Shown: positions 1-64,000 of the stretch, in pieces
Position numbering within the stretch: the stretch's first letter is position 1
Layout: each line of letters begins with the position of its first letter
DNA from: a virus
IMG/VR virus record: IMGVR_UViG_3300033155_001835
Location: 1 to 64,000 of that record
DNA: 64,000 nt
Direction: 5' to 3' (one strand)
Notes under the pieces: model-generated
What the model saw: the letters and a program-made list of their open reading frames with translations, nothing else
What the model was told of the DNA's origin: nothing
Database searches by the model: none
Program-made: the position numbers and the translations under genes

Positions 1-24
1 GGACAGGGGTGCAGGCCTCTAATA

Positions 25-237
25 CTAGAGGGGAAGGGAGACCTTGAGGACACGAGGCGTGCCCTCGAACTGGTTAGGGTTGATAAACCAACACAGGTCA
101 TATTTCCTGGCTTCGATACCGCACCCACTGTGTGTTGCGCCATCTCTATACACTTCCCATACTGTATTGGATTTGCATACTGGGCAGCGTGCAGAGATGA
201 GGGTACGGTTGGGGTTACCATCGTGTATAGTTCTCAT
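25..237 (-). CDS. Small zinc-ribbon protein, function unknown
   Basis: A 70-residue protein. I chose the ATG at 237 because AGGAG lies just upstream on the minus strand (complement of 242-246); the open frame extends to 282, but that start would overlap the neighbouring gene. The middle holds a CPVC pair followed about 15 residues later by further cysteines (SGCG, DLCW) and a Trp after the first pair, the pattern of a small zinc ribbon. A nucleic-acid or protein-binding role is inference. It is the last of four leftward small genes and its start lies 8 bases from the end of the gene upstream, so the two are probably co-transcribed. No family recognised. Confidence 0.65.
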   Translation of the reverse strand: MRTIHDGNPNRTLISARCPVCKSNTVWEVYRDGATHSGCGIEARKYDLCWFINPNQFEGTPRVLKVSLPL

Positions 238-244
238 TGTTCTC

Positions 245-469
245 CTAGTCGTCCAGCTCAAACGAGCAGCAGGGCATACCATCCAGCTTTACGCTGAACG
301 AGTCGCGGATGCTGACATTCTCGGTGTTCTTATACTTGGCCTCCAAGTATGTGGTCACTTCGTCGCTCTTTGCTTCAGTAGTATAAACACCCACTACCTG
401 GGTGTCATCCCCACTCAGCTCGCTGTAGCTATCGCCATGCTCGGTGACTGTACAGACCCAGACTTTCAT
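245..469 (-). CDS. Small hypothetical phage protein
   Basis: A 74-residue acidic protein starting at the ATG at 469, preceded on the minus strand by AGGAGAGAAGA, a good ribosome site. The pattern MKVWVCTV at the N terminus, then GVYTTEAKSDEVTTYL and a CC near the end, recalls short phage proteins in which a beta strand is followed by a 'residue-pair' helix of the DUF7336 type. This is only a resemblance and I would not name a function. It lies between two other leftward small genes with the same kind of ribosome site. Confidence 0.65.
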   Translation of the reverse strand: MKVWVCTVTEHGDSYSELSGDDTQVVGVYTTEAKSDEVTTYLEAKYKNTENVSIRDSFSVKLDGMPCCSFELDD

Positions 470-544
470 TCTTCTCTCCTTGGTTTGGTGATTAGCAATA
501 CTCTACATGCTGCCCTCTCTAGGAGAGGACAGAGGTGTAGGGTA

Positions 545-820
545 CTACAGGTTGGAGAGTGCGGTCAGAGCGCCAGAGGTGCTCCATCCCTTCTCTACGG
601 CCCTGTGATAGGCCTGCACCATGAGGGTGGCACGCTTGGTGTCTGTATAGTCCTCGGGGTTGAGGGAGGGATACAGCCCCATCTCTTGCAGGCTGTCAGC
701 CATGTCTTGCAGCTCTGCCTTCGGCAGGCGTAGCAGTGAGGTGATGGTGAGGTTACAGCCCTTAGGGGCAGCAATGTTGGGGTGGTTGAGCAGGTAGGTG
801 GCTAGTTCTCTCTTCTTCAT
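545..820 (-). CDS. Small hypothetical protein, predicted helical
   Basis: A 91-residue protein (MKKRELATYLLNHP...), ATG at 820 preceded by GGAGAGAAGG on the minus strand. It has two Leu-rich predicted helices (residues about 3-14 and 26-48) and a C-terminal helix with TLMVQAYHRAVEKGW. No membrane segment, no cysteine cluster. It is separated from the upstream leftward gene by about 300 bases of non-coding DNA with its own palindrome (985-1000), so it may start a separate transcript. Function unknown. Confidence 0.65.
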   Translation of the reverse strand: MKKRELATYLLNHPNIAAPKGCNLTITSLLRLPKAELQDMADSLQEMGLYPSLNPEDYTDTKRATLMVQAYHRAVEKGWSTSGALTALSNL

Positions 821-1126
821 CCTTCTCTCCTGTGGTTAGTAGTGACAGAGGCGCGGCCTCTTTTCTTTTCCTTACGGTCTTAGTCCTCTATATGGATAAT
901 GAATCCAATCACACCTCCGTGTGTATAGAGGAACATGCTAGTACAGTAGAGTATTGATGTTGTCTTGTCCTCAGTCTTAGCTCAGTACCCCATAGGGTAC
1001 GTACAGACAGAGGAATGTGTTGAGGGTAAGGGATGTTAGGTGAGGGCGAAGGCAGGGCATAATGCACCCTGGTACTAGCCACTCCCATTTTGTGTATACC
1101 AGCGTATACACTTTTCTGTTCGTTTG
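821..1126. other. Non-coding gap between leftward genes
   Basis: About 300 bases with no convincing gene. It holds an inverted repeat GTACCC-CATA-GGGTAC (985-1000, listed separately) and a small hairpin AGAGGC-gcg-GCCTCT followed by a T-rich run at 848-869. The T-run is on the plus strand, so this hairpin would not terminate the leftward genes. The gap probably carries the promoter of the gene that ends at 545. Confidence 0.4.
985..1000. promoter_or_regulatory. Palindrome GTACCC-CATA-GGGTAC, first of three related sites
   Basis: A perfect 6-base inverted repeat around a 4-base AT-rich centre. Read on the minus strand it contains TACCCTATGGG, exactly the core seen at 28441-28451, and it is close to TACCCTATAGGG at 1948-1959. 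All three lie in non-coding DNA ahead of a gene or gene block. This could be an operator or a phage-specific promoter element; which one cannot be decided from sequence. Confidence 0.45.
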
Positions 1127-1516
1127 CTAGTCCTGCTTAGCCCACTCAGCGGTATCCCCCTTGTCCTCCTTGGTGAACATGGAGGAGAGGGTAGCGCGCA
1201 TTGAGGTGGGGGTAGGGCAGCGGGAGGCCAGTTCACGGGCCTCACCACTGTCATTGTAGATGGCATTGGAGAGTGCAGCAGCACCGAGAGGGAGAGAGAT
1301 AGCGATGGCCATGGGCATGGCACTGAGTACCACGCCTGCACCTGCTACACCACCCAGGAGGAGGGTAGAGGTGAGTGTCCACCTGTCGCTGGGCAGGACG
1401 TTGAGTGCCATACGACGCACGATGCGCGTGGTTGGCATGTCCTTGAGGGCCTCATCTATCTCTTCTTGTGCTTGCACTACGTCATTGCTTGCGTTCTCAA
1501 CAGACTTGGTCTTCAT
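1127..1516 (-). CDS. Small predicted membrane protein
   Basis: A 129-residue protein. I chose the ATG at 1516 because CAAGGAGAGTACAC stands directly before it on the minus strand; the frame is open to 1543, where there is no ribosome site. The N-terminal 45 residues are polar and helical with two acidic stretches. Residues about 50-82 form one long or two short hydrophobic segments (LLLGGVAGAGVVLSAM, AIAISLPLGAAALS), predicted to cross the membrane. The tail is polar. It is the first gene of the leftward group. Function unknown; membrane placement is inferred from hydrophobicity alone. Confidence 0.65.
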   Translation of the reverse strand: MKTKSVENASNDVVQAQEEIDEALKDMPTTRIVRRMALNVLPSDRWTLTSTLLLGGVAGAGVVLSAMPMAIAISLPLGAAALSNAIYNDSGEARELASRCPTPTSMRATLSSMFTKEDKGDTAEWAKQD

Positions 1517-1867
1517 GTGTACTCTCCTTGTTAGTGTGTCCATAAGAGAAAGGACACGGGTTGGGTTACAGTATGTGTGTACAGAATGGGGTGAAACCCC
1601 GGCGTTTGACTATAGTATGTACAGCATAGGTGTAATTAGTGGCACGTTCTTGCGTAAGCAAGATAAGTGACACAGCATTGAGTTGTAAGTAGTGAGACAT
1701 AGGTAGATGGCACGAGATTGCTAGTGCTTGCAGCTCGCCGCCCTCTTTTTATCTCTCCATGGACTTGTAGGTCAGAAGAGATTACGGGGACGTGCAATCG
1801 AAGTGACATCGGGTTTGGGTCCCCTTTTAGGTTATGGGGCCCCAGTCTATGTCCTAGCACTGCCTGG

Positions 1868-1935
1868 TACCTTCGTAAAATAATCTCAATTAGTGCCCTA
1901 TATAAGATCGTACCTTTTCTTCCCTCGTAAAATAA
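1868..1935 (+). repeat. Tandem degenerate repeat with TCGTAAAATAA
   Basis: GTACCTT is followed by TCGTAAAATAA at 1873-1883, then 12 bases and CCCTATATAAG. The same order, GTACCTT (from about 1910), TCGTAAAATAA (1925-1935), 14 bases, CCCTATAGGG, follows 52 bases later and ends at the first rightward start codon. The repeat spacing and position suggest tandem promoters or binding sites for a phage transcription factor. Confidence 0.45.
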
Positions 1936-1946
1936 CTCCGTTTTTG

Positions 1947-1960
1947 GTACCCTATAGGGC
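1947..1960 (+). promoter_or_regulatory. Palindromic GTACCC-TATA-GGG element abutting a start codon
   Basis: CCCTATAGGG is a perfect 10-base palindrome, extended on the left to GTACCC, and it ends one base before the ATG at 1961. It is one of three related elements (985-1000, 1947-1960, 28441-28453). Because no other clear ribosome site precedes the ATG, the element may be a promoter giving a leaderless or near-leaderless mRNA, or an operator overlapping the start. Confidence 0.45.
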
Positions 1961-2278
1961 ATGAACGCTTCTGAACTAACTAATGATGATAGGTTGTTGC
2001 TTGCTAATGGTGGTTACTCTTGGCCCTGCTCTGTTTCTGAGTCTTATACATGGGGAGACCACAAGAAGCACACTGACTTCCATGCAGGCAAACGCAATGA
2101 TGCTGGTATGTATTGGCCCATTCCTCCTCCTCCTGCTGAGCACGGGTATATTTATATGCCTGGTACTTGTAGTGGCTGGTGGTCCTCTCGTGCTGAGGTC
2201 TGGTTTGAACGTCTAATACACCCTGAGCAATATCTAGAAGCTCTAGAGACGGCTCTAGATCACGGATGGAACCCATGA
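1961..2278 (+). CDS. Small hypothetical protein, Trp/His/Pro-rich
   Basis: A 105-residue protein, first of the rightward mini-gene cassette. It is rich in Trp, Tyr and His, has a PIPPPP run near residue 54 and a C-terminal helix (PEQYLEALETALDHGW). It lacks the shared Q-x-E-F-x-F-V peptide of the genes that follow. The start at 1961 directly follows the palindrome CCCTATAGGG; no normal Shine-Dalgarno is present. The next gene begins inside its last codons (ATGA overlap). No family recognised. Confidence 0.6.
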   Translation: MNASELTNDDRLLLANGGYSWPCSVSESYTWGDHKKHTDFHAGKRNDAGMYWPIPPPPAEHGYIYMPGTCSGWWSSRAEVWFERLIHPEQYLEALETALDHGWNP

Positions 2279-2532
2279 GATATTCTGTTTTGCTTAAGCT
2301 AACTGAGGAGATGCTGGATCTAAGTGATATCTTGCAAGGTGATGTTGAACAGTATGTGAAATACTATTTGAAAACTGGCGATCTCTCTTCTTTCCTAATT
2401 CGTTATAGTCAGAACCTTGAGGATTTGATTTACACAATCCGCGTAGACTCTAATCTTCCTTATCCCGGTTTGTTTCCTTGTGCTGAAGCTCAAATACCAC
2501 CTCAGAAAGCAGCAACGTGGGAACATAACTAA
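2275..2532 (+). CDS. Small hypothetical protein ending in a KAATW motif
   Basis: An 85-residue protein. I prefer the ATG at 2275, which overlaps the upstream stop as ATGA, over the ATG at 2266. The first 60 residues are Leu- and acid-rich and predicted helical. The C-terminal end reads QKAATWEHN, similar to GKAATWKGK in the gene at 4635 and to GKSATWQSK in the zinc ribbon of the phage portal (14970-17351). Its stop overlaps the next start as TAATG. It lacks the Q-x-E-F-x-F-V peptide. Function unknown. Confidence 0.55.
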   Translation: MRYSVLLKLTEEMLDLSDILQGDVEQYVKYYLKTGDLSSFLIRYSQNLEDLIYTIRVDSNLPYPGLFPCAEAQIPPQKAATWEHN

Positions 2533-2828
2533 TGCAACGTGAATTTGACTTCATATGGAAGGAACTACCTTGGAAGCCTTGGGGCAGAAGCTACAACAAG
2601 TTTGGTGGTGTAAGTATTAAAGGTGTCTTCTCTAAACCTTCAGTTGTTCCTGTCTTTACCAAGAAGGTCTGGGACGCAGTTGGTAATATCATCCCCATTG
2701 TAGAAGTCTTCTCTATGCCTACTGATGACAAGGGTGATCTTGGAGAAATGGTGTCCTACAAGAAGGATATTTACGTGAAACTAGAAGGTGGTTGGCATAT
2801 TGCTCAGGGAGAGTCTGATGCAACTTGA
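2532..2828 (+). CDS. Tagged mini-protein with tail-tube-like and head-protein-like segments
   Basis: A 98-residue protein opening with MQREFDFIWKELPW, the first copy of the shared terminal peptide. Residues 19-36 (RSYNKFGGVSIKGVFSKP) match RSYNSFSGVDIKGVFANK at residues 9-26 of the tail tube (27658). Residues about 45-58 (KVWDAVGNIIPIVE) match KVWDHVGNIIPDIE at residues 14-27 of the head protein at 19144. One small gene thus joins pieces resembling two different virion proteins behind the tag. The start overlaps the previous stop (TAATG), and its own last codons are read in another frame as the start of the next tag. Function unknown; decoy, assembly-modulating or clamp-binding roles are inference. 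Confidence 0.7.
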   Translation: MQREFDFIWKELPWKPWGRSYNKFGGVSIKGVFSKPSVVPVFTKKVWDAVGNIIPIVEVFSMPTDDKGDLGEMVSYKKDIYVKLEGGWHIAQGESDAT

Positions 2829-3111
2829 ATTTAGCTTTGTTAGAGATGAGAAACCCTATAGAACTCGTGTATATGGCCGTCGCTGCGCGGCTCCTCTTTA
2901 CGATATGACTGCTGATAATGAAGGATCTCTACCAAAGGTACACTCTATGAAGAAGGACATTTGTTCTGTTTGTGGTCACGAAGGCACAGACGGTCCTTGC
3001 AAACATCTCTATCCTTCTGTGCCTTCGTTTGCTCAACTAAAGAAGTGGATGCTAGAAACAATTCCTCAATTCCTGACACCTGATGGCAAACTGCAGGATG
3101 GTAATATCTAA
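2818..3111 (+). CDS. Tagged mini-protein with a protease-like zinc knuckle
   Basis: A 97-residue protein. The start chosen is the ATG at 2818, which begins the tag MQLEFSFVRDEKPY and has GGGAGAG upstream; an open frame extends further to 2788 without support. The middle (KDICSVCGHEGTDGPCKH) matches KAICSVCKQNWAAEGKCEH in the prohead protease (residues about 190-208 of the gene at 17359), including the spacing type of the cysteines and the His; a zinc knuckle is likely. The first 11 bases (ATGCAACTTGA) also encode the last codons and stop of the previous gene, so translation is probably coupled. Confidence 0.7.
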   Translation: MQLEFSFVRDEKPYRTRVYGRRCAAPLYDMTADNEGSLPKVHSMKKDICSVCGHEGTDGPCKHLYPSVPSFAQLKKWMLETIPQFLTPDGKLQDGNI

Positions 3112-3353
3112 TGCAGACTGAGTTTTCTTTCGTGTTAGACGAGTCTGAGTGGTCTTGTCATCTTCATTCATTTGAATGTCATCCATACGCAATGTTCAAG
3201 ATTGGTGACATTGTGCAGATCAGTTGTAACAATACGTTGCTTGGTCCTCATGATGCAGGTGACTATCGTTGGGCTGGCCGCGTTGTTTCTATTCAACATA
3301 ACTTTCCTGGACCCTCTACAGCAATAGTTGATACGAGATTTAGATGCAATTAG
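3111..3353 (+). CDS. Tagged mini-protein, beta-rich
   Basis: An 80-residue protein starting with the tag MQTEFSFVLDESEW. The rest (FKIGDIVQISCNN, AGRVVSIQHNF, STAIVDTRF) alternates hydrophobic and polar residues as in a small beta barrel of the SH3 or OB kind; this is a guess from pattern. Unlike some neighbours I see no segment matching a virion protein in this window. The start overlaps the upstream stop (TAATG), and the next tag begins within its last ten bases. Confidence 0.65.
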   Translation: MQTEFSFVLDESEWSCHLHSFECHPYAMFKIGDIVQISCNNTLLGPHDAGDYRWAGRVVSIQHNFPGPSTAIVDTRFRCN

Positions 3354-3544
3354 AACTAGGTTTTATAAGACAAGACTTACCTTGGGCTCTTAACGGACGC
3401 ATTGCAGAACTGCAACGTGCAGGCTATACGCAGGCTTTTGTTGACAGATGGCTAGATGAATATTTTGAGTACCACCAAAGAATGATTTTTTCTGCCCTTG
3501 GCTTCAGTGAAAAAGATATCCCTTTGGCAAAGAGGAAAGTCTGA
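3344..3544 (+). CDS. Tagged mini-protein, helical
   Basis: A 66-residue protein with the tag MQLELGFIRQDLPW, the copy most like the sliding-clamp hexapeptide of DNA polymerase IV (QLVLGL). The remainder is predicted helical (GRIAELQRAGYTQAFVDRWL, then an aromatic-rich helix). The ATG at 3344 lies in ATGCAATTAG, whose TAG is the previous gene's stop. It ends one base before the next gene. No virion-protein match seen. Confidence 0.65.
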   Translation: MQLELGFIRQDLPWALNGRIAELQRAGYTQAFVDRWLDEYFEYHQRMIFSALGFSEKDIPLAKRKV

Positions 3545-3545
3545 G

Positions 3546-3821
3546 ATGCAAATGGAATTTTCTTTTGTAAAGAAGTTAGAGCTACCACAACAAGTCGACC
3601 CGCCCTATCTTCCTTCTTCTATCCTTCAAGGAACTCCTACTATATGTACCTTCTCCACTAGTCTTATCTTTGAGGATACAATTGAAATAGGCAGTCCTGT
3701 AGCTCTGGACGAACAAGGTCGTGCTTACCAGGCAACATCTCACCAAATTCAAGATGTGATTGGTGTGGCAGCAGGTAAACCATGCCCTGGTATGATCAAT
3801 GTGGTGATGAATGCAGACTGA
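3546..3821 (+). CDS. Tagged mini-protein with a possible head-decoration-like segment
   Basis: A 91-residue protein; the ATG at 3546 opens the tag MQMEFSFVKKLELP and follows GAGGAAAG; the frame is open from 3498 but that part overlaps the previous gene. Residues about 53-88 (IEIGSPVALDEQGRAYQATS, then QDVIGVAAG) loosely match the C-terminal part of the head protein at 19144 (VPGDFLKVGADSNLVVAA, then CDIVGQVLA), the layout seen in capsid decoration or DUF2190-like proteins. This match is weaker than those in the genes at 2532 and 4279. The next tag begins 11 bases before its end. Confidence 0.65.
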   Translation: MQMEFSFVKKLELPQQVDPPYLPSSILQGTPTICTFSTSLIFEDTIEIGSPVALDEQGRAYQATSHQIQDVIGVAAGKPCPGMINVVMNAD

Positions 3822-4005
3822 ATTTAACTTTGTACAACTAGAAAAACCTTACACGCCTAAAATACGCCTGTGGAAACATATGGACAAAATCCCTGAATAC
3901 GATGTAATAGGTATGTACAATGAAATGGCAGAAGACATGAAGAATTTTCATGGGATCGATATTAAAGCATACAAGCAGGAGTACTTGGGAGAATTCATCA
4001 AATGA
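3811..4005 (+). CDS. Tagged mini-protein
   Basis: A 64-residue protein starting with the tag MQTEFNFVQLEKPY. The rest is polar with a helix (YDVIGMYNEMAEDMKNF) and a basic/acidic tail. The first 11 bases (ATGCAGACTGA) contain the previous gene's stop in another frame, the same arrangement as at 2818. Its own stop overlaps the next start as ATGA. No match to a virion protein of this window. Function unknown. Confidence 0.65.
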   Translation: MQTEFNFVQLEKPYTPKIRLWKHMDKIPEYDVIGMYNEMAEDMKNFHGIDIKAYKQEYLGEFIK

Positions 4006-4292
4006 CAGACAAGCCACGAGCGCCCGCTACCCTTCTTATTCATTCTCTCATGGACACCCTTTGGGATCTTCAAGACAGAATGACCCACACAGGAGACTCC
4101 AAAGAAGGAATGAATGTACTAGAGGCACACGACTATTTCAGTCGAGAAAGTGACCAGGGGAGAGAATGCTCTTATGCTCTTAAAGCAAGATCCCTTTTTG
4201 CCAAACAAGACTACACAGAAATTAAAAAGCTATTTCTGGCTGCCCTTGACGCTTATCGCGCTTGTGAAGGAGACGACTTTGGCACTCCTTAA
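4002..4292 (+). CDS. Small helical protein without the tag
   Basis: A 96-residue, mostly helical protein (LIHSLMDTLWDLQDRMTHTG; ALKARSLFAKQDYTEIKKLF). It sits inside the tagged series and is coupled to its neighbours by ATGA upstream and a 14-base overlap downstream, but carries no Q-x-E-F-x-F-V peptide at either end. No family recognised; the helix pattern would fit a helical bundle or adaptor. Confidence 0.6.
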   Translation: MTDKPRAPATLLIHSLMDTLWDLQDRMTHTGDSKEGMNVLEAHDYFSRESDQGRECSYALKARSLFAKQDYTEIKKLFLAALDAYRACEGDDFGTP

Positions 4293-4638
4293 ACCACCAG
4301 GTGAAAACCTAACTAAAGAAAACCCAGCATGGGTCACAGAGTACTATGCCACTAAAAACCAAGTCGGCGATGCTATAGACTGGCCTTCATTCAAACAGAT
4401 GAAAGAAGACCAGCAACAGCAAATGCAGAACTGGAAAACAAAACTAAGCTCAGTCAAGATGGATGACATATTCGACGCTTTCTCTAATATAATGAACGCA
4501 CCTCTAGCTTCTCCCACCATGGTAATGCACCCTGATACCTGGCAACTCATCTTGAAACACGAAGCATATATACGTATTCTAGAACTATCTACACAACTAG
4601 AGTTTCCTTTTGTAGAGGATGAACTAAAAAGGCCGTGA
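4279..4638 (+). CDS. Mini-protein with capsid-like segment and C-terminal tag
   Basis: A 119-residue protein. I chose the TTG at 4279, which has AAGGAG six bases upstream (4267-4272); the frame is open from 4150 but that part overlaps the previous gene fully. Residues about 59-87 (VKMDDIFDAFSNI, then PTMVMHPDTW) match VTMDDVFDAFAQV and NTLLMHPLTW in the major capsid protein (residues about 193-225 of the gene at 20572), with the same spacing. Here the tag lies at the C terminus: TQLEFPFVEDELKRP. The capsid match is one of the clearest links between this cassette and the virion genes. Role unknown. Confidence 0.65.
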   Translation: MALLKPPGENLTKENPAWVTEYYATKNQVGDAIDWPSFKQMKEDQQQQMQNWKTKLSSVKMDDIFDAFSNIMNAPLASPTMVMHPDTWQLILKHEAYIRILELSTQLEFPFVEDELKRP

Positions 4639-4826
4639 TCGGTATCACTCTTTGTGATTTTGACTCTGTCCCTGGGGGCAAGGCAGCAACCTGGAAAGGT
4701 AAAGACCCCAAGGTATGCTATACTGTTGATGATTTGTATAATTTTTTGTACGATGAGTTTGCTGGCGCAGGTCAACTAGAGTTCAAGTTTGTAATATATG
4801 AGGAGTGCCCATGGCTGATGATGTAA
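4635..4826 (+). CDS. Mini-protein with C-terminal tag
   Basis: A 63-residue protein starting at GTG 4635, which overlaps the previous stop (GTGA); only a weak AAGG precedes it. It contains GGKAATWKGK, like the GKSATWQSK segment in the portal zinc ribbon and QKAATWEHN in the gene at 2275, then an acidic helix (TVDDLYNFLYDEF). The tag is at the C terminus: GQLEFKFVIYEECPW. The final codons overlap the start of the next gene at 4811. It is the last member of the cassette. Confidence 0.55.
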   Translation: MIGITLCDFDSVPGGKAATWKGKDPKVCYTVDDLYNFLYDEFAGAGQLEFKFVIYEECPWLMM

Positions 4827-5695
4827 ACATCTCTGAAAATAATAATCCCAAAACTGCTCTAGTAAAGCTTTCTGGGCAGATCATCAAGACAGACGGCTCT
4901 TCCTACGATTCCAACTTCTTTAAGTGTCTAGACCTACATCCTGATGACTATTCTGACATTTCCTACACTCCCAAAGAAGCAGCTAGTATTAGGTCACATC
5001 TCTTGCATCTTTCTACCGGAGCTTCTGCTGCTATTCCTCTGATCTGCGGAGGTACTGCCCATTGTCCATTTGCAGAGAGATGCCCATTTGTTCGGACGGA
5101 CAATATTCGCCGAGCAGCAGATCCGAAAGCAAAGCTTTGTACTCCGATTGGACGCCAGTGTCAGGTAGAAGTTAATCTACTGAGTCAGTGGACCAGAATG
5201 TTCATACACGAATACGAGATCGATGAAAAGAGCTTTTCTCAATTCACCATGGTCAGATTGCTTGCAGAGTGTGAGTTGATGTTGTGGAGGCTGAATAACA
5301 ACCTGGCAAAGCCTGAGAACGCAGAGTTGGTTGTAGATCAGGTAATAGGTGTGGACAAGGAAGGGAATGTCCTGACTCGCCAAGAGGTCTCAGCCTTCGT
5401 AGAGGCCAAAGAGAAGTATGAGAACAAGAAACTCAAATTGATCAAATTAATGGTTGGAGATCCACAGGAACAGTACAAGCGTGCCGCCGCCCTGCGTCAA
5501 CGTGGGAAAGAGGATCCGTCTACCAATGCAGCGCAACTCCGCGCATCTCTTGATAGATTACAGAGAGAGGCTAAGGCCTTGGATTTAATGGTGAAAGAGG
5601 TAGAGGGAAACGTAATTGACGCGGAGGCTCTCCCAATAGAGGCAGAAGAAGTAAAGGATGATACCCTGTCCCCAGAGGACCTGCTCAAGGAGTAG
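4811..5695 (+). CDS. Cys-cluster protein before the packaging genes
   Basis: A 294-residue protein. The ATG at 4811 is preceded by GAGGAG with five bases spacing; a GTG at 4805 lies inside that ribosome site and is rejected. Five cysteines fall in two groups, C79/C85/C91 (CGGTAHCPFAERCPF) and C110/C117 (CTPIGRQC), which could hold zinc or an iron-sulfur cluster. Residues about 185-270 are charged and predicted coiled coil (KEKYENKKLKLIKLM, LDRLQREAKALDLMVKEV), and the C terminus is acidic. Size, coiled coil and place upstream of the terminase large subunit would suit a small terminase-like or other DNA-packaging partner, but there is no recognisable DNA-binding motif. The call stays open. Confidence 0.6.
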   Translation: MADDVNISENNNPKTALVKLSGQIIKTDGSSYDSNFFKCLDLHPDDYSDISYTPKEAASIRSHLLHLSTGASAAIPLICGGTAHCPFAERCPFVRTDNIRRAADPKAKLCTPIGRQCQVEVNLLSQWTRMFIHEYEIDEKSFSQFTMVRLLAECELMLWRLNNNLAKPENAELVVDQVIGVDKEGNVLTRQEVSAFVEAKEKYENKKLKLIKLMVGDPQEQYKRAAALRQRGKEDPSTNAAQLRASLDRLQREAKALDLMVKEVEGNVIDAEALPIEAEEVKDDTLSPEDLLKE

Positions 5696-5705
5696 TGGTA
5701 TCAGT

Positions 5706-8700
5706 TTGGCTAACGCATTCATCCAACAGCTATATGCAGAAGGTATAGTTTCAGGAGAGTTATCAGCTCCTGAGTCTATTCGTGCGCGTGCAGCACATGT
5801 TGCGAAGCAGTCTGGATTCACCTTCGTTACAGAAGGGAAACCTCTTTTTCGAAAAGGGGAGAGATGGAAAGTAGGGTCTGTTAAATATAAGACTCATACT
5901 CGCTTCTATGCTCAGACACAAGCCATCAGAGAGAACTGGGAAGCCAGAGCTTCTTCTGTTTTTGGGAGACCTCTATCTACAGAACGTCTAGAGAACCTTA
6001 CAGCAGTGATACAAGCCCACGAGGGCGCAGAAGCTTTCTATCTTGGCAAGACAGGACACCAGCGCTTTGGTAGTCATGCATCAGAGTCAGTCATCCAGAG
6101 TGAGCTAGAAGTAGCACGCAGGATGGGTCCACAGACAGCAGCAGATACTGTTAGATACAGAAGGTGGGAAAGTGAACAGCTAGTTGGTATGGCAACACAT
6201 CAGACTCCATACTGGAACACATATAGACAAAGAATGGGATCTATTCTGGACGAGTTCGAAAGCCAAGGTGCTGTAGTAGGTTCAGGTTGGCAAAAGAGAG
6301 GAGGTCGAAGGTACCGTTCTGTTGCTGAACAGTTTAAGCTTGACCCAAATAAAAATGTAACACTTTTCCATGGTACTAACGAACTGTCTGCACAGAGAAT
6401 TGCAAAGGGTGTGTTTGAACAAGGTGCAGATAGAAACTATGTTGAGTATCATCGTTTGGCTAAAGCTCAAGCAATTGAATCTTGGGCTGCTCCCCGTGGC
6501 CCTGTTGCCGGTGGGCTTATAGGTGACAGGCCACTATCTGCACTAGAGCAAAAACAGTTTCATACTCCAGCATTACTTGTCACCGAAATACCTTCTAAGT
6601 ATGTAGGAATACAGTCTGGCACCGGACAGTTTGATGAAAATATTGTATGGTCAGAGGGCTTGAAACAAGCAAAGCATAGAGTGGTTACTGGAGAAGAAGC
6701 CTTGCAGAGAATCTCTGAACAGAACTTAACTGTTCAGGAATACTTTGAGGAAGAGAGTTTCAAAAAGCAGGCGGCTGCGAAGTCTTCGGCTATGGCCCGT
6801 ACTGAAACTGCAATGGCCAAGGCAGGCAAAGCTACTGCATTAAACCCTGACGAGGCCTGGGCAGCCTTTCTTGACGAGAAGACTCCGGGTACTCCACGAG
6901 GCCTACCTCCTCCTGTAGAAGCTACTAGAGGCTTCAAACGTATATCTCGTTGGAAGATAGGACTAGGTGTAGGAGCAGCGGCCCTAGCGGGGTACGGAAT
7001 TACTAAACTACTCCCAGATGAGAACAGAGGTTACTACTCCTTTGATGGTTTCCAGCATGCTGGTACTGCACCAGGCATCCGTAGAGATATGACTCCATTT
7101 GGTTCCAAATATGACAGAGTGCGTAAGCTTGCAGGTATGATGGAAGAGACCTTTGAGATGATGACATCACGTAAGGGTTTCAAGCAGGCCTTACAGAGTG
7201 CAAAGCTAGTCAAGACATTTGAAGAGGGTTCCTTTGCTACAGCAGGTCTATATAGAGCTTCCTACAAGGGTAAGTCTTTTAGGTTTGTCAAGAAGGAGAT
7301 CTCTCAGGAAGCAAAAGAAGAGCTGATGCGGAATGCAGCTAATCCAGAGAAGTATGCACGTGGTCTTGATCTGGAGCATGAAGCTAAGTTCCTTCGTGAG
7401 TTAGGAGAAACACCAGCGGCTCCTTCTCTTTATGGTCACTTCGATGATGCATTATATATGGAGTACATGCCAGGAGAGAGAATGGGTGACTGGGCAGTCA
7501 ATAACCCAGCTGCTGTTATGACTAGACAAGCCAAAGAAGATATAGAAGAGACAATCTACCAGGCAGCAAAGAAGGGTTTTACAAACCTAGATATCCATGG
7601 CGGTAATATTCTATTTGATCCAAAGACAGGCAGAGGTTCTTGGATTGACTGGGGCCTAGCTACACGAGAAGCGTCAGGTGTTGTAGGTCAGTCTTCTGAA
7701 ATGAGTGGTAAGTTTCTTGGTACCACTGGTGTCGCTGTACCGCTCCTTGAGCAGAAGGCTCATATGATGCAGGGCTCTATAAGAAAGGTATCCAGCTCTT
7801 TTGCTTCTGTACCAGCTGGTCCCCGCGCAAAGCTTTTAGCAGAACAGAACGCTTCAGAAGGTATGAAGCATGGTGGAATGGCTCAAAGAAAGCGTTCCTC
7901 TATTACAGAGTTTGGTTCTAAATGGAAAGGTATGTTTGGTAGACTTTTTGGTGGCAAGTCAAAGGCAGCTTGGAAAGGAGGAGCCCGTCAGCTTCCAGAA
8001 AGATTGCAAGTGGTAGCTAGAGATTGGCAGGGTGTTACTGCACGTCCAGAACGATTACAACAGTTTCTACATGCAGATATTGAGGCAAGTGGTCTCAGTA
8101 ATGCACTCCAAAAAAATCTTAAGAAAGAAGCAAGTCAGTTTCTAAAGGGAGCTAAAGCACAAGAACACTATGTCATTGCCAACCCAAGAGCGATCAAAGA
8201 AGGCGCGGCAGAAGAAGGTGTTTCTTACCTAGCTCGATATAAGGGTGTTATGCGCCATGAACGTTTTCACCAATCTATTGCTAAACATAAAGTTAGAGAC
8301 TCTTTGAGACTTCTAAATGATTCTTCTTTTATCCCTGAGCATTTCCATAAATTTGCAGGCAAGAATGCTGCTGAAGAGTATTTTGCATATGCTATGGAAC
8401 AACCTTTAGTTCGTCGTCAGTCAGGATACAAACACGCTATGGCTCTCTTCAAGGGTAATGATGCTGCCTATACTCGTATTGAAGCGTTACACGGAAAAAA
8501 TGTAGCATCGCAGTTGCGTAAGGTTTTAACAGATTTTGGTTCTGGCTATAGAGGATTGCAAGCTTCTTTTAGCAAGACAGTTGCTCAAGCTGCTAGACCA
8601 AGAGCAGGCATCAAATTGACCAATTCAGCTAAGGACCTTAAACTAGCACAAGAAAACATATGGGAATGGGCAAGAGGCGGCGGTCAACGTCACACTCGTC

Positions 8701-8750
8701 CAACAGGCAGTCACGTACAACAACTATCTAACTTTGGAGGTATTCTATAA
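5706..8750 (+). CDS. Polyvalent virion-associated protein: ART-like, kinase-like and zinc-protease-like domains
   Basis: A 1014-residue protein. I favour TTG 5706 (LANAFIQQLY): other genes here start TTGGCTAAC, AAGGAG stands 13 bases upstream, and the in-frame ATG at 5658 only adds overlap with the previous gene. Visible in order: LFHGT at 220-224, typical of the first ADP-ribosyltransferase motif; a hydrophobic segment 416-436; a protein-kinase-like core with a Gly-containing loop (about 505-511), K529/K530, catalytic-loop-like LDIHGGNILFD (H631, N634) and metal-site-like IDWG (D648); then HERFH (851-855), an HExxH zinc-protease signature, with EEYFAYA about 35 residues later as a candidate third ligand. 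Such multi-enzyme 'polyvalent proteins' are known in phages and conjugative elements and are thought to be injected with DNA to block host defences. Its place beside head genes agrees. Activity is not proven. Confidence 0.7.
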   Translation: MANAFIQQLYAEGIVSGELSAPESIRARAAHVAKQSGFTFVTEGKPLFRKGERWKVGSVKYKTHTRFYAQTQAIRENWEARASSVFGRPLSTERLENLTAVIQAHEGAEAFYLGKTGHQRFGSHASESVIQSELEVARRMGPQTAADTVRYRRWESEQLVGMATHQTPYWNTYRQRMGSILDEFESQGAVVGSGWQKRGGRRYRSVAEQFKLDPNKNVTLFHGTNELSAQRIAKGVFEQGADRNYVEYHRLAKAQAIESWAAPRGPVAGGLIGDRPLSALEQKQFHTPALLVTEIPSKYVGIQSGTGQFDENIVWSEGLKQAKHRVVTGEEALQRISEQNLTVQEYFEEESFKKQAAAKSSAMARTETAMAKAGKATALNPDEAWAAFLDEKTPGTPRGLPPPVEATRGFKRISRWKIGLGVGAAALAGYGITKLLPDENRGYYSFDGFQHAGTAPGIRRDMTPFGSKYDRVRKLAGMMEETFEMMTSRKGFKQALQSAKLVKTFEEGSFATAGLYRASYKGKSFRFVKKEISQEAKEELMRNAANPEKYARGLDLEHEAKFLRELGETPAAPSLYGHFDDALYMEYMPGERMGDWAVNNPAAVMTRQAKEDIEETIYQAAKKGFTNLDIHGGNILFDPKTGRGSWIDWGLATREASGVVGQSSEMSGKFLGTTGVAVPLLEQKAHMMQGSIRKVSSSFASVPAGPRAKLLAEQNASEGMKHGGMAQRKRSSITEFGSKWKGMFGRLFGGKSKAAWKGGARQLPERLQVVARDWQGVTARPERLQQFLHADIEASGLSNALQKNLKKEASQFLKGAKAQEHYVIANPRAIKEGAAEEGVSYLARYKGVMRHERFHQSIAKHKVRDSLRLLNDSSFIPEHFHKFAGKNAAEEYFAYAMEQPLVRRQSGYKHAMALFKGNDAAYTRIEALHGKNVASQLRKVLTDFGSGYRGLQASFSKTVAQAARPRAGIKLTNSAKDLKLAQENIWEWARGGGQRHTRPTGSHVQQLSNFGGIL

Positions 8751-9145
8751 TGACAGTAGCTCGTGGTCTTTCAAGTGGTGTCAGTTGGTGGCGAAGTCGT
8801 TGGGCTGGTGCAATGGCTCAGGGTGTGGGTAAGTTTGCATATGGTGCTGGCAAGGCAGGATATCATGGCGCTGGCGGTATGGCTCAATGGGCTATGCGTA
8901 AACCTAGTCATGCTATTGGTTTAGCAGGTGTTGGCGCGGGCCTTTATGGTGCATCTGCTGCTGTTGGTACAGGAGAGTCAGGTATGGATGCTGCTGAAGC
9001 ATCAGCTATTATGCAACAGCATGGTGGACCATCTACAGGGTTTGCACCAGGTATGGGAGCCATGAAGAGACAGAGTGATAGGTCTATGTTTATGGAAAGT
9101 ACATTCGGCCTTACACAAGGACTACATAGAGGGAGGCATAGATAA
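8750..9145 (+). CDS. Gly/Ala-rich basic virion protein candidate
   Basis: A 131-residue protein coupled to the preceding gene (TAATG). It is very rich in Gly and Ala with a weakly hydrophobic stretch (HAIGLAGVGAGLYGASAAVG, residues about 54-73) and a basic, Met-rich tail (GLHRGRHR). Together with the next two genes it forms a trio of small Gly/Ala-rich proteins between the polyvalent protein and the terminase. Such proteins often enter the capsid or membrane during infection; that is inference. No family name assigned. Confidence 0.6.
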   Translation: MTVARGLSSGVSWWRSRWAGAMAQGVGKFAYGAGKAGYHGAGGMAQWAMRKPSHAIGLAGVGAGLYGASAAVGTGESGMDAAEASAIMQQHGGPSTGFAPGMGAMKRQSDRSMFMESTFGLTQGLHRGRHR

Positions 9146-9807
9146 TGGCTACTGTTTGGCCTCTAGGACCCACACCTGAGCCGTTGAAGTTTCAATCTCC
9201 TGGTTTTTGGCAACAAAGAGCTAATCGTAAAGCAATGGGTCGGTATGGTGCTGTTACGTCTCCTGGGCGTATAGGGAGGGCTTCTGGTGCTGTACGTAGC
9301 TATATGGGATCCAAAGTACATCGTAGTGGTGTAAGATGGGCGAAAGAAGCATACGGTATTGGTTCAAAAGGAGTTGGCCGTGTTGGTGGATACGCATTCG
9401 CAGCCTACATGGCTTACGAAGGTTATCAACAAGACGGAGCATGGGGCGCTGCTAAAGGTTTAGCCCGAGGCGCTGCAGAGACATATGCAATGGGAGCAGT
9501 ATGGGGAGCTATTGGTGCTCCTGTAAAAGCGGTAGGTGCAGTGGCTGCAACCATGCTTGCAGGTCATGCGTTTTACAATATGGCAGCAGGCGGTCCTTCT
9601 CCTCAACAATTCCTTGCTAGACCGTACGTCCGTGAACATCAGCGAAAACATGCTAAACTTGAGATGGGCAGGCCTGTGCTTGACCAGTTTGGCAGTTTAT
9701 CTACTATGAGGTCTAGAAGTGTATCTGCTATACAAAATTCAAAGATTAACGGTAGAACAGGGTTAGGTAATGAGGCAGCTCTCATGTACCGGCCTTACTT
9801 TCGTTAA
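9145..9807 (+). CDS. Gly/Ala-rich protein with helical hydrophobic centre
   Basis: A 220-residue protein coupled by TAATG to the previous gene. The N terminus is basic; residues about 75-160 are Gly/Ala-rich and moderately hydrophobic (YAFAAYMAYEGYQQDGAWGA, VGAVAATMLAGHAFYNMA). The C-terminal 60 residues are different: an Arg/His-rich segment followed by LSTMRSRSVSAIQNSKINGR, which looks like a conserved functional motif rather than filler. Probably an internal or membrane-interacting virion protein. Function unknown. Confidence 0.6.
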   Translation: MATVWPLGPTPEPLKFQSPGFWQQRANRKAMGRYGAVTSPGRIGRASGAVRSYMGSKVHRSGVRWAKEAYGIGSKGVGRVGGYAFAAYMAYEGYQQDGAWGAAKGLARGAAETYAMGAVWGAIGAPVKAVGAVAATMLAGHAFYNMAAGGPSPQQFLARPYVREHQRKHAKLEMGRPVLDQFGSLSTMRSRSVSAIQNSKINGRTGLGNEAALMYRPYFR

Positions 9808-9818
9808 GGAGTAATCAT

Positions 9819-10334
9819 ATGCCTACAATGTTACAAAGAGGGTTTGGCTGGGGTGCAGATCGCTTATTCGGTCTTACAACGGCTATGGGTAAAGCTGGTG
9901 GTCTGACTTCTGCAGCAGGATCCGTTGGTGCTAGACAAACAGCAATGGCTTATGGTGCCCGTGGTGCCTCTGTAGGTTCTCAAGCATTTGCAGGTATTGC
10001 TGGCGCAAACCGTGCTGGTGCTCGTGCAGTAGTCGGCGGTGTTGCTGGTGGTACATATGGTGCCTTTTCAGAGAATACTAGCATTATGGGTGGCGCTGCA
10101 ATGGGCGCTGGCCTCTTTGCTGGCGCTCCTCTTGCAGTTACCAGAGGTGGATCAAGACTCAGAGCTATGGGCGGCATTTATGGTCAGGCTCGTGGCATGG
10201 GAATGGGCCGAGGCCAAGCTGCTTGGGGTGTTGCTGCTGGTCAAGGCAGAAATGCAAGTCAATATATTGGTAATACTGCAAACCGTGCTCTGGGCAGAAT
10301 AAACAGCAGTCTTAAAGCTAAAGCTGGATTCTAG
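9819..10334 (+). CDS. Gly/Ala-rich hydrophobic protein
   Basis: A 171-residue protein with AAGGAG upstream of ATG 9819. It is almost entirely small residues (Gly, Ala, Ser) with three weakly hydrophobic stretches, a glycine-zipper-like pattern (GGVAGGTYGAF, GGAAMGAGLFAGAPL), and Arg residues between them. It ends nine bases before the terminase start. Glycine-zipper proteins can insert into membranes, which would fit a DNA-delivery role, but this is inference. Third of the Gly/Ala-rich trio. Confidence 0.6.
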   Translation: MPTMLQRGFGWGADRLFGLTTAMGKAGGLTSAAGSVGARQTAMAYGARGASVGSQAFAGIAGANRAGARAVVGGVAGGTYGAFSENTSIMGGAAMGAGLFAGAPLAVTRGGSRLRAMGGIYGQARGMGMGRGQAAWGVAAGQGRNASQYIGNTANRALGRINSSLKAKAGF

Positions 10335-10342
10335 GAGCGAAT

Positions 10343-12343
10343 GTGCTACTTGACCTCAATCAATGTGATCCAACCTGTAAGAGCTGTGTCTCTCTTTATT
10401 TTAAGAAGCACAAAGTAAAGCAAGGTACTGAAAAGCCTTTCAGAATTACTTGTGAAGGTATTCCTCTTAATTATATCCCTGACAGTATATTAGCAGCAAT
10501 TGGTGGCGACCCCGAACTGGCTATCTCTACTTATGATCCTGTCGTATGGGCTCGTAAGTTTCTAGACTGGCATTGTGAAGATCCAGATGGTGAAGTTTGG
10601 AAAAGAAAAACGCTTGAGCATAGTCTACCTCCAGAAGCCGCATCCTATGATAAAGAGAGAGCCGAAGCTGGTAAGTCTATTTTCCATAGACCTTATCAGG
10701 CTGACATGCTCCGTTGTGCCGCAAAGTATAAAGCGTTCCGTATTGGCCGTCAGGCTGGCAAGACAGAGACTCTTTGTATTGCTATTTTGTGGGCGCTATA
10801 TACACACGAAAAGTTTAAGGTTGTTTTAATTTGTCCTTATCAAGCACAGGTAGAAATGATCTTTGGTCGTCTAGAAGACCTAATTTCCTCTAGCTCGCTA
10901 CTGAGTGATGCTATCGCAAGAAACGCAAAAGCTCCTAACTTTCAGATCAAGCTCTTTAATGGTTCTCGTGTAAATGGCTTCACGGCTGGTACACGTTCTG
11001 GCCAAGATGCTGGTGCTGCACGTGGTCAGCCTGCAAACATGCTAGTGTTCGATGAGGCCGACTATCTTTCTCCTGGTGACATTCAGGCAACTCTAGCTAC
11101 GATTGTTAACTTCGATAAAGCTACTGTATGGATGTCCTCAACACCAACGGGTCGTAGAGAGAAGTTTTACGAATCTTGCAACAATCGAATTTATCGTGAG
11201 TTCTACTACTCCTCTATGGTCAACCCCAACTGGACTCCTGAGAAGGATGAGTTCTTCAAGTCTGAATATACAGACGAACAGTACAGACACGAGATTCTTG
11301 CTGAGTTTGGCGAGCAAGAGGAAGGTGTATATCAGGTTAAGTATGTAGAGGCTGCACAGGCAGAGTATGAATATGCAGAGATGACGCCGCAGCCTACATG
11401 GACCTATATGATTGGTGTGGACTGGAACGACGTGAAGATTGGTACCACTATTGCAATCGTTGGTCACAACCCTCATGACGGTCTTTTTTATATCGTAGAT
11501 AAGCATACTATTAGTCGTGCAGAACGTACTCAGTTGGCAGCATGTAATAAGATTGCAGAGCTGAACCGTCTGTGGCGTCCAGCAGCTATTTATGTAGACC
11601 AAGGTTATGGAGCTACACAGATTGAAGTACTCCAAGGCTTTGGCGCTACTGAGCTGCGCACCAAGGGTCCGAACCATCCTGATGCTCGTCTACGTAATAT
11701 TGTTAAGGGTTATGACTTCGGTAGCAGTATCGAAATTCGTGACCTCTTCACCAAGCAGGCTATCAAGAAGCCAGCCAAGCCATTCTTGGTAGAGACTTCT
11801 GTTCGTCGCTTTGAGCAACAGCAAATGCGCTATCCTGCTTCTGATGAGAAGTATACTGCACAGCTTCTTGGTTATGTTATCCAACGTGTTTCTATCACAG
11901 GTCGCCCAGTCTTTGAACAGCAGAACGAGAAGGCTGGAGACCACTTGCTTGATGCTGTCAACTTAGCTCTTGTTGCATTCGCTCTTGAGAAGAGTGAGTT
12001 TGGTAAACCAACTTACATGCAACACATTGCTTTTGGTGGTCAATTTGGAGATAATAAGAAACAGCGACCAATTACCGATGCAAGAGATAATCGTCCGAAA
12101 CAAGGAAGGGCAGCGGTGATGACTGATGGTAATCAACCTATTATCCCTTCTGCTCAGGGTGACTTGCCTGCTGCAAACCATTCTGTAGAATCAGGCATAG
12201 GTCTTTGGAATTGGCCTGGATTCGGCCATGATGCTCCAAAGCCAAGAGTACGCACATTAGGTGAAGCGTTTAATCAAGCACAAGAAAGAGTCACAGGGAG
12301 ACCTTCTCGTAGACGCCCCCGCCCACGTCGTGCTAAATTCTAG
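10343..12343 (+). CDS. terL: Terminase large subunit
   Basis: A 666-residue packaging motor (ATPase and nuclease). GTG 10343 is preceded by TAGGAG with good spacing. Visible motifs: Walker A GRQAGKTE (residues about 135-142), Walker B MLVFDEAD (233-240), coupling motif SSTPTG (about 265), then the RNase-H-like nuclease with acidic residues in GVDWND (about 360), YVDQGYG (about 418) and DHLLDAVN (about 533-540). Length is within the usual range. Unusual is a Cys-rich N terminus (CDPTCKSC, then ITCEG), a possible zinc site before the ATPase. The C-terminal 20 residues are Arg-rich. It powers DNA translocation through the portal encoded at 14970 and cuts concatemers. Confidence 0.95.
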   Translation: MLLDLNQCDPTCKSCVSLYFKKHKVKQGTEKPFRITCEGIPLNYIPDSILAAIGGDPELAISTYDPVVWARKFLDWHCEDPDGEVWKRKTLEHSLPPEAASYDKERAEAGKSIFHRPYQADMLRCAAKYKAFRIGRQAGKTETLCIAILWALYTHEKFKVVLICPYQAQVEMIFGRLEDLISSSSLLSDAIARNAKAPNFQIKLFNGSRVNGFTAGTRSGQDAGAARGQPANMLVFDEADYLSPGDIQATLATIVNFDKATVWMSSTPTGRREKFYESCNNRIYREFYYSSMVNPNWTPEKDEFFKSEYTDEQYRHEILAEFGEQEEGVYQVKYVEAAQAEYEYAEMTPQPTWTYMIGVDWNDVKIGTTIAIVGHNPHDGLFYIVDKHTISRAERTQLAACNKIAELNRLWRPAAIYVDQGYGATQIEVLQGFGATELRTKGPNHPDARLRNIVKGYDFGSSIEIRDLFTKQAIKKPAKPFLVETSVRRFEQQQMRYPASDEKYTAQLLGYVIQRVSITGRPVFEQQNEKAGDHLLDAVNLALVAFALEKSEFGKPTYMQHIAFGGQFGDNKKQRPITDARDNRPKQGRAAVMTDGNQPIIPSAQGDLPAANHSVESGIGLWNWPGFGHDAPKPRVRTLGEAFNQAQERVTGRPSRRRPRPRRAKF

Positions 12344-12357
12344 TAAGGAGGATCACC

Positions 12358-12795
12358 TTGAGTTTAGACCTCTATAGTGAACCCAATGTAGATAACAAGA
12401 TTGAGACGCTATCTCCTTTCACGGTTACGTTTGACGGTCGTGTTGGTGGAAAGCTGGATAGATTAGTTTATGTCCGCAACGATAATATTCTTCGTTACTA
12501 CACCAATATAGCAGTTACACCCTGTACACTAACCGGGGATAGTCTTGTCGACGATTCTACCCCTGGCTATTACTGGAGACTGATGGTTAAAGACATCCGT
12601 CCTACTAACGAAGAATGGAACTTACTTACGTCAGGAGCAACAGTGTCTCTTGGTGCAGACCTTGGCAGCAGTGGTGATGGCGATATTATTACCTTCTTGC
12701 CTTTATGGATTCGTGTAGCTATTCCGCGTGCTCAACGCATCCAAGCAATCACAAATGTAGTAATACGTATCACTGCAACGGAGAACGTAGTCTAA
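12358..12795 (+). CDS. Hypothetical virion protein
   Basis: A 145-residue protein starting at TTG 12358 behind AAGGAGGATCACC. It is beta-rich in pattern (FTVTFDGRVGG; YYWRLMVKDI; FLPLWIRVAIP) with a short acidic loop and a C terminus that alternates hydrophobic residues (ITNVVIRITATENVV). No cysteine cluster, no helix-turn-helix. It is coupled by overlap to the next gene. The place between terminase and portal and the jelly-roll-like strand pattern suggest a small virion component; this is not proven. Confidence 0.6.
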   Translation: MSLDLYSEPNVDNKIETLSPFTVTFDGRVGGKLDRLVYVRNDNILRYYTNIAVTPCTLTGDSLVDDSTPGYYWRLMVKDIRPTNEEWNLLTSGATVSLGADLGSSGDGDIITFLPLWIRVAIPRAQRIQAITNVVIRITATENVV

Positions 12796-13451
12796 TGGCG
12801 AACAAAAAAGATGTTACAATCCCTCAGCCTGGCGATATAGGCGGCGACTTTAATGAGTCTGATGAGATTCTTAACTATCGTCCTCGTATTGAATACGTAG
12901 AACCTGACCCTGAGTATTTCAAACCAGATGTTGAAGAGGTTGTCACTATTGATGATGTACGTGATCGTACACAAAAGCTTATCAATGGTCTAGATGCTGT
13001 TGCGAAGTTGGCTGATATAGCACAAAAACGAATTGACCAAAGAGTAAAGAATAGTGGTGGATTGACAATGAAGCTAGATCCTAAAAGGGATCACCAGACT
13101 ATTGCAGCTATGAAGCGTAGATTCCCAAATGCAGACCCTAGTCAGATTACCTATGATGATTATAAGAAGGCGCTAGACTGTCTGCAAAAGTCTACTGCTC
13201 CTGTACCTCAAGTTACTGCTGCTGATATTAGAGCAGCTAAATCTGACCCTAACAGAACTAACTTTGGTGGTGTAAACAATAAGAGTGGAGAGAATAGAGC
13301 TGAGCTTTCTGCTCCTGGTATGGAACCTATGGATCTTGATAAGTTCCAGAAGAATGCAGTTATTGCGTTACACAAACTTATGGAGCCTTTAATTCGAGGC
13401 ACAGCAAATGGTGCTATTTCAGTACACAAGATAGACACTCCACACAAGTAG
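12795..13451 (+). CDS. Hypothetical head-region protein
   Basis: A 218-residue hydrophilic protein. The ATG at 12795 overlaps the previous stop; the frame is open to 12705 but only inside that gene. The first 60 residues are acidic and Pro-rich, followed by a helical segment (RTQKLINGLDAVAKLADIAQ) and charged linkers; the C terminus holds another helix (QKNAVIALHKLMEPLIRG). No known motif. Possibly a scaffolding, portal-associated or chaperone-type protein by position. Confidence 0.6.
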   Translation: MANKKDVTIPQPGDIGGDFNESDEILNYRPRIEYVEPDPEYFKPDVEEVVTIDDVRDRTQKLINGLDAVAKLADIAQKRIDQRVKNSGGLTMKLDPKRDHQTIAAMKRRFPNADPSQITYDDYKKALDCLQKSTAPVPQVTAADIRAAKSDPNRTNFGGVNNKSGENRAELSAPGMEPMDLDKFQKNAVIALHKLMEPLIRGTANGAISVHKIDTPHK

Positions 13452-13458
13452 GATAACT

Positions 13459-14973
13459 ATGGCAAATGCGACTACACCCTCAAGTGCTAAAAACGTAAAG
13501 CCCCGCTTTGACTTCAGCGGAGTAGATCCTTCTACTGTGAATGTAGACACTCTTGATCTAGGCACTAACCAATCGGATTGTGCTATTATCGCTCAGACGT
13601 TCGAGCGCGGTGCTCATTCTACTCCTTCAGAAGCTGCAGTTTTTGCTACCATTAGTCGCACGTTACAAAACAACAAAGCTTTCGCTATCTCTTCTAGTGC
13701 CTCTTTCAAAACATACTTAGGTGCTCCACAAGAAGATGCAGCTACTGTTGCTCAACAATCAAACCAGTATGCTGCCGCAGGCGCTAGTATCTCTGGTGGC
13801 GGCGGTTCTAGTGCACAGACTCAACAGTTTATGCAGTCCTTAAATATAGGCACTCAACAACAGACAACACATGGAGATTCGTTTGGAGAGAAATTACTAG
13901 ATAAAGCACGCGAATGTATTCCTTGTGGCGTACGTTTGTCTGCATTCTTAGAACTCCAGCCTAATGTTGATTTATTGGGTAGTTTTGAAACTTATTTAAA
14001 AACAGCTCTTGGGAACTTGCAAAGTGTTGCTGATCTACTAAACAACTTTGACACCTATGGAGACTTGTGCGCCCTGCTCAACCTTTTCTCCTTTATGTGT
14101 ATCCCTGACCTACAACGTATTATTGCTTTGTTTATGGCCCTCTTTATCCTTGAGGTACCAGAGCTGGATGGTCTTATTGGTTTGTTAACCTCTCTAGTCA
14201 TGCCTATCTTCGCTCCTATCCTTGTAGGTATCTCTACTCTCTTGGATCAGTTTGTAGTACTTATTACTAATCCACTTGCCTGTGTAGTAGATGCAATCAA
14301 CCTACAGATAAAAAAGCTTGGCTTCGAATCTACTCGCGAGGGTAGAAGGTTAAAGAAGGATCTTAAGGACGCTTCGACGAAAAGCAAAGAAGTTACAAAA
14401 GAGATTAACAACGGTATCAAAGAAATGAAAAAGCAGTTGCAGGAGGGTATACAGAAAGTTAAAGCAAGGATGAGTTTCTACACCCAGCAGATTAATGCAA
14501 TGTTGGGTGAAATGGGAGGCGGCGATGCTGCCTACCTCCAAGCCAAACTTAAGGTATTGCAATTGGTTCGTCTGATTGCTTTTGTTACTGCTATTATTAA
14601 CGCTCTAACCAGAGGCCATGCTGCTTGTTCTAATACAGGCAAGAATGCAGAGGCTCCTGAGATTGAGAACTTTTATCAAAACTTCCTTAATCCACAAGCC
14701 CCTTTCAATATCTATCTCGATAATAATGGTAATTTAAAGATCGATGAAGATTTTGGCGACCTCGGTGATGAACTAGAGGACTTGAATGAAACAGGAAATG
14801 TGTTTCAATTTGAGGGGGAGTCTTTGCTGGACACTACAGTGCTGCAAGCTGTTGAGGAGGTAACTGTCTCGTTGACATCACCTACACAGGTCGCAGTTCC
14901 TTGCAAACTGGAGACAACTGTTTCTGATGTAGGAAAGGTCAATCAGTGGATGGAACAACTTAACCAATCATGA
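13459..14973 (+). CDS. Large hydrophobic/coiled-coil virion protein before the portal
   Basis: A 504-residue protein with AGGA upstream of ATG 13459. The N-terminal 150 residues are Ser/Thr/Gln-rich (GGGGSSAQTQQ). Then CIPCG, a helical stretch, and several strongly hydrophobic segments between about 205 and 275 (LQRIIALFMALFILEV; LTSLVMPIFAPILVGISTLL). A charged coiled coil follows (about 300-345, LKDASTKSKEVTKEINNGIK), then another hydrophobic helix, and an acidic C-terminal domain. No enzyme motif seen. The layout (coil, hydrophobic helices) would fit an internal virion protein that interacts with membrane or DNA. Its stop overlaps the portal start (ATGA). Confidence 0.6.
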   Translation: MANATTPSSAKNVKPRFDFSGVDPSTVNVDTLDLGTNQSDCAIIAQTFERGAHSTPSEAAVFATISRTLQNNKAFAISSSASFKTYLGAPQEDAATVAQQSNQYAAAGASISGGGGSSAQTQQFMQSLNIGTQQQTTHGDSFGEKLLDKARECIPCGVRLSAFLELQPNVDLLGSFETYLKTALGNLQSVADLLNNFDTYGDLCALLNLFSFMCIPDLQRIIALFMALFILEVPELDGLIGLLTSLVMPIFAPILVGISTLLDQFVVLITNPLACVVDAINLQIKKLGFESTREGRRLKKDLKDASTKSKEVTKEINNGIKEMKKQLQEGIQKVKARMSFYTQQINAMLGEMGGGDAAYLQAKLKVLQLVRLIAFVTAIINALTRGHAACSNTGKNAEAPEIENFYQNFLNPQAPFNIYLDNNGNLKIDEDFGDLGDELEDLNETGNVFQFEGESLLDTTVLQAVEEVTVSLTSPTQVAVPCKLETTVSDVGKVNQWMEQLNQS

Positions 14974-17351
14974 AAATCTTTGGCTTCGATATCAACTGGA
15001 ACAAAGCACCAGCAGATCAGGTAATCGTTCGCACGGTTGCACCTGCAACAATTCCTGTCTCTAAAATCCCTACTGTTAAAATTGGTTCTCTTTCTTATGC
15101 ACAACAGTTTGCGCAAGGACGCGGCCATTTTCAGTCTGCAGAGTATGACTTATCCGAAATTGGTAAGATAGAAGATACTGATGGCTTTGTCCGTCAGGCT
15201 TTCAAAAAGAAAGAAGGCTTGATGTTCAAAGAGGGCGTTGGATGTAAGGGAGCTAACAAACGTACAGTCCGTTATTACAAGACTCGTATGGCTCAAATAG
15301 CTCAGGCATCTAGTGTTCCCACAAGTATTCTATTGAAGCGAGTGGCGCGTAGTCTTATTCGTACCTCAAACGCCTTTCTTGTTAAGGTTCGTGACCCAAA
15401 CAAGTCTGGTGGTAGTATGCGTACTACTGCTGATGGTAAGCGTTTAAAGCCAATTGCTGCCTACTTCCCAGCTGCACCAGAAACAATGCGTGTAGATTTG
15501 GACGCAAATACAGGCAAAATACGTAAATGGCGACAAGTTCTTCCAGATGGACGTTGGAAAGACTATCAACCAGAGAATGTTGTTCATTTCGCAATCGACA
15601 AGCGAGAGGGCTTTTTCTTTGGAGTTCCTTCTATTATTCCTGTTATTGATGATATTCGTGCCCTTCGCCAGATCGAAGAAAATATTGAACTACTTTTATA
15701 TCAACATCTCTTTCCTCTTTTCCATTACAAGGTAGGTACTGAAACAGCTCCTGCTGGATATACCGAGGAAGGAGTAAGGGAAGTTGACGCAATAGAGACT
15801 CAGATTAGCATCATGCCTTCTGAGGGCGCTATCGTTACTCCAGAGCGTCATGAGATTAAAGCTATTGGCTCTGAGGGTAGAGCTGTTAGAGCTGAAGGTT
15901 ATCTAACCCACTTCAAGAAACGTGTCTTTGCAGGTCTAGGCGTCTCTTCTGTAGACATGGGCGATGGTGATACAACCAACAGAGCTACTGCTCAAACCCT
16001 TTCTCGTGCAATCATTGATGCTGTTAAGGCTATCCAAGATGATCTTGAAGCACAATGGAACCAGCATGTCATTTCCGAACTACTTCTTGAAGGCGACTTT
16101 GGTGCTCGTGTTCTTGAAGAAGAGGATATGGTCTTCTTACAGTTCACTGAAATTGATATTCAGAACAAGATGGAGATTGAGAAGCATGCTATGGAGCTAT
16201 GGAAGGCCAGCTTGTTGACATTTGATGAAGCCAGAGGCGCAATGTCTCATGAGCCTATTCCTCTTCCAGAACATGGTGAAGAGCAGGATCCAAAGAAGTA
16301 CCCTGAATGGTTCTCTATTTACTTCAAGCTTATCGAAGAGCCTCTTAACCTTATTCGTGCCGTCGATGAACCTTTCAGTATGGCTGCAAGAGCTATGGCT
16401 GAAGCACGTGGTGCGGCTATGACCGAGAAGGGCAGACAAGAGCAGATTGCAGGTAAGAAAGAAGAGGTTAAAGCTCAAGCAGAAGAGGATAGGAAGACCA
16501 AGATCGCTGTTGTTAAAGCAAAGCCAGCCTCGCCTCCTTCTACTAAGAAGAAAGATCACTACCTCTCTACTGCTTTCAAGGACCTTGAGTCTGATACTGT
16601 TGATCGTATCCAAACTAGCATCACCTCCAGAGGAGTTGTTGATGCTGAATACCTTCTATCACTAGCTCGTATATGGGCTGCGGATACTGTAGAGAAACTA
16701 CATTCTCTAGCTGTGGGTCAGTTAATCCTTGGTTTTAATGATCAAACTAACATGCAAGCATCGAACGCTGAAGTCTTACTTTCTGTAGGTCGTCAGATCA
16801 TTTTGGACCGTATTGACTACCGTATCAACAAACTGGTTGTTAATACTGTGAACCTTGTCTCCCGCCGAGTTGACGAGAACCTTGGTGATGTTAAACTGGC
16901 GGAAGCATTGCCGGATGTAGCCCGCGAATTGCATATTGCATTTGATGCAGTTAGATATCGTACGGACTTCATCTGGGATGTAGAGATTCGCAAGGCCTAC
17001 GCTTTCGGTCGTGTCCTTGGTATGAGACATCTAGGCGAGTATGGTTTTGAATATCATGCCCATTCAGATAGTTGTGAACGTTGTGCTGCAATAGATGGCC
17101 GAGTAATGCCTGCCATGGCTGCGGGGATCGACGACGTACCTCCTCTTCATCCAAACAGTCGGATGAAGTTTAAGATCGTTAGAGAAGACCCAAGCATTGT
17201 AGATGTAACTGACGCAACAAAAGAAGGTATTGAACAGATCATGGTACCGTGTCCTGAGTGTGGCAAGTCAGCAACCTGGCAATCGAAAGCAGCAAATTAC
17301 TATTGTGCGGCATGTTCACATTCATTTGTTGAAAAGGATATCAAGGAGTAA
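14970..17351 (+). CDS. Portal protein fused to MuF-like domain and zinc ribbon
   Basis: A 793-residue protein. The first 500 residues look like a phage portal, the dodecameric DNA gate of the capsid: for example VVHFAIDKREGFFFGVPSII followed by a long helix (DIRALRQIEENIELLLYQHL). After a charged linker (about 500-535) comes a helical region and then a MuF (SPP1 gp7-like) signature, HSDSCERCAAIDG (about 698-710) and PPLHPNSRMKF (about 724-734). The last 35 residues form a zinc ribbon, CPEC...CAAC (about 760-782). Portal-MuF fusions are known, but the added ribbon is unusual. Part of the ribbon (GKSATWQSK) resembles short segments of the mini-proteins at 2275 and 4635. Confidence 0.9.
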   Translation: MKIFGFDINWNKAPADQVIVRTVAPATIPVSKIPTVKIGSLSYAQQFAQGRGHFQSAEYDLSEIGKIEDTDGFVRQAFKKKEGLMFKEGVGCKGANKRTVRYYKTRMAQIAQASSVPTSILLKRVARSLIRTSNAFLVKVRDPNKSGGSMRTTADGKRLKPIAAYFPAAPETMRVDLDANTGKIRKWRQVLPDGRWKDYQPENVVHFAIDKREGFFFGVPSIIPVIDDIRALRQIEENIELLLYQHLFPLFHYKVGTETAPAGYTEEGVREVDAIETQISIMPSEGAIVTPERHEIKAIGSEGRAVRAEGYLTHFKKRVFAGLGVSSVDMGDGDTTNRATAQTLSRAIIDAVKAIQDDLEAQWNQHVISELLLEGDFGARVLEEEDMVFLQFTEIDIQNKMEIEKHAMELWKASLLTFDEARGAMSHEPIPLPEHGEEQDPKKYPEWFSIYFKLIEEPLNLIRAVDEPFSMAARAMAEARGAAMTEKGRQEQIAGKKEEVKAQAEEDRKTKIAVVKAKPASPPSTKKKDHYLSTAFKDLESDTVDRIQTSITSRGVVDAEYLLSLARIWAADTVEKLHSLAVGQLILGFNDQTNMQASNAEVLLSVGRQIILDRIDYRINKLVVNTVNLVSRRVDENLGDVKLAEALPDVARELHIAFDAVRYRTDFIWDVEIRKAYAFGRVLGMRHLGEYGFEYHAHSDSCERCAAIDGRVMPAMAAGIDDVPPLHPNSRMKFKIVREDPSIVDVTDATKEGIEQIMVPCPECGKSATWQSKAANYYCAACSHSFVEKDIKE

Positions 17352-17358
17352 TCGCTGT

Positions 17359-19116
17359 ATGGATAATTTTGTTAGATTTAGAGATGCCTTAAATGTGAAG
17401 CCTCTTGAGATTAGTCAAGATGTGAAAGATTTTTATGCAGGTCTAGGCACTAGCCAAGCTGCTGTTCAGCCTCTGCGTGTACGTATTGCAGCAACTCATG
17501 CTGGCAAGATTACTCGTAACAACGGTTTTTATCTACCACACAAAATGGCCGCAGGCGTTTCTTCTTTTACGGACCAATATGCAAAACCAATTCAGATTCA
17601 TCACCAGGATGATTTAGACCCAATTGGACGTGCAGTTGGAGCAGCATATGTAGACATGAGTAGAGGGTTCCGTGATTCGGTACAAGACTCATACTCTAAC
17701 TCTTCATTTAAACAATTGCAGGACTTTGTAGATGGGCGTCTTTCTTACAAGGATGCATGCGCCTTCGCCACTAAGTTCTTCATCAATGATATGGTTGTAA
17801 ACTCAGACCCTGATTATGAAGGTCTTGGCTATATCGAACTAGTTGCTGACATTACAGATCCACTAGCTATCCAAAAGATTATAGATGGACGATACCTCAC
17901 TGGTTCTACAGGCGCTACTACTAACAAGGCAATTTGCTCTGTTTGTAAACAAAATTGGGCTGCCGAAGGAAAATGTGAGCACCGACCTGGCAAGGTGTAC
18001 GATTCCGCTAAGTGCGTACTAATTGCTGGAGATTTGACGTATGACGAGTACTCTTTTGTTAACAAACCAGCCGATAGACACTCTCGTGTTATCGAGGTCA
18101 ATGTTAACGGAATTCAAGATTTTGTTACAATGGATGAGCAGGCAGAGTGTAGCATCCCAGAAATCACTCTGGTTGTTGATCGACATCAACACAAACAATC
18201 CGAGGAGGATCAAAACATGTTATTTAAGGATGCCATGGAGCTTGTCCGTAAGAGTGAGAAGTTTGACGAAGTGAAGGACCTAGAAGATAAGGTCAAGAAG
18301 TTTGTTGACGAACACAAAGACCTTGATGAAGCTAAGCTTTTCGAGCTGCTTACACCACAGGATGATAAGCAAGAAGAAAAGAAAGAGGTTAAGGACGACG
18401 TGAAGCAGGAAGACAAGAAGGAAGAAGTTAAGGATGACACTCCTGCGGTCCTCACTGCTGACCTTGTACAGAAGCTTATTGCTGATGCACTTGTTGCTAA
18501 GGAAAAGGCTGATGAAGAGTCAAAGAAGGCTGCTGAAGAGCAGAAGACTGTTGTCGAAGACGCGGTTAAGAAGGCTACTGTTGAGCTGACTGTCGAAAGA
18601 GATAAGCTCCAGAAGAATCTTGACGTGGCTCGTAAGGAGATCCGCTATCTCCATTCAGACATTGAGAATTTGACTAATAGTATGGCTGACAGTGTAGAAG
18701 AAGTACGCAACGCACGAGTTAAGCATATTGTCGATCTCAAGGTTTTGGCTGATGAGAAGGCTGACGTAGAAGCTCTGACTGTTGAGTTGAAGGATAAAAC
18801 TAACGATGACCTACAGGGAATGCTAGTAGATCTAGGTAGTAAAGTTGACACTCAGAAAATCGCGGATACACTTAACTCTGGATTATCAAATAACCCATCT
18901 GGCACCGTTGATGACCCAACGCTGAAGCAAGATGCTTCTATCGGAACTGAGACTAAAGAGACTGGAGAAATTGTAGTTACTGATGAACTTGCTGCGCAAG
19001 TTAGATTCCAGTGGCTCCAGATTAATAAGGCTCAGGGTAAGAAAGCAGCGGACGCATTCATCGATGATTGTAAGACACAAAAGATTCTACCTGCTGAGTG
19101 GCCAGAAAAGAAATAA
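17359..19116 (+). CDS. Prohead protease fused to scaffold
   Basis: A 585-residue protein. The start is ATG 17359 behind AAGGAG; the frame is open from 17230 but only inside the portal gene. Residues about 30-250 look like a head maturation protease: RIAATHAGKITRNNGFYLPH, then QIHHQDDLDPIGRAVGAAYVD with candidate catalytic His, then a knuckle AICSVCKQNWAAEGKCEH (about 191-208) and a conserved-looking DEYSFVNKPADRHS. From about residue 287 a Lys/Glu-rich coiled coil and tail follow, typical of a scaffold. The protease is expected to cleave scaffold and capsid protein after assembly. A strong internal start (18217) probably makes the scaffold separately. The knuckle resembles the mini-protein at 2818. 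Confidence 0.85.
   Translation: MDNFVRFRDALNVKPLEISQDVKDFYAGLGTSQAAVQPLRVRIAATHAGKITRNNGFYLPHKMAAGVSSFTDQYAKPIQIHHQDDLDPIGRAVGAAYVDMSRGFRDSVQDSYSNSSFKQLQDFVDGRLSYKDACAFATKFFINDMVVNSDPDYEGLGYIELVADITDPLAIQKIIDGRYLTGSTGATTNKAICSVCKQNWAAEGKCEHRPGKVYDSAKCVLIAGDLTYDEYSFVNKPADRHSRVIEVNVNGIQDFVTMDEQAECSIPEITLVVDRHQHKQSEEDQNMLFKDAMELVRKSEKFDEVKDLEDKVKKFVDEHKDLDEAKLFELLTPQDDKQEEKKEVKDDVKQEDKKEEVKDDTPAVLTADLVQKLIADALVAKEKADEESKKAAEEQKTVVEDAVKKATVELTVERDKLQKNLDVARKEIRYLHSDIENLTNSMADSVEEVRNARVKHIVDLKVLADEKADVEALTVELKDKTNDDLQGMLVDLGSKVDTQKIADTLNSGLSNNPSGTVDDPTLKQDASIGTETKETGEIVVTDELAAQVRFQWLQINKAQGKKAADAFIDDCKTQKILPAEWPEKK
18203..18219 (+). promoter_or_regulatory. Internal ribosome site for the scaffold
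   Basis: AGGAGG (18203-18208) stands eight bases before an in-frame ATG at 18217, one of the better Shine-Dalgarno sequences of the window although it lies inside the protease gene. It falls exactly at the border between the protease part and the coiled-coil scaffold part, as expected for nested expression. Confidence 0.7.
18217..19116 (+). CDS. Scaffold protein from internal start (nested, in frame)
   Basis: A 299-residue product nested in frame in the protease/scaffold gene. It begins MLFKDAMELVRKSEKFDEV and is dominated by charged helices: an acidic/Lys-rich linker at about 45-75, then a long coiled coil (about 85-170), then a Gly/Ser linker and a compact C-terminal helix region (VRFQWLQINKAQGKKAADAF). 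Lambda C/Nu3 is the classical case in which scaffold is made from an internal start of the protease gene. Here the evidence is the AGGAGG and the domain border; expression is not proven. Confidence 0.65.
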   Translation: MLFKDAMELVRKSEKFDEVKDLEDKVKKFVDEHKDLDEAKLFELLTPQDDKQEEKKEVKDDVKQEDKKEEVKDDTPAVLTADLVQKLIADALVAKEKADEESKKAAEEQKTVVEDAVKKATVELTVERDKLQKNLDVARKEIRYLHSDIENLTNSMADSVEEVRNARVKHIVDLKVLADEKADVEALTVELKDKTNDDLQGMLVDLGSKVDTQKIADTLNSGLSNNPSGTVDDPTLKQDASIGTETKETGEIVVTDELAAQVRFQWLQINKAQGKKAADAFIDDCKTQKILPAEWPEKK

Positions 19117-19143
19117 TCGAACTTTTAAGGAGGAAAACCCTAA

Positions 19144-20544
19144 ATGGCTTTCGACGAACTAAATAGGTATTCCCCAACCCATAAGGTTTGGGATCACGTA
19201 GGAAATATCATCCCGGATATCGAGCACTCCGAGGGTGAAAGACCAGCTCATGAATTCCACCCCGCAGCATGGCTGCCAGTACAGTTCTATGATAAGCATT
19301 ATGAGAACTGGATGGTTGTTATGCCAGGTAAGTGCCTTGCCCTAGACCCTGATGGCAATCTAATGTCAGGTGAATATGGTTTGACCGGCGCATCTGTAGT
19401 TTATTCTGCTAGTGATGTTGGTGCAGGTACTATCGATGTTGCAACTGGTTTGCCAGTTACGACTGCTAAGACTGTTGTTCTTTCAAACCTTTCAGGTACT
19501 CTTGCTGGTACCGCAGCTACCGCAGGTACTGGTGGCGTAACTTCTGGTTTTATGGGTCGCGCAGGAGTAGATTTCGTTGACGGTACACAGAAGTACTTTG
19601 TTGGCGTAGCTCCATATGCATACCTACAGTGGGCTGGTGGAGACGGTTTCAACCCATCTCAGTATCAGCAACACAACTACAACATGCAGCACCAGGTTGC
19701 AGTTCTTTGCGACTATGTCATCAAGCTTCCTTTGATTCCAGCTCAGGCTGCATCAGAGGGTGTCGAAGTGGCTGTTGCAGTGCTTAACCTAGTCTTTGGT
19801 ACAGCTGATACGCATACCAGAGTTCAGGCTCAAGCTAATGCAGAGGGTCGTTACAACCCAACTACTGGTACTGTTCCAGTTTCTCTAACTGCTCCAGTTA
19901 TTGCTCTTGCACTAGATAATGAGAACGTTGCTAAGAACACTGCACGTACTACCATTACTTTGCAAAGCACTAGTGCTTCTGATGATTTGTCTAGCATTTT
20001 GGTTACAGAGAAGGGTTCTGTTTCTGCGGTAACGCAGGCTGGCGACTTCTTCGTTGACTACCTTGTTGGTGTTATCTTCATCTACAGTGCAGATGGCGCA
20101 ACCATTCCACCTGTCATCACTGGCGCTGGTGGTACAGTTAGTATCACTTATTATCACACCAATGCTGCTCCTGCTGTTGTGAGCACCTTTGCTTCTGTTC
20201 TTGCTGAGGGTATTGTTCCTGGCGACTTCCTAAAAGTCGGCGCTGACTCTAACCTCGTTGTAGCAGCACCAGCCACCGATAACATCTGTGATATCGTTGG
20301 TCAGGTTCTAGCATTGGACAACAACTTCCCTAAGGACAGTCTTGAGCGTGTTAGGACTGCTTATAGTCCTGCAATCGGTACGAACCCTGCTGGTTCCATG
20401 GCTAATGCAGTTGCAGGTGGCCCAGCTACTAACCTCGGACAGATGGACCAGATGCCTGGTTCCGCAACGGGTGGATACCCAGACTTGCTTCACTATGCCG
20501 GTGGCGCTGATACGCTAGTCATCGTCAACTTGATTAGTCGATAA
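19144..20544 (+). CDS. Head protein next to the major capsid protein
   Basis: A 466-residue protein with AAGGAGG upstream of ATG 19144. It is beta-rich and Gly/Ala/Thr-rich, without enzyme motifs. The N terminus has KVWDHVGNIIPDIE (residues 14-27) and LPVQFYDKHYENWMVVMPGK; the C-terminal third has GDFLKVGADSNLVVAA and DIVGQVLALD, a pattern of capsid decoration or head-fibre proteins. Its place between protease/scaffold and capsid protein suggests a minor capsid, vertex or decoration protein. Residues 14-27 recur almost unchanged in the mini-protein at 2532. Confidence 0.7.
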   Translation: MAFDELNRYSPTHKVWDHVGNIIPDIEHSEGERPAHEFHPAAWLPVQFYDKHYENWMVVMPGKCLALDPDGNLMSGEYGLTGASVVYSASDVGAGTIDVATGLPVTTAKTVVLSNLSGTLAGTAATAGTGGVTSGFMGRAGVDFVDGTQKYFVGVAPYAYLQWAGGDGFNPSQYQQHNYNMQHQVAVLCDYVIKLPLIPAQAASEGVEVAVAVLNLVFGTADTHTRVQAQANAEGRYNPTTGTVPVSLTAPVIALALDNENVAKNTARTTITLQSTSASDDLSSILVTEKGSVSAVTQAGDFFVDYLVGVIFIYSADGATIPPVITGAGGTVSITYYHTNAAPAVVSTFASVLAEGIVPGDFLKVGADSNLVVAAPATDNICDIVGQVLALDNNFPKDSLERVRTAYSPAIGTNPAGSMANAVAGGPATNLGQMDQMPGSATGGYPDLLHYAGGADTLVIVNLISR

Positions 20545-20571
20545 CAACCAAATATAGGAGGAAAAGGAAAC

Positions 20572-21834
20572 ATGGAATTCAATCTCAAAGACGCTTCCCA
20601 TGACGAGTTTAGGTGGCTATGGGACAACAACGGAAGCTATGGTCCTGACAAGGACAACGTTGTTAAGCTTAAGGATGCTCTAAGCGTACCTAATGCTCCA
20701 ATGCTGTTCCCTAAGGTGATTCAGAATATCGTTAAGGAAGCTGCTGAGCCTCTATTGGTTGCTACTTCTTTGCTACAAAGAATCAACTATAGCTATGGAC
20801 AGACTATTACCTTCCCCGCAGTCGGTGCACTAGTTGCAGCAGACATCGCTGAAGGTCAAGAGTACCCAGAGCGTAGCCTCCAGATGGGAGGAGCAACTGT
20901 CACGGCAACTATCGGTAAGTCCGGTCTTGCAGTGAAGGTAACGGATGAAATGATTCGTTACAGCCAGTTCGACGTAATTGGCATGCATCTCCGTGCTGCT
21001 GGTAGGGCTCTTGCAAGGCATAAGGAAGTTAAGTGCTTTAACTACATCCGTGCGATGGGTGTTACTGCATTCGATAACCTTGAGCCAAGCAACTCTGTGT
21101 TCGGTGTTACAACTGGACGCGACATGAATGGTGCTCCAAACGGTTCTGTTACTATGGATGATGTCTTCGACGCATTTGCTCAGGTCATTACTCAGGGTTT
21201 CATGCCTAATACTCTCTTGATGCACCCTCTCACATGGACTATGTGGGTTAAGGACGCACAGCTCAGGGCATTTGTCCAGGCAAACGGTGGCGGAGTCTTC
21301 TTCGCTAACTGGACTGGCAACCCAATGGGTCGCGCTCCATGGGACAACAGTAATCAAGGTGGTCTAGGTACTGCTTCTGGTCAAATGCTTCTGCCAGGAC
21401 AGAACTTGAGCGGTGGAGCTACACCTCATGGTCAGTCTGCTAGCCCACTATTGAACTACCCACAAACTCTAAATAGCGGTCCAGTGCTGCCGAGCTACAT
21501 GAACGTTCCGTTCCGTATTATCGTCAGCCCATATGTGCCTTACGATCCACGTCGTAGGCTCACGGACATCTATATGTTTGACGGTTCCGAGCTTGGCGTA
21601 CTTATCGTAGATGAGGATGTCACCACGGAAGAGTGGGATGACCCAAAGGTAGATATCAGGAAGATCAAGCTGCGTGAGCGTTACGCAATTGGTATCCTGA
21701 ACGAGGGTCAGGGCATTGCTGTTATGCGCAACGTACATGTTGTACCTAACGACATCGTTCTACCTGCTCAGGCACAGGTTACGGTATCTGGTTCTATTCA
21801 GCCAATTCCACCTTCAACACCACTAAGCCTGTAA
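20572..21834 (+). CDS. Major capsid protein, HK97-like
   Basis: A 420-residue protein with TAGGAGG upstream of ATG 20572. The N-terminal region (about 1-60) is charged and could be removed by the protease. Then come features usual for HK97-fold shells: an N-arm/E-loop region (ITFPAVGALVAADIAEGQEY), a spine-helix region (RYSQFDVIGMHLRAAGRALA) and a P-domain with VTMDDVFDAFAQVI (about 193-206) and LLMHPLTWTMWV (about 217-228). The C terminus (EGQGIAVMRNVHVVPND) resembles the usual A-domain end. It follows scaffold and decoration genes and is followed by a strong terminator. The VTMDDVFDAF...MHPLTW segment recurs in the mini-protein at 4279. Confidence 0.9.
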   Translation: MEFNLKDASHDEFRWLWDNNGSYGPDKDNVVKLKDALSVPNAPMLFPKVIQNIVKEAAEPLLVATSLLQRINYSYGQTITFPAVGALVAADIAEGQEYPERSLQMGGATVTATIGKSGLAVKVTDEMIRYSQFDVIGMHLRAAGRALARHKEVKCFNYIRAMGVTAFDNLEPSNSVFGVTTGRDMNGAPNGSVTMDDVFDAFAQVITQGFMPNTLLMHPLTWTMWVKDAQLRAFVQANGGGVFFANWTGNPMGRAPWDNSNQGGLGTASGQMLLPGQNLSGGATPHGQSASPLLNYPQTLNSGPVLPSYMNVPFRIIVSPYVPYDPRRRLTDIYMFDGSELGVLIVDEDVTTEEWDDPKVDIRKIKLRERYAIGILNEGQGIAVMRNVHVVPNDIVLPAQAQVTVSGSIQPIPPSTPLSL

Positions 21835-21861
21835 TCTGAAGAACATAGATTGACAAAGATA

Positions 21862-21909
21862 GCTCCAGGGACCTAAAATGGTCCTTGGGGCTTTTCTTTT
21901 CTTTTTCAA
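21862..21909 (+). terminator. Rho-independent terminator after the capsid gene
   Basis: A 12-pair stem (21862-21873 with 21880-21891, two G-T pairs) around the loop TAAAAT is followed by a long T-rich run. It lies in the gap after the major capsid gene and before the gene at 21923, so it can limit read-through and keep capsid transcript levels separate from the connector genes. Confidence 0.85.
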
Positions 21910-21922
21910 ACAGGAGTTATAA

Positions 21923-22600
21923 ATGCAGATCAAACTTAGTATGTTTGGACCACCAATGTGGTTTCTTGGTGATCCCAAGAACCTTACTGTCAACTTAAAC
22001 TATATGAATCCTGGACCAGTTGAACTAAACTTCGGTTCTCTTTCTACAGATGAACAACAGAAGGTTTTACAGAGTGTGCAGAATGGGCAACTGGAATGTG
22101 ATATTACATATGCTCAACTCTATCAAGAATGGGCAACTAGTGGTCCTGCAATAGAGGTTCCTCAAGATCCACAAGTCGAAGCTATTCGTCAGCGAATAAG
22201 CGGCATGAGAGAACAACTAGAAACTGAGAGAAAAGTTAGAGAGAATAAAGACCAAGAGAAGTGTAGCTATTTGCTTAGCGGTAGTGTTCGTGCAATGAAG
22301 GCTGCTATTACTGGCATGAAAGACATCAAACTAGTACATAGGTTACTTGTTGAAGAGAAGGTGGGCAAGAAGAGAAAAGGAGTTGTTACAGCTCTAGAAA
22401 AGAAACAACATCAATTAGCACTTGCTGTACAAGCACGAGTAGCAAAAAAGATTAACTCAGCCACGAAGCTGCAGAACAAGACACGTATCCCTGGAGAGAC
22501 AATCAAATTCAATGTGGTAGAATCAGAGCAGGAATCTGTGGTTCTTACTCCAAGTGATTTAATTGCCGCAGCTACCGAGGAATCTGCAGGTGGTGAATGA
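21923..22600 (+). CDS. Hypothetical neck-region protein with coiled coil
   Basis: A 225-residue protein with AGGAG before ATG 21923. The N-terminal 60 residues look compact and beta-rich (MQIKLSMFGPPMWFLGD; LTVNLNYMNPGPVELNFG). From about 85 a charged coiled coil follows (IRQRISGMREQLETERKVRE), then Lys-rich helices and an acidic end. The N-terminal QIKLSM faintly recalls the tag of the 2532-4826 cassette but lacks its E-F-x-F core, so I do not count it. Position between capsid and connector genes only allows a general head/neck assignment. Confidence 0.6.
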   Translation: MQIKLSMFGPPMWFLGDPKNLTVNLNYMNPGPVELNFGSLSTDEQQKVLQSVQNGQLECDITYAQLYQEWATSGPAIEVPQDPQVEAIRQRISGMREQLETERKVRENKDQEKCSYLLSGSVRAMKAAITGMKDIKLVHRLLVEEKVGKKRKGVVTALEKKQHQLALAVQARVAKKINSATKLQNKTRIPGETIKFNVVESEQESVVLTPSDLIAAATEESAGGE

Positions 22601-22604
22601 GTAA

Positions 22605-24386
22605 TTGGCTAACATTGCAAACATTGTTGATCTAGTCCATCCAGCCGTATCTGGCCTTGGTGTCATTGTCACCGACCAGATTTGGGTTCTTTTTGATCGT
22701 GAGATTGATGAAACTACCGTCAATGGCGGTAACTTCTTTGTTTCTGGTCCTGATTTTGATAGTTGGTCTGGGCCTGATCTCCAACTATTCCTTGATGCAG
22801 AACAGCTAGGTGACGAGGCAGAAGTCCTCCAGTCGCCTGGTTTCCATGGTTTAGTACAAGGTACGATGACCTTCGAGCGTCTTGCGACCGATTCACTCAC
22901 AGTTGTGAGCGGTCTTGATACTGCAGGCTCTGGCCTACTTTATCGCTCTAAGGCAATCTTCACTCCGACCAATAGACTACAAGCTAATCACGAATATTCG
23001 GTTTACCTCTCAGGTGACGAGGATGATACTGATGCCTACCAAACCGGCCTCTCTTCTCGTACTGTATTTGACCCTGTTACTAGTGGTAGCAACACTGGTA
23101 CAGGAGAGGTAGAGTTCGAAGGTGGTTATATTGGTAACGCTCCACTGGACACTTACCGTATTGAAATTACAACTAGTGGTGAGATAGGAACCTCTCGCTT
23201 TAGCTTTGTAAGAGACTTTGACCCTCTATCTGTCTACGGACCCTTTAGGACTAAAAAGAGCGGTGTGCTCCTGTCTGACGGCGTCACAGTGTACTTTGAT
23301 GATGGAGACTACCATATTGGAGATGCTTGGTCTGTTGTAACCAAAGAGAGAGATGTCTTTGAAGGCAATATGTACTGGCCGTTCCAAACTGGTAGTGGCA
23401 GCATTACAGAGATTCCAACCACTACAGCTACATCTATTTTAGGTGATCCAGCTCCTGCTGCTTCTTCTAGTTCTTCTACTACATCTTTGAGTGTATCTTC
23501 CACTGTACCTGCTGATGGTGCAAGCCACCTTACAGTTCCTGTTGGCGAGTACGACATCACTATCTCTTTTAATAACAACATCGATCCGTTAACGGTAGTT
23601 AGTGGAGTAGATTACAGTGTGTATACTGAGTCCGTAACAGGAGAAACTGATCTGCCAGCTTCTGGTACTTGCGTTGCTAGTGCTGCTGTAAGTGGTTCAG
23701 ACCTTACCCTTACTGTTGCTTCCGGCTATCTTCTTCGTAACAATCTCGTTACGGTTACACTGGATAGCACCATCGCTTCGACTGCTGGTACTGCTCTTGG
23801 TACTGACTACGAATTTACTTTCACTACTGAATACTCTACGATGTATTGCACTCTGCGTAAGCTCAGGCTTATGGTTGGTGCTTACATTGGTAGCGTAGGA
23901 GATGACACAGTTAATCTTGCTATCTTTGTAGCATCTAGAGAAGCTGACCTACTTACTTGGAACAAGGATACCCCAACTGACGAGTACTATATGTTTGCTC
24001 GTAGTCAGTGGACATGTTGTAGAGCTGCACAGATCCTGTTGATGAACACCATAGGTGGTTCAGGTGCGCTTAAGTCTAAGCGTCTTGGTGATTTAGCAGT
24101 TGAATATGACACCTCTTCAGATGTAAGTAAGCCTTTGAATAACGCAGAAGACTGCTTGCTCAGATGGGAGGGCGCTCTAGCCGCAGGTGGGCGTCAAGTT
24201 CAGACACCAATGATGACAGTCAAAGGTCAATACGATATAGATAGGCATCCGGTTGGTCGTGGTTGGTTGCATACTCGTGATGTTCACAATACTCAGACTC
24301 CAGCAGCTAACAAGAGACTCCGTCTGTGGAATTCTAGACGTTACAGAAACATTCATTCTCGCCGCCGTGGGTGGTGGGAAAGGTAA
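22605..24386 (+). CDS. Head-tail connector with Ig-like domain
   Basis: A 593-residue protein. TTG 22605 gives MANIANIVDL, a start style seen elsewhere here; the ribosome site is weak. The first 270 residues are beta-rich. Residues about 300-410 form a bacterial Ig-like (Big_5) domain: VSSTVPADGASHLTVPVGEY ... TLTVASGYLLRNNLVTVTLD ... YEFTFTTEYS. The C-terminal 180 residues differ: helical, with LRKLRLMVGAYIGSVGDDTV and a Cys pair WTCCRAAQ, as in connector (adaptor) proteins, ending in an Arg-rich tail. It probably joins the portal ring while the Ig-like part decorates the neck; this division of labour is inference. Confidence 0.6.
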   Translation: MANIANIVDLVHPAVSGLGVIVTDQIWVLFDREIDETTVNGGNFFVSGPDFDSWSGPDLQLFLDAEQLGDEAEVLQSPGFHGLVQGTMTFERLATDSLTVVSGLDTAGSGLLYRSKAIFTPTNRLQANHEYSVYLSGDEDDTDAYQTGLSSRTVFDPVTSGSNTGTGEVEFEGGYIGNAPLDTYRIEITTSGEIGTSRFSFVRDFDPLSVYGPFRTKKSGVLLSDGVTVYFDDGDYHIGDAWSVVTKERDVFEGNMYWPFQTGSGSITEIPTTTATSILGDPAPAASSSSSTTSLSVSSTVPADGASHLTVPVGEYDITISFNNNIDPLTVVSGVDYSVYTESVTGETDLPASGTCVASAAVSGSDLTLTVASGYLLRNNLVTVTLDSTIASTAGTALGTDYEFTFTTEYSTMYCTLRKLRLMVGAYIGSVGDDTVNLAIFVASREADLLTWNKDTPTDEYYMFARSQWTCCRAAQILLMNTIGGSGALKSKRLGDLAVEYDTSSDVSKPLNNAEDCLLRWEGALAAGGRQVQTPMMTVKGQYDIDRHPVGRGWLHTRDVHNTQTPAANKRLRLWNSRRYRNIHSRRRGWWER

Positions 24387-24985
24387 TGGCCAATAATTTC
24401 TACGACACTGCAACCCCTTCAACCTCTTTCTATTCTGGATCCACAGGCACTGAGCCTGACATGCGAGCAGAACTAGCAAAGATGTTTGATGGTACTCATC
24501 CTGAAGTCGCTAAAAAACAATCAGGTATGCTTCGTCGTATGCGCCGTGATACCAATGGGAACAAGATTCTTTGTCCTTGTGTTGACTTTGTTACAAAAGA
24601 ACCTGATAAGGATCGCTTTTGTCCTGTTTGTTATGGAGAGGGGTTCTACTGGGACGAAGAGGCACTAGATATCTACAGGGTTGTAGAAGATTCAGATGTT
24701 GACAACGCACTACGTGACCAGCTCAAGGAACCGGGCTTGCTGAACATAGCACTCGTGGTATTCTATATCCGTTACAACTCTAATATCACTAGAGATGACA
24801 AGATAGTACAGTTGGTGCTTGACACAGAAGGGGATGCGGTAGAACCAGAACAACGCAGGGATATTTGGCGTATCAACATAGCATGGGACTTGCGGTGCGA
24901 TAACGGTAAGTTAGAGTACTGGAAAGTATTCACCCATCGTGAAGATGTACGTTACCTAAATGCCCCAAGTTATGGAGATATCTAA
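24386..24985 (+). CDS. Neck/connector protein with zinc ribbon
   Basis: A 199-residue protein; ATG 24386 overlaps the previous stop and follows GGGAAAGG; the frame is open to 24371 without support. Near residues 55-80 it has LCPCVDF and FCPVCYGEGFYWD, a zinc-ribbon-like CxC...CxxC. The C-terminal half is beta-rich (KIVQLVLDTEGDAVEPEQRR; YWKVFTHRED). Head-closure proteins of long-tailed phages occupy this place and fold. Coupled to the next gene by TAATG. Confidence 0.6.
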   Translation: MANNFYDTATPSTSFYSGSTGTEPDMRAELAKMFDGTHPEVAKKQSGMLRRMRRDTNGNKILCPCVDFVTKEPDKDRFCPVCYGEGFYWDEEALDIYRVVEDSDVDNALRDQLKEPGLLNIALVVFYIRYNSNITRDDKIVQLVLDTEGDAVEPEQRRDIWRINIAWDLRCDNGKLEYWKVFTHREDVRYLNAPSYGDI

Positions 24986-25737
24986 TGTCCCTTAAGCCAA
25001 ATACTAACAATAACTCTGAACTGCGTACTGATCTGTTGCCTGAATCTCTCACTGAGACTCCTGATCAAATCAGAATTATTGCGCAACAAGAGTTCCAACG
25101 TGTTATTGAAGATGCAGAACAGATACCTTTAACTACAACTCCAAGACCTACTAAAAACATTGTAGAGGTTATGGAGCTAATAAGTAAAGCATTTATTGAC
25201 TATGAGACACGTACCAATGCAGCTGCTGAAGTACAAATTAGAGTGACTTATGAGAGACCTGATTTGAACATTGATTTAGAAACGATTTCAATGGAGCTAA
25301 TCAAAAGAGATCCAGGAATGTTTGGTCGTGGAAGACCCGGTGGTAATAGTATTCAGAACAGACGACCTATACTACGTGAGATAATTAATGACCCAGACAA
25401 CCCAGGATACAAAAGAGCAGTAATGGGGTTTTGGTATGACAATACATTGCAACTAACTTGTTGGGCTCGAACAGCTAAGACAGCAAATGAGCGTGCATTA
25501 TGGCTCGAAGATGTAATGGAAGAGTATGCATGGTTCTTTGCTTATAGTGGCATCAACAGGCTCTTGTATGACGGTAGACGTTCTGAAGTTGTACACGATA
25601 TTAGCAACAACAGGATCTATGGTAGACCTGTTAATTACTTTGTAAGAACTGAAAAGATTAGAAACGTAAGTCAAAAGACACTTGAACTGATTCAAATCAA
25701 TATGTCCAGCCTCGTTAACGAGGTTAACGTGACTTAA
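24985..25737 (+). CDS. Neck or tail-completion protein
   Basis: A 250-residue protein coupled to its upstream neighbour. The N terminus is polar; the rest mixes helices and strands (VQIRVTYERPDLNIDLETIS; RAVMGFWYDNTLQLTCWART; RALWLEDVMEEYAWFFAY). Terminator or tail-completion proteins usually lie directly upstream of the sheath gene, as here. No decisive motif; role inferred from gene order. Confidence 0.6.
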   Translation: MSLKPNTNNNSELRTDLLPESLTETPDQIRIIAQQEFQRVIEDAEQIPLTTTPRPTKNIVEVMELISKAFIDYETRTNAAAEVQIRVTYERPDLNIDLETISMELIKRDPGMFGRGRPGGNSIQNRRPILREIINDPDNPGYKRAVMGFWYDNTLQLTCWARTAKTANERALWLEDVMEEYAWFFAYSGINRLLYDGRRSEVVHDISNNRIYGRPVNYFVRTEKIRNVSQKTLELIQINMSSLVNEVNVT

Positions 25738-25756
25738 ATCGAGGAGGCAGAATTTA

Positions 25757-27640
25757 ATGGCCTATGACAATTTGTCTGGAATCTTCCCTCTGTTGGTTGA
25801 TGGTAACCTACAGATTTCAGCTGTTAATCAAAATCCAGTAGTTTGTGTAATCGGTACGGCAAGCCGTGGCGATAGTGAGTCTCTATATGCAGTAGCTGGT
25901 GTTTCACAGTCAGCTTCAGACTTCGGTCGTGCTGACGGTAGTCTAATCCGTGGTCTTTATGAGGCCGTTGCAGGTGGAGCACAGAACATCCGTTTGCTCC
26001 GTATTGGTGCTAAACCAGCCATTTTGTCTGGTTTCGGTGATAGTTTGACTGTCACTACTAACTCTAAGGACGCAGGTGCAGGTGCAGAATTCCTTATTTA
26101 TTGGGATGACACTGCACTCAGACTACGCATTTGGCGAGCATCTGATGACCTACTAGTTTACGACAATAACCCAGTTTATCCTTCTGCAGCTATTGATGAG
26201 AACATCATCTCTGTCACTGGTACAGCAGTTACTGGCAGTGGTGATATTGGTACTCTGCTAGCACCTCTCACTCTTGCAGACGCAGATGGTGTGAGTGCTG
26301 CAGTTTACACTGCTGGCGACGACGGTATCCTTTTGAGCCGTATGGAGCTTTTTGAGGCTCTATTTGTATCCTACAAGCTACTAGAGAATGAAGATCTAGA
26401 TATGATTCTTCCGCAGAACGCTTATGTCGATGACTCTAGTGTCACAGACATGACAACTGCTGAAGTCACTGCCCTAAACGTTGGTGCTCCATGGGCTGCT
26501 AGCTCTGTTTACCCAACTCCAGGTACTTTCTTTGACACTCTTGGCGAGTGTTTTGCTCAAGAGTATCTAGGCGAATGGCACTTTTGGTGGGACCTAGACA
26601 GAGATGGCGTTGCAGAGGTCTTCCCTAATGTTGGTTCTTCTAGTGCAAGTCTAGACGCATTTGGTAATGCTCTTGATGCTTCTGATTTCCATGAGGCTAA
26701 CTTCGCTTACCAGCTAGCAGACTTCTGTTTCCGTCAGTCCGAGGACAACGCAGAAATGCTTGGTACTGTTGGCATGCTACCTCCTCTTTCTTGGTCCCTC
26801 AAGGATGTTAGCAATTGGGTCGGTCGCGTTCCAACTCTTACCACAGATAGCGCAGGTAACTCTGTTATCGCACTAGGTGGTAACGGTACTGGTCTACTTG
26901 GAAACAAGTGGATGGCAGGTCGTCTTGGTGTTGGTGGCACTGGTCTCCCAGGTCACACCATTAATGGTATTGATGGTATGGCAGAGGGTGGCTTTATTGC
27001 TACTGACTCTGGTTGGCCAGATGGTTCTCAGGAGAAGGATGTAAATGATCACCTAGTAGACATCGGTAAGTACATTTCTGTTGTCGGTGGTCAGGCTATC
27101 CTGTCTAACAACAGTAATCCAACTGCATATGCTGCAACAGCAGCTAACGTATATGGCGGCTTTGTTTCTTCATTGCCTGGTAACAGCGCACCAACAAACA
27201 AGGTACAGCCTGGCGTAAGACTGCCTTTCCGTATCAGTGTAGCCAAGCTAGACCTGCTTGCAGGTGCAGGCTACGTCATGCTTCAGCAGAAGCCAAAGGG
27301 TATCGTTGTAAGTGATGCTCCAACCGCTACTCGTTCTGACAGCGACTATAAGCGTCTAACCACAATGAGAATTGTGAAGGCATCTATTGACGGAGTGCGT
27401 GCCGCAGGTGAACCTTACATTGGTGAACCAATCACCGGACCACGTCTTGCAGCTCTAGAAACTGCTATCCAGCAGATTCTGGTTAAGCTACAGAAGGCAG
27501 AGTTCTTGAACAGGTTTGAGGTTGCTGTTACTTCAACGCCATCTCAACGTGTCCAGGGACAGGCTAATGTAGAACTACTGCTTGTACCAGCATTCGAGTT
27601 GCGCCAGATCACGGTCACTGTAGCTCTTGCTGCACAATAA
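25757..27640 (+). CDS. Tail sheath protein
   Basis: A 627-residue protein with GAGGAGG before ATG 25757. The N terminus (PVVCVIGTASRGDSESLYAV, then ASDFGRADGSLIRGLYEAV) is typical of contractile sheath proteins, and the C-terminal region (MRIVKASIDGVRAAGEPYIG; LETAIQQILVKLQ; RFEVAVTSTP) matches the conserved sheath core with its handshake strands. The middle 350 residues are a variable surface domain. It polymerises around the tube made by the next gene and shortens during infection. This gene defines the phage as a myovirus morphotype. Confidence 0.9.
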   Translation: MAYDNLSGIFPLLVDGNLQISAVNQNPVVCVIGTASRGDSESLYAVAGVSQSASDFGRADGSLIRGLYEAVAGGAQNIRLLRIGAKPAILSGFGDSLTVTTNSKDAGAGAEFLIYWDDTALRLRIWRASDDLLVYDNNPVYPSAAIDENIISVTGTAVTGSGDIGTLLAPLTLADADGVSAAVYTAGDDGILLSRMELFEALFVSYKLLENEDLDMILPQNAYVDDSSVTDMTTAEVTALNVGAPWAASSVYPTPGTFFDTLGECFAQEYLGEWHFWWDLDRDGVAEVFPNVGSSSASLDAFGNALDASDFHEANFAYQLADFCFRQSEDNAEMLGTVGMLPPLSWSLKDVSNWVGRVPTLTTDSAGNSVIALGGNGTGLLGNKWMAGRLGVGGTGLPGHTINGIDGMAEGGFIATDSGWPDGSQEKDVNDHLVDIGKYISVVGGQAILSNNSNPTAYAATAANVYGGFVSSLPGNSAPTNKVQPGVRLPFRISVAKLDLLAGAGYVMLQQKPKGIVVSDAPTATRSDSDYKRLTTMRIVKASIDGVRAAGEPYIGEPITGPRLAALETAIQQILVKLQKAEFLNRFEVAVTSTPSQRVQGQANVELLLVPAFELRQITVTVALAAQ

Positions 27641-27657
27641 TAGGAGGATTGAACTAA

Positions 27658-28338
27658 ATGGCCCCCGTTTCAAGTCCATATTCTAGGAGCTACAATAGCT
27701 TCAGCGGAGTCGATATTAAAGGCGTCTTCGCAAACAAAGTCATCGCGTCTCTGCAGGCTATCAGCTACAGTATCACGCGCGAAAAGGCACCTATTTACAC
27801 AATGGGTTCTGCTGATCCTCGTTCTTTCTCAAGAGGTAAGCGTGGTATCGCTGGCACACTAGTGTTTGTCGTGTTTGATCGTCATGTATTGCTATCAGAA
27901 CTTGGTGGCTATGCTACAGGCGGGGGACTTCGTTTCCAGTCTGACATCGACGACATTCGTCCTGAGTTTAAGGTGAAGGCGTCCCTACAGTCTAACCTTA
28001 CCTCTACCAGCGGCGTAACACCTGCTGATACTGTAGACTCGCAAGAGAGCAACATTGCTACTGTTGGTGGCGATCAAGAGGTTGCTGGAGCCTGGTATAC
28101 TGACCAGATTCCTCCTTTTGATGTCACTCTAGCAGCAGCTAATGAGTATGGCGCTCTTGCAGTTATGAGGATCTTCGGCGTGGAACTGCTTAACGAAGGC
28201 TACGGTGTTTCTATTGATGATATCGTGTCTGAGCAACAGCATACCTATGTTGCACGTCAGATCATCGGTTGGCAGCCAGTTGCTAGTAAGAATGCAGATC
28301 TGATTGCTAATCAGGGTGGAGTTTCTACTGGCGCGTAA
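27658..28338 (+). CDS. Tail tube protein
   Basis: A 226-residue protein with TAGGAGG before ATG 27658, directly after the sheath gene as usual for tube proteins. It shows the beta-barrel pattern of the gp19-like tube fold: SFSGVDIKGVFANK (residues about 13-26), ISYSITREKAPIYTMG, RGIAGTLVFVVFDRHVLL, and a C-terminal EYGALAVMRIFGVELLNEGY. It stacks as rings to form the inner channel. Residues 9-26 recur in the mini-protein at 2532. It is followed by a terminator. Two paralogues lie downstream. Confidence 0.85.
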   Translation: MAPVSSPYSRSYNSFSGVDIKGVFANKVIASLQAISYSITREKAPIYTMGSADPRSFSRGKRGIAGTLVFVVFDRHVLLSELGGYATGGGLRFQSDIDDIRPEFKVKASLQSNLTSTSGVTPADTVDSQESNIATVGGDQEVAGAWYTDQIPPFDVTLAAANEYGALAVMRIFGVELLNEGYGVSIDDIVSEQQHTYVARQIIGWQPVASKNADLIANQGGVSTGA

Positions 28339-28387
28339 TCACTAGTTGCGCTACACTAGTTATGACATCAGCACAAGTATTGGGCAC

Positions 28388-28415
28388 AAGCCGTCCTTCG
28401 GGGCGGCTTTTGCTT
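28388..28415 (+). terminator. Rho-independent terminator with UUCG loop
   Basis: AAGCCGTCC pairs with GGGCGGCTT (9 pairs, one G-T) around a TTCG tetraloop and is followed by a T-rich stretch (TTTTGCTTT). This is a strong terminator ending the sheath/tube transcription unit. Confidence 0.9.
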
Positions 28416-28418
28416 TAC

Positions 28419-28453
28419 TTGACAGCGAATTCTTGACCGTTACCCTATGGGTA
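28419..28453 (+). promoter_or_regulatory. Promoter-like block with TACCC-TAT-GGGTA palindrome
   Basis: TTGACA (28419-28424) is followed 16 bases later by TACCCTATGGGTA, a perfect 5-base inverted repeat around TAT. It stands 10 bases before the start codon at 28464. The -10 match to a host promoter is poor (TACCCT), so the palindrome may be the element recognised by a phage factor. It is related to the sites at 985 and 1947. Confidence 0.5.
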
Positions 28454-28463
28454 GGTGATTTGA

Positions 28464-29402
28464 ATGGCAGACCCACTACTCTATCCATGGCCAGAAGATG
28501 CTAATGCTCCCCAGCTTGCTGGGTCAGTCTTTGTGAATAACACAAGCTATTCTGGTTGTGACATTAAAGTAGTAGTCAATCTGTATGACCAGGGTGTTGG
28601 GATCCAAAAGCAGATAACAGATTTGAGAGATCAGCTGAAGTCAGACCAGACAGAGCTAGATAAGGTAGAGACTAATATAAGAAAGCGTGAGATCACGGCA
28701 TTCAGTTCTAAACCTGGTACACAGGGCTTTCATCGAGCAATGTCTTCAAGAGCATCCTTAGTTGCTCGTCAGGCTCGCTTAAAGGATTCGATTGTTTCAA
28801 CAGAAGACCGTCTGAAGACGCTTAATCTACAAGCCCCTAATTTATCTACTAAAACTCTTGCTGAGGCACAGACCCTTGCCATCTCTATCTACCGTGATAA
28901 ACAGGCTGTGCGTGCTTGTGGTACTGTATATCCCAAGGCTTTTACACGTGGACCTCGTGAGATTGCAGGCTCTATTATCTTCACGGTTTTCAATGAGCAC
29001 GTCATGCACCGCTTCCTAGAAGCACACGCTACAGACTTTGATGCTGTACGATTCACTACTGCTATTCTAGACCAGCTTCCTCCAGTCGATATCACTGTTT
29101 CGTTTGCTAATGAGTTCGGCGCTGTATCCCGCATGGCTCTGTATGGTGTTGAATTTTTGACAGAAGGACAGACAATGTCTATCGAAGACTTGTTAACTGA
29201 AAACGTGGTTAGCTTTGTAGCTAGAGACTTCGACCCAATGAGAGCTGTTGGACAGCGTAAGATAGACGAAAGCAGTTATATGTTACAACAGCAGATGGGT
29301 AAGAAGGCAAGTGATCTCATTCTAGAGGAAGATCACCAGGCATTTACTCAAGCGCTAGACCCATTTGAACGTTTCAGCCGTAGACGTAATCCATTTGTAT
29401 AG
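28464..29402 (+). CDS. Second tail-tube-like protein with inserted coiled coil
   Basis: A 312-residue paralogue of the tube protein, ATG 28464 preceded by TAGGTGAT, which fits the extended anti-Shine-Dalgarno. It keeps the tube pattern (YSGCDIKVVVNLYDQ; KAFTRGPREIAGSIIFTVF; EFGAVSRMALYGVEFLTEGQ) but has about 100 extra residues at about 47-145: charged helices (QITDLRDQLKSDQTELDKVE) that would project from a loop. It could form the tube tip, a tail terminator ring or a link to the baseplate. Confidence 0.75.
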   Translation: MADPLLYPWPEDANAPQLAGSVFVNNTSYSGCDIKVVVNLYDQGVGIQKQITDLRDQLKSDQTELDKVETNIRKREITAFSSKPGTQGFHRAMSSRASLVARQARLKDSIVSTEDRLKTLNLQAPNLSTKTLAEAQTLAISIYRDKQAVRACGTVYPKAFTRGPREIAGSIIFTVFNEHVMHRFLEAHATDFDAVRFTTAILDQLPPVDITVSFANEFGAVSRMALYGVEFLTEGQTMSIEDLLTENVVSFVARDFDPMRAVGQRKIDESSYMLQQQMGKKASDLILEEDHQAFTQALDPFERFSRRRNPFV

Positions 29403-29412
29403 GAGTGACTAA

Positions 29413-30180
29413 ATGAGTAGAAGCCAAGTACAAACCAGTATTTACGATCTAGACTACTTCAGTGGCGCACAGATGTTTCTTTACATTGGAGATGTATGGG
29501 TGGACGAAGTAACTGGTCTCCAATATTCAACCAGTCAAGTAAAAACTCCTATCTATGGATATGCTTCACAACTATATGATGATTGTGCAGCTGGTCATGT
29601 TATCACCCAAGGTAGCTTTAGTATCAACTTTAAAGAGGCAGGATACTTGTGGGCAGTGTTAAGGCGTTGGCACAATCTTGGAGCTAAAGCTGCGAATTTT
29701 CCCGTGGCTAAAGCTGACCAAAGATTGTTGGCTGGCAGAAACGCTAGTCTTGATAACAAACCTGTAGCAGGTCCTAATACACGTAAAGTAAAGAGAAGAA
29801 GTATTGAAAGCATCACACAAGGTAATGCTACTAAGGGTGAGACTTACAAGTTTTACCAAAATCTAGCAGGCTATGCTACCACACAGGTTAAGAATCCTAG
29901 AGACAGAGCTTTTGAAGATGTTGTTGAAGCATTTGAAGATCAGATTTGGGCTCCTAAAATTAGCAACAACACGCTCAACTCACAACTAAGACGTACTGAC
30001 TCTAATGAGTTTGATGGTTTTGATATCTTTGTAGTCTTCGGCAACTATGCTACTCCAGGTGCAAACCACACTGTCCAAAAGATTACAGATGTTCGCTTGC
30101 AGTCCCAAAGTAAAATGATTAAAATTGACGGTGAACCTATTCAGGAGTCTTATAATTTCATCGCTCGATCAGTCGTCTAA
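29413..30180 (+). CDS. Third tail-tube-like protein
   Basis: A 255-residue protein with AGGAGTGAC before ATG 29413. It follows the same plan as the two tube genes upstream: FSGAQMFLYIGDVWVDEVTG, CAAGHVITQGSFSINFKEAG, a variable charged middle (about 95-195, possibly an inserted loop) and a C-terminal NHTVQKITDVRLQSQSKMIK. Sequence similarity to the others is low, so homology is inferred from strand order and gene context. It may be an initiator ring at the baseplate. Confidence 0.65.
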   Translation: MSRSQVQTSIYDLDYFSGAQMFLYIGDVWVDEVTGLQYSTSQVKTPIYGYASQLYDDCAAGHVITQGSFSINFKEAGYLWAVLRRWHNLGAKAANFPVAKADQRLLAGRNASLDNKPVAGPNTRKVKRRSIESITQGNATKGETYKFYQNLAGYATTQVKNPRDRAFEDVVEAFEDQIWAPKISNNTLNSQLRRTDSNEFDGFDIFVVFGNYATPGANHTVQKITDVRLQSQSKMIKIDGEPIQESYNFIARSVV

Positions 30181-30188
30181 GGTAATCT

Positions 30189-30530
30189 ATGGAAGTCCAA
30201 CTCGCACATCTTCATATCAAAAGCAAAGGTCCCGATGGTGAAGCCCTTGACACAGTTTACATCCTAGAGAACATTACTATTACACAGTCAAGAGCAACTA
30301 TGCCTGTCTATGAGATAGGCCTGGCCCAACCGCATCACATTGCACTGGGTAGATCAACAGCAGAGATCAAGGCAACAGGCTACCAGTTTCATCATGGTCC
30401 TGTTGATCCTAAAGCTACTATGCCCATTAGGTGCGTAGATTGTAATAGACCTGTGACTATCACTGGAGAGATACTTGATCCAGATTATGATGAGAACTTT
30501 AGTCACTTGGATAGTATCGAAATCGAATAG
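30189..30530 (+). CDS. Small tail protein with CxxC
   Basis: A 113-residue protein; ATG 30189 follows TAAGGT. Pattern: EVQLAHLHIKSKG, TVYILENITITQSRATMPVY, ATGYQFHHGP, then CVDC and an acidic C-terminal end (DPDYDENFSHLDSIEIE). The strand order again resembles half of a tube-like fold. The CxxC may bind metal if paired in an oligomer. Function unknown. Confidence 0.6.
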   Translation: MEVQLAHLHIKSKGPDGEALDTVYILENITITQSRATMPVYEIGLAQPHHIALGRSTAEIKATGYQFHHGPVDPKATMPIRCVDCNRPVTITGEILDPDYDENFSHLDSIEIE

Positions 30531-30539
30531 GAGTATATA

Positions 30540-30959
30540 ATGTCTGAACAAGAACAACAGGAACAACAAGAAGAGAAGAAGGAAGAGGAGCAGCCAGGAC
30601 TAAAGGATCAAATGTTTGGTCTTGAGGGCTCTCCATCACCAGAACAGGTAGAAGCCTGGAAGGGCGAGTTTGGCGATGTTTATGTCTCAGGGTTCTCCCC
30701 CACAGAAATATTTGTTTGGCGTTCTATCACACGTCCTGAATGGGTACAGCTACAAGAATTTGCTGGTGATCCAAAGAACCAGATAGACCAGTACAAGTTT
30801 GAAGAACTAGTGTGTGATACTTGCATTCTTTGGAAGTCTGTACAAGGTAGTTGGGATATTGGTAAGGCTGGTACTCCAAGCTCTCTTCAGGAACAGATTC
30901 TGCAGAACTCTAACTTTGTGTCTCCTCAGCATGCGAGTATGCTAGTTCAGAAGCTGTAA
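30540..30959 (+). CDS. Tail assembly chaperone, first protein
   Basis: A 139-residue protein with TAGGAG before ATG 30540. The first 20 residues are Gln/Glu/Lys-rich; then EQVEAWKGEFGDVYVSGFSP and FVWRSITRPEWVQLQEF, the pattern of tail assembly chaperones located before the tape measure gene. In many phages a frameshift joins the two chaperone frames; here the next gene starts at an overlapping TAATG in the -1 frame, and I see no canonical slippery heptamer near the end, so separate initiation is likelier. Confidence 0.7.
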   Translation: MSEQEQQEQQEEKKEEEQPGLKDQMFGLEGSPSPEQVEAWKGEFGDVYVSGFSPTEIFVWRSITRPEWVQLQEFAGDPKNQIDQYKFEELVCDTCILWKSVQGSWDIGKAGTPSSLQEQILQNSNFVSPQHASMLVQKL

Positions 30960-31879
30960 TGAAACAGCTTTACGAAGTCCGAGAAAAACATGGCGGTGTC
31001 TTCGTGACCTGCTTCGATGACGGACTTCTTGTCCCATGGAAACCTCTATCTATGGGTGACTTTATTCGTTACACCCTTGACCACAATCGCAAGCTACATT
31101 TACCTGTGTGGCTTGAGGATGAAATATTCCGCAAGTGTGTAGTGGATAAGTCTATTCTACGTCAGATGGACTTTCTGAAGGCAGGTGTAGTTTCAACTGT
31201 CGTGTTGAATATCTGGCAATACTCTGGCCCAGCGAGCATTGATGGTTTTAACAATGACCTTCATGCTGCAAGGTCAGTACTGAATGCAGATGGGGTGAAA
31301 GCAATCCATGATCTTGTACAAGTAATCTCAATGGCTTTTCCTTATAAGCCTGAAGAGATATATGACATGGACTATGAAACCTTTTTGTTTCGCCTTGCTC
31401 AATCAGAAAAGAAGCTTATGGATTTGAATGCTCTCAAAGAGCCTATTGCTATGCAAAATACTAGCCAGCCTAATATGGCTCAGTCAGCTTTAGAAGAGTT
31501 TGCTCAGGAGCAAGCAATACGTCAGGGAGGAGCACCACCTGAACCTGCTGTGAATGCTAAACGTTTGTGGGATGAACAACAGGGTCATGGAGCTGCTGAA
31601 GAATTATGGAAACAACACCTCAAGAAGGTTCAACGGGCTCCTAAGAAGAAGGTGCCTGTGCAACGAACAGATGAGAAGTGGTGGAAGAAGTCTCCTGTGT
31701 TAGAAGCAAAGGAGCGCCACAACATCGACTTCAATACAGAAGCGGCTGAAATGACTGCGTTTGGATCAACAGGACATGAAAAGCAAGACGCCTTTCTTGA
31801 TCATGCTAAGATGATAGAAGATGCTCAATGGATCTATGCAGATCTGATTAAGGAGCTTGAGAAGAAAAACGCCAGGTAG
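30959..31879 (+). CDS. Tail assembly chaperone, second protein
   Basis: A 306-residue protein overlapping the previous stop (TAATG). Residues 1-190 form a helical domain that includes DFIRYTLDHNRKLHLPVWLE; the C-terminal 110 residues are highly charged (RAPKKKVPVQRTDEKWWKKS; an acidic/aromatic end with AQWIYADLIKELEKKNA). It sits immediately before the first giant tail gene, the standard place for the second chaperone that binds the tape measure. Assigned by context and size, with no decisive motif. Confidence 0.6.
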   Translation: MKQLYEVREKHGGVFVTCFDDGLLVPWKPLSMGDFIRYTLDHNRKLHLPVWLEDEIFRKCVVDKSILRQMDFLKAGVVSTVVLNIWQYSGPASIDGFNNDLHAARSVLNADGVKAIHDLVQVISMAFPYKPEEIYDMDYETFLFRLAQSEKKLMDLNALKEPIAMQNTSQPNMAQSALEEFAQEQAIRQGGAPPEPAVNAKRLWDEQQGHGAAEELWKQHLKKVQRAPKKKVPVQRTDEKWWKKSPVLEAKERHNIDFNTEAAEMTAFGSTGHEKQDAFLDHAKMIEDAQWIYADLIKELEKKNAR

Positions 31880-31889
31880 GTGCTAACCT

Positions 31890-34800
31890 TTGCCTATGTA
31901 TCCATACACCCATAATATAGGTAACATGTCTTTTGAAGACATGAGGGCCGTCTCTACCCCCTCGTCTACTCCTTCATGGACTTCTGGTGCACAACCTGTA
32001 CCTATCACAACAGCAGAACAAGCATGGGGCTGGACTAAGTTTGGTCTCGGTGTAGGTGCAATAGCTCTCCTCGGTAGATACCAAGTAACACCACAAAAGC
32101 GCGGCTTTGATTATATGCTCGGAGCTATTCGTGCAGTTGAAGAGTATTCCCCTGGCCGAGTTTTCCGTACATTTCAAGTAAGTCATATGATGTCAGCACT
32201 GGAGACACCTTCTCTCCAGATGCGCTATTTCTCTCCTGAGCACATCTCGACTTTACGTAAAACCGTTCCTGGGCGTGCTTGGTTAGAACATCTGTCTAAA
32301 CTAACTGGACGTTCAATTACTGGTCAAGACATCATGGCCGAGGGCGTAGGTTTCCGTTATGAGGCAGGTCAACTACGCACAGGTCGTTATGGTGGAGAAA
32401 CACTTCTTCGTCACGCTGGTGTTATCCGTGCTCCTACTGGAGCAGGCGGTCGATTCCAAGAAGCGTATGCTCGTTCTTTATCAGGTGGCCCTCTTACTCG
32501 CGGTCTTGATGCACCTACTACTATGGGTGCTACTCGCTTCGAGACCCAGTTTGCTGATGACGCTTTTAGACAACGTATTAAATACAGAAATGCTGCTGGG
32601 GTATTACAGCGTGAAGCCTTCATGTTTACTGGTGGACACACACGTATCCAGGCAGGAAAGCGTTTTGTCTCTGGTTACGGAACTGCCTTAGCAGAACGTA
32701 TTAACCAGCTTGCAAGAGCACCTTTCGAGCTTCCTGGAATCTCTGCAGTGATGAAGAAGGTTCCAATTGTTAATCGACTGAAGTTCGGCGTTATCCCATC
32801 TAGTGGTCTAAGAACTGTAAGTAAGATTACAGCTAAGTTAGGTATCCTTGGTACGGCTACATACATGGCTTATAACGAGCTTGATTACCAAGCTCGTGAA
32901 GCAGAGGTTCTAGATGAAACAGTCCTAGGCGAAGGTATTTCAGCTGGTGTAGCAAAGTTGTGGACAGGAGTTCAAGTAGGCCTCTCTAGAGCTGCAGAGT
33001 GGACTGGTGCACATTCTTACAAGGATTGGCAAGAAGACACTGCACCTGGTAGTACAGAACTATCTCGTCTCCTAGCTTTCCCTTTGATTGGCGCTGCTGC
33101 TGGCTTAACTGTTGGCTACTCTCAACGAGTACTTCGTCAACGTGCTCTTTCCAAAGCAGGTCTATCTCTTGGACAAGCTTCTGCTGCTGCTGGCGCACGT
33201 GATGCTTTCTTCAAAACTTCTATCTATGGTGGCCAGGTCCCAGAAGAGATCATGGGCGCTCTGGACAAAAGGTCTATTGCGCTTGTTGAAGCAGAGACTG
33301 CCAAAAGAGCAGCAGGTTGGGAAGGCCGCTTTGTTAGCAAGATAGCTAAGACTCAACAGCGTAGAACTGCAATGGGTGCTCTTACGAGAGGCCTTGGCAA
33401 AGTTACACCTGGCAGGCTTCGTTGGCTACTCGGTGCAGCAGCTGGTGCTAGTCTCGTAGTACCTTTCCTCCCTGGTGCCATGGCTCCTAGTGAAAGACCA
33501 GAAGAGTTGGAGGCACTATATGGTGGTCAGAAGAGAGTAGCTATCCGAAAGGGTAGATGGTGGGAGTTTGGTAGAACACCATTTGAAGGTAAGCGTATTG
33601 ATAGATTCCAGCAGCATTGGTATCCAGCTATGTTAGCTAGAGCAAAAGAGAAGGCGATTTGGGGAGACGATGCACCTAGTCCACTAGAGCGTTGGTGGAT
33701 TGAGAACATGACCTACGAGCTGGAGAAGAAGCATTACAAAGAGCGCCCTTATCCTATCACAGGTCAGGCCTTTGAAGATGTTCCGTTCATCGGACCTATC
33801 CTAAGCAACACCATTGGTCGTCTTGTTAAGCCCTCTATCCGTATGCACGAAGAAGAGTGGACACGCCAAGGAGAGGAAGGCGAAGAAGTAAAGCGTATGC
33901 CTCTCAAATATAATGAGACCACTTTACCAGGAGAAAAGACACCAGGCGCACCTGTGTCTCCTTACGACACTAAAGGCATGATGGGTGAGCAGATCTATCG
34001 CATGACGGAAATGGTAGGTTTGCCTGGCTTCACCATGACCGCTATCAAAGAAGCTATCACAGGAAGATCAGATACCTTCGATCAGGAGCAACAGTTAGAA
34101 TCAGCTGTAAGAATGTATGGAGCTGAGAGGGAGTATTGGGATAAAGAACTAGGTGGCGGCTTAGGTACTACTGAGCTTATTCGTCGTCTCTACCCTCACC
34201 GTAGGCGTCAAATAGATCTATACAATCCTATTCGTAACCAGATGCCTGCTTGGATGCCTGGCCCAGGCCAAAGAGCACCTGACTTTCTTCATGGTGATCC
34301 TTACGTTAAGATTCCTGAGGGAGAGTCTAGACTTCCAGGCCCTGGTTATCAGGCTTTGCATCCAGAGTTAAAAGGGATCGGCCCTGATGACTATCCTGCA
34401 ATCCATCGTTTTGCTATCCTTGCTGACGTTGCTCCATACACAGATAAGTTCAGAGCATCTATTGGCCATGTCCGAGCAGCTATCAAACGTAAGCAGCTTA
34501 CTGCTGAAGAGATCGCTTTGTATAAAGAAAGGATGGGAGAGGTATCAGCCCGCAAGGTACGTCGTCAATTTACTCCTTACAAATACAAGGAAAGAGCTAG
34601 CACACCAATAGAGAAGATGCTTGCTGCTGCTAATAAGGATCAAGCTGCTGTAGGAGACCAGGTTGACCCTTCTTGGTTCCAACAAGCTGTAGGTACATAC
34701 TGGGAGACTCTTACTCATAATGCTGATACACCTCTGGAAAGTCTTACACCAGTCTCACCTACTGCCAAGCTGGTTCACCAACGTACTGCTGTTGAGGACT

Positions 34801-35822
34801 ATGAAAAGTTTCAGGTATGGGGCACAGAGAATGCATTCTGGGGTCATCCAATCAGAGACTTCTTTGGACCTTTCTTTAATCAGACAGCACACAACGCAGG
34901 CTGGGAAGGTATCCCACAACATGTCGAAGAGCGTAGAGACTTGGAAGAGTATTTTGACATTCTAGAATACGTCAAGTACACACGCCTCAAGACCGCTGCT
35001 CGTGTGTCTGGTAATAGTCGAGCTGTAGCTGAGTACGAGGATAAGCGTAGAGAAACTTTGTTTGGTATCAATCCATACACTTTCAACTTCTCTCACATCT
35101 TTAGATCACTACCTCGCCGAGAGAGAGACTATTTTAATGCTTTCTCAGAGGCTGACATGGAAGAGCGTGTACAGATTATGAAGATGGTCCCTGAGAATGA
35201 GCAGGCTTTGCTTCTAGCTAGATGGCGTCTTAAAGACAACACAGATTTACAGAAAGCAATGAAGAAAGGCTTGTTGAGTGAAGAACAAGTAGAGAAAGCT
35301 GACGCGATCCAGGAACAACTGTTCGAGGATAAGGGGACAGAAGGTTTTCCAAAGACTCAGGACCTGTGGGCAGAATACATTGCTACTCGACTACCTGAAG
35401 AGAGTTATCCCGATTGGTACAGACGTATGAAGCTGCTAGAAAAGAAACTAGATGGCAAACCTCTTCCAGGACCAGACTGGGTTGGTTGGCATCCTGCTGT
35501 TGACTTAGATGACATAAAGCTCAAGATAGTGCAAAATGAAGGTGAAAACGCTTACGATTACGACTTGTGGCCTGACCGTATCAGAGCAGTAGCTCGAAGG
35601 CCAGTTATCACTGAGGCAGCCGAAGCACTAGATGAGGATGTAGGAGATGCATCAGACTTGCGTGCTCGTATCATAGATGTGCTTTCTGCTAACAACATTT
35701 CTGCATCGCATATTAGCTTAACCAGAGTTGTGGAGAATGGACAAACAGAGATCAATCTAGATCTTGCAGAAGATCGTCTTCAGTCTAATCGGGCTGACAT
35801 TAGGAGGATGTTGAATGGCTAA
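31890..35822 (+). CDS. Tape measure candidate (1310 residues, membrane segments)
   Basis: TTG 31890 follows AGGTAGGTG; an ATG at 31896 is the alternative. Directly after the chaperones, so tape measure by order. Hydrophobic segments lie at about 52-63 (GLGVGAIALLGR), 310-330 (LGILGTATYMAY), 392-412 (LLAFPLIGAAAGLTVGY) and 510-530 (LRWLLGAAAGASLVVPFLPG), as in tape measures that enter the host membrane. The second half is soluble and rich in Trp, Pro and charged residues, with GPDWVGWHPAVDLDDIKLKI and a final RIIDVLSANNISASHISLTR region. It is unlike the long coiled coils of classical tape measures, so an injected virion protein is the alternative. Confidence 0.55.
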   Translation: MPMYPYTHNIGNMSFEDMRAVSTPSSTPSWTSGAQPVPITTAEQAWGWTKFGLGVGAIALLGRYQVTPQKRGFDYMLGAIRAVEEYSPGRVFRTFQVSHMMSALETPSLQMRYFSPEHISTLRKTVPGRAWLEHLSKLTGRSITGQDIMAEGVGFRYEAGQLRTGRYGGETLLRHAGVIRAPTGAGGRFQEAYARSLSGGPLTRGLDAPTTMGATRFETQFADDAFRQRIKYRNAAGVLQREAFMFTGGHTRIQAGKRFVSGYGTALAERINQLARAPFELPGISAVMKKVPIVNRLKFGVIPSSGLRTVSKITAKLGILGTATYMAYNELDYQAREAEVLDETVLGEGISAGVAKLWTGVQVGLSRAAEWTGAHSYKDWQEDTAPGSTELSRLLAFPLIGAAAGLTVGYSQRVLRQRALSKAGLSLGQASAAAGARDAFFKTSIYGGQVPEEIMGALDKRSIALVEAETAKRAAGWEGRFVSKIAKTQQRRTAMGALTRGLGKVTPGRLRWLLGAAAGASLVVPFLPGAMAPSERPEELEALYGGQKRVAIRKGRWWEFGRTPFEGKRIDRFQQHWYPAMLARAKEKAIWGDDAPSPLERWWIENMTYELEKKHYKERPYPITGQAFEDVPFIGPILSNTIGRLVKPSIRMHEEEWTRQGEEGEEVKRMPLKYNETTLPGEKTPGAPVSPYDTKGMMGEQIYRMTEMVGLPGFTMTAIKEAITGRSDTFDQEQQLESAVRMYGAEREYWDKELGGGLGTTELIRRLYPHRRRQIDLYNPIRNQMPAWMPGPGQRAPDFLHGDPYVKIPEGESRLPGPGYQALHPELKGIGPDDYPAIHRFAILADVAPYTDKFRASIGHVRAAIKRKQLTAEEIALYKERMGEVSARKVRRQFTPYKYKERASTPIEKMLAAANKDQAAVGDQVDPSWFQQAVGTYWETLTHNADTPLESLTPVSPTAKLVHQRTAVEDYEKFQVWGTENAFWGHPIRDFFGPFFNQTAHNAGWEGIPQHVEERRDLEEYFDILEYVKYTRLKTAARVSGNSRAVAEYEDKRRETLFGINPYTFNFSHIFRSLPRRERDYFNAFSEADMEERVQIMKMVPENEQALLLARWRLKDNTDLQKAMKKGLLSEEQVEKADAIQEQLFEDKGTEGFPKTQDLWAEYIATRLPEESYPDWYRRMKLLEKKLDGKPLPGPDWVGWHPAVDLDDIKLKIVQNEGENAYDYDLWPDRIRAVARRPVITEAAEALDEDVGDASDLRARIIDVLSANNISASHISLTRVVENGQTEINLDLAEDRLQSNRADIRRMLNG

Positions 35823-38800
35823 CGAAGAAGGCAGTGGAGTTCTACAGAAAGCAGCTTTTATTGTTCCTACTGCTGTCGGGGTCAGAGCGTCTTATCTTTC
35901 AGCTAAGAACGCTGGCGCATTCTCCTCTTTTGGTCAACCTGTTGTCCCTATCCAGCAAGCTAATGCTGCTGTGCAAGAGTTTGCAAGTAAGTATCTAGCA
36001 GACGATCCTGCCCTTACTCGTTCTATCAACAAGTGGCACCTTGATGCTATTCAAGATATGTCAACAGGTACAAAGCTTTCTGCAGATGAAGTACGTAGCT
36101 CTATACTGCGAGCCTCTAGGCTTTCGGATCCCACGGGTGGTCTTACTAATTTCTTCCAAGCTCGTCTAGCTTATGGTGCTACTGGAGAAGAAGTACTATC
36201 TGACTTAACACGTGCCCTTCGAGAGAACAATTCTATCTATGCTCAAAGAGCAACAAACATCTTTCTTGAAGATCTCAATGTGATGGAAGAGATGGTAGAT
36301 AGAGGAGTGCCTACGCAGACCACTGCATTCACTGAACGTGTGAATCAAAGCAAAGTCAGAGTAAATGTAAGTTCTCTCGATGACATAATGAGGGCTGACA
36401 TTGCACGTATCGAAGAGCTTACTGGTGCTAGTGTGAGTATAAAACAAGTCTCACGACCAGGTACCGTGCTTGGTGCCGAGCTGCACATGAAGCTTTCAGG
36501 TCTTACTTTCGCAGGTCAAGAAAAGCCAGGTTCACTTACTTTAAGAATCCCTCGGCCTCTGCCTGATCAGCCAGGTATGATTGTTAGGGGTACAACTCAG
36601 CAGTCACGCTACATCGCAGGTACTTACGGACTTGTTGATGAGGGAATGTTGATACAGTCATTTAACCATGAGCAGTGGAACCTTCGTAGAGCAGCAGAAG
36701 ATCTTATTCCATCCATGATGAGAGAGAAGAGGTTGACGCAGAGAGCAGCATGGGGAATGGTTGGTGAGTTCGAGAAGCGTATGATGGAAGCACCTGAATG
36801 GATTCCTTCAATAGACCCAGGTGTGCATGCTGGTGTAGAAGAGTATGTGAATATGCGTTCTCAGGTCCAGCGTCTATGGGCTGTAGGAGATGAACCTAAT
36901 ACTGTAAGGGCTCTTACAGAGTTTGAGTATGCTGGCTTAATGGAGCGGGGAGGAGTGAACCTTCCTGACGGCGGGCTTAAGCCTCTTTATCCTGGTCATT
37001 CTCCAGCACAAATAGCTAAGGGTGTAGCTTCAACAGTAGATGTGCGAGGAGCGCTATCAATGGTACCCGAGGCTGTTCCTTATGGTAGGCGTCCACTTCA
37101 GTTTCTCCGTTCTGGTTTTACTCCTACAGATGCAGCTTTGGAAGCTATAGAGTCTAGTAAGACACATCAGTATTTTAGCTGGGCAGCAGCAGATACAGGT
37201 ATTAGTGCTCCTATGATGAGAGCAGCTTATGTCTCTGCTGACCTTGACCCACGTCTTGCAGGTACTGGCGTAACTTCTGAAGGTCAGTTACTCATCTCTA
37301 ATCGCATGCGTGATCAGAGAGCTGTTAATCAGTGGCAACAGTTTGATGTAGCTTCAGACCAGTTACAAGAGTTAGGTGATCTTATCAAAGGTCAGACTGG
37401 TAGTAAATGGGATATCAATCAAACCCTCCCAGGTGGCACAGTATTAGGACGAGGGCCAGATGGACGACCTGTTGTACTTCCACAGGATATGCATATCAGT
37501 ACAGCTACAGCTTTTGCCAAGGATAAAGCTAAAGGCGACTTCATTCGCGTGATGGGGATGAAAGAAATAGAACGTATGCGTTATTCGAAGGTCTTTGGTG
37601 GTGCGAAGGGAATGGCGGTTTCTGTTCCTCAACAGTATATCGAAGATGTTTTGACTCAGCATGCTGGTATGGCTCAGTCCAGAGGTGATATTTTCAGTGG
37701 TATCGACACTATTATCACGATGGATGAACTGAAAAAGAATCGGGGTCTGCATTACAACCAGATGTTTACATCCTTGTGGGATTTTAATCAACAGAACATG
37801 AAAAGTGGTATGGCAAAGGGTTCTAGGTTTGCTAAGACACCACAGGCCGTTATTGCTGAGATCAGACGTGCAGTCCTCGATGCTGACAAGTTCGATCACG
37901 AAAAAGCATTAGGTCGTATTATGGGACTCGCTAGAAAAGCTAATCTTACACCTCACCAAATGGGTCGTGTCTTTGGCGCTGTGCCAGATATCTTTGACGA
38001 CCTTTCTGCTCTAGGTCCTCTTTCTGCTGCTGAAGCTGCAGAGATTAAGTCTGGAGTTGCTACAGGTGCGACTCAGCTTTACTTCGAGGGTCTAGGTGGT
38101 CCAGGAGCAGGACGTACTGCTACTATCGAACCACGTATGTTTGAACTCCTCGGCTCTCCTCATTTCGGTTCTGCTGGACTAGGTTTACAATCCGAAGTGG
38201 CAGAGCGCATGATTGCTACTTATCCAGAACGATTTATGGAGCAGAGAGAGATTACTAAGTCACTTCGTAGCGTTATGAAGCCTGGCAAGGGAACCCTCGG
38301 AGAAGCTGCTGGAGATTTACTTTTAAAGATGGATGAAGAGATTTTACCTCTTAAGTCAACTACCTTAGGTATCTCTGGTGTAGGCAACATCTACATTCCT
38401 GGTGCTGCAGAAGTATCACAACTTTCTGAGTATCAAACGGCTGCGGGCAAGGGCGTTCTTTCTCCTCTTGGACATTCCTATCGTGATGTTATTGAAACAG
38501 CAGCAGCATATGAATCTAAAGATGTAACAGCTGATGTTATGCAACGCAAGCTTGGGTCATTACAAAACGCTCTTGTTGGCGCACGTGTTGCTACTGTTAC
38601 TGGCACAAAGGGTGCTTTACGCAATCGTCTTCCAGGTAGTGTTTTCCTAACAGCGGTCCAGCCTACTCTTACTGAGAAGCTTGCTCCGAACGTTGTAGGT
38701 ATCACAGCGCCTTATGCTGAGCAGGTTTTCACAGAAATGGAGAAGTTGAATCTCTATGATGACTTTGAGCTGAAGCGAATGAGACTTAAGTTCCTCAAAG

Positions 38801-40359
38801 GTGAAATGATTGCAGGAGTATTAGGACGACATCCATACATTGGTCCATATAGTTCTCAGGCTGTAAAGTTCCAGATGGTTGCTGGTAGTGATCCAATTGC
38901 TATGATTAATGAACGTTTACAAAATGCAGTCGCTTTCCAAGGGGAATTAGATGACGCTTCTGTAAATAAGTTTTTGGAGCATTCAAAGCGTGCATATCGG
39001 GGAAGCAAACTGACCCATCGTAGAGCACTTGAGATGGGAGCAGAGAAGCTTGGTAGTCCTATCCGCCTCTCTCCTTTCGTTGGTATAGCTGGTGATGTTG
39101 ATGGCGACGTTATCTCTGCTATGTTTGCTGGTCCACAACTAGAGAAGTCGTTGACTAGCCATATAGATAGCGATGCCGCTTTGCGTGCTTACGAAGAATA
39201 TTCAATTAGAAGTCAGGTCTTAAAAGCAAAAGCTGGTCCAGCTGATATCACATTGCGTAAGGCAATGGCTGGAGATGCTATCAAGTTAGGCATCACTGAG
39301 GGCGGCAGACTAGGTAGACTTTCTGTCAGCTTACAGCAGCATCGTGCTGCCTTGTTAGCAGGAGCTGGCGGTTTAACTGATCAAGCTCGTATGGATGCTC
39401 TTGGTTTGCTGGAATGGATGGAGCAAACACCTATTTCTGGTAAACACATCAAGACTGGTTCAGAAGCACAAATGATTCACTTGTTAGATGATATTCAAGA
39501 ATCACTTGATAAGAAGTCGGCGAATGGTATATCTGATGCAGCTAATAGAGTGATGACTGAAGCTAAGATGACAGGTAAGCGAGCTTTGAGACAAGGTTTT
39601 ACAATCGCAATGGAAGATATCGATACAGGTGAAGTCACTACGCGTTTTATTCGTGGTACAGATATCGACAAAACAGCTAAGAACATTATGAAAGCTAGTG
39701 GTGCTTTCGAAGCTTCTGCTTCAGGTCGCGCTTCAGCAGCTAGATTGCGTGAGATGATTATGGGCAGAGGTGGATTCTCTACAGGACAAGAAGCCGCCCA
39801 AGTGATGGACCCTCGTGTATTAGAGCAGTCGCCAATGGGAGGCTTGTTCTCTCGTGTGACTGAAGAGACCAGCACTTTTTCTAACCTAGCTAATCGAGGT
39901 CAGGCACTTTCAAACAAGGTGGGAGCCGCTGGACGTTCTATGTTAAAGCATGCTCGCCCTCTTGCAATTGGTACTGGCTTAGGATTAGGTCTTGCAGCAG
40001 TATTGAGTGAGCCTCCTCGCATTCTGCCACCAGGTGCTAATGTTGCACCTACTGGTATAATCAACGCTAATACAGGTGGCTCAAACATGGGTACAGATAT
40101 ACATCCTGAGGGTCATGTACAAGGAGCACCTACAGCCCCATCGCCTATGGGACAAGGCAGTGCACCAGTTGCTCCTGGTTCAGGTTCAGGTTATCGTGTT
40201 AATATACGTGGCAATACGAATACGAGTATAGATCAGAGGTCGTTAGCACAACAACTACGTGGAGCGGGTGGCGGCAGAGCAAGAGTCAACTCAATAGTCC
40301 ATGATCAGCGTAGTACTATGACCCCTCAAAGACTTTCCTCTATGCTTCGTGGCGATTAA
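35815..40359 (+). CDS. Giant virion protein with RNA-polymerase-like DxDGD motif
   Basis: A 1514-residue protein; TTAGGAGG precedes ATG 35815, overlapping the upstream stop. Around residue 1094 it reads RLSPFVGIAGDVDGDVISAM. The GDVDGD matches the DxDGD metal-binding loop of the catalytic barrel of multisubunit RNA polymerases, YonO-like and QDE-1-like enzymes. About 90 residues upstream (about 1003-1018) is GRHPYIGPYSSQAVKF, resembling the R-x-P-x-L-x-P strand before that loop, and near residue 932 is GTKGALRNRLPGS, a possible counterpart of the Lys-bearing first barrel. A hydrophobic segment (about 1380-1400, PLAIGTGLGLGLAAVL) and a Gly/Pro tail follow. Alternatives are a second tape measure or another injected protein. 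Polymerase function is an inference from short motifs. Confidence 0.5.
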   Translation: MANEEGSGVLQKAAFIVPTAVGVRASYLSAKNAGAFSSFGQPVVPIQQANAAVQEFASKYLADDPALTRSINKWHLDAIQDMSTGTKLSADEVRSSILRASRLSDPTGGLTNFFQARLAYGATGEEVLSDLTRALRENNSIYAQRATNIFLEDLNVMEEMVDRGVPTQTTAFTERVNQSKVRVNVSSLDDIMRADIARIEELTGASVSIKQVSRPGTVLGAELHMKLSGLTFAGQEKPGSLTLRIPRPLPDQPGMIVRGTTQQSRYIAGTYGLVDEGMLIQSFNHEQWNLRRAAEDLIPSMMREKRLTQRAAWGMVGEFEKRMMEAPEWIPSIDPGVHAGVEEYVNMRSQVQRLWAVGDEPNTVRALTEFEYAGLMERGGVNLPDGGLKPLYPGHSPAQIAKGVASTVDVRGALSMVPEAVPYGRRPLQFLRSGFTPTDAALEAIESSKTHQYFSWAAADTGISAPMMRAAYVSADLDPRLAGTGVTSEGQLLISNRMRDQRAVNQWQQFDVASDQLQELGDLIKGQTGSKWDINQTLPGGTVLGRGPDGRPVVLPQDMHISTATAFAKDKAKGDFIRVMGMKEIERMRYSKVFGGAKGMAVSVPQQYIEDVLTQHAGMAQSRGDIFSGIDTIITMDELKKNRGLHYNQMFTSLWDFNQQNMKSGMAKGSRFAKTPQAVIAEIRRAVLDADKFDHEKALGRIMGLARKANLTPHQMGRVFGAVPDIFDDLSALGPLSAAEAAEIKSGVATGATQLYFEGLGGPGAGRTATIEPRMFELLGSPHFGSAGLGLQSEVAERMIATYPERFMEQREITKSLRSVMKPGKGTLGEAAGDLLLKMDEEILPLKSTTLGISGVGNIYIPGAAEVSQLSEYQTAAGKGVLSPLGHSYRDVIETAAAYESKDVTADVMQRKLGSLQNALVGARVATVTGTKGALRNRLPGSVFLTAVQPTLTEKLAPNVVGITAPYAEQVFTEMEKLNLYDDFELKRMRLKFLKGEMIAGVLGRHPYIGPYSSQAVKFQMVAGSDPIAMINERLQNAVAFQGELDDASVNKFLEHSKRAYRGSKLTHRRALEMGAEKLGSPIRLSPFVGIAGDVDGDVISAMFAGPQLEKSLTSHIDSDAALRAYEEYSIRSQVLKAKAGPADITLRKAMAGDAIKLGITEGGRLGRLSVSLQQHRAALLAGAGGLTDQARMDALGLLEWMEQTPISGKHIKTGSEAQMIHLLDDIQESLDKKSANGISDAANRVMTEAKMTGKRALRQGFTIAMEDIDTGEVTTRFIRGTDIDKTAKNIMKASGAFEASASGRASAARLREMIMGRGGFSTGQEAAQVMDPRVLEQSPMGGLFSRVTEETSTFSNLANRGQALSNKVGAAGRSMLKHARPLAIGTGLGLGLAAVLSEPPRILPPGANVAPTGIINANTGGSNMGTDIHPEGHVQGAPTAPSPMGQGSAPVAPGSGSGYRVNIRGNTNTSIDQRSLAQQLRGAGGGRARVNSIVHDQRSTMTPQRLSSMLRGD

Positions 40360-40375
40360 TTAAGGAGTTAGGTAA

Positions 40376-43300
40376 TTGGCTAACGCAAAAGCAGCAACCA
40401 CAGTAAAATTTAATGGACAACAAACTTTTCCATATCGTCGAGCTGATCCAGGTCGGATCGAAGAAGATGATTTTTACATCAACGATGTTGCTCTTAGTAT
40501 TCCTCCAGAAGATATTCATGTTGAAAAACGTGCGTTTAACCATGAATGGCAAACTCTTCGTACACCTATTGCTCGCAAAGCTAAGTCTGGCCATAGTACA
40601 GCGCGTGTAAGTTTTGACATTATTTTCAAAGTTAGTCATCAAGATACAATGCTAAGTTTGATAAACCTTGTAGCAGGCCTACGCGCCGCCCCTTTCTGTG
40701 TTATCCACAGTCTGTATCTAGAAAGAGTTCTTGGTATACCAGATGCATCTGGACCAATAGCTTCTAACGTGAAACCAACTAACAGAACTATTCAATTTAG
40801 ACCTATCATGCTTGCTCTAGTCAATATGACCTTTTCTACTCTTGGACATGAGAACAAGCCTGACTGTATTCGTGGTTCGTTTGACTTTATGTGGTTTAAC
40901 TATCTACCTTTGACTAAAACTATTGCTTTTAAGGCTGGTCCTTTTCTTGCAACTCCAGGACATGCTTGGGAGTCTCAAATTTGGGCTGAGTTCTATAAGC
41001 CAATAGCAGCACAATCAAGACCTATCAGTTGGCCTCATGATGAAAATTCTGCAGATCGTTTAACAGAGTTTCAATGGAGAGAGTTTTTAACTGTTCCAAA
41101 AGGAGATCCTACAGGTTCTGAAATAGCAAAGAAACTTGCTGATACTTTGCAAAAGAAACCAAACGCTATTGTTGAAGAGCTGAATATAATTATCGCTGAT
41201 GCCCAAAGCAGTGATAGACCAAACCCTGGTTTGCTTACCTCAGGTGTTATGGATGTTCTCGCAAGACGACTTGTTAAGAAGGGCGTTCTTAATCTGAGTG
41301 ATGCTATGCACGCAGCATTAAACGATAAGAAAAAGAAAGGTTTTGTAACAAACACAGCGGGAGATATTCTTTTTCCTCTTTTTCGTGACCTCAATGCTCA
41401 AAAACAAATCACTTCTCGTGATATAGAAAAGATTAAAACAGCTGTTGCTACACTCTCTCAACGTTCAAAGAAGCTTCAAGGTATTGCACAAAGAGGAGAC
41501 ATAGGTGCAAGGTTTGCAGGTGAAGGCTCATACAAGAAACTACTTGATAAGGATACAATACTTGGTAAGGGCGGTGCTAAATTTAGCACTGGTGGCCTTC
41601 AGCTTTACGGACGCAAGAAGAACTATTTTGTTAACCATAGTTTGGAACAGAACAATGCGTTCAAAGAACAGCCAGCTACTATCCAGCAGATTGTTGTTAG
41701 TTTTGAAAATGTTCTAGCCTCTATTCCGATGGTTGGTTACAGGTATCCTCTTCTGCAACATGTTGGAAGTATGGATGCCCGCGTTTCGATTTTAATCAAC
41801 GCAAGAAACAAAGCTGCTGGCGAGATCAATAGTATGTACGACAGCATTGAGACTATGGCTTTGCGTTACAAGCAGATTCCAGCAGGTTTCACTAACCTTT
41901 ATATCAGAAATGATTTTCTTGGATTGTTTGGTTTGAGTGAATTTGTCACAGAACAAATCACTACTGAAACTTTACCTGCCCAGCCTGGACGTAGCATAGT
42001 ATCACTTGGATTAACCTTGGCAGGTATCACTTCAAGCACTCGCGTGCAAGACCCTGAAGACCTACAAGAAGAACGTGTAACAGGAGATGTAGGTGTCTTT
42101 AAGGTTGCTTGGAAAATCATCAACAATAATCTTGCTCCAACAGGTGCAGGCGCTGGGAAAATCACTCCTGTTGTGCCTCCTGATAGCACAGCCTATAAGA
42201 TTGCCAGTGAAGTATTATTTCCAGGTTTTGGTTCTAGTGTACGACTAGTGTTACGAGGACCGAAGCAAGGTTTTGGTAGCAGAAGGAACAAACCAATTGA
42301 AGCAGAATACTACATGAGAAAGGTTAGTAAAACGACAGGAGCTAAAAGGAGTGCTGCTTATTACAGTGTTGTTGCAGAAGCACGAGAAGCTTACAACGAG
42401 TTTGTAAATCAAATACATAGCAGGATTTGGAAGAATGATTCTACAGATGGCAATAAGTATTATCATGCTTTGTTGCAACTAAAAGAAGAAACCAAGGGTT
42501 GGGGATATGTCCCTGGCATTAATCAAATTGTGAAAGACGTTAATGCTCGTGCTAGTGCTTATCGAGCTGATGGCAGTTCGAGAACAAGTCTTCGTAGTGC
42601 TGGCGCAAAGCAAGACAAACAAGCTTTGAAACAGCAAATAGCTGCGCTTCGAATTGCATCTAAAATCAAAGGTAAGAAATATGTTGATAACGGTGACTCA
42701 AGAGGCATGACTAGAGGACCTGCACTTACTCCTTTTGCAAGCGGACAAGTAGGTCATTTGAAAGATACTTTGAATCAGCAACAGCAACGCATTACAGAGT
42801 TAGGTTTGAATAAATACCTGCTTAAGATGCGCAAGATTTTTGCTAAGGTCACTGGTGAACTACGTACTCTAGATGAGTTCAAGGATGTATCTGAAATTGT
42901 TCATTCTAAAGGTTTAGGCAAAGGTTTGATGGCCTATCCAGATTTCAAATCTCAGCTCTCTTCTGTTGCTGGCCATTACGAAGGCAAAACCAGTAACGGT
43001 ATCCTTATGAAGTACGAGCCTGATTGTTATTTCTGGGATCCTGTAACTAACGGAGGAGCTAGTAGTCCACTCAACGGCATCATCGACGACTATACTCTTG
43101 TAGAAGCTAAGCGTTATAGTTTAGAAATTTGGAAGAACGCACAACAATCAGTAGATGGTTTCTTCAAAACTAAATATTTAGATGCTCTTCGTGACCCAAC
43201 ACATCTTGGTCCATACGATGTCTTAACAAAAGACTTCTCTGGCACTGAACTAGCTAAGCCTTTCTATGAAAATACAGACATAGTTAATGCTACTAGAGGC

Positions 43301-46300
43301 GAAGGTGTGTCTATTTCTAAGAGTGTGGTCTGTGATCCAAACGCTAAGTTTCCTGTGAACTGGTACCCTTCTGATGCTTCAGAACGAGTAATCAAAAGTG
43401 ATCAGATGCAACTACACACGACAAATATGAACCAACTGTGGACAGGAGTAAGCCAGTCTGCAGGTGGGGCTGGCCAGGGCGGCTCTCCTGGACCTACTTC
43501 TGGTCAAGTTACTCAGGCCCCTGCTGGTGGAAAGACACCTGCTGCTGGTCCTGCACAACAAAATGTTCCTGCATTGCCAGCTACCTCTGGAGCACTTGCC
43601 AAGAAAAATAAATGGCCAAAACTCAATGAGTTGAGAACAGAAGTGCAACCTTTGTTTGAAAGTTTGTTAGATCAGTTGAAAGCTCTTGGTTACTATCCAA
43701 AAATCAAGGAAGCGTATCGATCTGGTAGAAGGCAAAAACAGTTAGCTGAGACAACAGAGTATGCAGGTAAAGGCAAGAATGCAGGCCGAGCAGGCGCACA
43801 CACATGGGGTCTTGCTGCTGATATTATCAACAATGTCAAAGGGTATGCTTACAGTCCAAATCCAGCTAATGCAAAGTTCTTTTTAGCTATGCGTAAGATT
43901 GCTAACTCACTAGGTCTTGTCGGTGTTAGTAGAATAGCAAAGAAAGGTCAGCATGGTTATGGCTTTGCTAAGTTCGGTGTAGTCTGGGATCCTGCACACA
44001 TACAAGTTCCTTGGAACCAGACTCAAAAAGGATGGAAACGAGACGTAATGAAAGAGCATGGTAGCAACCGTGTTCCTAATGCTCAGAGTCGCAGATACCG
44101 TCCAAAGGCAAAACAACGTACTGATGCTTACAAGAAAGAACAATTAAACACTAATGTTACCTCTACTCTTTCTTCTCCGATGAGAGAGTCAATCCGTGCA
44201 TTTGAAGATGACTTGTTGAACGGCCAAGCTCAATCTATGATGCGAGCTTATCCTACTTTCAAACTCTACTTCATTGAAGATGACTCTAATGCTCGTAGAC
44301 GTTTAGCTTTCGACGACTTCTTCTCTTATGGAGCAGTACAGTCTATCCGTGTAGTCCGTAGTAGAAAGATTGCTGCTGACTATTGTGAATTAATGCTTAC
44401 CAACATCTCTGGTGTATTAAGTAATCGCAAGTTTAGACAAGATCGAAAGGGCCAGGATCAACCTCATGCTCCTAGTGGCCAAGTAACTACAGAAGCTAAG
44501 AGTGCAATGAAAGCTGATACCAGGCAAGAGAACCCTATTGCATCTTTGTTGTTACAGGAAGGTATTGATATTCATCTTAGAATGGGATACACATCAGACC
44601 CTGATAGATTAGCTGTAGTTTTCAACGGCACTATTGTTGAAGTTCAGTTCTCTGAAACTGAAGACCTGGTACGTGTGGTAGCTCAGAGTCATGCTATTGA
44701 GCTTGTCCAGGATATCAAAGGTATTGAAAAGCCAAAAACTAAAAGTTCGTTTCATTCGTTTGGTTGGGACTTCTGGGGTTTCTCTAATGATGCATCTACA
44801 GGACGTATTTTAGAGGAGATGTTAGCTGAGCCTGAAGTTCTCCATTTTGGACGTTGGACACCGTTTGGTGCTGGTGGTGGGTTTGGAGGTACAGCAGCCA
44901 GAGATTTGTTGACTCAACGTTGGACATGGAATCCTCGTCCTGCTGATGACAATATTTTTGCACCTGGGCCAAAGCAAGATATGAAACAGCTTGGTACAAA
45001 AGGAATATCACATACTGGGTTCTTTACTTTCTTTGAAAAGATGCAGTACATTATCTATCGTACTACCATTTGGGACATCTTCCAGGAGATGACTTTACGT
45101 CATCCTAATTTTATTACCTCTCCTGTTCCTTATAGTGACAAGGGTAGTGAACGTATGACGATGTTCTTTGGTTTACCAAACCAGCTTTATTTTGCTCGTC
45201 ATCCAACTGCCGATGAAGAAAGGAAAGATGCAAAACTAACAAGACTTCAGGATAAAGTAATTGCTAATGTGATGGACAACGCTAGTAGGCAGTTCCAAAA
45301 GAAGTCTCTTTTTGGTAAGGTTCCTGGTGCTATCTCTTGGTTCGGTACTGTTCTTGCTCCTAGTGTTTCTACTAAGCTTGCTAAACCATTAGCAGACTAT
45401 ACTGTTAGTACTGCAATACGCCATAGCCCAGCAGGCAAGGTTATTCAGAATGTAGTATCCAACTTTTATCGTCAAGCACGACTTGAAGCTGCAAAGCAAG
45501 CTGGATATATCAAGCCGTTCAGACAGTACCATTTGGTCACAAGTAGTAACCATATCATTTCGAACAATATCCGTGCTAGCAAACGTGATGTAGCTAACAC
45601 TATTGTAATCAAATATGGTAAAGAAGTTAAGATTCAGAAAGCAAGCGGCGACAAGATCGATGGTGTTTCTATCAAGGGTGAGGAGCAAGAGTTCACACTT
45701 AAGCTTGATTGTGCATTGCCTACAGAAGAGATCCGTACCCAAATGGGACAGTTCATCAACGTTACCAATGAAGAGTTAGCTAAGCGTTATGCTCTCGGCC
45801 TACTTATACGTAATCTGAAAGACATTTACAAAGGTGAATTGATTATTGTAGGTAACCCAAGTATCAAACCATACGATGTGTGTTATATTTTTGATGAATA
45901 TACAGACATGATTGGTGCTGTCGAGGTTGAAGAAGTACAGCATGTGTTTGACCAACATCATGGTTTCCGTACTGAGATTAAACCAGACATGTTGGTACAA
46001 GCAGCCGAGTGGTCTTTGATGAGCACTAACGAAGCAGCAGGTGTTGTTATGGAAGGAGCCCTTCGCAACGTATTTGGTACAACTGGCGCTAGCATAGGCA
46101 AGCAGGTAACCAAGGGTCTTGTTGGTGGCCGCGACAGTGGGTTAGCTGGAGCTGCTGCTTCTATTCTTTCTTTCGGTACTGGCCTTACTACGTTAGGTGG
46201 GTTCTTGGGTAAAAAGATTGTGAATTATACTCAGCTAGCACATCCTGTCGTAATGTCTCCTCTTAAGCATCATGGTAGAATATTTGCAGGTGGCGTACCA

Positions 46301-46483
46301 ACACGTAAGATTCCTACTTCTGTCTGGGATACTATGTTCGGCAAATGGGATTCTGCTATCGATATTGGATACGAAGATTGGACAGAAGATTGGTGGGATA
46401 GTATCAGTGGTTGGACAAGAGACAAGGTTGGAGCTAATTCAGTAGGAAGCTTCTTCCACAACGGTGGAGAAACATTGGAGTAA
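40376..46483 (+). CDS. Giant baseplate hub/tail-tip protein with M15-type peptidase
   Basis: A 2035-residue protein; TTG 40376 with AAGGAG eight bases upstream. The N-terminal 250 residues look like a baseplate/tail-end domain (VSFDIIFKVSHQDTMLSLIN; NRTIQFRPIMLALVNMTFST). In the middle (about 1085-1215) is a peptidase of the M15 D-Ala-D-Ala/L-Ala-D-Glu type: AYRSGRRQKQL, AHTWGLAADI (H1142, D1149) and WDPAHIQV (H1208), the metal-ligand set. From about 1287 a hub-like (gp27/late-control D) region follows (LQEGIDIHLRMGYTS; VVFNGTIVEVQFSE). The C-terminal 300 residues are another conserved tail domain. It probably cuts peptidoglycan while the tail penetrates. Confidence 0.8.
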   Translation: MANAKAATTVKFNGQQTFPYRRADPGRIEEDDFYINDVALSIPPEDIHVEKRAFNHEWQTLRTPIARKAKSGHSTARVSFDIIFKVSHQDTMLSLINLVAGLRAAPFCVIHSLYLERVLGIPDASGPIASNVKPTNRTIQFRPIMLALVNMTFSTLGHENKPDCIRGSFDFMWFNYLPLTKTIAFKAGPFLATPGHAWESQIWAEFYKPIAAQSRPISWPHDENSADRLTEFQWREFLTVPKGDPTGSEIAKKLADTLQKKPNAIVEELNIIIADAQSSDRPNPGLLTSGVMDVLARRLVKKGVLNLSDAMHAALNDKKKKGFVTNTAGDILFPLFRDLNAQKQITSRDIEKIKTAVATLSQRSKKLQGIAQRGDIGARFAGEGSYKKLLDKDTILGKGGAKFSTGGLQLYGRKKNYFVNHSLEQNNAFKEQPATIQQIVVSFENVLASIPMVGYRYPLLQHVGSMDARVSILINARNKAAGEINSMYDSIETMALRYKQIPAGFTNLYIRNDFLGLFGLSEFVTEQITTETLPAQPGRSIVSLGLTLAGITSSTRVQDPEDLQEERVTGDVGVFKVAWKIINNNLAPTGAGAGKITPVVPPDSTAYKIASEVLFPGFGSSVRLVLRGPKQGFGSRRNKPIEAEYYMRKVSKTTGAKRSAAYYSVVAEAREAYNEFVNQIHSRIWKNDSTDGNKYYHALLQLKEETKGWGYVPGINQIVKDVNARASAYRADGSSRTSLRSAGAKQDKQALKQQIAALRIASKIKGKKYVDNGDSRGMTRGPALTPFASGQVGHLKDTLNQQQQRITELGLNKYLLKMRKIFAKVTGELRTLDEFKDVSEIVHSKGLGKGLMAYPDFKSQLSSVAGHYEGKTSNGILMKYEPDCYFWDPVTNGGASSPLNGIIDDYTLVEAKRYSLEIWKNAQQSVDGFFKTKYLDALRDPTHLGPYDVLTKDFSGTELAKPFYENTDIVNATRGEGVSISKSVVCDPNAKFPVNWYPSDASERVIKSDQMQLHTTNMNQLWTGVSQSAGGAGQGGSPGPTSGQVTQAPAGGKTPAAGPAQQNVPALPATSGALAKKNKWPKLNELRTEVQPLFESLLDQLKALGYYPKIKEAYRSGRRQKQLAETTEYAGKGKNAGRAGAHTWGLAADIINNVKGYAYSPNPANAKFFLAMRKIANSLGLVGVSRIAKKGQHGYGFAKFGVVWDPAHIQVPWNQTQKGWKRDVMKEHGSNRVPNAQSRRYRPKAKQRTDAYKKEQLNTNVTSTLSSPMRESIRAFEDDLLNGQAQSMMRAYPTFKLYFIEDDSNARRRLAFDDFFSYGAVQSIRVVRSRKIAADYCELMLTNISGVLSNRKFRQDRKGQDQPHAPSGQVTTEAKSAMKADTRQENPIASLLLQEGIDIHLRMGYTSDPDRLAVVFNGTIVEVQFSETEDLVRVVAQSHAIELVQDIKGIEKPKTKSSFHSFGWDFWGFSNDASTGRILEEMLAEPEVLHFGRWTPFGAGGGFGGTAARDLLTQRWTWNPRPADDNIFAPGPKQDMKQLGTKGISHTGFFTFFEKMQYIIYRTTIWDIFQEMTLRHPNFITSPVPYSDKGSERMTMFFGLPNQLYFARHPTADEERKDAKLTRLQDKVIANVMDNASRQFQKKSLFGKVPGAISWFGTVLAPSVSTKLAKPLADYTVSTAIRHSPAGKVIQNVVSNFYRQARLEAAKQAGYIKPFRQYHLVTSSNHIISNNIRASKRDVANTIVIKYGKEVKIQKASGDKIDGVSIKGEEQEFTLKLDCALPTEEIRTQMGQFINVTNEELAKRYALGLLIRNLKDIYKGELIIVGNPSIKPYDVCYIFDEYTDMIGAVEVEEVQHVFDQHHGFRTEIKPDMLVQAAEWSLMSTNEAAGVVMEGALRNVFGTTGASIGKQVTKGLVGGRDSGLAGAAASILSFGTGLTTLGGFLGKKIVNYTQLAHPVVMSPLKHHGRIFAGGVPTRKIPTSVWDTMFGKWDSAIDIGYEDWTEDWWDSISGWTRDKVGANSVGSFFHNGGETLE

Positions 46484-46485
46484 TT

Positions 46486-46908
46486 ATGTCAAGTACAGGA
46501 ACCGTATTTCAAACTAGAGCAAGTGTGTCTGAATTTGGTGAGTCAAGTCGTCGTACAGAAAGCGATATTGGCGCTGCGCCAGGTATAGAAGGTACTCCAC
46601 ATCGCACATCTGGAACAGTTAACAAAGTGCATGATACAAAACCTCGACTTGTAAAAGCTAACGATGAAGATGGTTCTCCTTTAGCTAATGGTAGATGGAT
46701 TCATTTAGATCACAGTGCTGGAGAGATTGCAGAAAGATGGGGTACTGTCAGGGTAGGCTTTAAGGTTCGAGTTACTTCAACTGGTCCAGCAGGTGGTTCA
46801 GCTGATGCGAAAGTTATTGGTGCAGAAAATGAAGACGTAGAAGAGTCCCATGTTCCTAATGATGCTGCAACTGGTTTGTGGGCTATCTTTCATGGTCATT
46901 TCGCATAG
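46486..46908 (+). CDS. Baseplate protein, possible OB-fold or spike
   Basis: A 140-residue protein with GGAG before ATG 46486. The N-terminal half is polar and Gly/Ser-rich; the second half has short strands (WGTVRVGFKVRVTSTGP; ADAKVIGAENEDVEE; GLWAIFHGHFA) as in OB-fold spike proteins. Its place directly after the hub supports a baseplate central component. No decisive motif. Confidence 0.55.
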   Translation: MSSTGTVFQTRASVSEFGESSRRTESDIGAAPGIEGTPHRTSGTVNKVHDTKPRLVKANDEDGSPLANGRWIHLDHSAGEIAERWGTVRVGFKVRVTSTGPAGGSADAKVIGAENEDVEESHVPNDAATGLWAIFHGHFA

Positions 46909-46916
46909 AGGTTAAA

Positions 46917-47246
46917 ATGGCAAATCCAAAAACTAGAGTGTTTCGTGTAAGCAGTTCTTCCAAGGCGGCTATCGTTATTGAAGACGAACAGGTTCGTATG
47001 ATTGGAAACAAGGATCACTTCATTGTATGTGATGGTAAGGGTATTTCAATGAAGGGTCCAGTAAGTTTCATTAGCGACTCTATGTCTAGACGTACACTCG
47101 GAGTCTTTGCTGGTATCAATGATTTTTTAGAACAGATTCCTCAAACAATCATTACACCTATTCCATCTAAGATACCTTTTCCGCCTGTCTTTATTTTGAA
47201 GAACGTAGTTCAGGATATAGCTTTCTTTCTAGCTCTACTCGTATAG
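46917..47246 (+). CDS. Baseplate protein, beta-rich
   Basis: A 109-residue protein. ATG 46917 follows AGAGG; an open frame from 46878 only overlaps the previous gene. The N-terminal half alternates strands (TRVFRVSSSSKAAIVIEDEQ; DHFIVCDGKGISMKGPVSFI) in the way of beta-helix spikes; the end is hydrophobic and Pro-rich (IPSKIPFPPVFIL, then IAFFLALLV), possibly a tip or membrane contact. It lies between the hub and the gp25-like wedge. Function inferred from place. Confidence 0.55.
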   Translation: MANPKTRVFRVSSSSKAAIVIEDEQVRMIGNKDHFIVCDGKGISMKGPVSFISDSMSRRTLGVFAGINDFLEQIPQTIITPIPSKIPFPPVFILKNVVQDIAFFLALLV

Positions 47247-47256
47247 GAGGAGTACA

Positions 47257-47727
47257 TTGCCAGGATTTTATGATGACATAGATGTTGCTTTTGGATGGAA
47301 CGGAGATCTCAATCTTGGTCATGATGGAGATATTGAAAGCACAAAGAGTAATGGTTTACAATCATTACTGGATCAAATCCATTCTATTTCAGCATCAACC
47401 TTGTTGGATTGGAAAGTATACCCTAACAGAGGTCTTGGTTTGGATGACTTTATAGGTGAACCAAATACACGTTATCAAGCTGACCGCATTCATGACAGAG
47501 TTCGTTTAGGACTTACTAGTGCGGGTCTTGTGGCTGAAGAAGATTTGCAGGTTCGGGTAGTTCCGGTTCATATTCACAAGGTGCTTATTCTTATCAAAAT
47601 CAATGCTATTTCAACCGCTTATAATCAGTTGCAGGATGGAGAGTTTTTACAAACTGCAATTGTTTTTGACTCAATGGAACAACAAGTCTTTTTCTTAGAT
47701 AAGACGCCTGAACTTATTTCACAGTAG
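47257..47727 (+). CDS. Baseplate wedge, gp25-like
   Basis: A 156-residue protein; TTG 47257 follows AGGAGG. The pattern fits the gp25/gpW wedge family, which starts sheath assembly at the baseplate: GDLNLGHDGDIESTKSNGLQ, a helix (SLLDQIHSISAS), WKVYPNRGLGLDDFIGEP, then a two-strand end (VRVVPVHIHKVLILIKINA). The usual neighbour, a baseplate-J protein, follows immediately. Confidence 0.8.
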   Translation: MPGFYDDIDVAFGWNGDLNLGHDGDIESTKSNGLQSLLDQIHSISASTLLDWKVYPNRGLGLDDFIGEPNTRYQADRIHDRVRLGLTSAGLVAEEDLQVRVVPVHIHKVLILIKINAISTAYNQLQDGEFLQTAIVFDSMEQQVFFLDKTPELISQ

Positions 47728-47738
47728 GAGTGGATTAA

Positions 47739-48965
47739 ATGCCTTTGTTTGCTAGAAGTTACCAAGAGTTGATGGCTGATTCTCTAGAAGATTTAGCTAA
47801 CAATACAAACATTACCAAGTTATCGGCTGGTGGTATCGCTAGAGCTTTACTCGAAGCTATGAATACAAGACTAGCTGAAGCGTATGAGATCTTTGATCTT
47901 AACATGGCTCGTGCTTTTGTTTCTTCTGCTCCAGGTCAGTTCCTAGAGTTGATTGGTACTCTTCTCGGTGTAGAAAGAGAGCCATCTTTTGCTGCTAATG
48001 CAGATGCAGATACACAGGTTATCAAGTTCTATGTTAACACTGGAACCTTTGGTGCATTGAATGGTGGCAACGATATCACTCTTTTGCAGGGTACTGTAAT
48101 TTCTACACTAGCAAGCAATGGTGGTATCTTATATAAAACTACAGAGACAGTCACTTTAAATGTTGCTGATACAGATCAGTGGGTTGGTGCAATAGCTGTA
48201 CAACCAGGTGAGGATGCTAATGTGGGTACTAGCGTTCTTGTTTATCACGACTTCACTAATTATACCGACAGTGACAATAGCACATTGTTGGTAACGAATG
48301 TACACCAAATTGCTAATGGCAAGAATTTCGAATCTGATGCTAATTATCGTTACCGTATTGTGAACAAAGCCCTTGAGGCTGAAGCAGCTAACAATACTGC
48401 GATTAGGTTGGCTGTGCTTTCCACCCCAGGAGTCGCTGACGCCGTGCTCCTGCCGCGTTACAGAGGTATTGGTACCGTGGGTGTCATTATTCAGTCTGTC
48501 CTTCCTACAGTCTCTGATAGCCTTATAGACGCAGTTACTGCTAACGTGTTTAAGGTACAAGCACTAGGTGACCTTACTTTTATTCGTAAGCCATTTGAGA
48601 CAGGGGTTACCATGAAGGTGACTGTACATTATGACCAGCAACTAACTGAAGAGGAGCTTCAGGAAATAGAAAATCTTTTGGAAGATGCAATCATCGAGTA
48701 TATTAATGAACTTGATATTGGTGAAGACTTTTTTATTAATCGTTTAGCTGCCGACCTTTTTGCTGTCTCAGACCACATCGCTAATCTGGGTGAGCCAGGT
48801 ATTCCTTTCGACGAAGTATATGTGTGGACAGAGTCTAAACTAGAAGACAATAGAATGCGTCAAAAGCTTTTGGCAGACTATGAATCAGAAGATGATGAGA
48901 GGGTTATTGTAGAACCTACTGTAGCAACACCATTTACATTTATTCGTTCTTTCGTGAGGCGGTAA
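47739..48965 (+). CDS. Baseplate J-like protein
   Basis: A 408-residue protein with TAGGAG before ATG 47739. It matches the baseplate-J pattern: an N-terminal helix region (SYQELMADSLEDLANNTNIT; RALLEAMNTRLAEAYEIFDL), APGQFLELIGTLLGVERE, then a beta domain with TFGALNGGNDITLLQGTVIS, and a C-terminal KVTVHYDQQLTEEELQEIEN with DELGIGEDF-like DIGEDFFINRLAADLFAV. It forms the wedge connecting hub and fibres. The C-terminal acid run (YESEDDERVIV) is usual. Confidence 0.85.
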   Translation: MPLFARSYQELMADSLEDLANNTNITKLSAGGIARALLEAMNTRLAEAYEIFDLNMARAFVSSAPGQFLELIGTLLGVEREPSFAANADADTQVIKFYVNTGTFGALNGGNDITLLQGTVISTLASNGGILYKTTETVTLNVADTDQWVGAIAVQPGEDANVGTSVLVYHDFTNYTDSDNSTLLVTNVHQIANGKNFESDANYRYRIVNKALEAEAANNTAIRLAVLSTPGVADAVLLPRYRGIGTVGVIIQSVLPTVSDSLIDAVTANVFKVQALGDLTFIRKPFETGVTMKVTVHYDQQLTEEELQEIENLLEDAIIEYINELDIGEDFFINRLAADLFAVSDHIANLGEPGIPFDEVYVWTESKLEDNRMRQKLLADYESEDDERVIVEPTVATPFTFIRSFVRR

Positions 48966-48968
48966 TCA

Positions 48969-50615
48969 GTGGCTGAAAAAGGTAGATCGACCCAGAGCTT
49001 AGCTAATACTTTTCCTCCATGGTCTAACGTCCGTGCAGATGAGCAGAGCCTTGGCTTTCAGTTGTTGAATGCAGCTGGTAAGCACATGGATGATCTGCAC
49101 AAACAGCGTTCTCATATTGAGGACAATCTTTATCTGACCACCTCTATCATTTCGGATATTGATGTCTACTATCGTTACAAACTACCTGGCACTTGGGACT
49201 TCAGTAAAGAGGATGATGATGATACCGAATTCACCTTCACCCCTCCTGTTGTTAGTGGTTACTATGACACCACAGCTGTTAGGGTCGAGGTCGCAGACGA
49301 TAATGATATCGAATCCTTCTGGTACAACCTCCAGCCGAATCGTCTTTCTCTTAACACCACTGCAAGTGGAGAGCATGTATTAGCTAGTGGTCATTTTGGT
49401 GAAGTCAGATTTAAGCTACCTGCTGACACATCAGATATCTCTGGTGTTCTGTACGCGCCTAACCAACTCACTATCACTGTAGATAACGGTACTGACTTTG
49501 TAGGTTTAGATGATCACAATAACGTACGTAGAATGCTAATTCAGGTGGAAGGTGAAACGAGAGAAGGTGCCGCAGTAACAGAAGAAATAGCTTTTGTACA
49601 TAATGAAACTATACAGACAGACCATGATTTTAGGTCAATCAGTGATTACGGTTTGAGAGCTTTTGGGGCTAATGAACCAGTAAGTACCTCTATTATTTTT
49701 AAGTCTGCCAACTTCAATGCTGAAGACTATCAAATCAATTACGAACTAGACTCTACAATTTATGATGACGATATGCCTCTATTTTGGGCTCTAGGTTCTG
49801 GCGTCACCTCAAGTACACCTACGCTAGATTTGAACAAGTACGATATTGATGACTTAGAATTACGTATGGAAGGCTTCACAACGAAGCATTCAATTCTGCA
49901 ACAGGAGTTGCAGAGTACTGTTGGTGACAGTATCACACCCCTGGACCTTGCGGTTGAACCACACTCTGACAGAATTTGGGTTGTAACTTCTGGTATGTTG
50001 TATGTGTATAATGCGCGTATGCCTTATCCTGATACTAGTCAACTTTCTGATAAGGATTATAGTGCAGCATCAGTGATTGAACCTAATACGTACTATGTTG
50101 TTATAAACGAAGAAGTAGAATTGAACTATGTATGGCGTAGGCCTACTACAGGTATGGTTGCTCACAGAGCATGGGTAGTTAAGCCTGATGGAACTCAAAA
50201 GAGTCTAGAAGAGGGCTCTGAAGTTGTCTATCACACAGACAGATCTTCCTGGGTCTTTGATGAGCCAGTAAAGCGTATAATGCGCGCCACTGAATTCTAC
50301 ACACTAGACCAGTATGGCGATTGGGTATTTTATTTAGAAACTACTTACACAGATGAAACTACCTCTATCGATAAGCGCATTGTTTCTGTTTTGTCTCAAC
50401 AAGCACTAGCTGAATACAACCTTACTACTCTCGGACTAACCACTTCTGTTATGGGTGTAGATTTTGATAGTGAAGATAAACTTTGGGTGTTAGATACTGA
50501 TGGATTTAAACACCAACTAGATAGACATTGGGACCGTATGTTAGTAGATTTTAACAAAAAAATTCTCTATTTCCATGAGAATTATGACAAGGTCCGTATA
50601 TTTGGAGGAGACTAA
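48969..50615 (+). CDS. Baseplate/tail protein following the J protein
   Basis: A 548-residue protein; GTG 48969 with AGGCGG upstream. The N-terminal 60 residues form a helix typical of wedge or tail proteins (WSNVRADEQSLGFQLLNAAG). The remainder is beta-rich with DDDD (about 79-82), a blade-like segment DLAVEPHSDRIWVVTSGMLY and another, VMGVDFDSEDKLWVLDTDGF, which recall beta-propeller repeats. Probably a peripheral baseplate protein that receives the adhesins encoded downstream. Coupled to the next gene (TAATG). Confidence 0.6.
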   Translation: MAEKGRSTQSLANTFPPWSNVRADEQSLGFQLLNAAGKHMDDLHKQRSHIEDNLYLTTSIISDIDVYYRYKLPGTWDFSKEDDDDTEFTFTPPVVSGYYDTTAVRVEVADDNDIESFWYNLQPNRLSLNTTASGEHVLASGHFGEVRFKLPADTSDISGVLYAPNQLTITVDNGTDFVGLDDHNNVRRMLIQVEGETREGAAVTEEIAFVHNETIQTDHDFRSISDYGLRAFGANEPVSTSIIFKSANFNAEDYQINYELDSTIYDDDMPLFWALGSGVTSSTPTLDLNKYDIDDLELRMEGFTTKHSILQQELQSTVGDSITPLDLAVEPHSDRIWVVTSGMLYVYNARMPYPDTSQLSDKDYSAASVIEPNTYYVVINEEVELNYVWRRPTTGMVAHRAWVVKPDGTQKSLEEGSEVVYHTDRSSWVFDEPVKRIMRATEFYTLDQYGDWVFYLETTYTDETTSIDKRIVSVLSQQALAEYNLTTLGLTTSVMGVDFDSEDKLWVLDTDGFKHQLDRHWDRMLVDFNKKILYFHENYDKVRIFGGD

Positions 50616-51385
50616 TGAGCCAGACTTGGAACTATTTGCAACCAACTGCGCCTACAGGATTTAGCCAATCTGATATAAAGGCTTGCTACCAGTTCGACGG
50701 GCCTACGTTAGGGTTAACAGACCGGACGGCTAACGGGCACGATCTGATTGACGTTAGTCCAACAACTGGTTTAGCATGGGTTGCCATGCAGGCGGCACTC
50801 GGATGCAATGGTCGCTTCCATGCTTGGGATGCTAATTTCATGTACACGGCAGAAGACGTTGCTTTGATGACGTTGGGTGCGTGTACAGGAGAGTTAGTGT
50901 GGATGCCTTGCGGTAGTGGTTCTCTAGCGCAGCCAACTAACGGAATGCTGACTATCACATCTTACCCCGCAGATGTTGGATCTGTTGGTAACACTACGTT
51001 CAGTTTTGGCCGAACTGACCAAAGGAACCTAGCAGAACGTGGGATGCTGTTTATCGGTTATGACTCAGGACTTGGAGTGTGGACGGAGGTGTTTTCGCCT
51101 AATGGTGTCTGTCCAGGTATTCATGGGCAGATGACTTATACTGCGATAACCCGTGCTGCTGATGGTAAGACTTATAAGATTTATCATGATGGTGTGCATG
51201 TAGACACAATTGCCGCTCCTGCTGCACCCGATGGTGGCACAGACTCGGCTTTAATCATAGGCGCGATAGATACTACTGCTAATGAATACGGGCGTGGTGT
51301 CATCTGGCAATCAGTGAGGTGGAGTCACGGAGAAATGACTGAAGGTCAGATTGATGAAACGTACCTCCAACTGAGGACCGCCTAA
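50615..51385 (+). CDS. LamG-like adhesin, first of three
   Basis: A 256-residue single-domain protein resembling concanavalin/laminin-G (LamG) folds: CYQFDGPTLGLTDRTANGHD at the start, then ITRAADGKTYKIYHDGVHVD and a last strand VRWSHGEMTEGQIDETYLQL. Such domains bind sugars or proteins on the host surface. The base composition is clearly richer in G+C than the neighbouring baseplate genes. It is coupled to the next, paralogous gene (TAATG), suggesting tandem duplication. Confidence 0.75.
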   Translation: MSQTWNYLQPTAPTGFSQSDIKACYQFDGPTLGLTDRTANGHDLIDVSPTTGLAWVAMQAALGCNGRFHAWDANFMYTAEDVALMTLGACTGELVWMPCGSGSLAQPTNGMLTITSYPADVGSVGNTTFSFGRTDQRNLAERGMLFIGYDSGLGVWTEVFSPNGVCPGIHGQMTYTAITRAADGKTYKIYHDGVHVDTIAAPAAPDGGTDSALIIGAIDTTANEYGRGVIWQSVRWSHGEMTEGQIDETYLQLRTA

Positions 51386-52152
51386 TGGCCTTCAACTTTC
51401 TGGACGACGTGTTACCTGTGGGTGCAAGTAATCTAAAGCTGTTGTATAACTTTGATGGTTCGCTTGAAGCTTACCCACCAACGCAACCAGCAAATACCTT
51501 GCAAGACCTAAGTGGAAACACAGTCAACCTAACACTGAATAACTATGGTTATCCAGTGTACATCGAGCCGTTTTCAGTGACAGCGCAGGGTGAGTCTGTG
51601 CTAATGTCGCTGCACAATCGCTACCTGCATTCCGTTACCACACACTCCGGGGTTTTTAACACACTCGGCGAGATCACTGTTGAGTGGATCGGATATTCTC
51701 ATGTGTGCGATATAGACTATGAGCGTTGGCTTTGTTGCCTCGGCGACTATAGTAGTTCCGTTGAGGCTGAGAATTGTGTGTTCGGATTGTTCATGCATGA
51801 TACGAATAGTGCCGATCTCGCTGGGCTCAACGCATTCCACGAATACGGTGCTGGTCTAAACGAGATCATCCCGTTTGATTGGGTTATACCGCCTGTAATG
51901 CATTATGGGTGTGTGACTCGCGCCGCTGACGGTAAAACTTATAAGCTGTATATGGATGGTATCCATCTTCAGACATCGGTTGCCGTCAATGCTCCAACGG
52001 GTGGAACAGGCTCTGTCACTCTATGGGTGCAAGCTGGTGGTACTACTAAGGGGTATGCTAAGCTAGCTCTCAACTCCTTTCGTTGCTGTCATGATGAATT
52101 TGACGCCGCTCAAGTTGCGGAGAGTTATGCAAGGGTCTTGGTGGCGGCATGA
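51385..52152 (+). CDS. LamG-like adhesin, second of three
   Basis: A 255-residue paralogue of the upstream gene: LLYNFDGSLEAYPPTQPANT, TRAADGKTYKLYMDGIHLQT, and SFRCCHDEFDAAQVAESYAR at the end. The middle is divergent, as expected for a receptor-binding surface. Coupled on both sides (TAATG, ATGA). Composition again G+C-richer than the tail genes. Confidence 0.75.
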   Translation: MAFNFLDDVLPVGASNLKLLYNFDGSLEAYPPTQPANTLQDLSGNTVNLTLNNYGYPVYIEPFSVTAQGESVLMSLHNRYLHSVTTHSGVFNTLGEITVEWIGYSHVCDIDYERWLCCLGDYSSSVEAENCVFGLFMHDTNSADLAGLNAFHEYGAGLNEIIPFDWVIPPVMHYGCVTRAADGKTYKLYMDGIHLQTSVAVNAPTGGTGSVTLWVQAGGTTKGYAKLALNSFRCCHDEFDAAQVAESYARVLVAA

Positions 52153-54161
52153 CAATCACTAAAGACTATTGTAGATGGGCGTATATTGACTTGCTGCCAG
52201 CAGGCGCAGATTCTGATCTAGTTGAATGTCATTACAAGTTTGATGGGCCAACAAATGGACTAACAGATTTATCAGGTAAGGGCCACCACCTGACTGAATA
52301 CAACGGTGAAGCAGAGGTATGGGTTAACACTGAAAGGTCGCTGGGTGTTGGTGGTCTTCAGATTCATCGGTACAGCGATTTTAGGGGGCCAACTGGGCTT
52401 TACCCTTCAACGTTGGGTGCCTGTACTTTTGAAGCCATTATCACGCAACAAGAAATGAGTGGGTATAATGAGGTGTTGTTTGTTGTTAGCGGCGTACCTG
52501 GTACTACAGAGATTGAGAATTTTTGTCTGAAGGTCTACTTTTGGACGGGTTATGGTTATTTAAGAATTGGGCACGAATCCGGCAACGGTAGTGACAAGAT
52601 TGTTAATTTTCTTACGTTCCTACCCACTCTTGGGCTAACAACACATATCGCTGTCACACGCGCTGCTGATGGTGTAACAACTAAGTTGTACATCAATGGT
52701 CAGTACATTAATACGGAAACCAACTCGCTTGCCCCGACAGGTAGCAGCTCGGCTAATGTCACCATTCGCGTCGGTGATACTGATTACACCAGAGCTATGT
52801 ATGGCATTGTCCATTCTCTTCGTTGGACACATGAGGAGTGGTCTGCTGCCCAGATCTTGGAGTCGTATGAAGCGACTCGTGTCGAGCCGTGCAGTGATGT
52901 ACCGCCAGTTTTCACACCTACTCCTGCTGATACGGCTACAGATATTGCTGTAGATACAAATCTAACAGTTGATGTCACGTCTATTCAAGGAGTTGATGAT
53001 AGTACTGTAGAATTTACTGTTGGTGCGACTACTGTTTGGACAGGTGATGCAGCTACGAATAGCTGGACGGGTGTTAAATCTGTTATCGCTGATGGTTTTA
53101 ATTATGTATTAACCCCTCCTGAACCATTTGTAAATGATGAAGTAGTCAGCTGGGGTGCTTATGCAGAAGATCCAACTGGCAACAGTGCTCTTGGACTTTG
53201 GTCATTTACGATAGTTTCTGCTGTTACATTAGAGGTTAGCTATCAAGTAAATGTAGATCCAATACATCTTGTTGGTTTCCCAGAACCACGTAACGTATGG
53301 AATCAGTTTGATGAACATGGAGCTACGGTAGCTCTCAAAAGAAATACTGGTGAAACTAACTGGTCTTACAGAAGGCGTATTCTAGATACTTTTATACATA
53401 TAGCTAATTGCAGTTACCAGGGTTTAGTACATGGCATCACTAGAGAGACGAGCCTATCTCTTAGTATGCCTATTGTTATTAACCCAAAGGTTAGTCTAGT
53501 AACCACTGGTTTCTTTGCTTCTGACCCTTATGTAAAGATTGACGGTGCCTGGATCTACCTTTATTCTGACTATACTAACGGTGTGTTGGACCACAAAATT
53601 GATCGCTTTATTGCTGGAGATAACTACGAGCACCTTACTCGTCTTGTAGATTTCATTAACACAACTACATACTTTGAGGCTTCTCTGGTAGCTACTGCTG
53701 ATCCATACATGTCTTCTATGTGTTTGTTAAACCAATCCAATAGACAGGAAGTGAAGAGTGAAGAAATAGCGGTATCTACTAGGTTCAAGTTGGACAACAC
53801 AAAGCTAGTGAACGGCTCTCTTATTTTCTCGGACTACGATACGTTTGCTATTGAACAAACAACAGAAGCAAGCGTAAACGCAACAGGTAAATACTGGATA
53901 GATTATCCAAAAGGTATAGTAAGAACATATCGTCCACCTCAGTCTGGTAGTGCTATTGGATATCATTACACAGCCTATCCATTTAAACCTATTGCTAGTC
54001 CTGTTGTTTTACACGACATCAACAGTGAGGCATTTAGAGTGAAAATGTTTGAACAGGTATTGTTGGACGATGGGACTTACACACATGGTATTCCCACTGA
54101 GTTAGGTACTGATATTATTAACGAACTTCTATCGGTAAGACCGATGTATTGGGGTGTATAA
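52149..54161 (+). CDS. LamG + Ig-like + tail-attachment protein
   Basis: A 670-residue three-part protein. Residues 1-250 form the third LamG-like unit (CHYKFDGPTNGLTDLSGKGH; VTRAADGVTTKLYINGQYIN). About 255-360 is an Ig-like unit (PTPADTATDIAVDTNLTVDV; NSWTGVKSVIADGFNYVLTP). From about 365 comes a conserved domain (NQFDEHGATVALKRNTGETN; RILDTFIHIANCSYQGLVHG), which recurs as the whole of the next gene and probably anchors to the baseplate. The LamG part is G+C-rich and the rest A+T-richer, so the adhesin part looks exchanged. Confidence 0.75.
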   Translation: MTITKDYCRWAYIDLLPAGADSDLVECHYKFDGPTNGLTDLSGKGHHLTEYNGEAEVWVNTERSLGVGGLQIHRYSDFRGPTGLYPSTLGACTFEAIITQQEMSGYNEVLFVVSGVPGTTEIENFCLKVYFWTGYGYLRIGHESGNGSDKIVNFLTFLPTLGLTTHIAVTRAADGVTTKLYINGQYINTETNSLAPTGSSSANVTIRVGDTDYTRAMYGIVHSLRWTHEEWSAAQILESYEATRVEPCSDVPPVFTPTPADTATDIAVDTNLTVDVTSIQGVDDSTVEFTVGATTVWTGDAATNSWTGVKSVIADGFNYVLTPPEPFVNDEVVSWGAYAEDPTGNSALGLWSFTIVSAVTLEVSYQVNVDPIHLVGFPEPRNVWNQFDEHGATVALKRNTGETNWSYRRRILDTFIHIANCSYQGLVHGITRETSLSLSMPIVINPKVSLVTTGFFASDPYVKIDGAWIYLYSDYTNGVLDHKIDRFIAGDNYEHLTRLVDFINTTTYFEASLVATADPYMSSMCLLNQSNRQEVKSEEIAVSTRFKLDNTKLVNGSLIFSDYDTFAIEQTTEASVNATGKYWIDYPKGIVRTYRPPQSGSAIGYHYTAYPFKPIASPVVLHDINSEAFRVKMFEQVLLDDGTYTHGIPTELGTDIINELLSVRPMYWGV

Positions 54162-54164
54162 CTA

Positions 54165-55103
54165 GTGGCTGAAAGTACTGCTGGATATCAAGTCAATATC
54201 TCTTTTACCCAAGAGGTTGGAACACCTGATCTGATACATCGTTTAAACCAGTTTGATGAGCACGGTTCCATACTTAGTCTTGATAGATTAAGAGGAGAGA
54301 AGAACTGGCAGTACAAGAGACGCATTCTGGATACCTTTGTTCATATGGCCAACTGTAGTTATCAGGGTTTGATGTATGGCATCACACGTGAGTTAGGATT
54401 GTCACTCTTCAACGCAATAGAGATCAGTCCAGTGCTAGATGTAGACGGTCAATACATTACTGCTGATCCTTACATCAAGTTTGACGGCGCTTACCTTCTT
54501 CTTTATTCCGACTTCACTAATGACGCACTAGACTGGGCCGTTGATAGATATCAATCTGGTGGTAACTATGAACACATTGGTGCGCTTGTTGATATGGTTA
54601 ACTCTACTTCAAGGTTCCAAGCTACTCTACGTGCAGGTATTGATCCTTACACACGTTCAATGTCTATCCTTAATCAGTCTAACCGAGAGATAGTAAGGCT
54701 GGAGTTCTTGCCTGAGAGCACTCGTTTCAAGCTAAAGAATGATCGGCTAGTCGAGGGAAGTGTTTTCTTTGCTAACAAAAAGACCTTCAAGACTGAGGTT
54801 ACAACTACTGCTAACATATCTACAAGAGGCGAATATCATGTAGACTATTCAAAAGGTATAGTGACAGTGTATACTACTCCTAATCCTCAGGAGTCTGTAA
54901 GGTATCAATATAGTAAGGTTCCTTTGGTTGCTACAGCCAGTCCTGTAATTTTGAATGATATCAATAACGAAACCTTTAGGGTAAAGATGTTCGAACAATT
55001 TCTACAAGACAATGGTAATGAAGCTCATGGATTACCAACTGAACTTGGTGTAGATATCATCAATGAACTTATGAGTGTAAATCCTATGTACTGGGGAGTG
55101 TAA
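54165..55103 (+). CDS. Tail-attachment protein, paralogue of the preceding C-terminal domain
   Basis: A 312-residue protein; GTG 54165. Nearly the whole protein repeats the C-terminal domain of the gene at 52149: NQFDEHGSILSLDRLRGEKN, RILDTFVHMANCSYQGLMYG, DPYIKFDGAYLLLYSDFTND, and the end ELGVDIINELMSVNPMYWGV. The other copy carries LamG and Ig-like parts; this one has none. Likely a baseplate-bound adaptor that works alone or mixes with the other. Confidence 0.75.
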   Translation: MAESTAGYQVNISFTQEVGTPDLIHRLNQFDEHGSILSLDRLRGEKNWQYKRRILDTFVHMANCSYQGLMYGITRELGLSLFNAIEISPVLDVDGQYITADPYIKFDGAYLLLYSDFTNDALDWAVDRYQSGGNYEHIGALVDMVNSTSRFQATLRAGIDPYTRSMSILNQSNREIVRLEFLPESTRFKLKNDRLVEGSVFFANKKTFKTEVTTTANISTRGEYHVDYSKGIVTVYTTPNPQESVRYQYSKVPLVATASPVILNDINNETFRVKMFEQFLQDNGNEAHGLPTELGVDIINELMSVNPMYWGV

Positions 55104-55106
55104 GTA

Positions 55107-58100
55107 ATGACTGTCACAGGCATCAGATATCTCTGCGATGGCGCAGGCTGGGGTTACTCCGTTTGTTCCAATGGTCGTTATATTGTTGTTTGTTCCAACG
55201 CCCCTCGTTTAGCGATCTGGGTGTGGCGAAGGAATGATGCGGGAATTCCACAACTCCTCTTGCAGACATATACTCCAGTCACCCCCTCAGTCGAGGCTTA
55301 CATTACTACGTGCGCTTGCTGGTACAATGAAGTCGAAGCCCGACTTGAGATTGCTCTCGGTACGCCTGGTGATTCAAACCCTACGCGAAAGTGTGGATCG
55401 GTTCTTTTCATGGATTGGCCTGACTCTGGCACCGTTGCTGGAGATATGAACGAGCTAGGTTTGGTATCGGCGGATCTGGTTGACCAATTTGACCCACAAG
55501 GCATCGGCCAAGGCGTGGCCATGTGCAACGGACGCTGCATTGCTCTCGGATTAAGTGCCGGCAAAAGTGCATTATTTATTTCTAGGACAGGTGATGTCTG
55601 GTCAGTAGACAAGTTGGACACTACCACTTATGACAGGTGGTGGAATTTTGACTCACCTGGGGTTGAGCTTACTCAACATCCAACGGAGCCAGGCTCTGTA
55701 GTCGGTGTTATCAGCTGTGCCTATTACGGCACCTATGGTGCACATTTTGTGGTCAAAAGCACGGGGCCTGGCGATACCTGGAGCGATCTGGCGCGTTTGG
55801 ATGGCAACGAGGGGGGCGGAACGTGGTACACGGGTAGAACAGGCTGTATTGGTCCCGGCGCAAACGGTAACCTAACGGTTGTCGGTGAGTGGCGGCAAAA
55901 CCCCGAGGGTTTTGCCATCTGGAATCGTGACCCAGCCGACCCAACCGATATGACCTGGATTTATGAAGGCGCGGTGAAGTGCAACAATCGCCAGCTTCCC
56001 TATGGGTTGGTAGTTGGCTACAACTTTATCGCTGGCGGCGAGAACTACACCTACTTAGGCGTGGGGCGTGTAGGGCCAATCAACGCTACTGTGTTCGATG
56101 GCCCAGTGCCTGGCGCATGGGCTATTAACGAATTTGCAGAGTTTTACACTGCTGGCCCTGGGTATCATGTCAATGAGGACTCCATTCTCCACCCGAATGG
56201 TATGGCGATCTCGTACCAGGAAGGTGGGATCGTCCGTGTGATCGCGGGTTGCTACAATTTCAATCCGACGTACCCTGCGGGTACCGTAACAGGTGGATTC
56301 ACTGAATACAATGGTGATGATGACTGGCCTTCTCCTCCTACAACACCTCCTGTTGCAGTGCCAACACCTGTTGATGGTGCTACAGATGTTTCTGTTGAAG
56401 CATCTTTAATAGTTGATCTTACAGATGAAGAATCAGACATTGATGCATCTACTGTGATCATTACTGTAGATGGTACTATAGTTTGGACTAATGATGCTGA
56501 AGCTAACGGTTGGACAGGTGTCAAGTCTGTCATTGCTACTGGTTATAGTTATCTTCTTACACCGCCTATTTTCTTCTCAGGTGAGTCAACAATCGTTTGG
56601 TCTGTATATGCAGAAGATGGTGACAGTAACTCCCTAAGTGATTCTTGGACTTTTGTGACAGCAATACGAAGCCTTGCTATTCTAGGGTATCAAATGGAGG
56701 TTGGTCCTGTGATTGGATCTGGAGTCTTAACATACACAGCTCCTGTTAATTCAGCTCGCGCTGAAGCAGGAGAAGAAGCATATCCAACAGCAATTGGATC
56801 ATTCTCTGCATATACAACAACTATCCATCCTGCTACTCAAGAGCTTATCAAGGGTTGGCAATGGGATAAGCGTACCTGGTCCGATGACGATAACGACAAT
56901 GTTGTCATGACAGTGCCTGCGAACTATGATCCAAGTATATCTGGCATAACCCAAACCTATTTCCAATCTGGTATTGGTAGCAATAGAGATCTTGAGTTGA
57001 TGGATATAGACTCGCTTCCTTCTTCTGGGATTAACGAAACAAACATCTTCCATGTATGGGCACCAGAGATTAACCACGGTTACTACTACGACTATGAAGA
57101 GGAAGGTTATCTTTTTAGTGATGACTCTGAAATTGAAAACATTTCTTACAGTGGTGTTGCAACAGGTATTGGTTATGATGTAACTAGCGGCTTTAATACA
57201 GTTACTCTTTCTAGTCAACTTAAGGTTGGCGTACCTGTGCATGTTACTCAGTACACATGGAACAGCGAAGAGGGTAAGTATGACTATGCCCTTCAACTAA
57301 GAAAGCGTGTAGAGTTTAGTGGTACAAGAGATGTCGATCTTGCTCGTCAAGATACTTACGACACTACAGCTAACAGAATTTCTTGGGACTTAATCGACCG
57401 TGATGAACAAGAGTTTATGATTACTCGTAGTGGTGAGACACCACAAATTCTTCTGAACAATCAGTATGTTGAACAAGTAGGCGACGGACCAGAGGCTAGT
57501 GGGCTTGAGTTTGTTGATTGGTCAACAGGTGAAGCTGGTCAACAATTCCATACTGTATTTGCTCCTATCGACGATACGATGGGTGCAGAAGTTTGGTCTT
57601 ACGCCACTGTCGGTTCTGGACAGCAATGGGAATGTATTGATGCTAGTCTCACTCCTTCTGGCTATCAAGTTAAGATTGATTATGATCTTGGTATTGTTGA
57701 GTTCGGAGACCCAAGTATCTCAGGTCAGTACGCCCCACCTGCTGGTGAAACAATAGGAGCCCGCTACTGGAAGACATTGCGTGTCGAATATGAGCCAGAG
57801 CAATCGTGTGATACTGTAATCGCATCTGAAGCTAGTGTTAATCCAATCTACCGTCAGAGCGCGCGTGGTTTTGTCTATCTTAGTACTCGTCTAGCAGATC
57901 CTGTATCTATTGAACTAGCTGCTAATTTGACAAGGATTCAAACCAACATCTATGGTCCTTTGTATATTGGTAATACTTATGCTCCTATTATAGCTACTGT
58001 AAAAGATTCTAAAGGATTAGAGCTTGAAGGACAAACTGTTACTTTCTTTATCACCAGTTCTCCTGAAGCAGGTTCTTTTGGTGGGACCAATATATCCACT

Positions 58101-59096
58101 ACAGCTGTTACAGATTCTGAAGGAGAATCAAAGGCTTACTACAACCCACCACGTGGAGTAAGTGACATTGGAACCTATGTTGAAGCAGATGGCTGGACAG
58201 CTGAGGATAACCCAATAGATCCAACTTACTCTGGTCTTGGACAGATCACCACATTGCGTACTAACGGTCTTTTGATTGAGGGTGGCATCAACGATATTTT
58301 CTTGTATCAAATACATGTAGATGATCCACTGCAAGGTTATTTTGATCCTACACTGAGTGATAACTTTGAGACACAGGTCTCTGGTTACTATACTCAGTTC
58401 TTCCAGGAGGAAGGTATCTATGGCTACACAGGTATGGATCCAACTTCTTCTGGCGCTCTAAGTAATTCTGTAGATTGGGAAGATAATCGTCGTCTCTTGT
58501 GGGACTTGTCGAGACCTAGTATTTTCACTGCTAGTGCAGGGTCTGGTCGTAAGCAGCTAGTTTCTGCTTATGATGCTACAATGTTGAATCCTCATACGTT
58601 CCAAGAAGGAGCGGTAGGTCCTATTCAACCAGTGAATGTGAGTAGCGTTAGTGCAACAGAATATGATGTAGTGTTCGATACTACAGCAGTAAGTATTCCG
58701 CAGCCAACAGCTAGTCAAGATACAACACCAAGCGGCACCCTTCATTCCTATTTCTTGGTTGCTCCTACTACAGTAAGTATGCAGGCCCAGGTCTTTAACC
58801 AACGTCTAAATAGGAATATACTAAGCAATGAGATCTCAGTGAAATTGAGTATTCCTTCATATATGAATGGCCTATGGATTTTAGATGCTATCAACCAAAG
58901 CCATATTGATGAGGTTTCAGATCTTTTAGCTAGCGGTATTACGGCTAGTGGACAAAGAGTTCCTCTAGGTTTTAGACTGAGATCTTCTAGAGTGACTCTT
59001 GCAGCAGCACTAGACGGTGTTACATTCCTGGATGTGAATGAACCAACAAGTTCAGGGTTAGGATATCAGGTACAAGTAGGACATATTTTCAGTTAG
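55107..59096 (+). CDS. Large tail adhesin: propeller-like, Ig-like and Big_1-like domains
   Basis: A 1329-residue protein with GGGGAGTG before ATG 55107. Residues 1-400 are Trp/Gly-rich with repeated short blades (YNEVEARLEIALGTPGD; CNGRCIALGLSAGKSALFIS; GANGNLTVVGEWRQNPEGFA), a propeller-like layout, and are G+C-rich. About 405-530 is an Ig-like unit close to the one in the gene at 52149 (NGWTGVKSVIATGYSYLLTP). The A+T-richer remainder is beta-rich tail protein and contains a Big_1-like unit (IIATVKDSKGLELEGQTVTF ... GGTNISTTAVTDSEGES, about 960-1010). The last 90 residues resemble a fibre-attachment end. Probably a receptor-binding protein. Confidence 0.65.
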   Translation: MTVTGIRYLCDGAGWGYSVCSNGRYIVVCSNAPRLAIWVWRRNDAGIPQLLLQTYTPVTPSVEAYITTCACWYNEVEARLEIALGTPGDSNPTRKCGSVLFMDWPDSGTVAGDMNELGLVSADLVDQFDPQGIGQGVAMCNGRCIALGLSAGKSALFISRTGDVWSVDKLDTTTYDRWWNFDSPGVELTQHPTEPGSVVGVISCAYYGTYGAHFVVKSTGPGDTWSDLARLDGNEGGGTWYTGRTGCIGPGANGNLTVVGEWRQNPEGFAIWNRDPADPTDMTWIYEGAVKCNNRQLPYGLVVGYNFIAGGENYTYLGVGRVGPINATVFDGPVPGAWAINEFAEFYTAGPGYHVNEDSILHPNGMAISYQEGGIVRVIAGCYNFNPTYPAGTVTGGFTEYNGDDDWPSPPTTPPVAVPTPVDGATDVSVEASLIVDLTDEESDIDASTVIITVDGTIVWTNDAEANGWTGVKSVIATGYSYLLTPPIFFSGESTIVWSVYAEDGDSNSLSDSWTFVTAIRSLAILGYQMEVGPVIGSGVLTYTAPVNSARAEAGEEAYPTAIGSFSAYTTTIHPATQELIKGWQWDKRTWSDDDNDNVVMTVPANYDPSISGITQTYFQSGIGSNRDLELMDIDSLPSSGINETNIFHVWAPEINHGYYYDYEEEGYLFSDDSEIENISYSGVATGIGYDVTSGFNTVTLSSQLKVGVPVHVTQYTWNSEEGKYDYALQLRKRVEFSGTRDVDLARQDTYDTTANRISWDLIDRDEQEFMITRSGETPQILLNNQYVEQVGDGPEASGLEFVDWSTGEAGQQFHTVFAPIDDTMGAEVWSYATVGSGQQWECIDASLTPSGYQVKIDYDLGIVEFGDPSISGQYAPPAGETIGARYWKTLRVEYEPEQSCDTVIASEASVNPIYRQSARGFVYLSTRLADPVSIELAANLTRIQTNIYGPLYIGNTYAPIIATVKDSKGLELEGQTVTFFITSSPEAGSFGGTNISTTAVTDSEGESKAYYNPPRGVSDIGTYVEADGWTAEDNPIDPTYSGLGQITTLRTNGLLIEGGINDIFLYQIHVDDPLQGYFDPTLSDNFETQVSGYYTQFFQEEGIYGYTGMDPTSSGALSNSVDWEDNRRLLWDLSRPSIFTASAGSGRKQLVSAYDATMLNPHTFQEGAVGPIQPVNVSSVSATEYDVVFDTTAVSIPQPTASQDTTPSGTLHSYFLVAPTTVSMQAQVFNQRLNRNILSNEISVKLSIPSYMNGLWILDAINQSHIDEVSDLLASGITASGQRVPLGFRLRSSRVTLAAALDGVTFLDVNEPTSSGLGYQVQVGHIFS

Positions 59097-59108
59097 AGGT
59101 GACTACCA

Positions 59109-61751
59109 TTGAGTGACAAACTAAGAACCACATTCCCAATTTCCGTAACCTTCACCGAAGGTGAGCTACCTTCTTCAGCCAAAATGAATGGACTGGCAAG
59201 GCAAGCAAAAAATGGTTTGGGTATTATAGAATATGTTGTTGGTGATGTATGGAACCAGGCTGGAGATCCTATCATTGGTTCTGATGCTGATGCAATGTTA
59301 ATGATTCCTAGTCTTGGAAGGTATGCAGGTCCAACTCGCTACACTAATCCACGCATTCCTTACTTGCCTGATATTGAGGAATATACATACGTTGCAGGTC
59401 TTGCAGACAATGGTAAGTTTTGGTTTCGTTTACCATACCCACCAGCAGGTAGTACTACTTATTCATGGTCTAATGGTAACAATGCTGTTCCAGAAATTCA
59501 TTTGGGAGATGTGACTAGCGCTGGCAAATGGTTTATAAATGTCGATGCGGGAGGGCAAATTTGGACTTACCTTCCTTTGACCACAGGAGATCGTCTTACA
59601 TACAAGCCAAACATAGCAGGAGACTTAGGGGCTGCAACTTGGAATGTAATTCCAGATCCAGATACTGATTCCGGTTATGGTTTTCGTGGTGTGAAGCTTG
59701 TATACAAAAATGGTTTAGATGATTCTGAAGGTTATGAAGTTTATTTACCACCTAGACAACCATTAAATACAAGACGTATTAACAACTCTCCTCAAGACCT
59801 TGTACATAGTGGTCACTCTTATAATATCTCTACAACGCCAGCTTCTGAACGTCTTGTTTGGCAAGCTGATAGTGTAGATGGCGAAACTGGCACAAATGCT
59901 GAACATTACAGATATACATTACCAACGATTGTAACTAACAATTGGAGTTCTGGTTCTAATATTCCAGCTGGATTAGTATATTTGTGGGATCCATACACGT
60001 CTGAGACGATTATAGATGGTCTTGCCTTTGCGGCGGAAGCAGCAGGTACTCCTCGCAAATGGATGTTGATGGTAGTTGGTGCGAACCTTAGTACTTGGAT
60101 TGCTGGTGCTGGGTCAACAGCTTATCCTGAAGCTCGTTTAAAAAGTCCTGCGAATGGTGGTACCAGTGATAGTCATGCAGCTTCTCATTATCCTAACGAT
60201 GGTCTTCGTCTCATAACTGTCGGTAGTGATTTGTCTTCCGTCGTTTCATCTTTGCAAACAACGTTACTTAATCATTCCCATGCAGCTACAGGATCGGTTG
60301 TTAATCATACTATTTTAGGAGATGTTTTTGATAAGACTTATTGGCCTTATTTTTATCCTTCTCCATGGATGTTTGATGATCATCCACAATATTTACATAG
60401 ACATGGTACAGGTATGCATAGTGGTGATTATCGTGATGAGAATCATGGTGCAATGCTTGGCGATCTTCTTATGGGAGCTACCTCGCCCTGGGCTGGTCAT
60501 AATACATTAGTAGCTGATTCTTTTGGTATTATTTTTGGAGAAGATAACAATGGAGCTAAGCTTTACTTTGACTGGTCTGCTACATCTCTTGCTGTAGAAC
60601 TTAATAGTAGTGTTCCTTCCTTTCGTATTCAAAGTAATGTGACTGGTTCATATATGAACATGGCACCAAGTCATGCTGATCAGGCTTTCTTTTTTGAATC
60701 TACTGGTGATATCTATTTTGATTCTCCATACAAGATTGTTCACACTACAGCAGATGCCGCGCTTGGTCGTCACGAAACACGTACACCTGATGGTAGTCAT
60801 GCGACTTTGCAAACTGGTGGTGGCATTAGTCTTGCTTACTTGAGCCATCTTTCTTTACTTAATCCTGCTGGCAATTTCGACAACAACCTTGCTGCCGAAC
60901 CTATCATTGATGGACAGAATGTTATCTTCGGCATGATGGGTGATGGTGATGGTAACTGGGGCGGTTGGGCTGAACCTATTGGTATGCAGGTCACACGTGT
61001 TACTACCAGATCTCCAGAGAGAACAAGTGAACATAGAATTGATTTTGGTAATGTAAATAGTACTGGTCTTTTGTTCCCAGCTTCTGATCCAGCAATGTCG
61101 TTAAAGGTTGATGTTAATGGCGCTGACACAGCTAGCGCAGGTGTAACATTAGGTAATGCTTATGCTAATTATTATACTCAGTCACATTCAAGATGGATTG
61201 TTGTAGGACTTATGAATCCAGCCGGTGGAGATGCTAGTAATACATATGCTGAAGATGAGTTAGACCTTAGCGGTGGATGGGCTAACTATCTAGGTATGGA
61301 ACAGGGAGAAGAAGGTTGGTGGGAAGGCAATGTTGTTGGTCAGGATTATTACATTAGATTTACAGCAACTGATCTTCCTGATGGCTGTATCATCAGCCAA
61401 ATCGCTGTACGCTGGGTACACTACCATGAAGATGCATGTCAGTTGTTGCTTTCTAAAGAGTCTGTCTATGCAGCTAAAAGCGCAACAGGCGGTACTCCAT
61501 TACATAGTGGCATATTAGAACCAGGTGCTGACCATACAACTGGCGCTGGGAACTGGGATGAAAGTACTTCAATTTTCAATGCAACGGATTTGGATGCTTC
61601 AGAGGCTGTGCGTACTATCGATAACTCACATGAATATTTGGCTTTTAGATTTACCTCACAAGCATCTGCTAGTCAACCATGGCAGATTAAGCCTGTTGTA
61701 ACTATGGAAATTACACATAACACTGCTTCTAAGTGGCCTGTTGTAGATTAA
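59109..61751 (+). CDS. Tail fibre protein
   Basis: An 880-residue protein; TTG 59109 preceded by AGAGGTGA. The N-terminal 200 residues look like a tail-attachment domain (TFPISVTFTEGELPSSAKMN; NGLGIIEYVVGDVWNQAGDP). The middle is His-rich (HSHAATGSVVNHTILGDV; DDHPQYLHRHGTGMHSGDYR), typical of metal-binding fibre shafts. The C-terminal 300 residues form a beta-rich tip. Function as receptor-binding fibre is inferred from position and pattern. Confidence 0.7.
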   Translation: MSDKLRTTFPISVTFTEGELPSSAKMNGLARQAKNGLGIIEYVVGDVWNQAGDPIIGSDADAMLMIPSLGRYAGPTRYTNPRIPYLPDIEEYTYVAGLADNGKFWFRLPYPPAGSTTYSWSNGNNAVPEIHLGDVTSAGKWFINVDAGGQIWTYLPLTTGDRLTYKPNIAGDLGAATWNVIPDPDTDSGYGFRGVKLVYKNGLDDSEGYEVYLPPRQPLNTRRINNSPQDLVHSGHSYNISTTPASERLVWQADSVDGETGTNAEHYRYTLPTIVTNNWSSGSNIPAGLVYLWDPYTSETIIDGLAFAAEAAGTPRKWMLMVVGANLSTWIAGAGSTAYPEARLKSPANGGTSDSHAASHYPNDGLRLITVGSDLSSVVSSLQTTLLNHSHAATGSVVNHTILGDVFDKTYWPYFYPSPWMFDDHPQYLHRHGTGMHSGDYRDENHGAMLGDLLMGATSPWAGHNTLVADSFGIIFGEDNNGAKLYFDWSATSLAVELNSSVPSFRIQSNVTGSYMNMAPSHADQAFFFESTGDIYFDSPYKIVHTTADAALGRHETRTPDGSHATLQTGGGISLAYLSHLSLLNPAGNFDNNLAAEPIIDGQNVIFGMMGDGDGNWGGWAEPIGMQVTRVTTRSPERTSEHRIDFGNVNSTGLLFPASDPAMSLKVDVNGADTASAGVTLGNAYANYYTQSHSRWIVVGLMNPAGGDASNTYAEDELDLSGGWANYLGMEQGEEGWWEGNVVGQDYYIRFTATDLPDGCIISQIAVRWVHYHEDACQLLLSKESVYAAKSATGGTPLHSGILEPGADHTTGAGNWDESTSIFNATDLDASEAVRTIDNSHEYLAFRFTSQASASQPWQIKPVVTMEITHNTASKWPVVD

Positions 61752-61759
61752 GGTAAATT

Positions 61760-64000
61760 ATGACTCTAGCTTCTCAAGGTTTTCAAACACAAGTTAGTTC
61801 GGTTCCGTTTTCAACGGACATACCTACTCGTGTAAACATTAAGAAGAGGAGAGAGATTGTTACTTACAGAACGTTGAGTAATAGAGACAACATCAATATT
61901 GCATATCTGATTGGACAAGAAATAACACCTAGTAACAATTTGTTTGTATCAGACAGAAGCACTTCTCTTACACAGAATCGTATTCCTAGCACACAAGATG
62001 TCACAGTAGCTGTTACAAAGGTGCTTAACCTTAACGTAGATAAGTTTCTTGTTACAGATCAGTTTACAACAGAAACGGCTACCAAGCCCGAGGTGCCTCT
62101 TTTCTATACACATACGCTTGAAAACTTCAATGAAAATGTAGATGACTTCAATGAGTTAACCCTGCTTTCTATTGAGTTTGCCGATGAGACTCTTCAGCCT
62201 ATTAGTTTTACCGAATACCTTTTGGAACCTGCTACTGGCCTTCTCTACAATAATATTGAAAACTCATACAATGATGCAGATGGGTCTTTCGATGTGACGT
62301 TCGTTAAATATACAGTGAAGCAAGTTGTTGGTAGTGAAACAACAATTTCTATCTATCACGAACTAGTAAGTAATACTCCAATTTATAGTCTTGCTGATTT
62401 CGATGATGTTGATATCTCTGGTAATATTCTTGCTGGTCGAAAGAAGTACTTGGTTGAAGAGCTTCCTGGTAGACAATACTTTGTTATCACGTTGCCTATA
62501 ACTGACAGGTATGCTTACAAAGAAACACCTGAGTCGCGCATCAAGGTTCTCAACCCTACAGCTATTGATACTGATGCACCTTGGAATTTGCGTGTCAGCA
62601 ATGGTGAGTTTGTTACTTCGTTACGTAAGACAGAAACTTCATCTGTCAACCATAAGTATCACATTCCTGAGTTTAACAGTCAGACTTTCTTCCCTTACCC
62701 TCCTTACAAACTACAGGTGGAACAGAAGGCTACCTGGCTATATGACACCTTAATCAAGGTGCCTAAGAATGTTGCTTACAATGAACCACTTGACTTACAT
62801 ATCGACATCATTGTTATCGATGTAGATAATGAAGTGAAGTATGCCTACAGTACCAACAGCGCTAAACAGGGCATTCTCTATCAAGGATCCACTAGATATA
62901 CAGATGGTGTCTTGAGTGTAGATGCTCTGGGTGGTTTTATTGAACTTACAGATAAGGTTCGTGATGATGACGAAATTCTTGTTTCCTATTACACAGAAGA
63001 GAACGAATACGAATTTACCACTATTGATTTCAATCCAGTCAACAATTTGGACATTCTTAATCAACGTGTCATTCTTTATGTCAATCCAGAAGTGGTTGGT
63101 ATCACTGGTGCTCTAGATAGAACTCTGTATTACTTGATAGTCAATTCTCTAGGTGAGATTACATACTCTAGTCAGGTTGCAGAACATCTTGGTAGTATTT
63201 TAGATCCTGCTACAGCCAAGATGGTTTCTGAAGACTTCAATGCTGATGGTACTCCTAGTCGTACCTTCTACTATGATGTACCTACCGAGGAAGCTGCCTC
63301 TGGAGTTCATGTCCGCGTGACCAGTGGTATTCTTACAGACCAGCTTGAAAGCTTTTCGTTTGTCGATAAGTACACTGTTGAAAGTGTATTGTTAGCTTCT
63401 ACCATCTTCCCATCTGGTGCAGCTGGTTTGAACTATCAAGAAAACCCACGCTACTTGGTGCTTGCTGATGTATATGTAGGTGAGTCTGAGACTCCAGATG
63501 GTCTGTCCCGCCTTGATGTCAGAGTACAGGGTGGCGGTATCAAGAATGAGTATGTCGAAACAGCTATGCAACAAAACGCTGAGGTTGCCTGGTATAACGA
63601 TTTTAATGCTCGCAGACCATATCCTGGTGCTGGTGCATTCATGGCTGAACTACCTCAGACGTTACTCACAGAGCATGGTGGTACTTTTACCCAAGACCAG
63701 CTTAATGATATCGTCGGTAGACACATGAAAATGGGTGGTTATCCTATTGTCAAGACTTACGGTATTGATCCAACCATTACAGAGGAGACAGTAGGTTCTG
63801 GATATGTTACAGTGAATTGGCCAAGTTATGGCTCTGCTGTAACATACAATGTTTATATTTCGACTTCACTTAATGTTGGTTTGATCGCAGACAATAACGC
63901 TCCAATTGCCGATGTTGCTTCTGGCAATCAATACACAGCGAGCGGCTTAACTCCTTCTACCAAATACTACCTTAAGGTAGGAGGCATAGATGATGACGAT
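61760..64000 (+). CDS. Large fibre/adhesin protein, cut by window end
   Basis: Partial gene: ATG 61760 (AAGG just upstream) reads open to the last base, 747 codons, without stop. The visible part is beta-rich with a repeating strand plan (NIKKRREIVTYRTLSNRDNI; VTFVKYTVKQVVGSETTISI; YVNPEVVGITGALDRTLYYL). Near the end (from about 675) a fibronectin-III-like unit appears (GYVTVNWPSYGSAVTYNVYI; GLTPSTKYYLKVGG). Likely another tail fibre or tail-surface protein. Nothing can be said of its C terminus. Confidence 0.65.
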   Translation, partial: MTLASQGFQTQVSSVPFSTDIPTRVNIKKRREIVTYRTLSNRDNINIAYLIGQEITPSNNLFVSDRSTSLTQNRIPSTQDVTVAVTKVLNLNVDKFLVTDQFTTETATKPEVPLFYTHTLENFNENVDDFNELTLLSIEFADETLQPISFTEYLLEPATGLLYNNIENSYNDADGSFDVTFVKYTVKQVVGSETTISIYHELVSNTPIYSLADFDDVDISGNILAGRKKYLVEELPGRQYFVITLPITDRYAYKETPESRIKVLNPTAIDTDAPWNLRVSNGEFVTSLRKTETSSVNHKYHIPEFNSQTFFPYPPYKLQVEQKATWLYDTLIKVPKNVAYNEPLDLHIDIIVIDVDNEVKYAYSTNSAKQGILYQGSTRYTDGVLSVDALGGFIELTDKVRDDDEILVSYYTEENEYEFTTIDFNPVNNLDILNQRVILYVNPEVVGITGALDRTLYYLIVNSLGEITYSSQVAEHLGSILDPATAKMVSEDFNADGTPSRTFYYDVPTEEAASGVHVRVTSGILTDQLESFSFVDKYTVESVLLASTIFPSGAAGLNYQENPRYLVLADVYVGESETPDGLSRLDVRVQGGGIKNEYVETAMQQNAEVAWYNDFNARRPYPGAGAFMAELPQTLLTEHGGTFTQDQLNDIVGRHMKMGGYPIVKTYGIDPTITEETVGSGYVTVNWPSYGSAVTYNVYISTSLNVGLIADNNAPIADVASGNQYTASGLTPSTKYYLKVGGIDDDD

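Follow-up and report, generated by a model that had tools for sequence, protein, structure and literature searches.

Ahead of the head genes of this phage, eight very small genes lie in one overlapping string and share a short terminal peptide tag, Q-x-E-F-x-F-[VI]. Two of them carry three virion-like segments between them, with changes at residues that are near-invariant in the corresponding families, and among the relatives examined the tagged array is restricted to particular lineages. We tentatively read it as a lineage-specific late cassette whose products would share a docking tag and be co-assembled or packaged, some of their payloads being mimics of virion proteins.

The tagged gene array

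The window, i.e. the whole stretch of 64 000 nucleotides analysed here, covers positions 1–64000 of a 66.6-kb IMG/VR virus record. Its capsid, sheath and terminase match those of Moorella phage MTATph1, Acinetobacter phage ME3 and Bacillus phage KLEB27-3 (approximately 29–37% identity), and the virion genes of ME3 are annotated as homologous to those of Bacillus phage 0305phi8-36; judged by these homologies, the window is a fragment of a 0305phi8-36-like jumbo myovirus. No RNA families or tRNAs were found in the window. The genes downstream of the array to which we refer are the following.

4811..5695, + strand: conserved 294-aa gene (g4811), directly after the array and overlapping its last gene by 16 nt; CPFAERCPF motif; about 40 relatives
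10343: terminase, annotated landmark
14970: portal, annotated landmark
17353: putative prohead protease, named by place and sequence reasoning, as for the second head protein
19144..20544, + strand: second head protein; N-terminal motif HKVWDHVGNIIPDIE, counterpart of a segment of m2532
20572..21834, + strand: major capsid protein; residues 191–228 are the counterpart of the m4279 segment
25757: sheath, annotated landmark
27658..28338, + strand: tail tube protein, homologous to the KLEB27-3 'tail tube protein'; N-terminal motif RSYNSFSGVDIKGVF, counterpart of a segment of m2532
28464: second tail tube, from homology to the KLEB27-3 tail tube proteins

Pfam and PHROGs gave no match for the second head protein, which corresponds in position and sequence to the 'putative capsid protein' of KLEB27-3.

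From 1961 to 4811, twelve genes succeed one another on the same strand; ten of their 11 junctions overlap by 1–16 nt and the remaining one has a 1-nt gap. The eight tagged mini-genes (63–119 aa), which we call minis, occupy 2532–4826 in this succession.

2532..2828, + strand: m2532, 98 aa; N-terminal tag MQREFDFI; tail-tube-like GRSYNKFGGVSIKGVFS and head-protein-like TKKVWDAVGNIIPIVEV
2818..3111, + strand: m2818, 97 aa; N-terminal tag MQLEFSFV; CSVC..C.H stretch, protease-like at chance level
3111..3353, + strand: m3111, 80 aa; N-terminal tag MQTEFSFV; body without significant match
3344..3544, + strand: m3344, 66 aa; N-terminal tag MQLELGFI; weak, non-significant portal-like stretch
3546..3821, + strand: m3546, 91 aa; N-terminal tag MQMEFSFV; body without significant match
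3811..4005, + strand: m3811, 64 aa; N-terminal tag MQTEFNFV; weak tube-like and capsid-like stretches (p=0.04)
4002..4292, + strand: c4002, untagged 96-aa gene, conserved beside g4811 in genomes across the phage family
4279..4638, + strand: m4279, 119 aa; TTG start behind AAGGAG (ORF 4150–4638); 40-aa capsid-like segment; C-terminal tag QLEFPFV
4635..4826, + strand: m4635, 63 aa; C-terminal tag QLEFKFV; body without significant match

The minis match no Pfam or PHROGs family and their bodies are otherwise orphans; their AlphaFold models are of low confidence (mean pLDDT about 50), too weak to use. The C-terminus of m2532, KGDLGEMV..YVKLEGGW, looks tail-fibre-like by eye. Sigma-70-like sites are no more frequent near the array than in shuffles. 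Since the string runs into gene 4811, the terminase and other head genes, we infer that the array is co-expressed late with the head genes. This linkage fits a role in assembly or packaging at least as well as one in early counter-defence.

The tag is N-terminal in six of the eight minis and C-terminal in the other two. Its Q, the E at the third position, the second F and the V/I are present in all eight, and the first F in seven. A position matrix built from the eight minis gives them 23–32 bits, compared with 8.3 for the next protein of the window, and on these scores we rejected the view that it is a commonplace motif of this genome; no tag occurs in the 2.6 kb of the record outside the window. 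Derivation from the N-terminus of the structural gene at 21923 (MQIKLSMFGPPMWF) was likewise rejected, this sequence giving negative scores with the tag matrix. Elsewhere in IMG/VR no tagged array was found with the strict pattern; the relaxed pattern gave 54 matches, none of them in an array, and the highest-scoring ones that we inspected are out-of-frame reads of a conserved gene. The codons of the tag differ synonymously between minis, so it is the peptide, not the DNA, that is conserved.

This conservation bears on the reading of the array as gene debris, in which fragments of structural genes and small ORFs were joined by recombination, the tag being left over as a start/stop coupling sequence and the proteins having little function. 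Indeed, the QxE codons embed the out-of-frame stop of the upstream gene at several junctions, and the orphan bodies and the lineage restriction also speak for debris. However, the tag is kept as a peptide, also at C-termini, where no start codon adjoins it, the reading frames are intact in all eight minis and a diverged relative has probably retained a capsid-like piece (see below), which makes debris improbable.

The tag might also be a sliding-clamp-binding hexapeptide, with which the minis would act on the clamp of the host or the phage, inhibiting or recruiting it; the virion-like pieces would then be incidental. A terminal Q..[FL].[FLY] pattern is similar to the QL(S/D)LF type of clamp motif (PMC9690074), T4 clamp-binding motifs are C-terminal and exchangeable (PMC2988020), and the SocB toxin acts through clamp binding (PMC9690074). 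Like the minis, clamp-binding proteins (T4 gp33/gp55, SocB; PMC2988020, PMC9690074) are unrelated proteins bearing a short terminal hydrophobic peptide. Yet the tag does not follow the consensus QL(S/D)LF or QLxLxL, although its Q is present in all eight minis: L stands at position 2 in only four of the eight, position 4 is F and not L in seven, and the invariant E3 lies outside the motif. As clamp binding would moreover leave the virion-like segments unexplained, we consider it very doubtful.

Virion-like segments in the minis

An earlier note on this DNA had proposed that three minis, m2532, m2818 and m4279, contain fragments of virion proteins, and the peptides that it quoted are present in these genes. 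We compared the minis by blastp with the 38 other large proteins of the window, using 800 shuffled minis as the null (best E=0.002). The two segments of m2532 are upheld, with E=2.7e-5 against the tail tube protein at 27658 (19 aa, 68%) and E=5e-4 against the head protein at 19144 (16 aa, 75%), so that one mini does mix pieces of two virion proteins, as had been claimed. The capsid match of m4279 is also real (E=5e-7), but it is a single continuous 36-residue alignment (a segment of approximately 40 aa) and not the two separate motifs first described.

Profiles of the virion families built from relatives, with 720 shuffles as the null (best 5.1e-5), gave 6.4e-12 for m4279 with the capsid, and 5.8e-6 and 7.6e-4 for m2532 with the head protein and the tube, respectively. 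Against 977 segments of unrelated phage proteins, these two minis reached p=0.001 and 0.002 (floor about 0.001); the one null segment that scored better is a terminase-like ATPase segment, probably a true homologue. The three segments are further supported by hhalign (2.1e-7, 2.8e-5 and 2.2e-5). One of the control proteins, which belongs to the L083 phage, scored 2.7e-6 by virtue of a long match, so a lone profile E-value near 1e-6 is not decisive. It is the agreement between methods, together with the two independent segments in m2532, that provides decisive support, at the level of sequence comparison, for the virion-like pieces.

The fourth match of the earlier note, that of m2818 to the protease, does not rise above chance (profile E=0.0033, p=0.083), which leaves three of its four matches and two of its three genes. 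Taken individually, the other minis are unconvincing: p is 0.04 for m3811 with the tube and capsid, 0.057 for r3229, 0.089 for r2206, 0.097 for m3344 with the portal, 0.19 for m3546 and 0.49 for m3111. With the two strong minis left out, the weaker ones are jointly marginal (Fisher p=0.019 for ten and 0.037 for the six of this genome, compared with 0.09 for 25 controls). The statistically solid virion-like bodies are thus two of the eight.

In the family alignments, the two pieces of m2532 fall on N-terminal motifs that are the best conserved of their families, YNSFSGVDIKAVF in the tail tube and HKxWDHVGNIIPxxEHSEG in the second head protein; the first piece corresponds to residues 7–25 of the tube at 27658. 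The near-invariant N-S-F-S-G-V-D of the family reads N-K-F-G-G-V-S in m2532 and WDH reads WDA, while in m4279 the HPL of the family reads HPD. At the nucleotide level the pieces are 71%, 67% and 53% identical to the phage's own genes, and roughly half of the residues that agree are encoded by the same codon, which is not clearly above chance; recent copying from these genes was rejected on both counts. The capsid piece is closer to the capsids of several relatives (18/36 and 17/36) than to that of this phage (16/36), and for the tail-tube and head-protein pieces the phage's own protein ties with those of relatives. Hence the suggestion that the fragments resemble the phage's own proteins in particular is not supported, and the 'active assembly' of such genes is not borne out either, with no sign of recent copying and only two of the eight minis solid. 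No relatives of m2532 were found in IMG/VR, no phage record with m2818, no relatives of the capsid in cellular genomes and no solved structure for the capsid profile.

Bacteria sense phage structural proteins. The minis could be sensor decoys, which would resemble virion proteins and engage, but not set off, host sensors of the tail tube or capsid (DSR2- or CapRel-like). Two known targets of sensors, the tail tube and the capsid, have significant matches in the minis, and the segments are altered at near-invariant residues. There is also a precedent: DSAD1, a small protein of a phage, traps DSR2 as a mimic of the tail tube and so blocks it (PMC10973363). DSR2 touches residues F13, F23, A27, A30, S31 and F32 of its tube, near the N-terminus (PMC11087589), and the m2532 segment corresponds to residues 7–25 of the present tube, the two tubes being unaligned. 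A mimic role for the virion-like segments is plausible by analogy, given this precedent and the inclusion of N-terminal tube residues in the DSR2 contact. On the other hand, the second head protein is not a known trigger, the segments (16–40 aa) are far below known contact surfaces, the array is joined to late genes, the PADLOC models of defence-related proteins match none of the minis, and a decoy has no need of a shared tag. Sensor decoys are therefore possible but unlikely. A fuller version, a phage library of tagged decoys in which structural motifs would be spliced, altered at key residues and given a common docking tag so as to intercept host sensors or assembly partners, seems to us rather unlikely.

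Relatives of the phage

G002 and G003, from different metagenomes, are a near-identical pair of relatives with the same genes in the region; their identity to the present phage is 53% at gene 4811 and 69% at the sheath. At the syntenic place they have four small genes that end in or near QCIFLFA, QLVFAFI, QLRLYLG and QIPFLFI, i.e. C-terminal Q..[FL].[FLY] ends, two of which are 70% identical over 20 aa (E about 1e-5); all of the tags of G003 are C-terminal. The tag matrix does not recognize these ends, so the probable homology between the tags of the two lineages is drawn from place and pattern, not from score. The last of the four small genes, r3229, stands where m4279 does and encodes the capsid-like IRDAFNRIVQAPARPNTLFLHP (profile E=0.0017, p=0.057); on sequence the capsid-like segment probably recurs there.

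Among the approximately 40 relatives with gene 4811, the others with a readable upstream region have no tagged minis, and a conserved gene of the 4002 type often stands directly before gene 4811. As these other relatives lack tagged minis, the array is a lineage-specific cassette. A screen of 8,883 small ORFs from about 160 relative loci, in which split or truncated genes and short members of the same family were excluded as explained, left m2532 and m4279 as the only unexplained free-standing virion fragments, counting a copy of m4279 on a near-identical contig.

These comparisons also bear on whether the minis are assembly modulators or dominant negatives, their mimic segments capping or tuning tube and head assembly, or disturbing that of a co-infecting relative. 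The segments are the most conserved motifs and are as close to the proteins of relatives as to the phage's own, and the array stands ahead of the head genes. But the assembly of the phage itself would be affected too, no immunity-giving change is seen in its virion genes, and the minis are absent from the other relatives examined. We hold such a role to be doubtful.

The proposed docking-tag cassette and known systems

The cassette reading, which we favour tentatively, would run as follows. The minis would be translated together with the late head genes and would bear, at one end or the other, the same short, strand-like peptide for docking, Q-x-E-F-x-F-[VI]-x-x-E. This tag may attach them all to one partner, the likeliest candidate being a head or virion component, and they would thereby be co-assembled or packaged, as are the leader-bearing internal proteins of T4. 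The bodies would be the payload, and at least two payloads would contain altered copies of conserved virion motifs (the tail-tube and head-protein N-termini and the capsid segment), and these copies might fill the sites at which an assembly partner or a host sensor binds the corresponding virion proteins, yet not perform the function of the latter. We counted against this reading that only two of the eight bodies are solidly virion-like, that the tag is C-terminal in two minis and that it matches no known packaging signal.

In T4, the leader is removed at a prohead protease motif, L/I-x-E; the tags have no constant L/I-x-E at a fixed place, this T4 motif being possibly not the specificity of the present phage's protease. 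The T4 internal proteins Ip1–Ip3 have in common only an N-terminal leader, which packages them, and they block GmrSD nucleases (PMC12373910). Like the minis, they are small, have unrelated bodies with one short terminal peptide, and are encoded by accessory loci that vary between close relatives. In contrast, the minis, known from their genes alone, have no sequence match to them, and two of their bodies hold virion segments; their tag, shared by all eight, may be N- or C-terminal, being C-terminal in two of them and in all of those of G003. Encapsulin targeting peptides, which address cargo to HK97-fold shells, are usually C-terminal and in some cargo N-terminal (PMC8346489). They are thus, like the tag, short and found at either end of proteins, whereas they show no sequence similarity to it and the shell here would be a phage capsid, not an encapsulin. 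As no homology was found, we assign the minis neither to the T4 internal proteins nor to encapsulin cargo, and the comparison is one of likeness.

The likeness to DSAD1 is that of a small phage protein to a virion protein, which the minis with tail-tube, head and capsid segments also display. DSAD1, however, mimics in structure and without a tag, whereas the minis hold short stretches copied in sequence from several virion proteins and are set in a tagged array. These virion-like segments are a feature absent from the T4 internal-protein and encapsulin precedents; if the proposal is true, tagged and altered structural fragments would represent either viral mimicry of a new form or a novel route by which proteins are loaded into a virion.

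Tag and gene overlaps

At minis 2818, 3344 and 3811 of the window (small genes named by their start positions), the overlap with the upstream gene is 10–11 nt, and the stop codon of that upstream gene is contained out of frame in the Q-x-E codons of the tag (Q-x-E-F-x-F-[VI]), which ties the tag sequence to translational coupling. In a related phage, a gene lying a little upstream of the mini cluster (L010:25-285) encodes HCQAGISRS, a dual-specificity-phosphatase-like signature by eye.

Genes of the head-gene string and its surroundings

Three window genes are considered here:
4002-4292, conserved gene, 96 aa, paired with 4811-5695
4811-5695, conserved gene, 294 aa, with CPFAERCPF, paired with 4002-4292
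5658-8750, 1030-aa protein within the head-gene string

In many relatives the pair precedes the terminase, and Pfam gave no match above the cut-off for either gene. The 1030-aa protein looks kinase-like over residues 596-670, where the ABC1 profile scores E=1.7e-4, slightly under the curated cut-off. By eye it also contains an H-E-x-x-H-like sequence and the residues 'FHGT'; it may be an injected effector with several domains.

In six related loci (L046, L047, L049, L051, L052 and L083), a terminase match of roughly 540-570 residues is spread over about 2.7-2.8 kb; these genes look as if interrupted by an intron, an intein or an inserted gene. The tail tube gene of a further relative (L159:17006-18627) appears split, with about 1 kb between its N-terminal (17006-17149) and C-terminal (18184-18627) parts.

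C-terminal stretch of m2532

Residues 66-90 of the m2532 product (window 2532-2828), KGDLGEMVSYKKDIYVKLEGGW, match protein 52149 weakly (profile E=0.025). Phage tail fibres carry GDL..YV.GG.W repeats, and the same stretch is similar to these.
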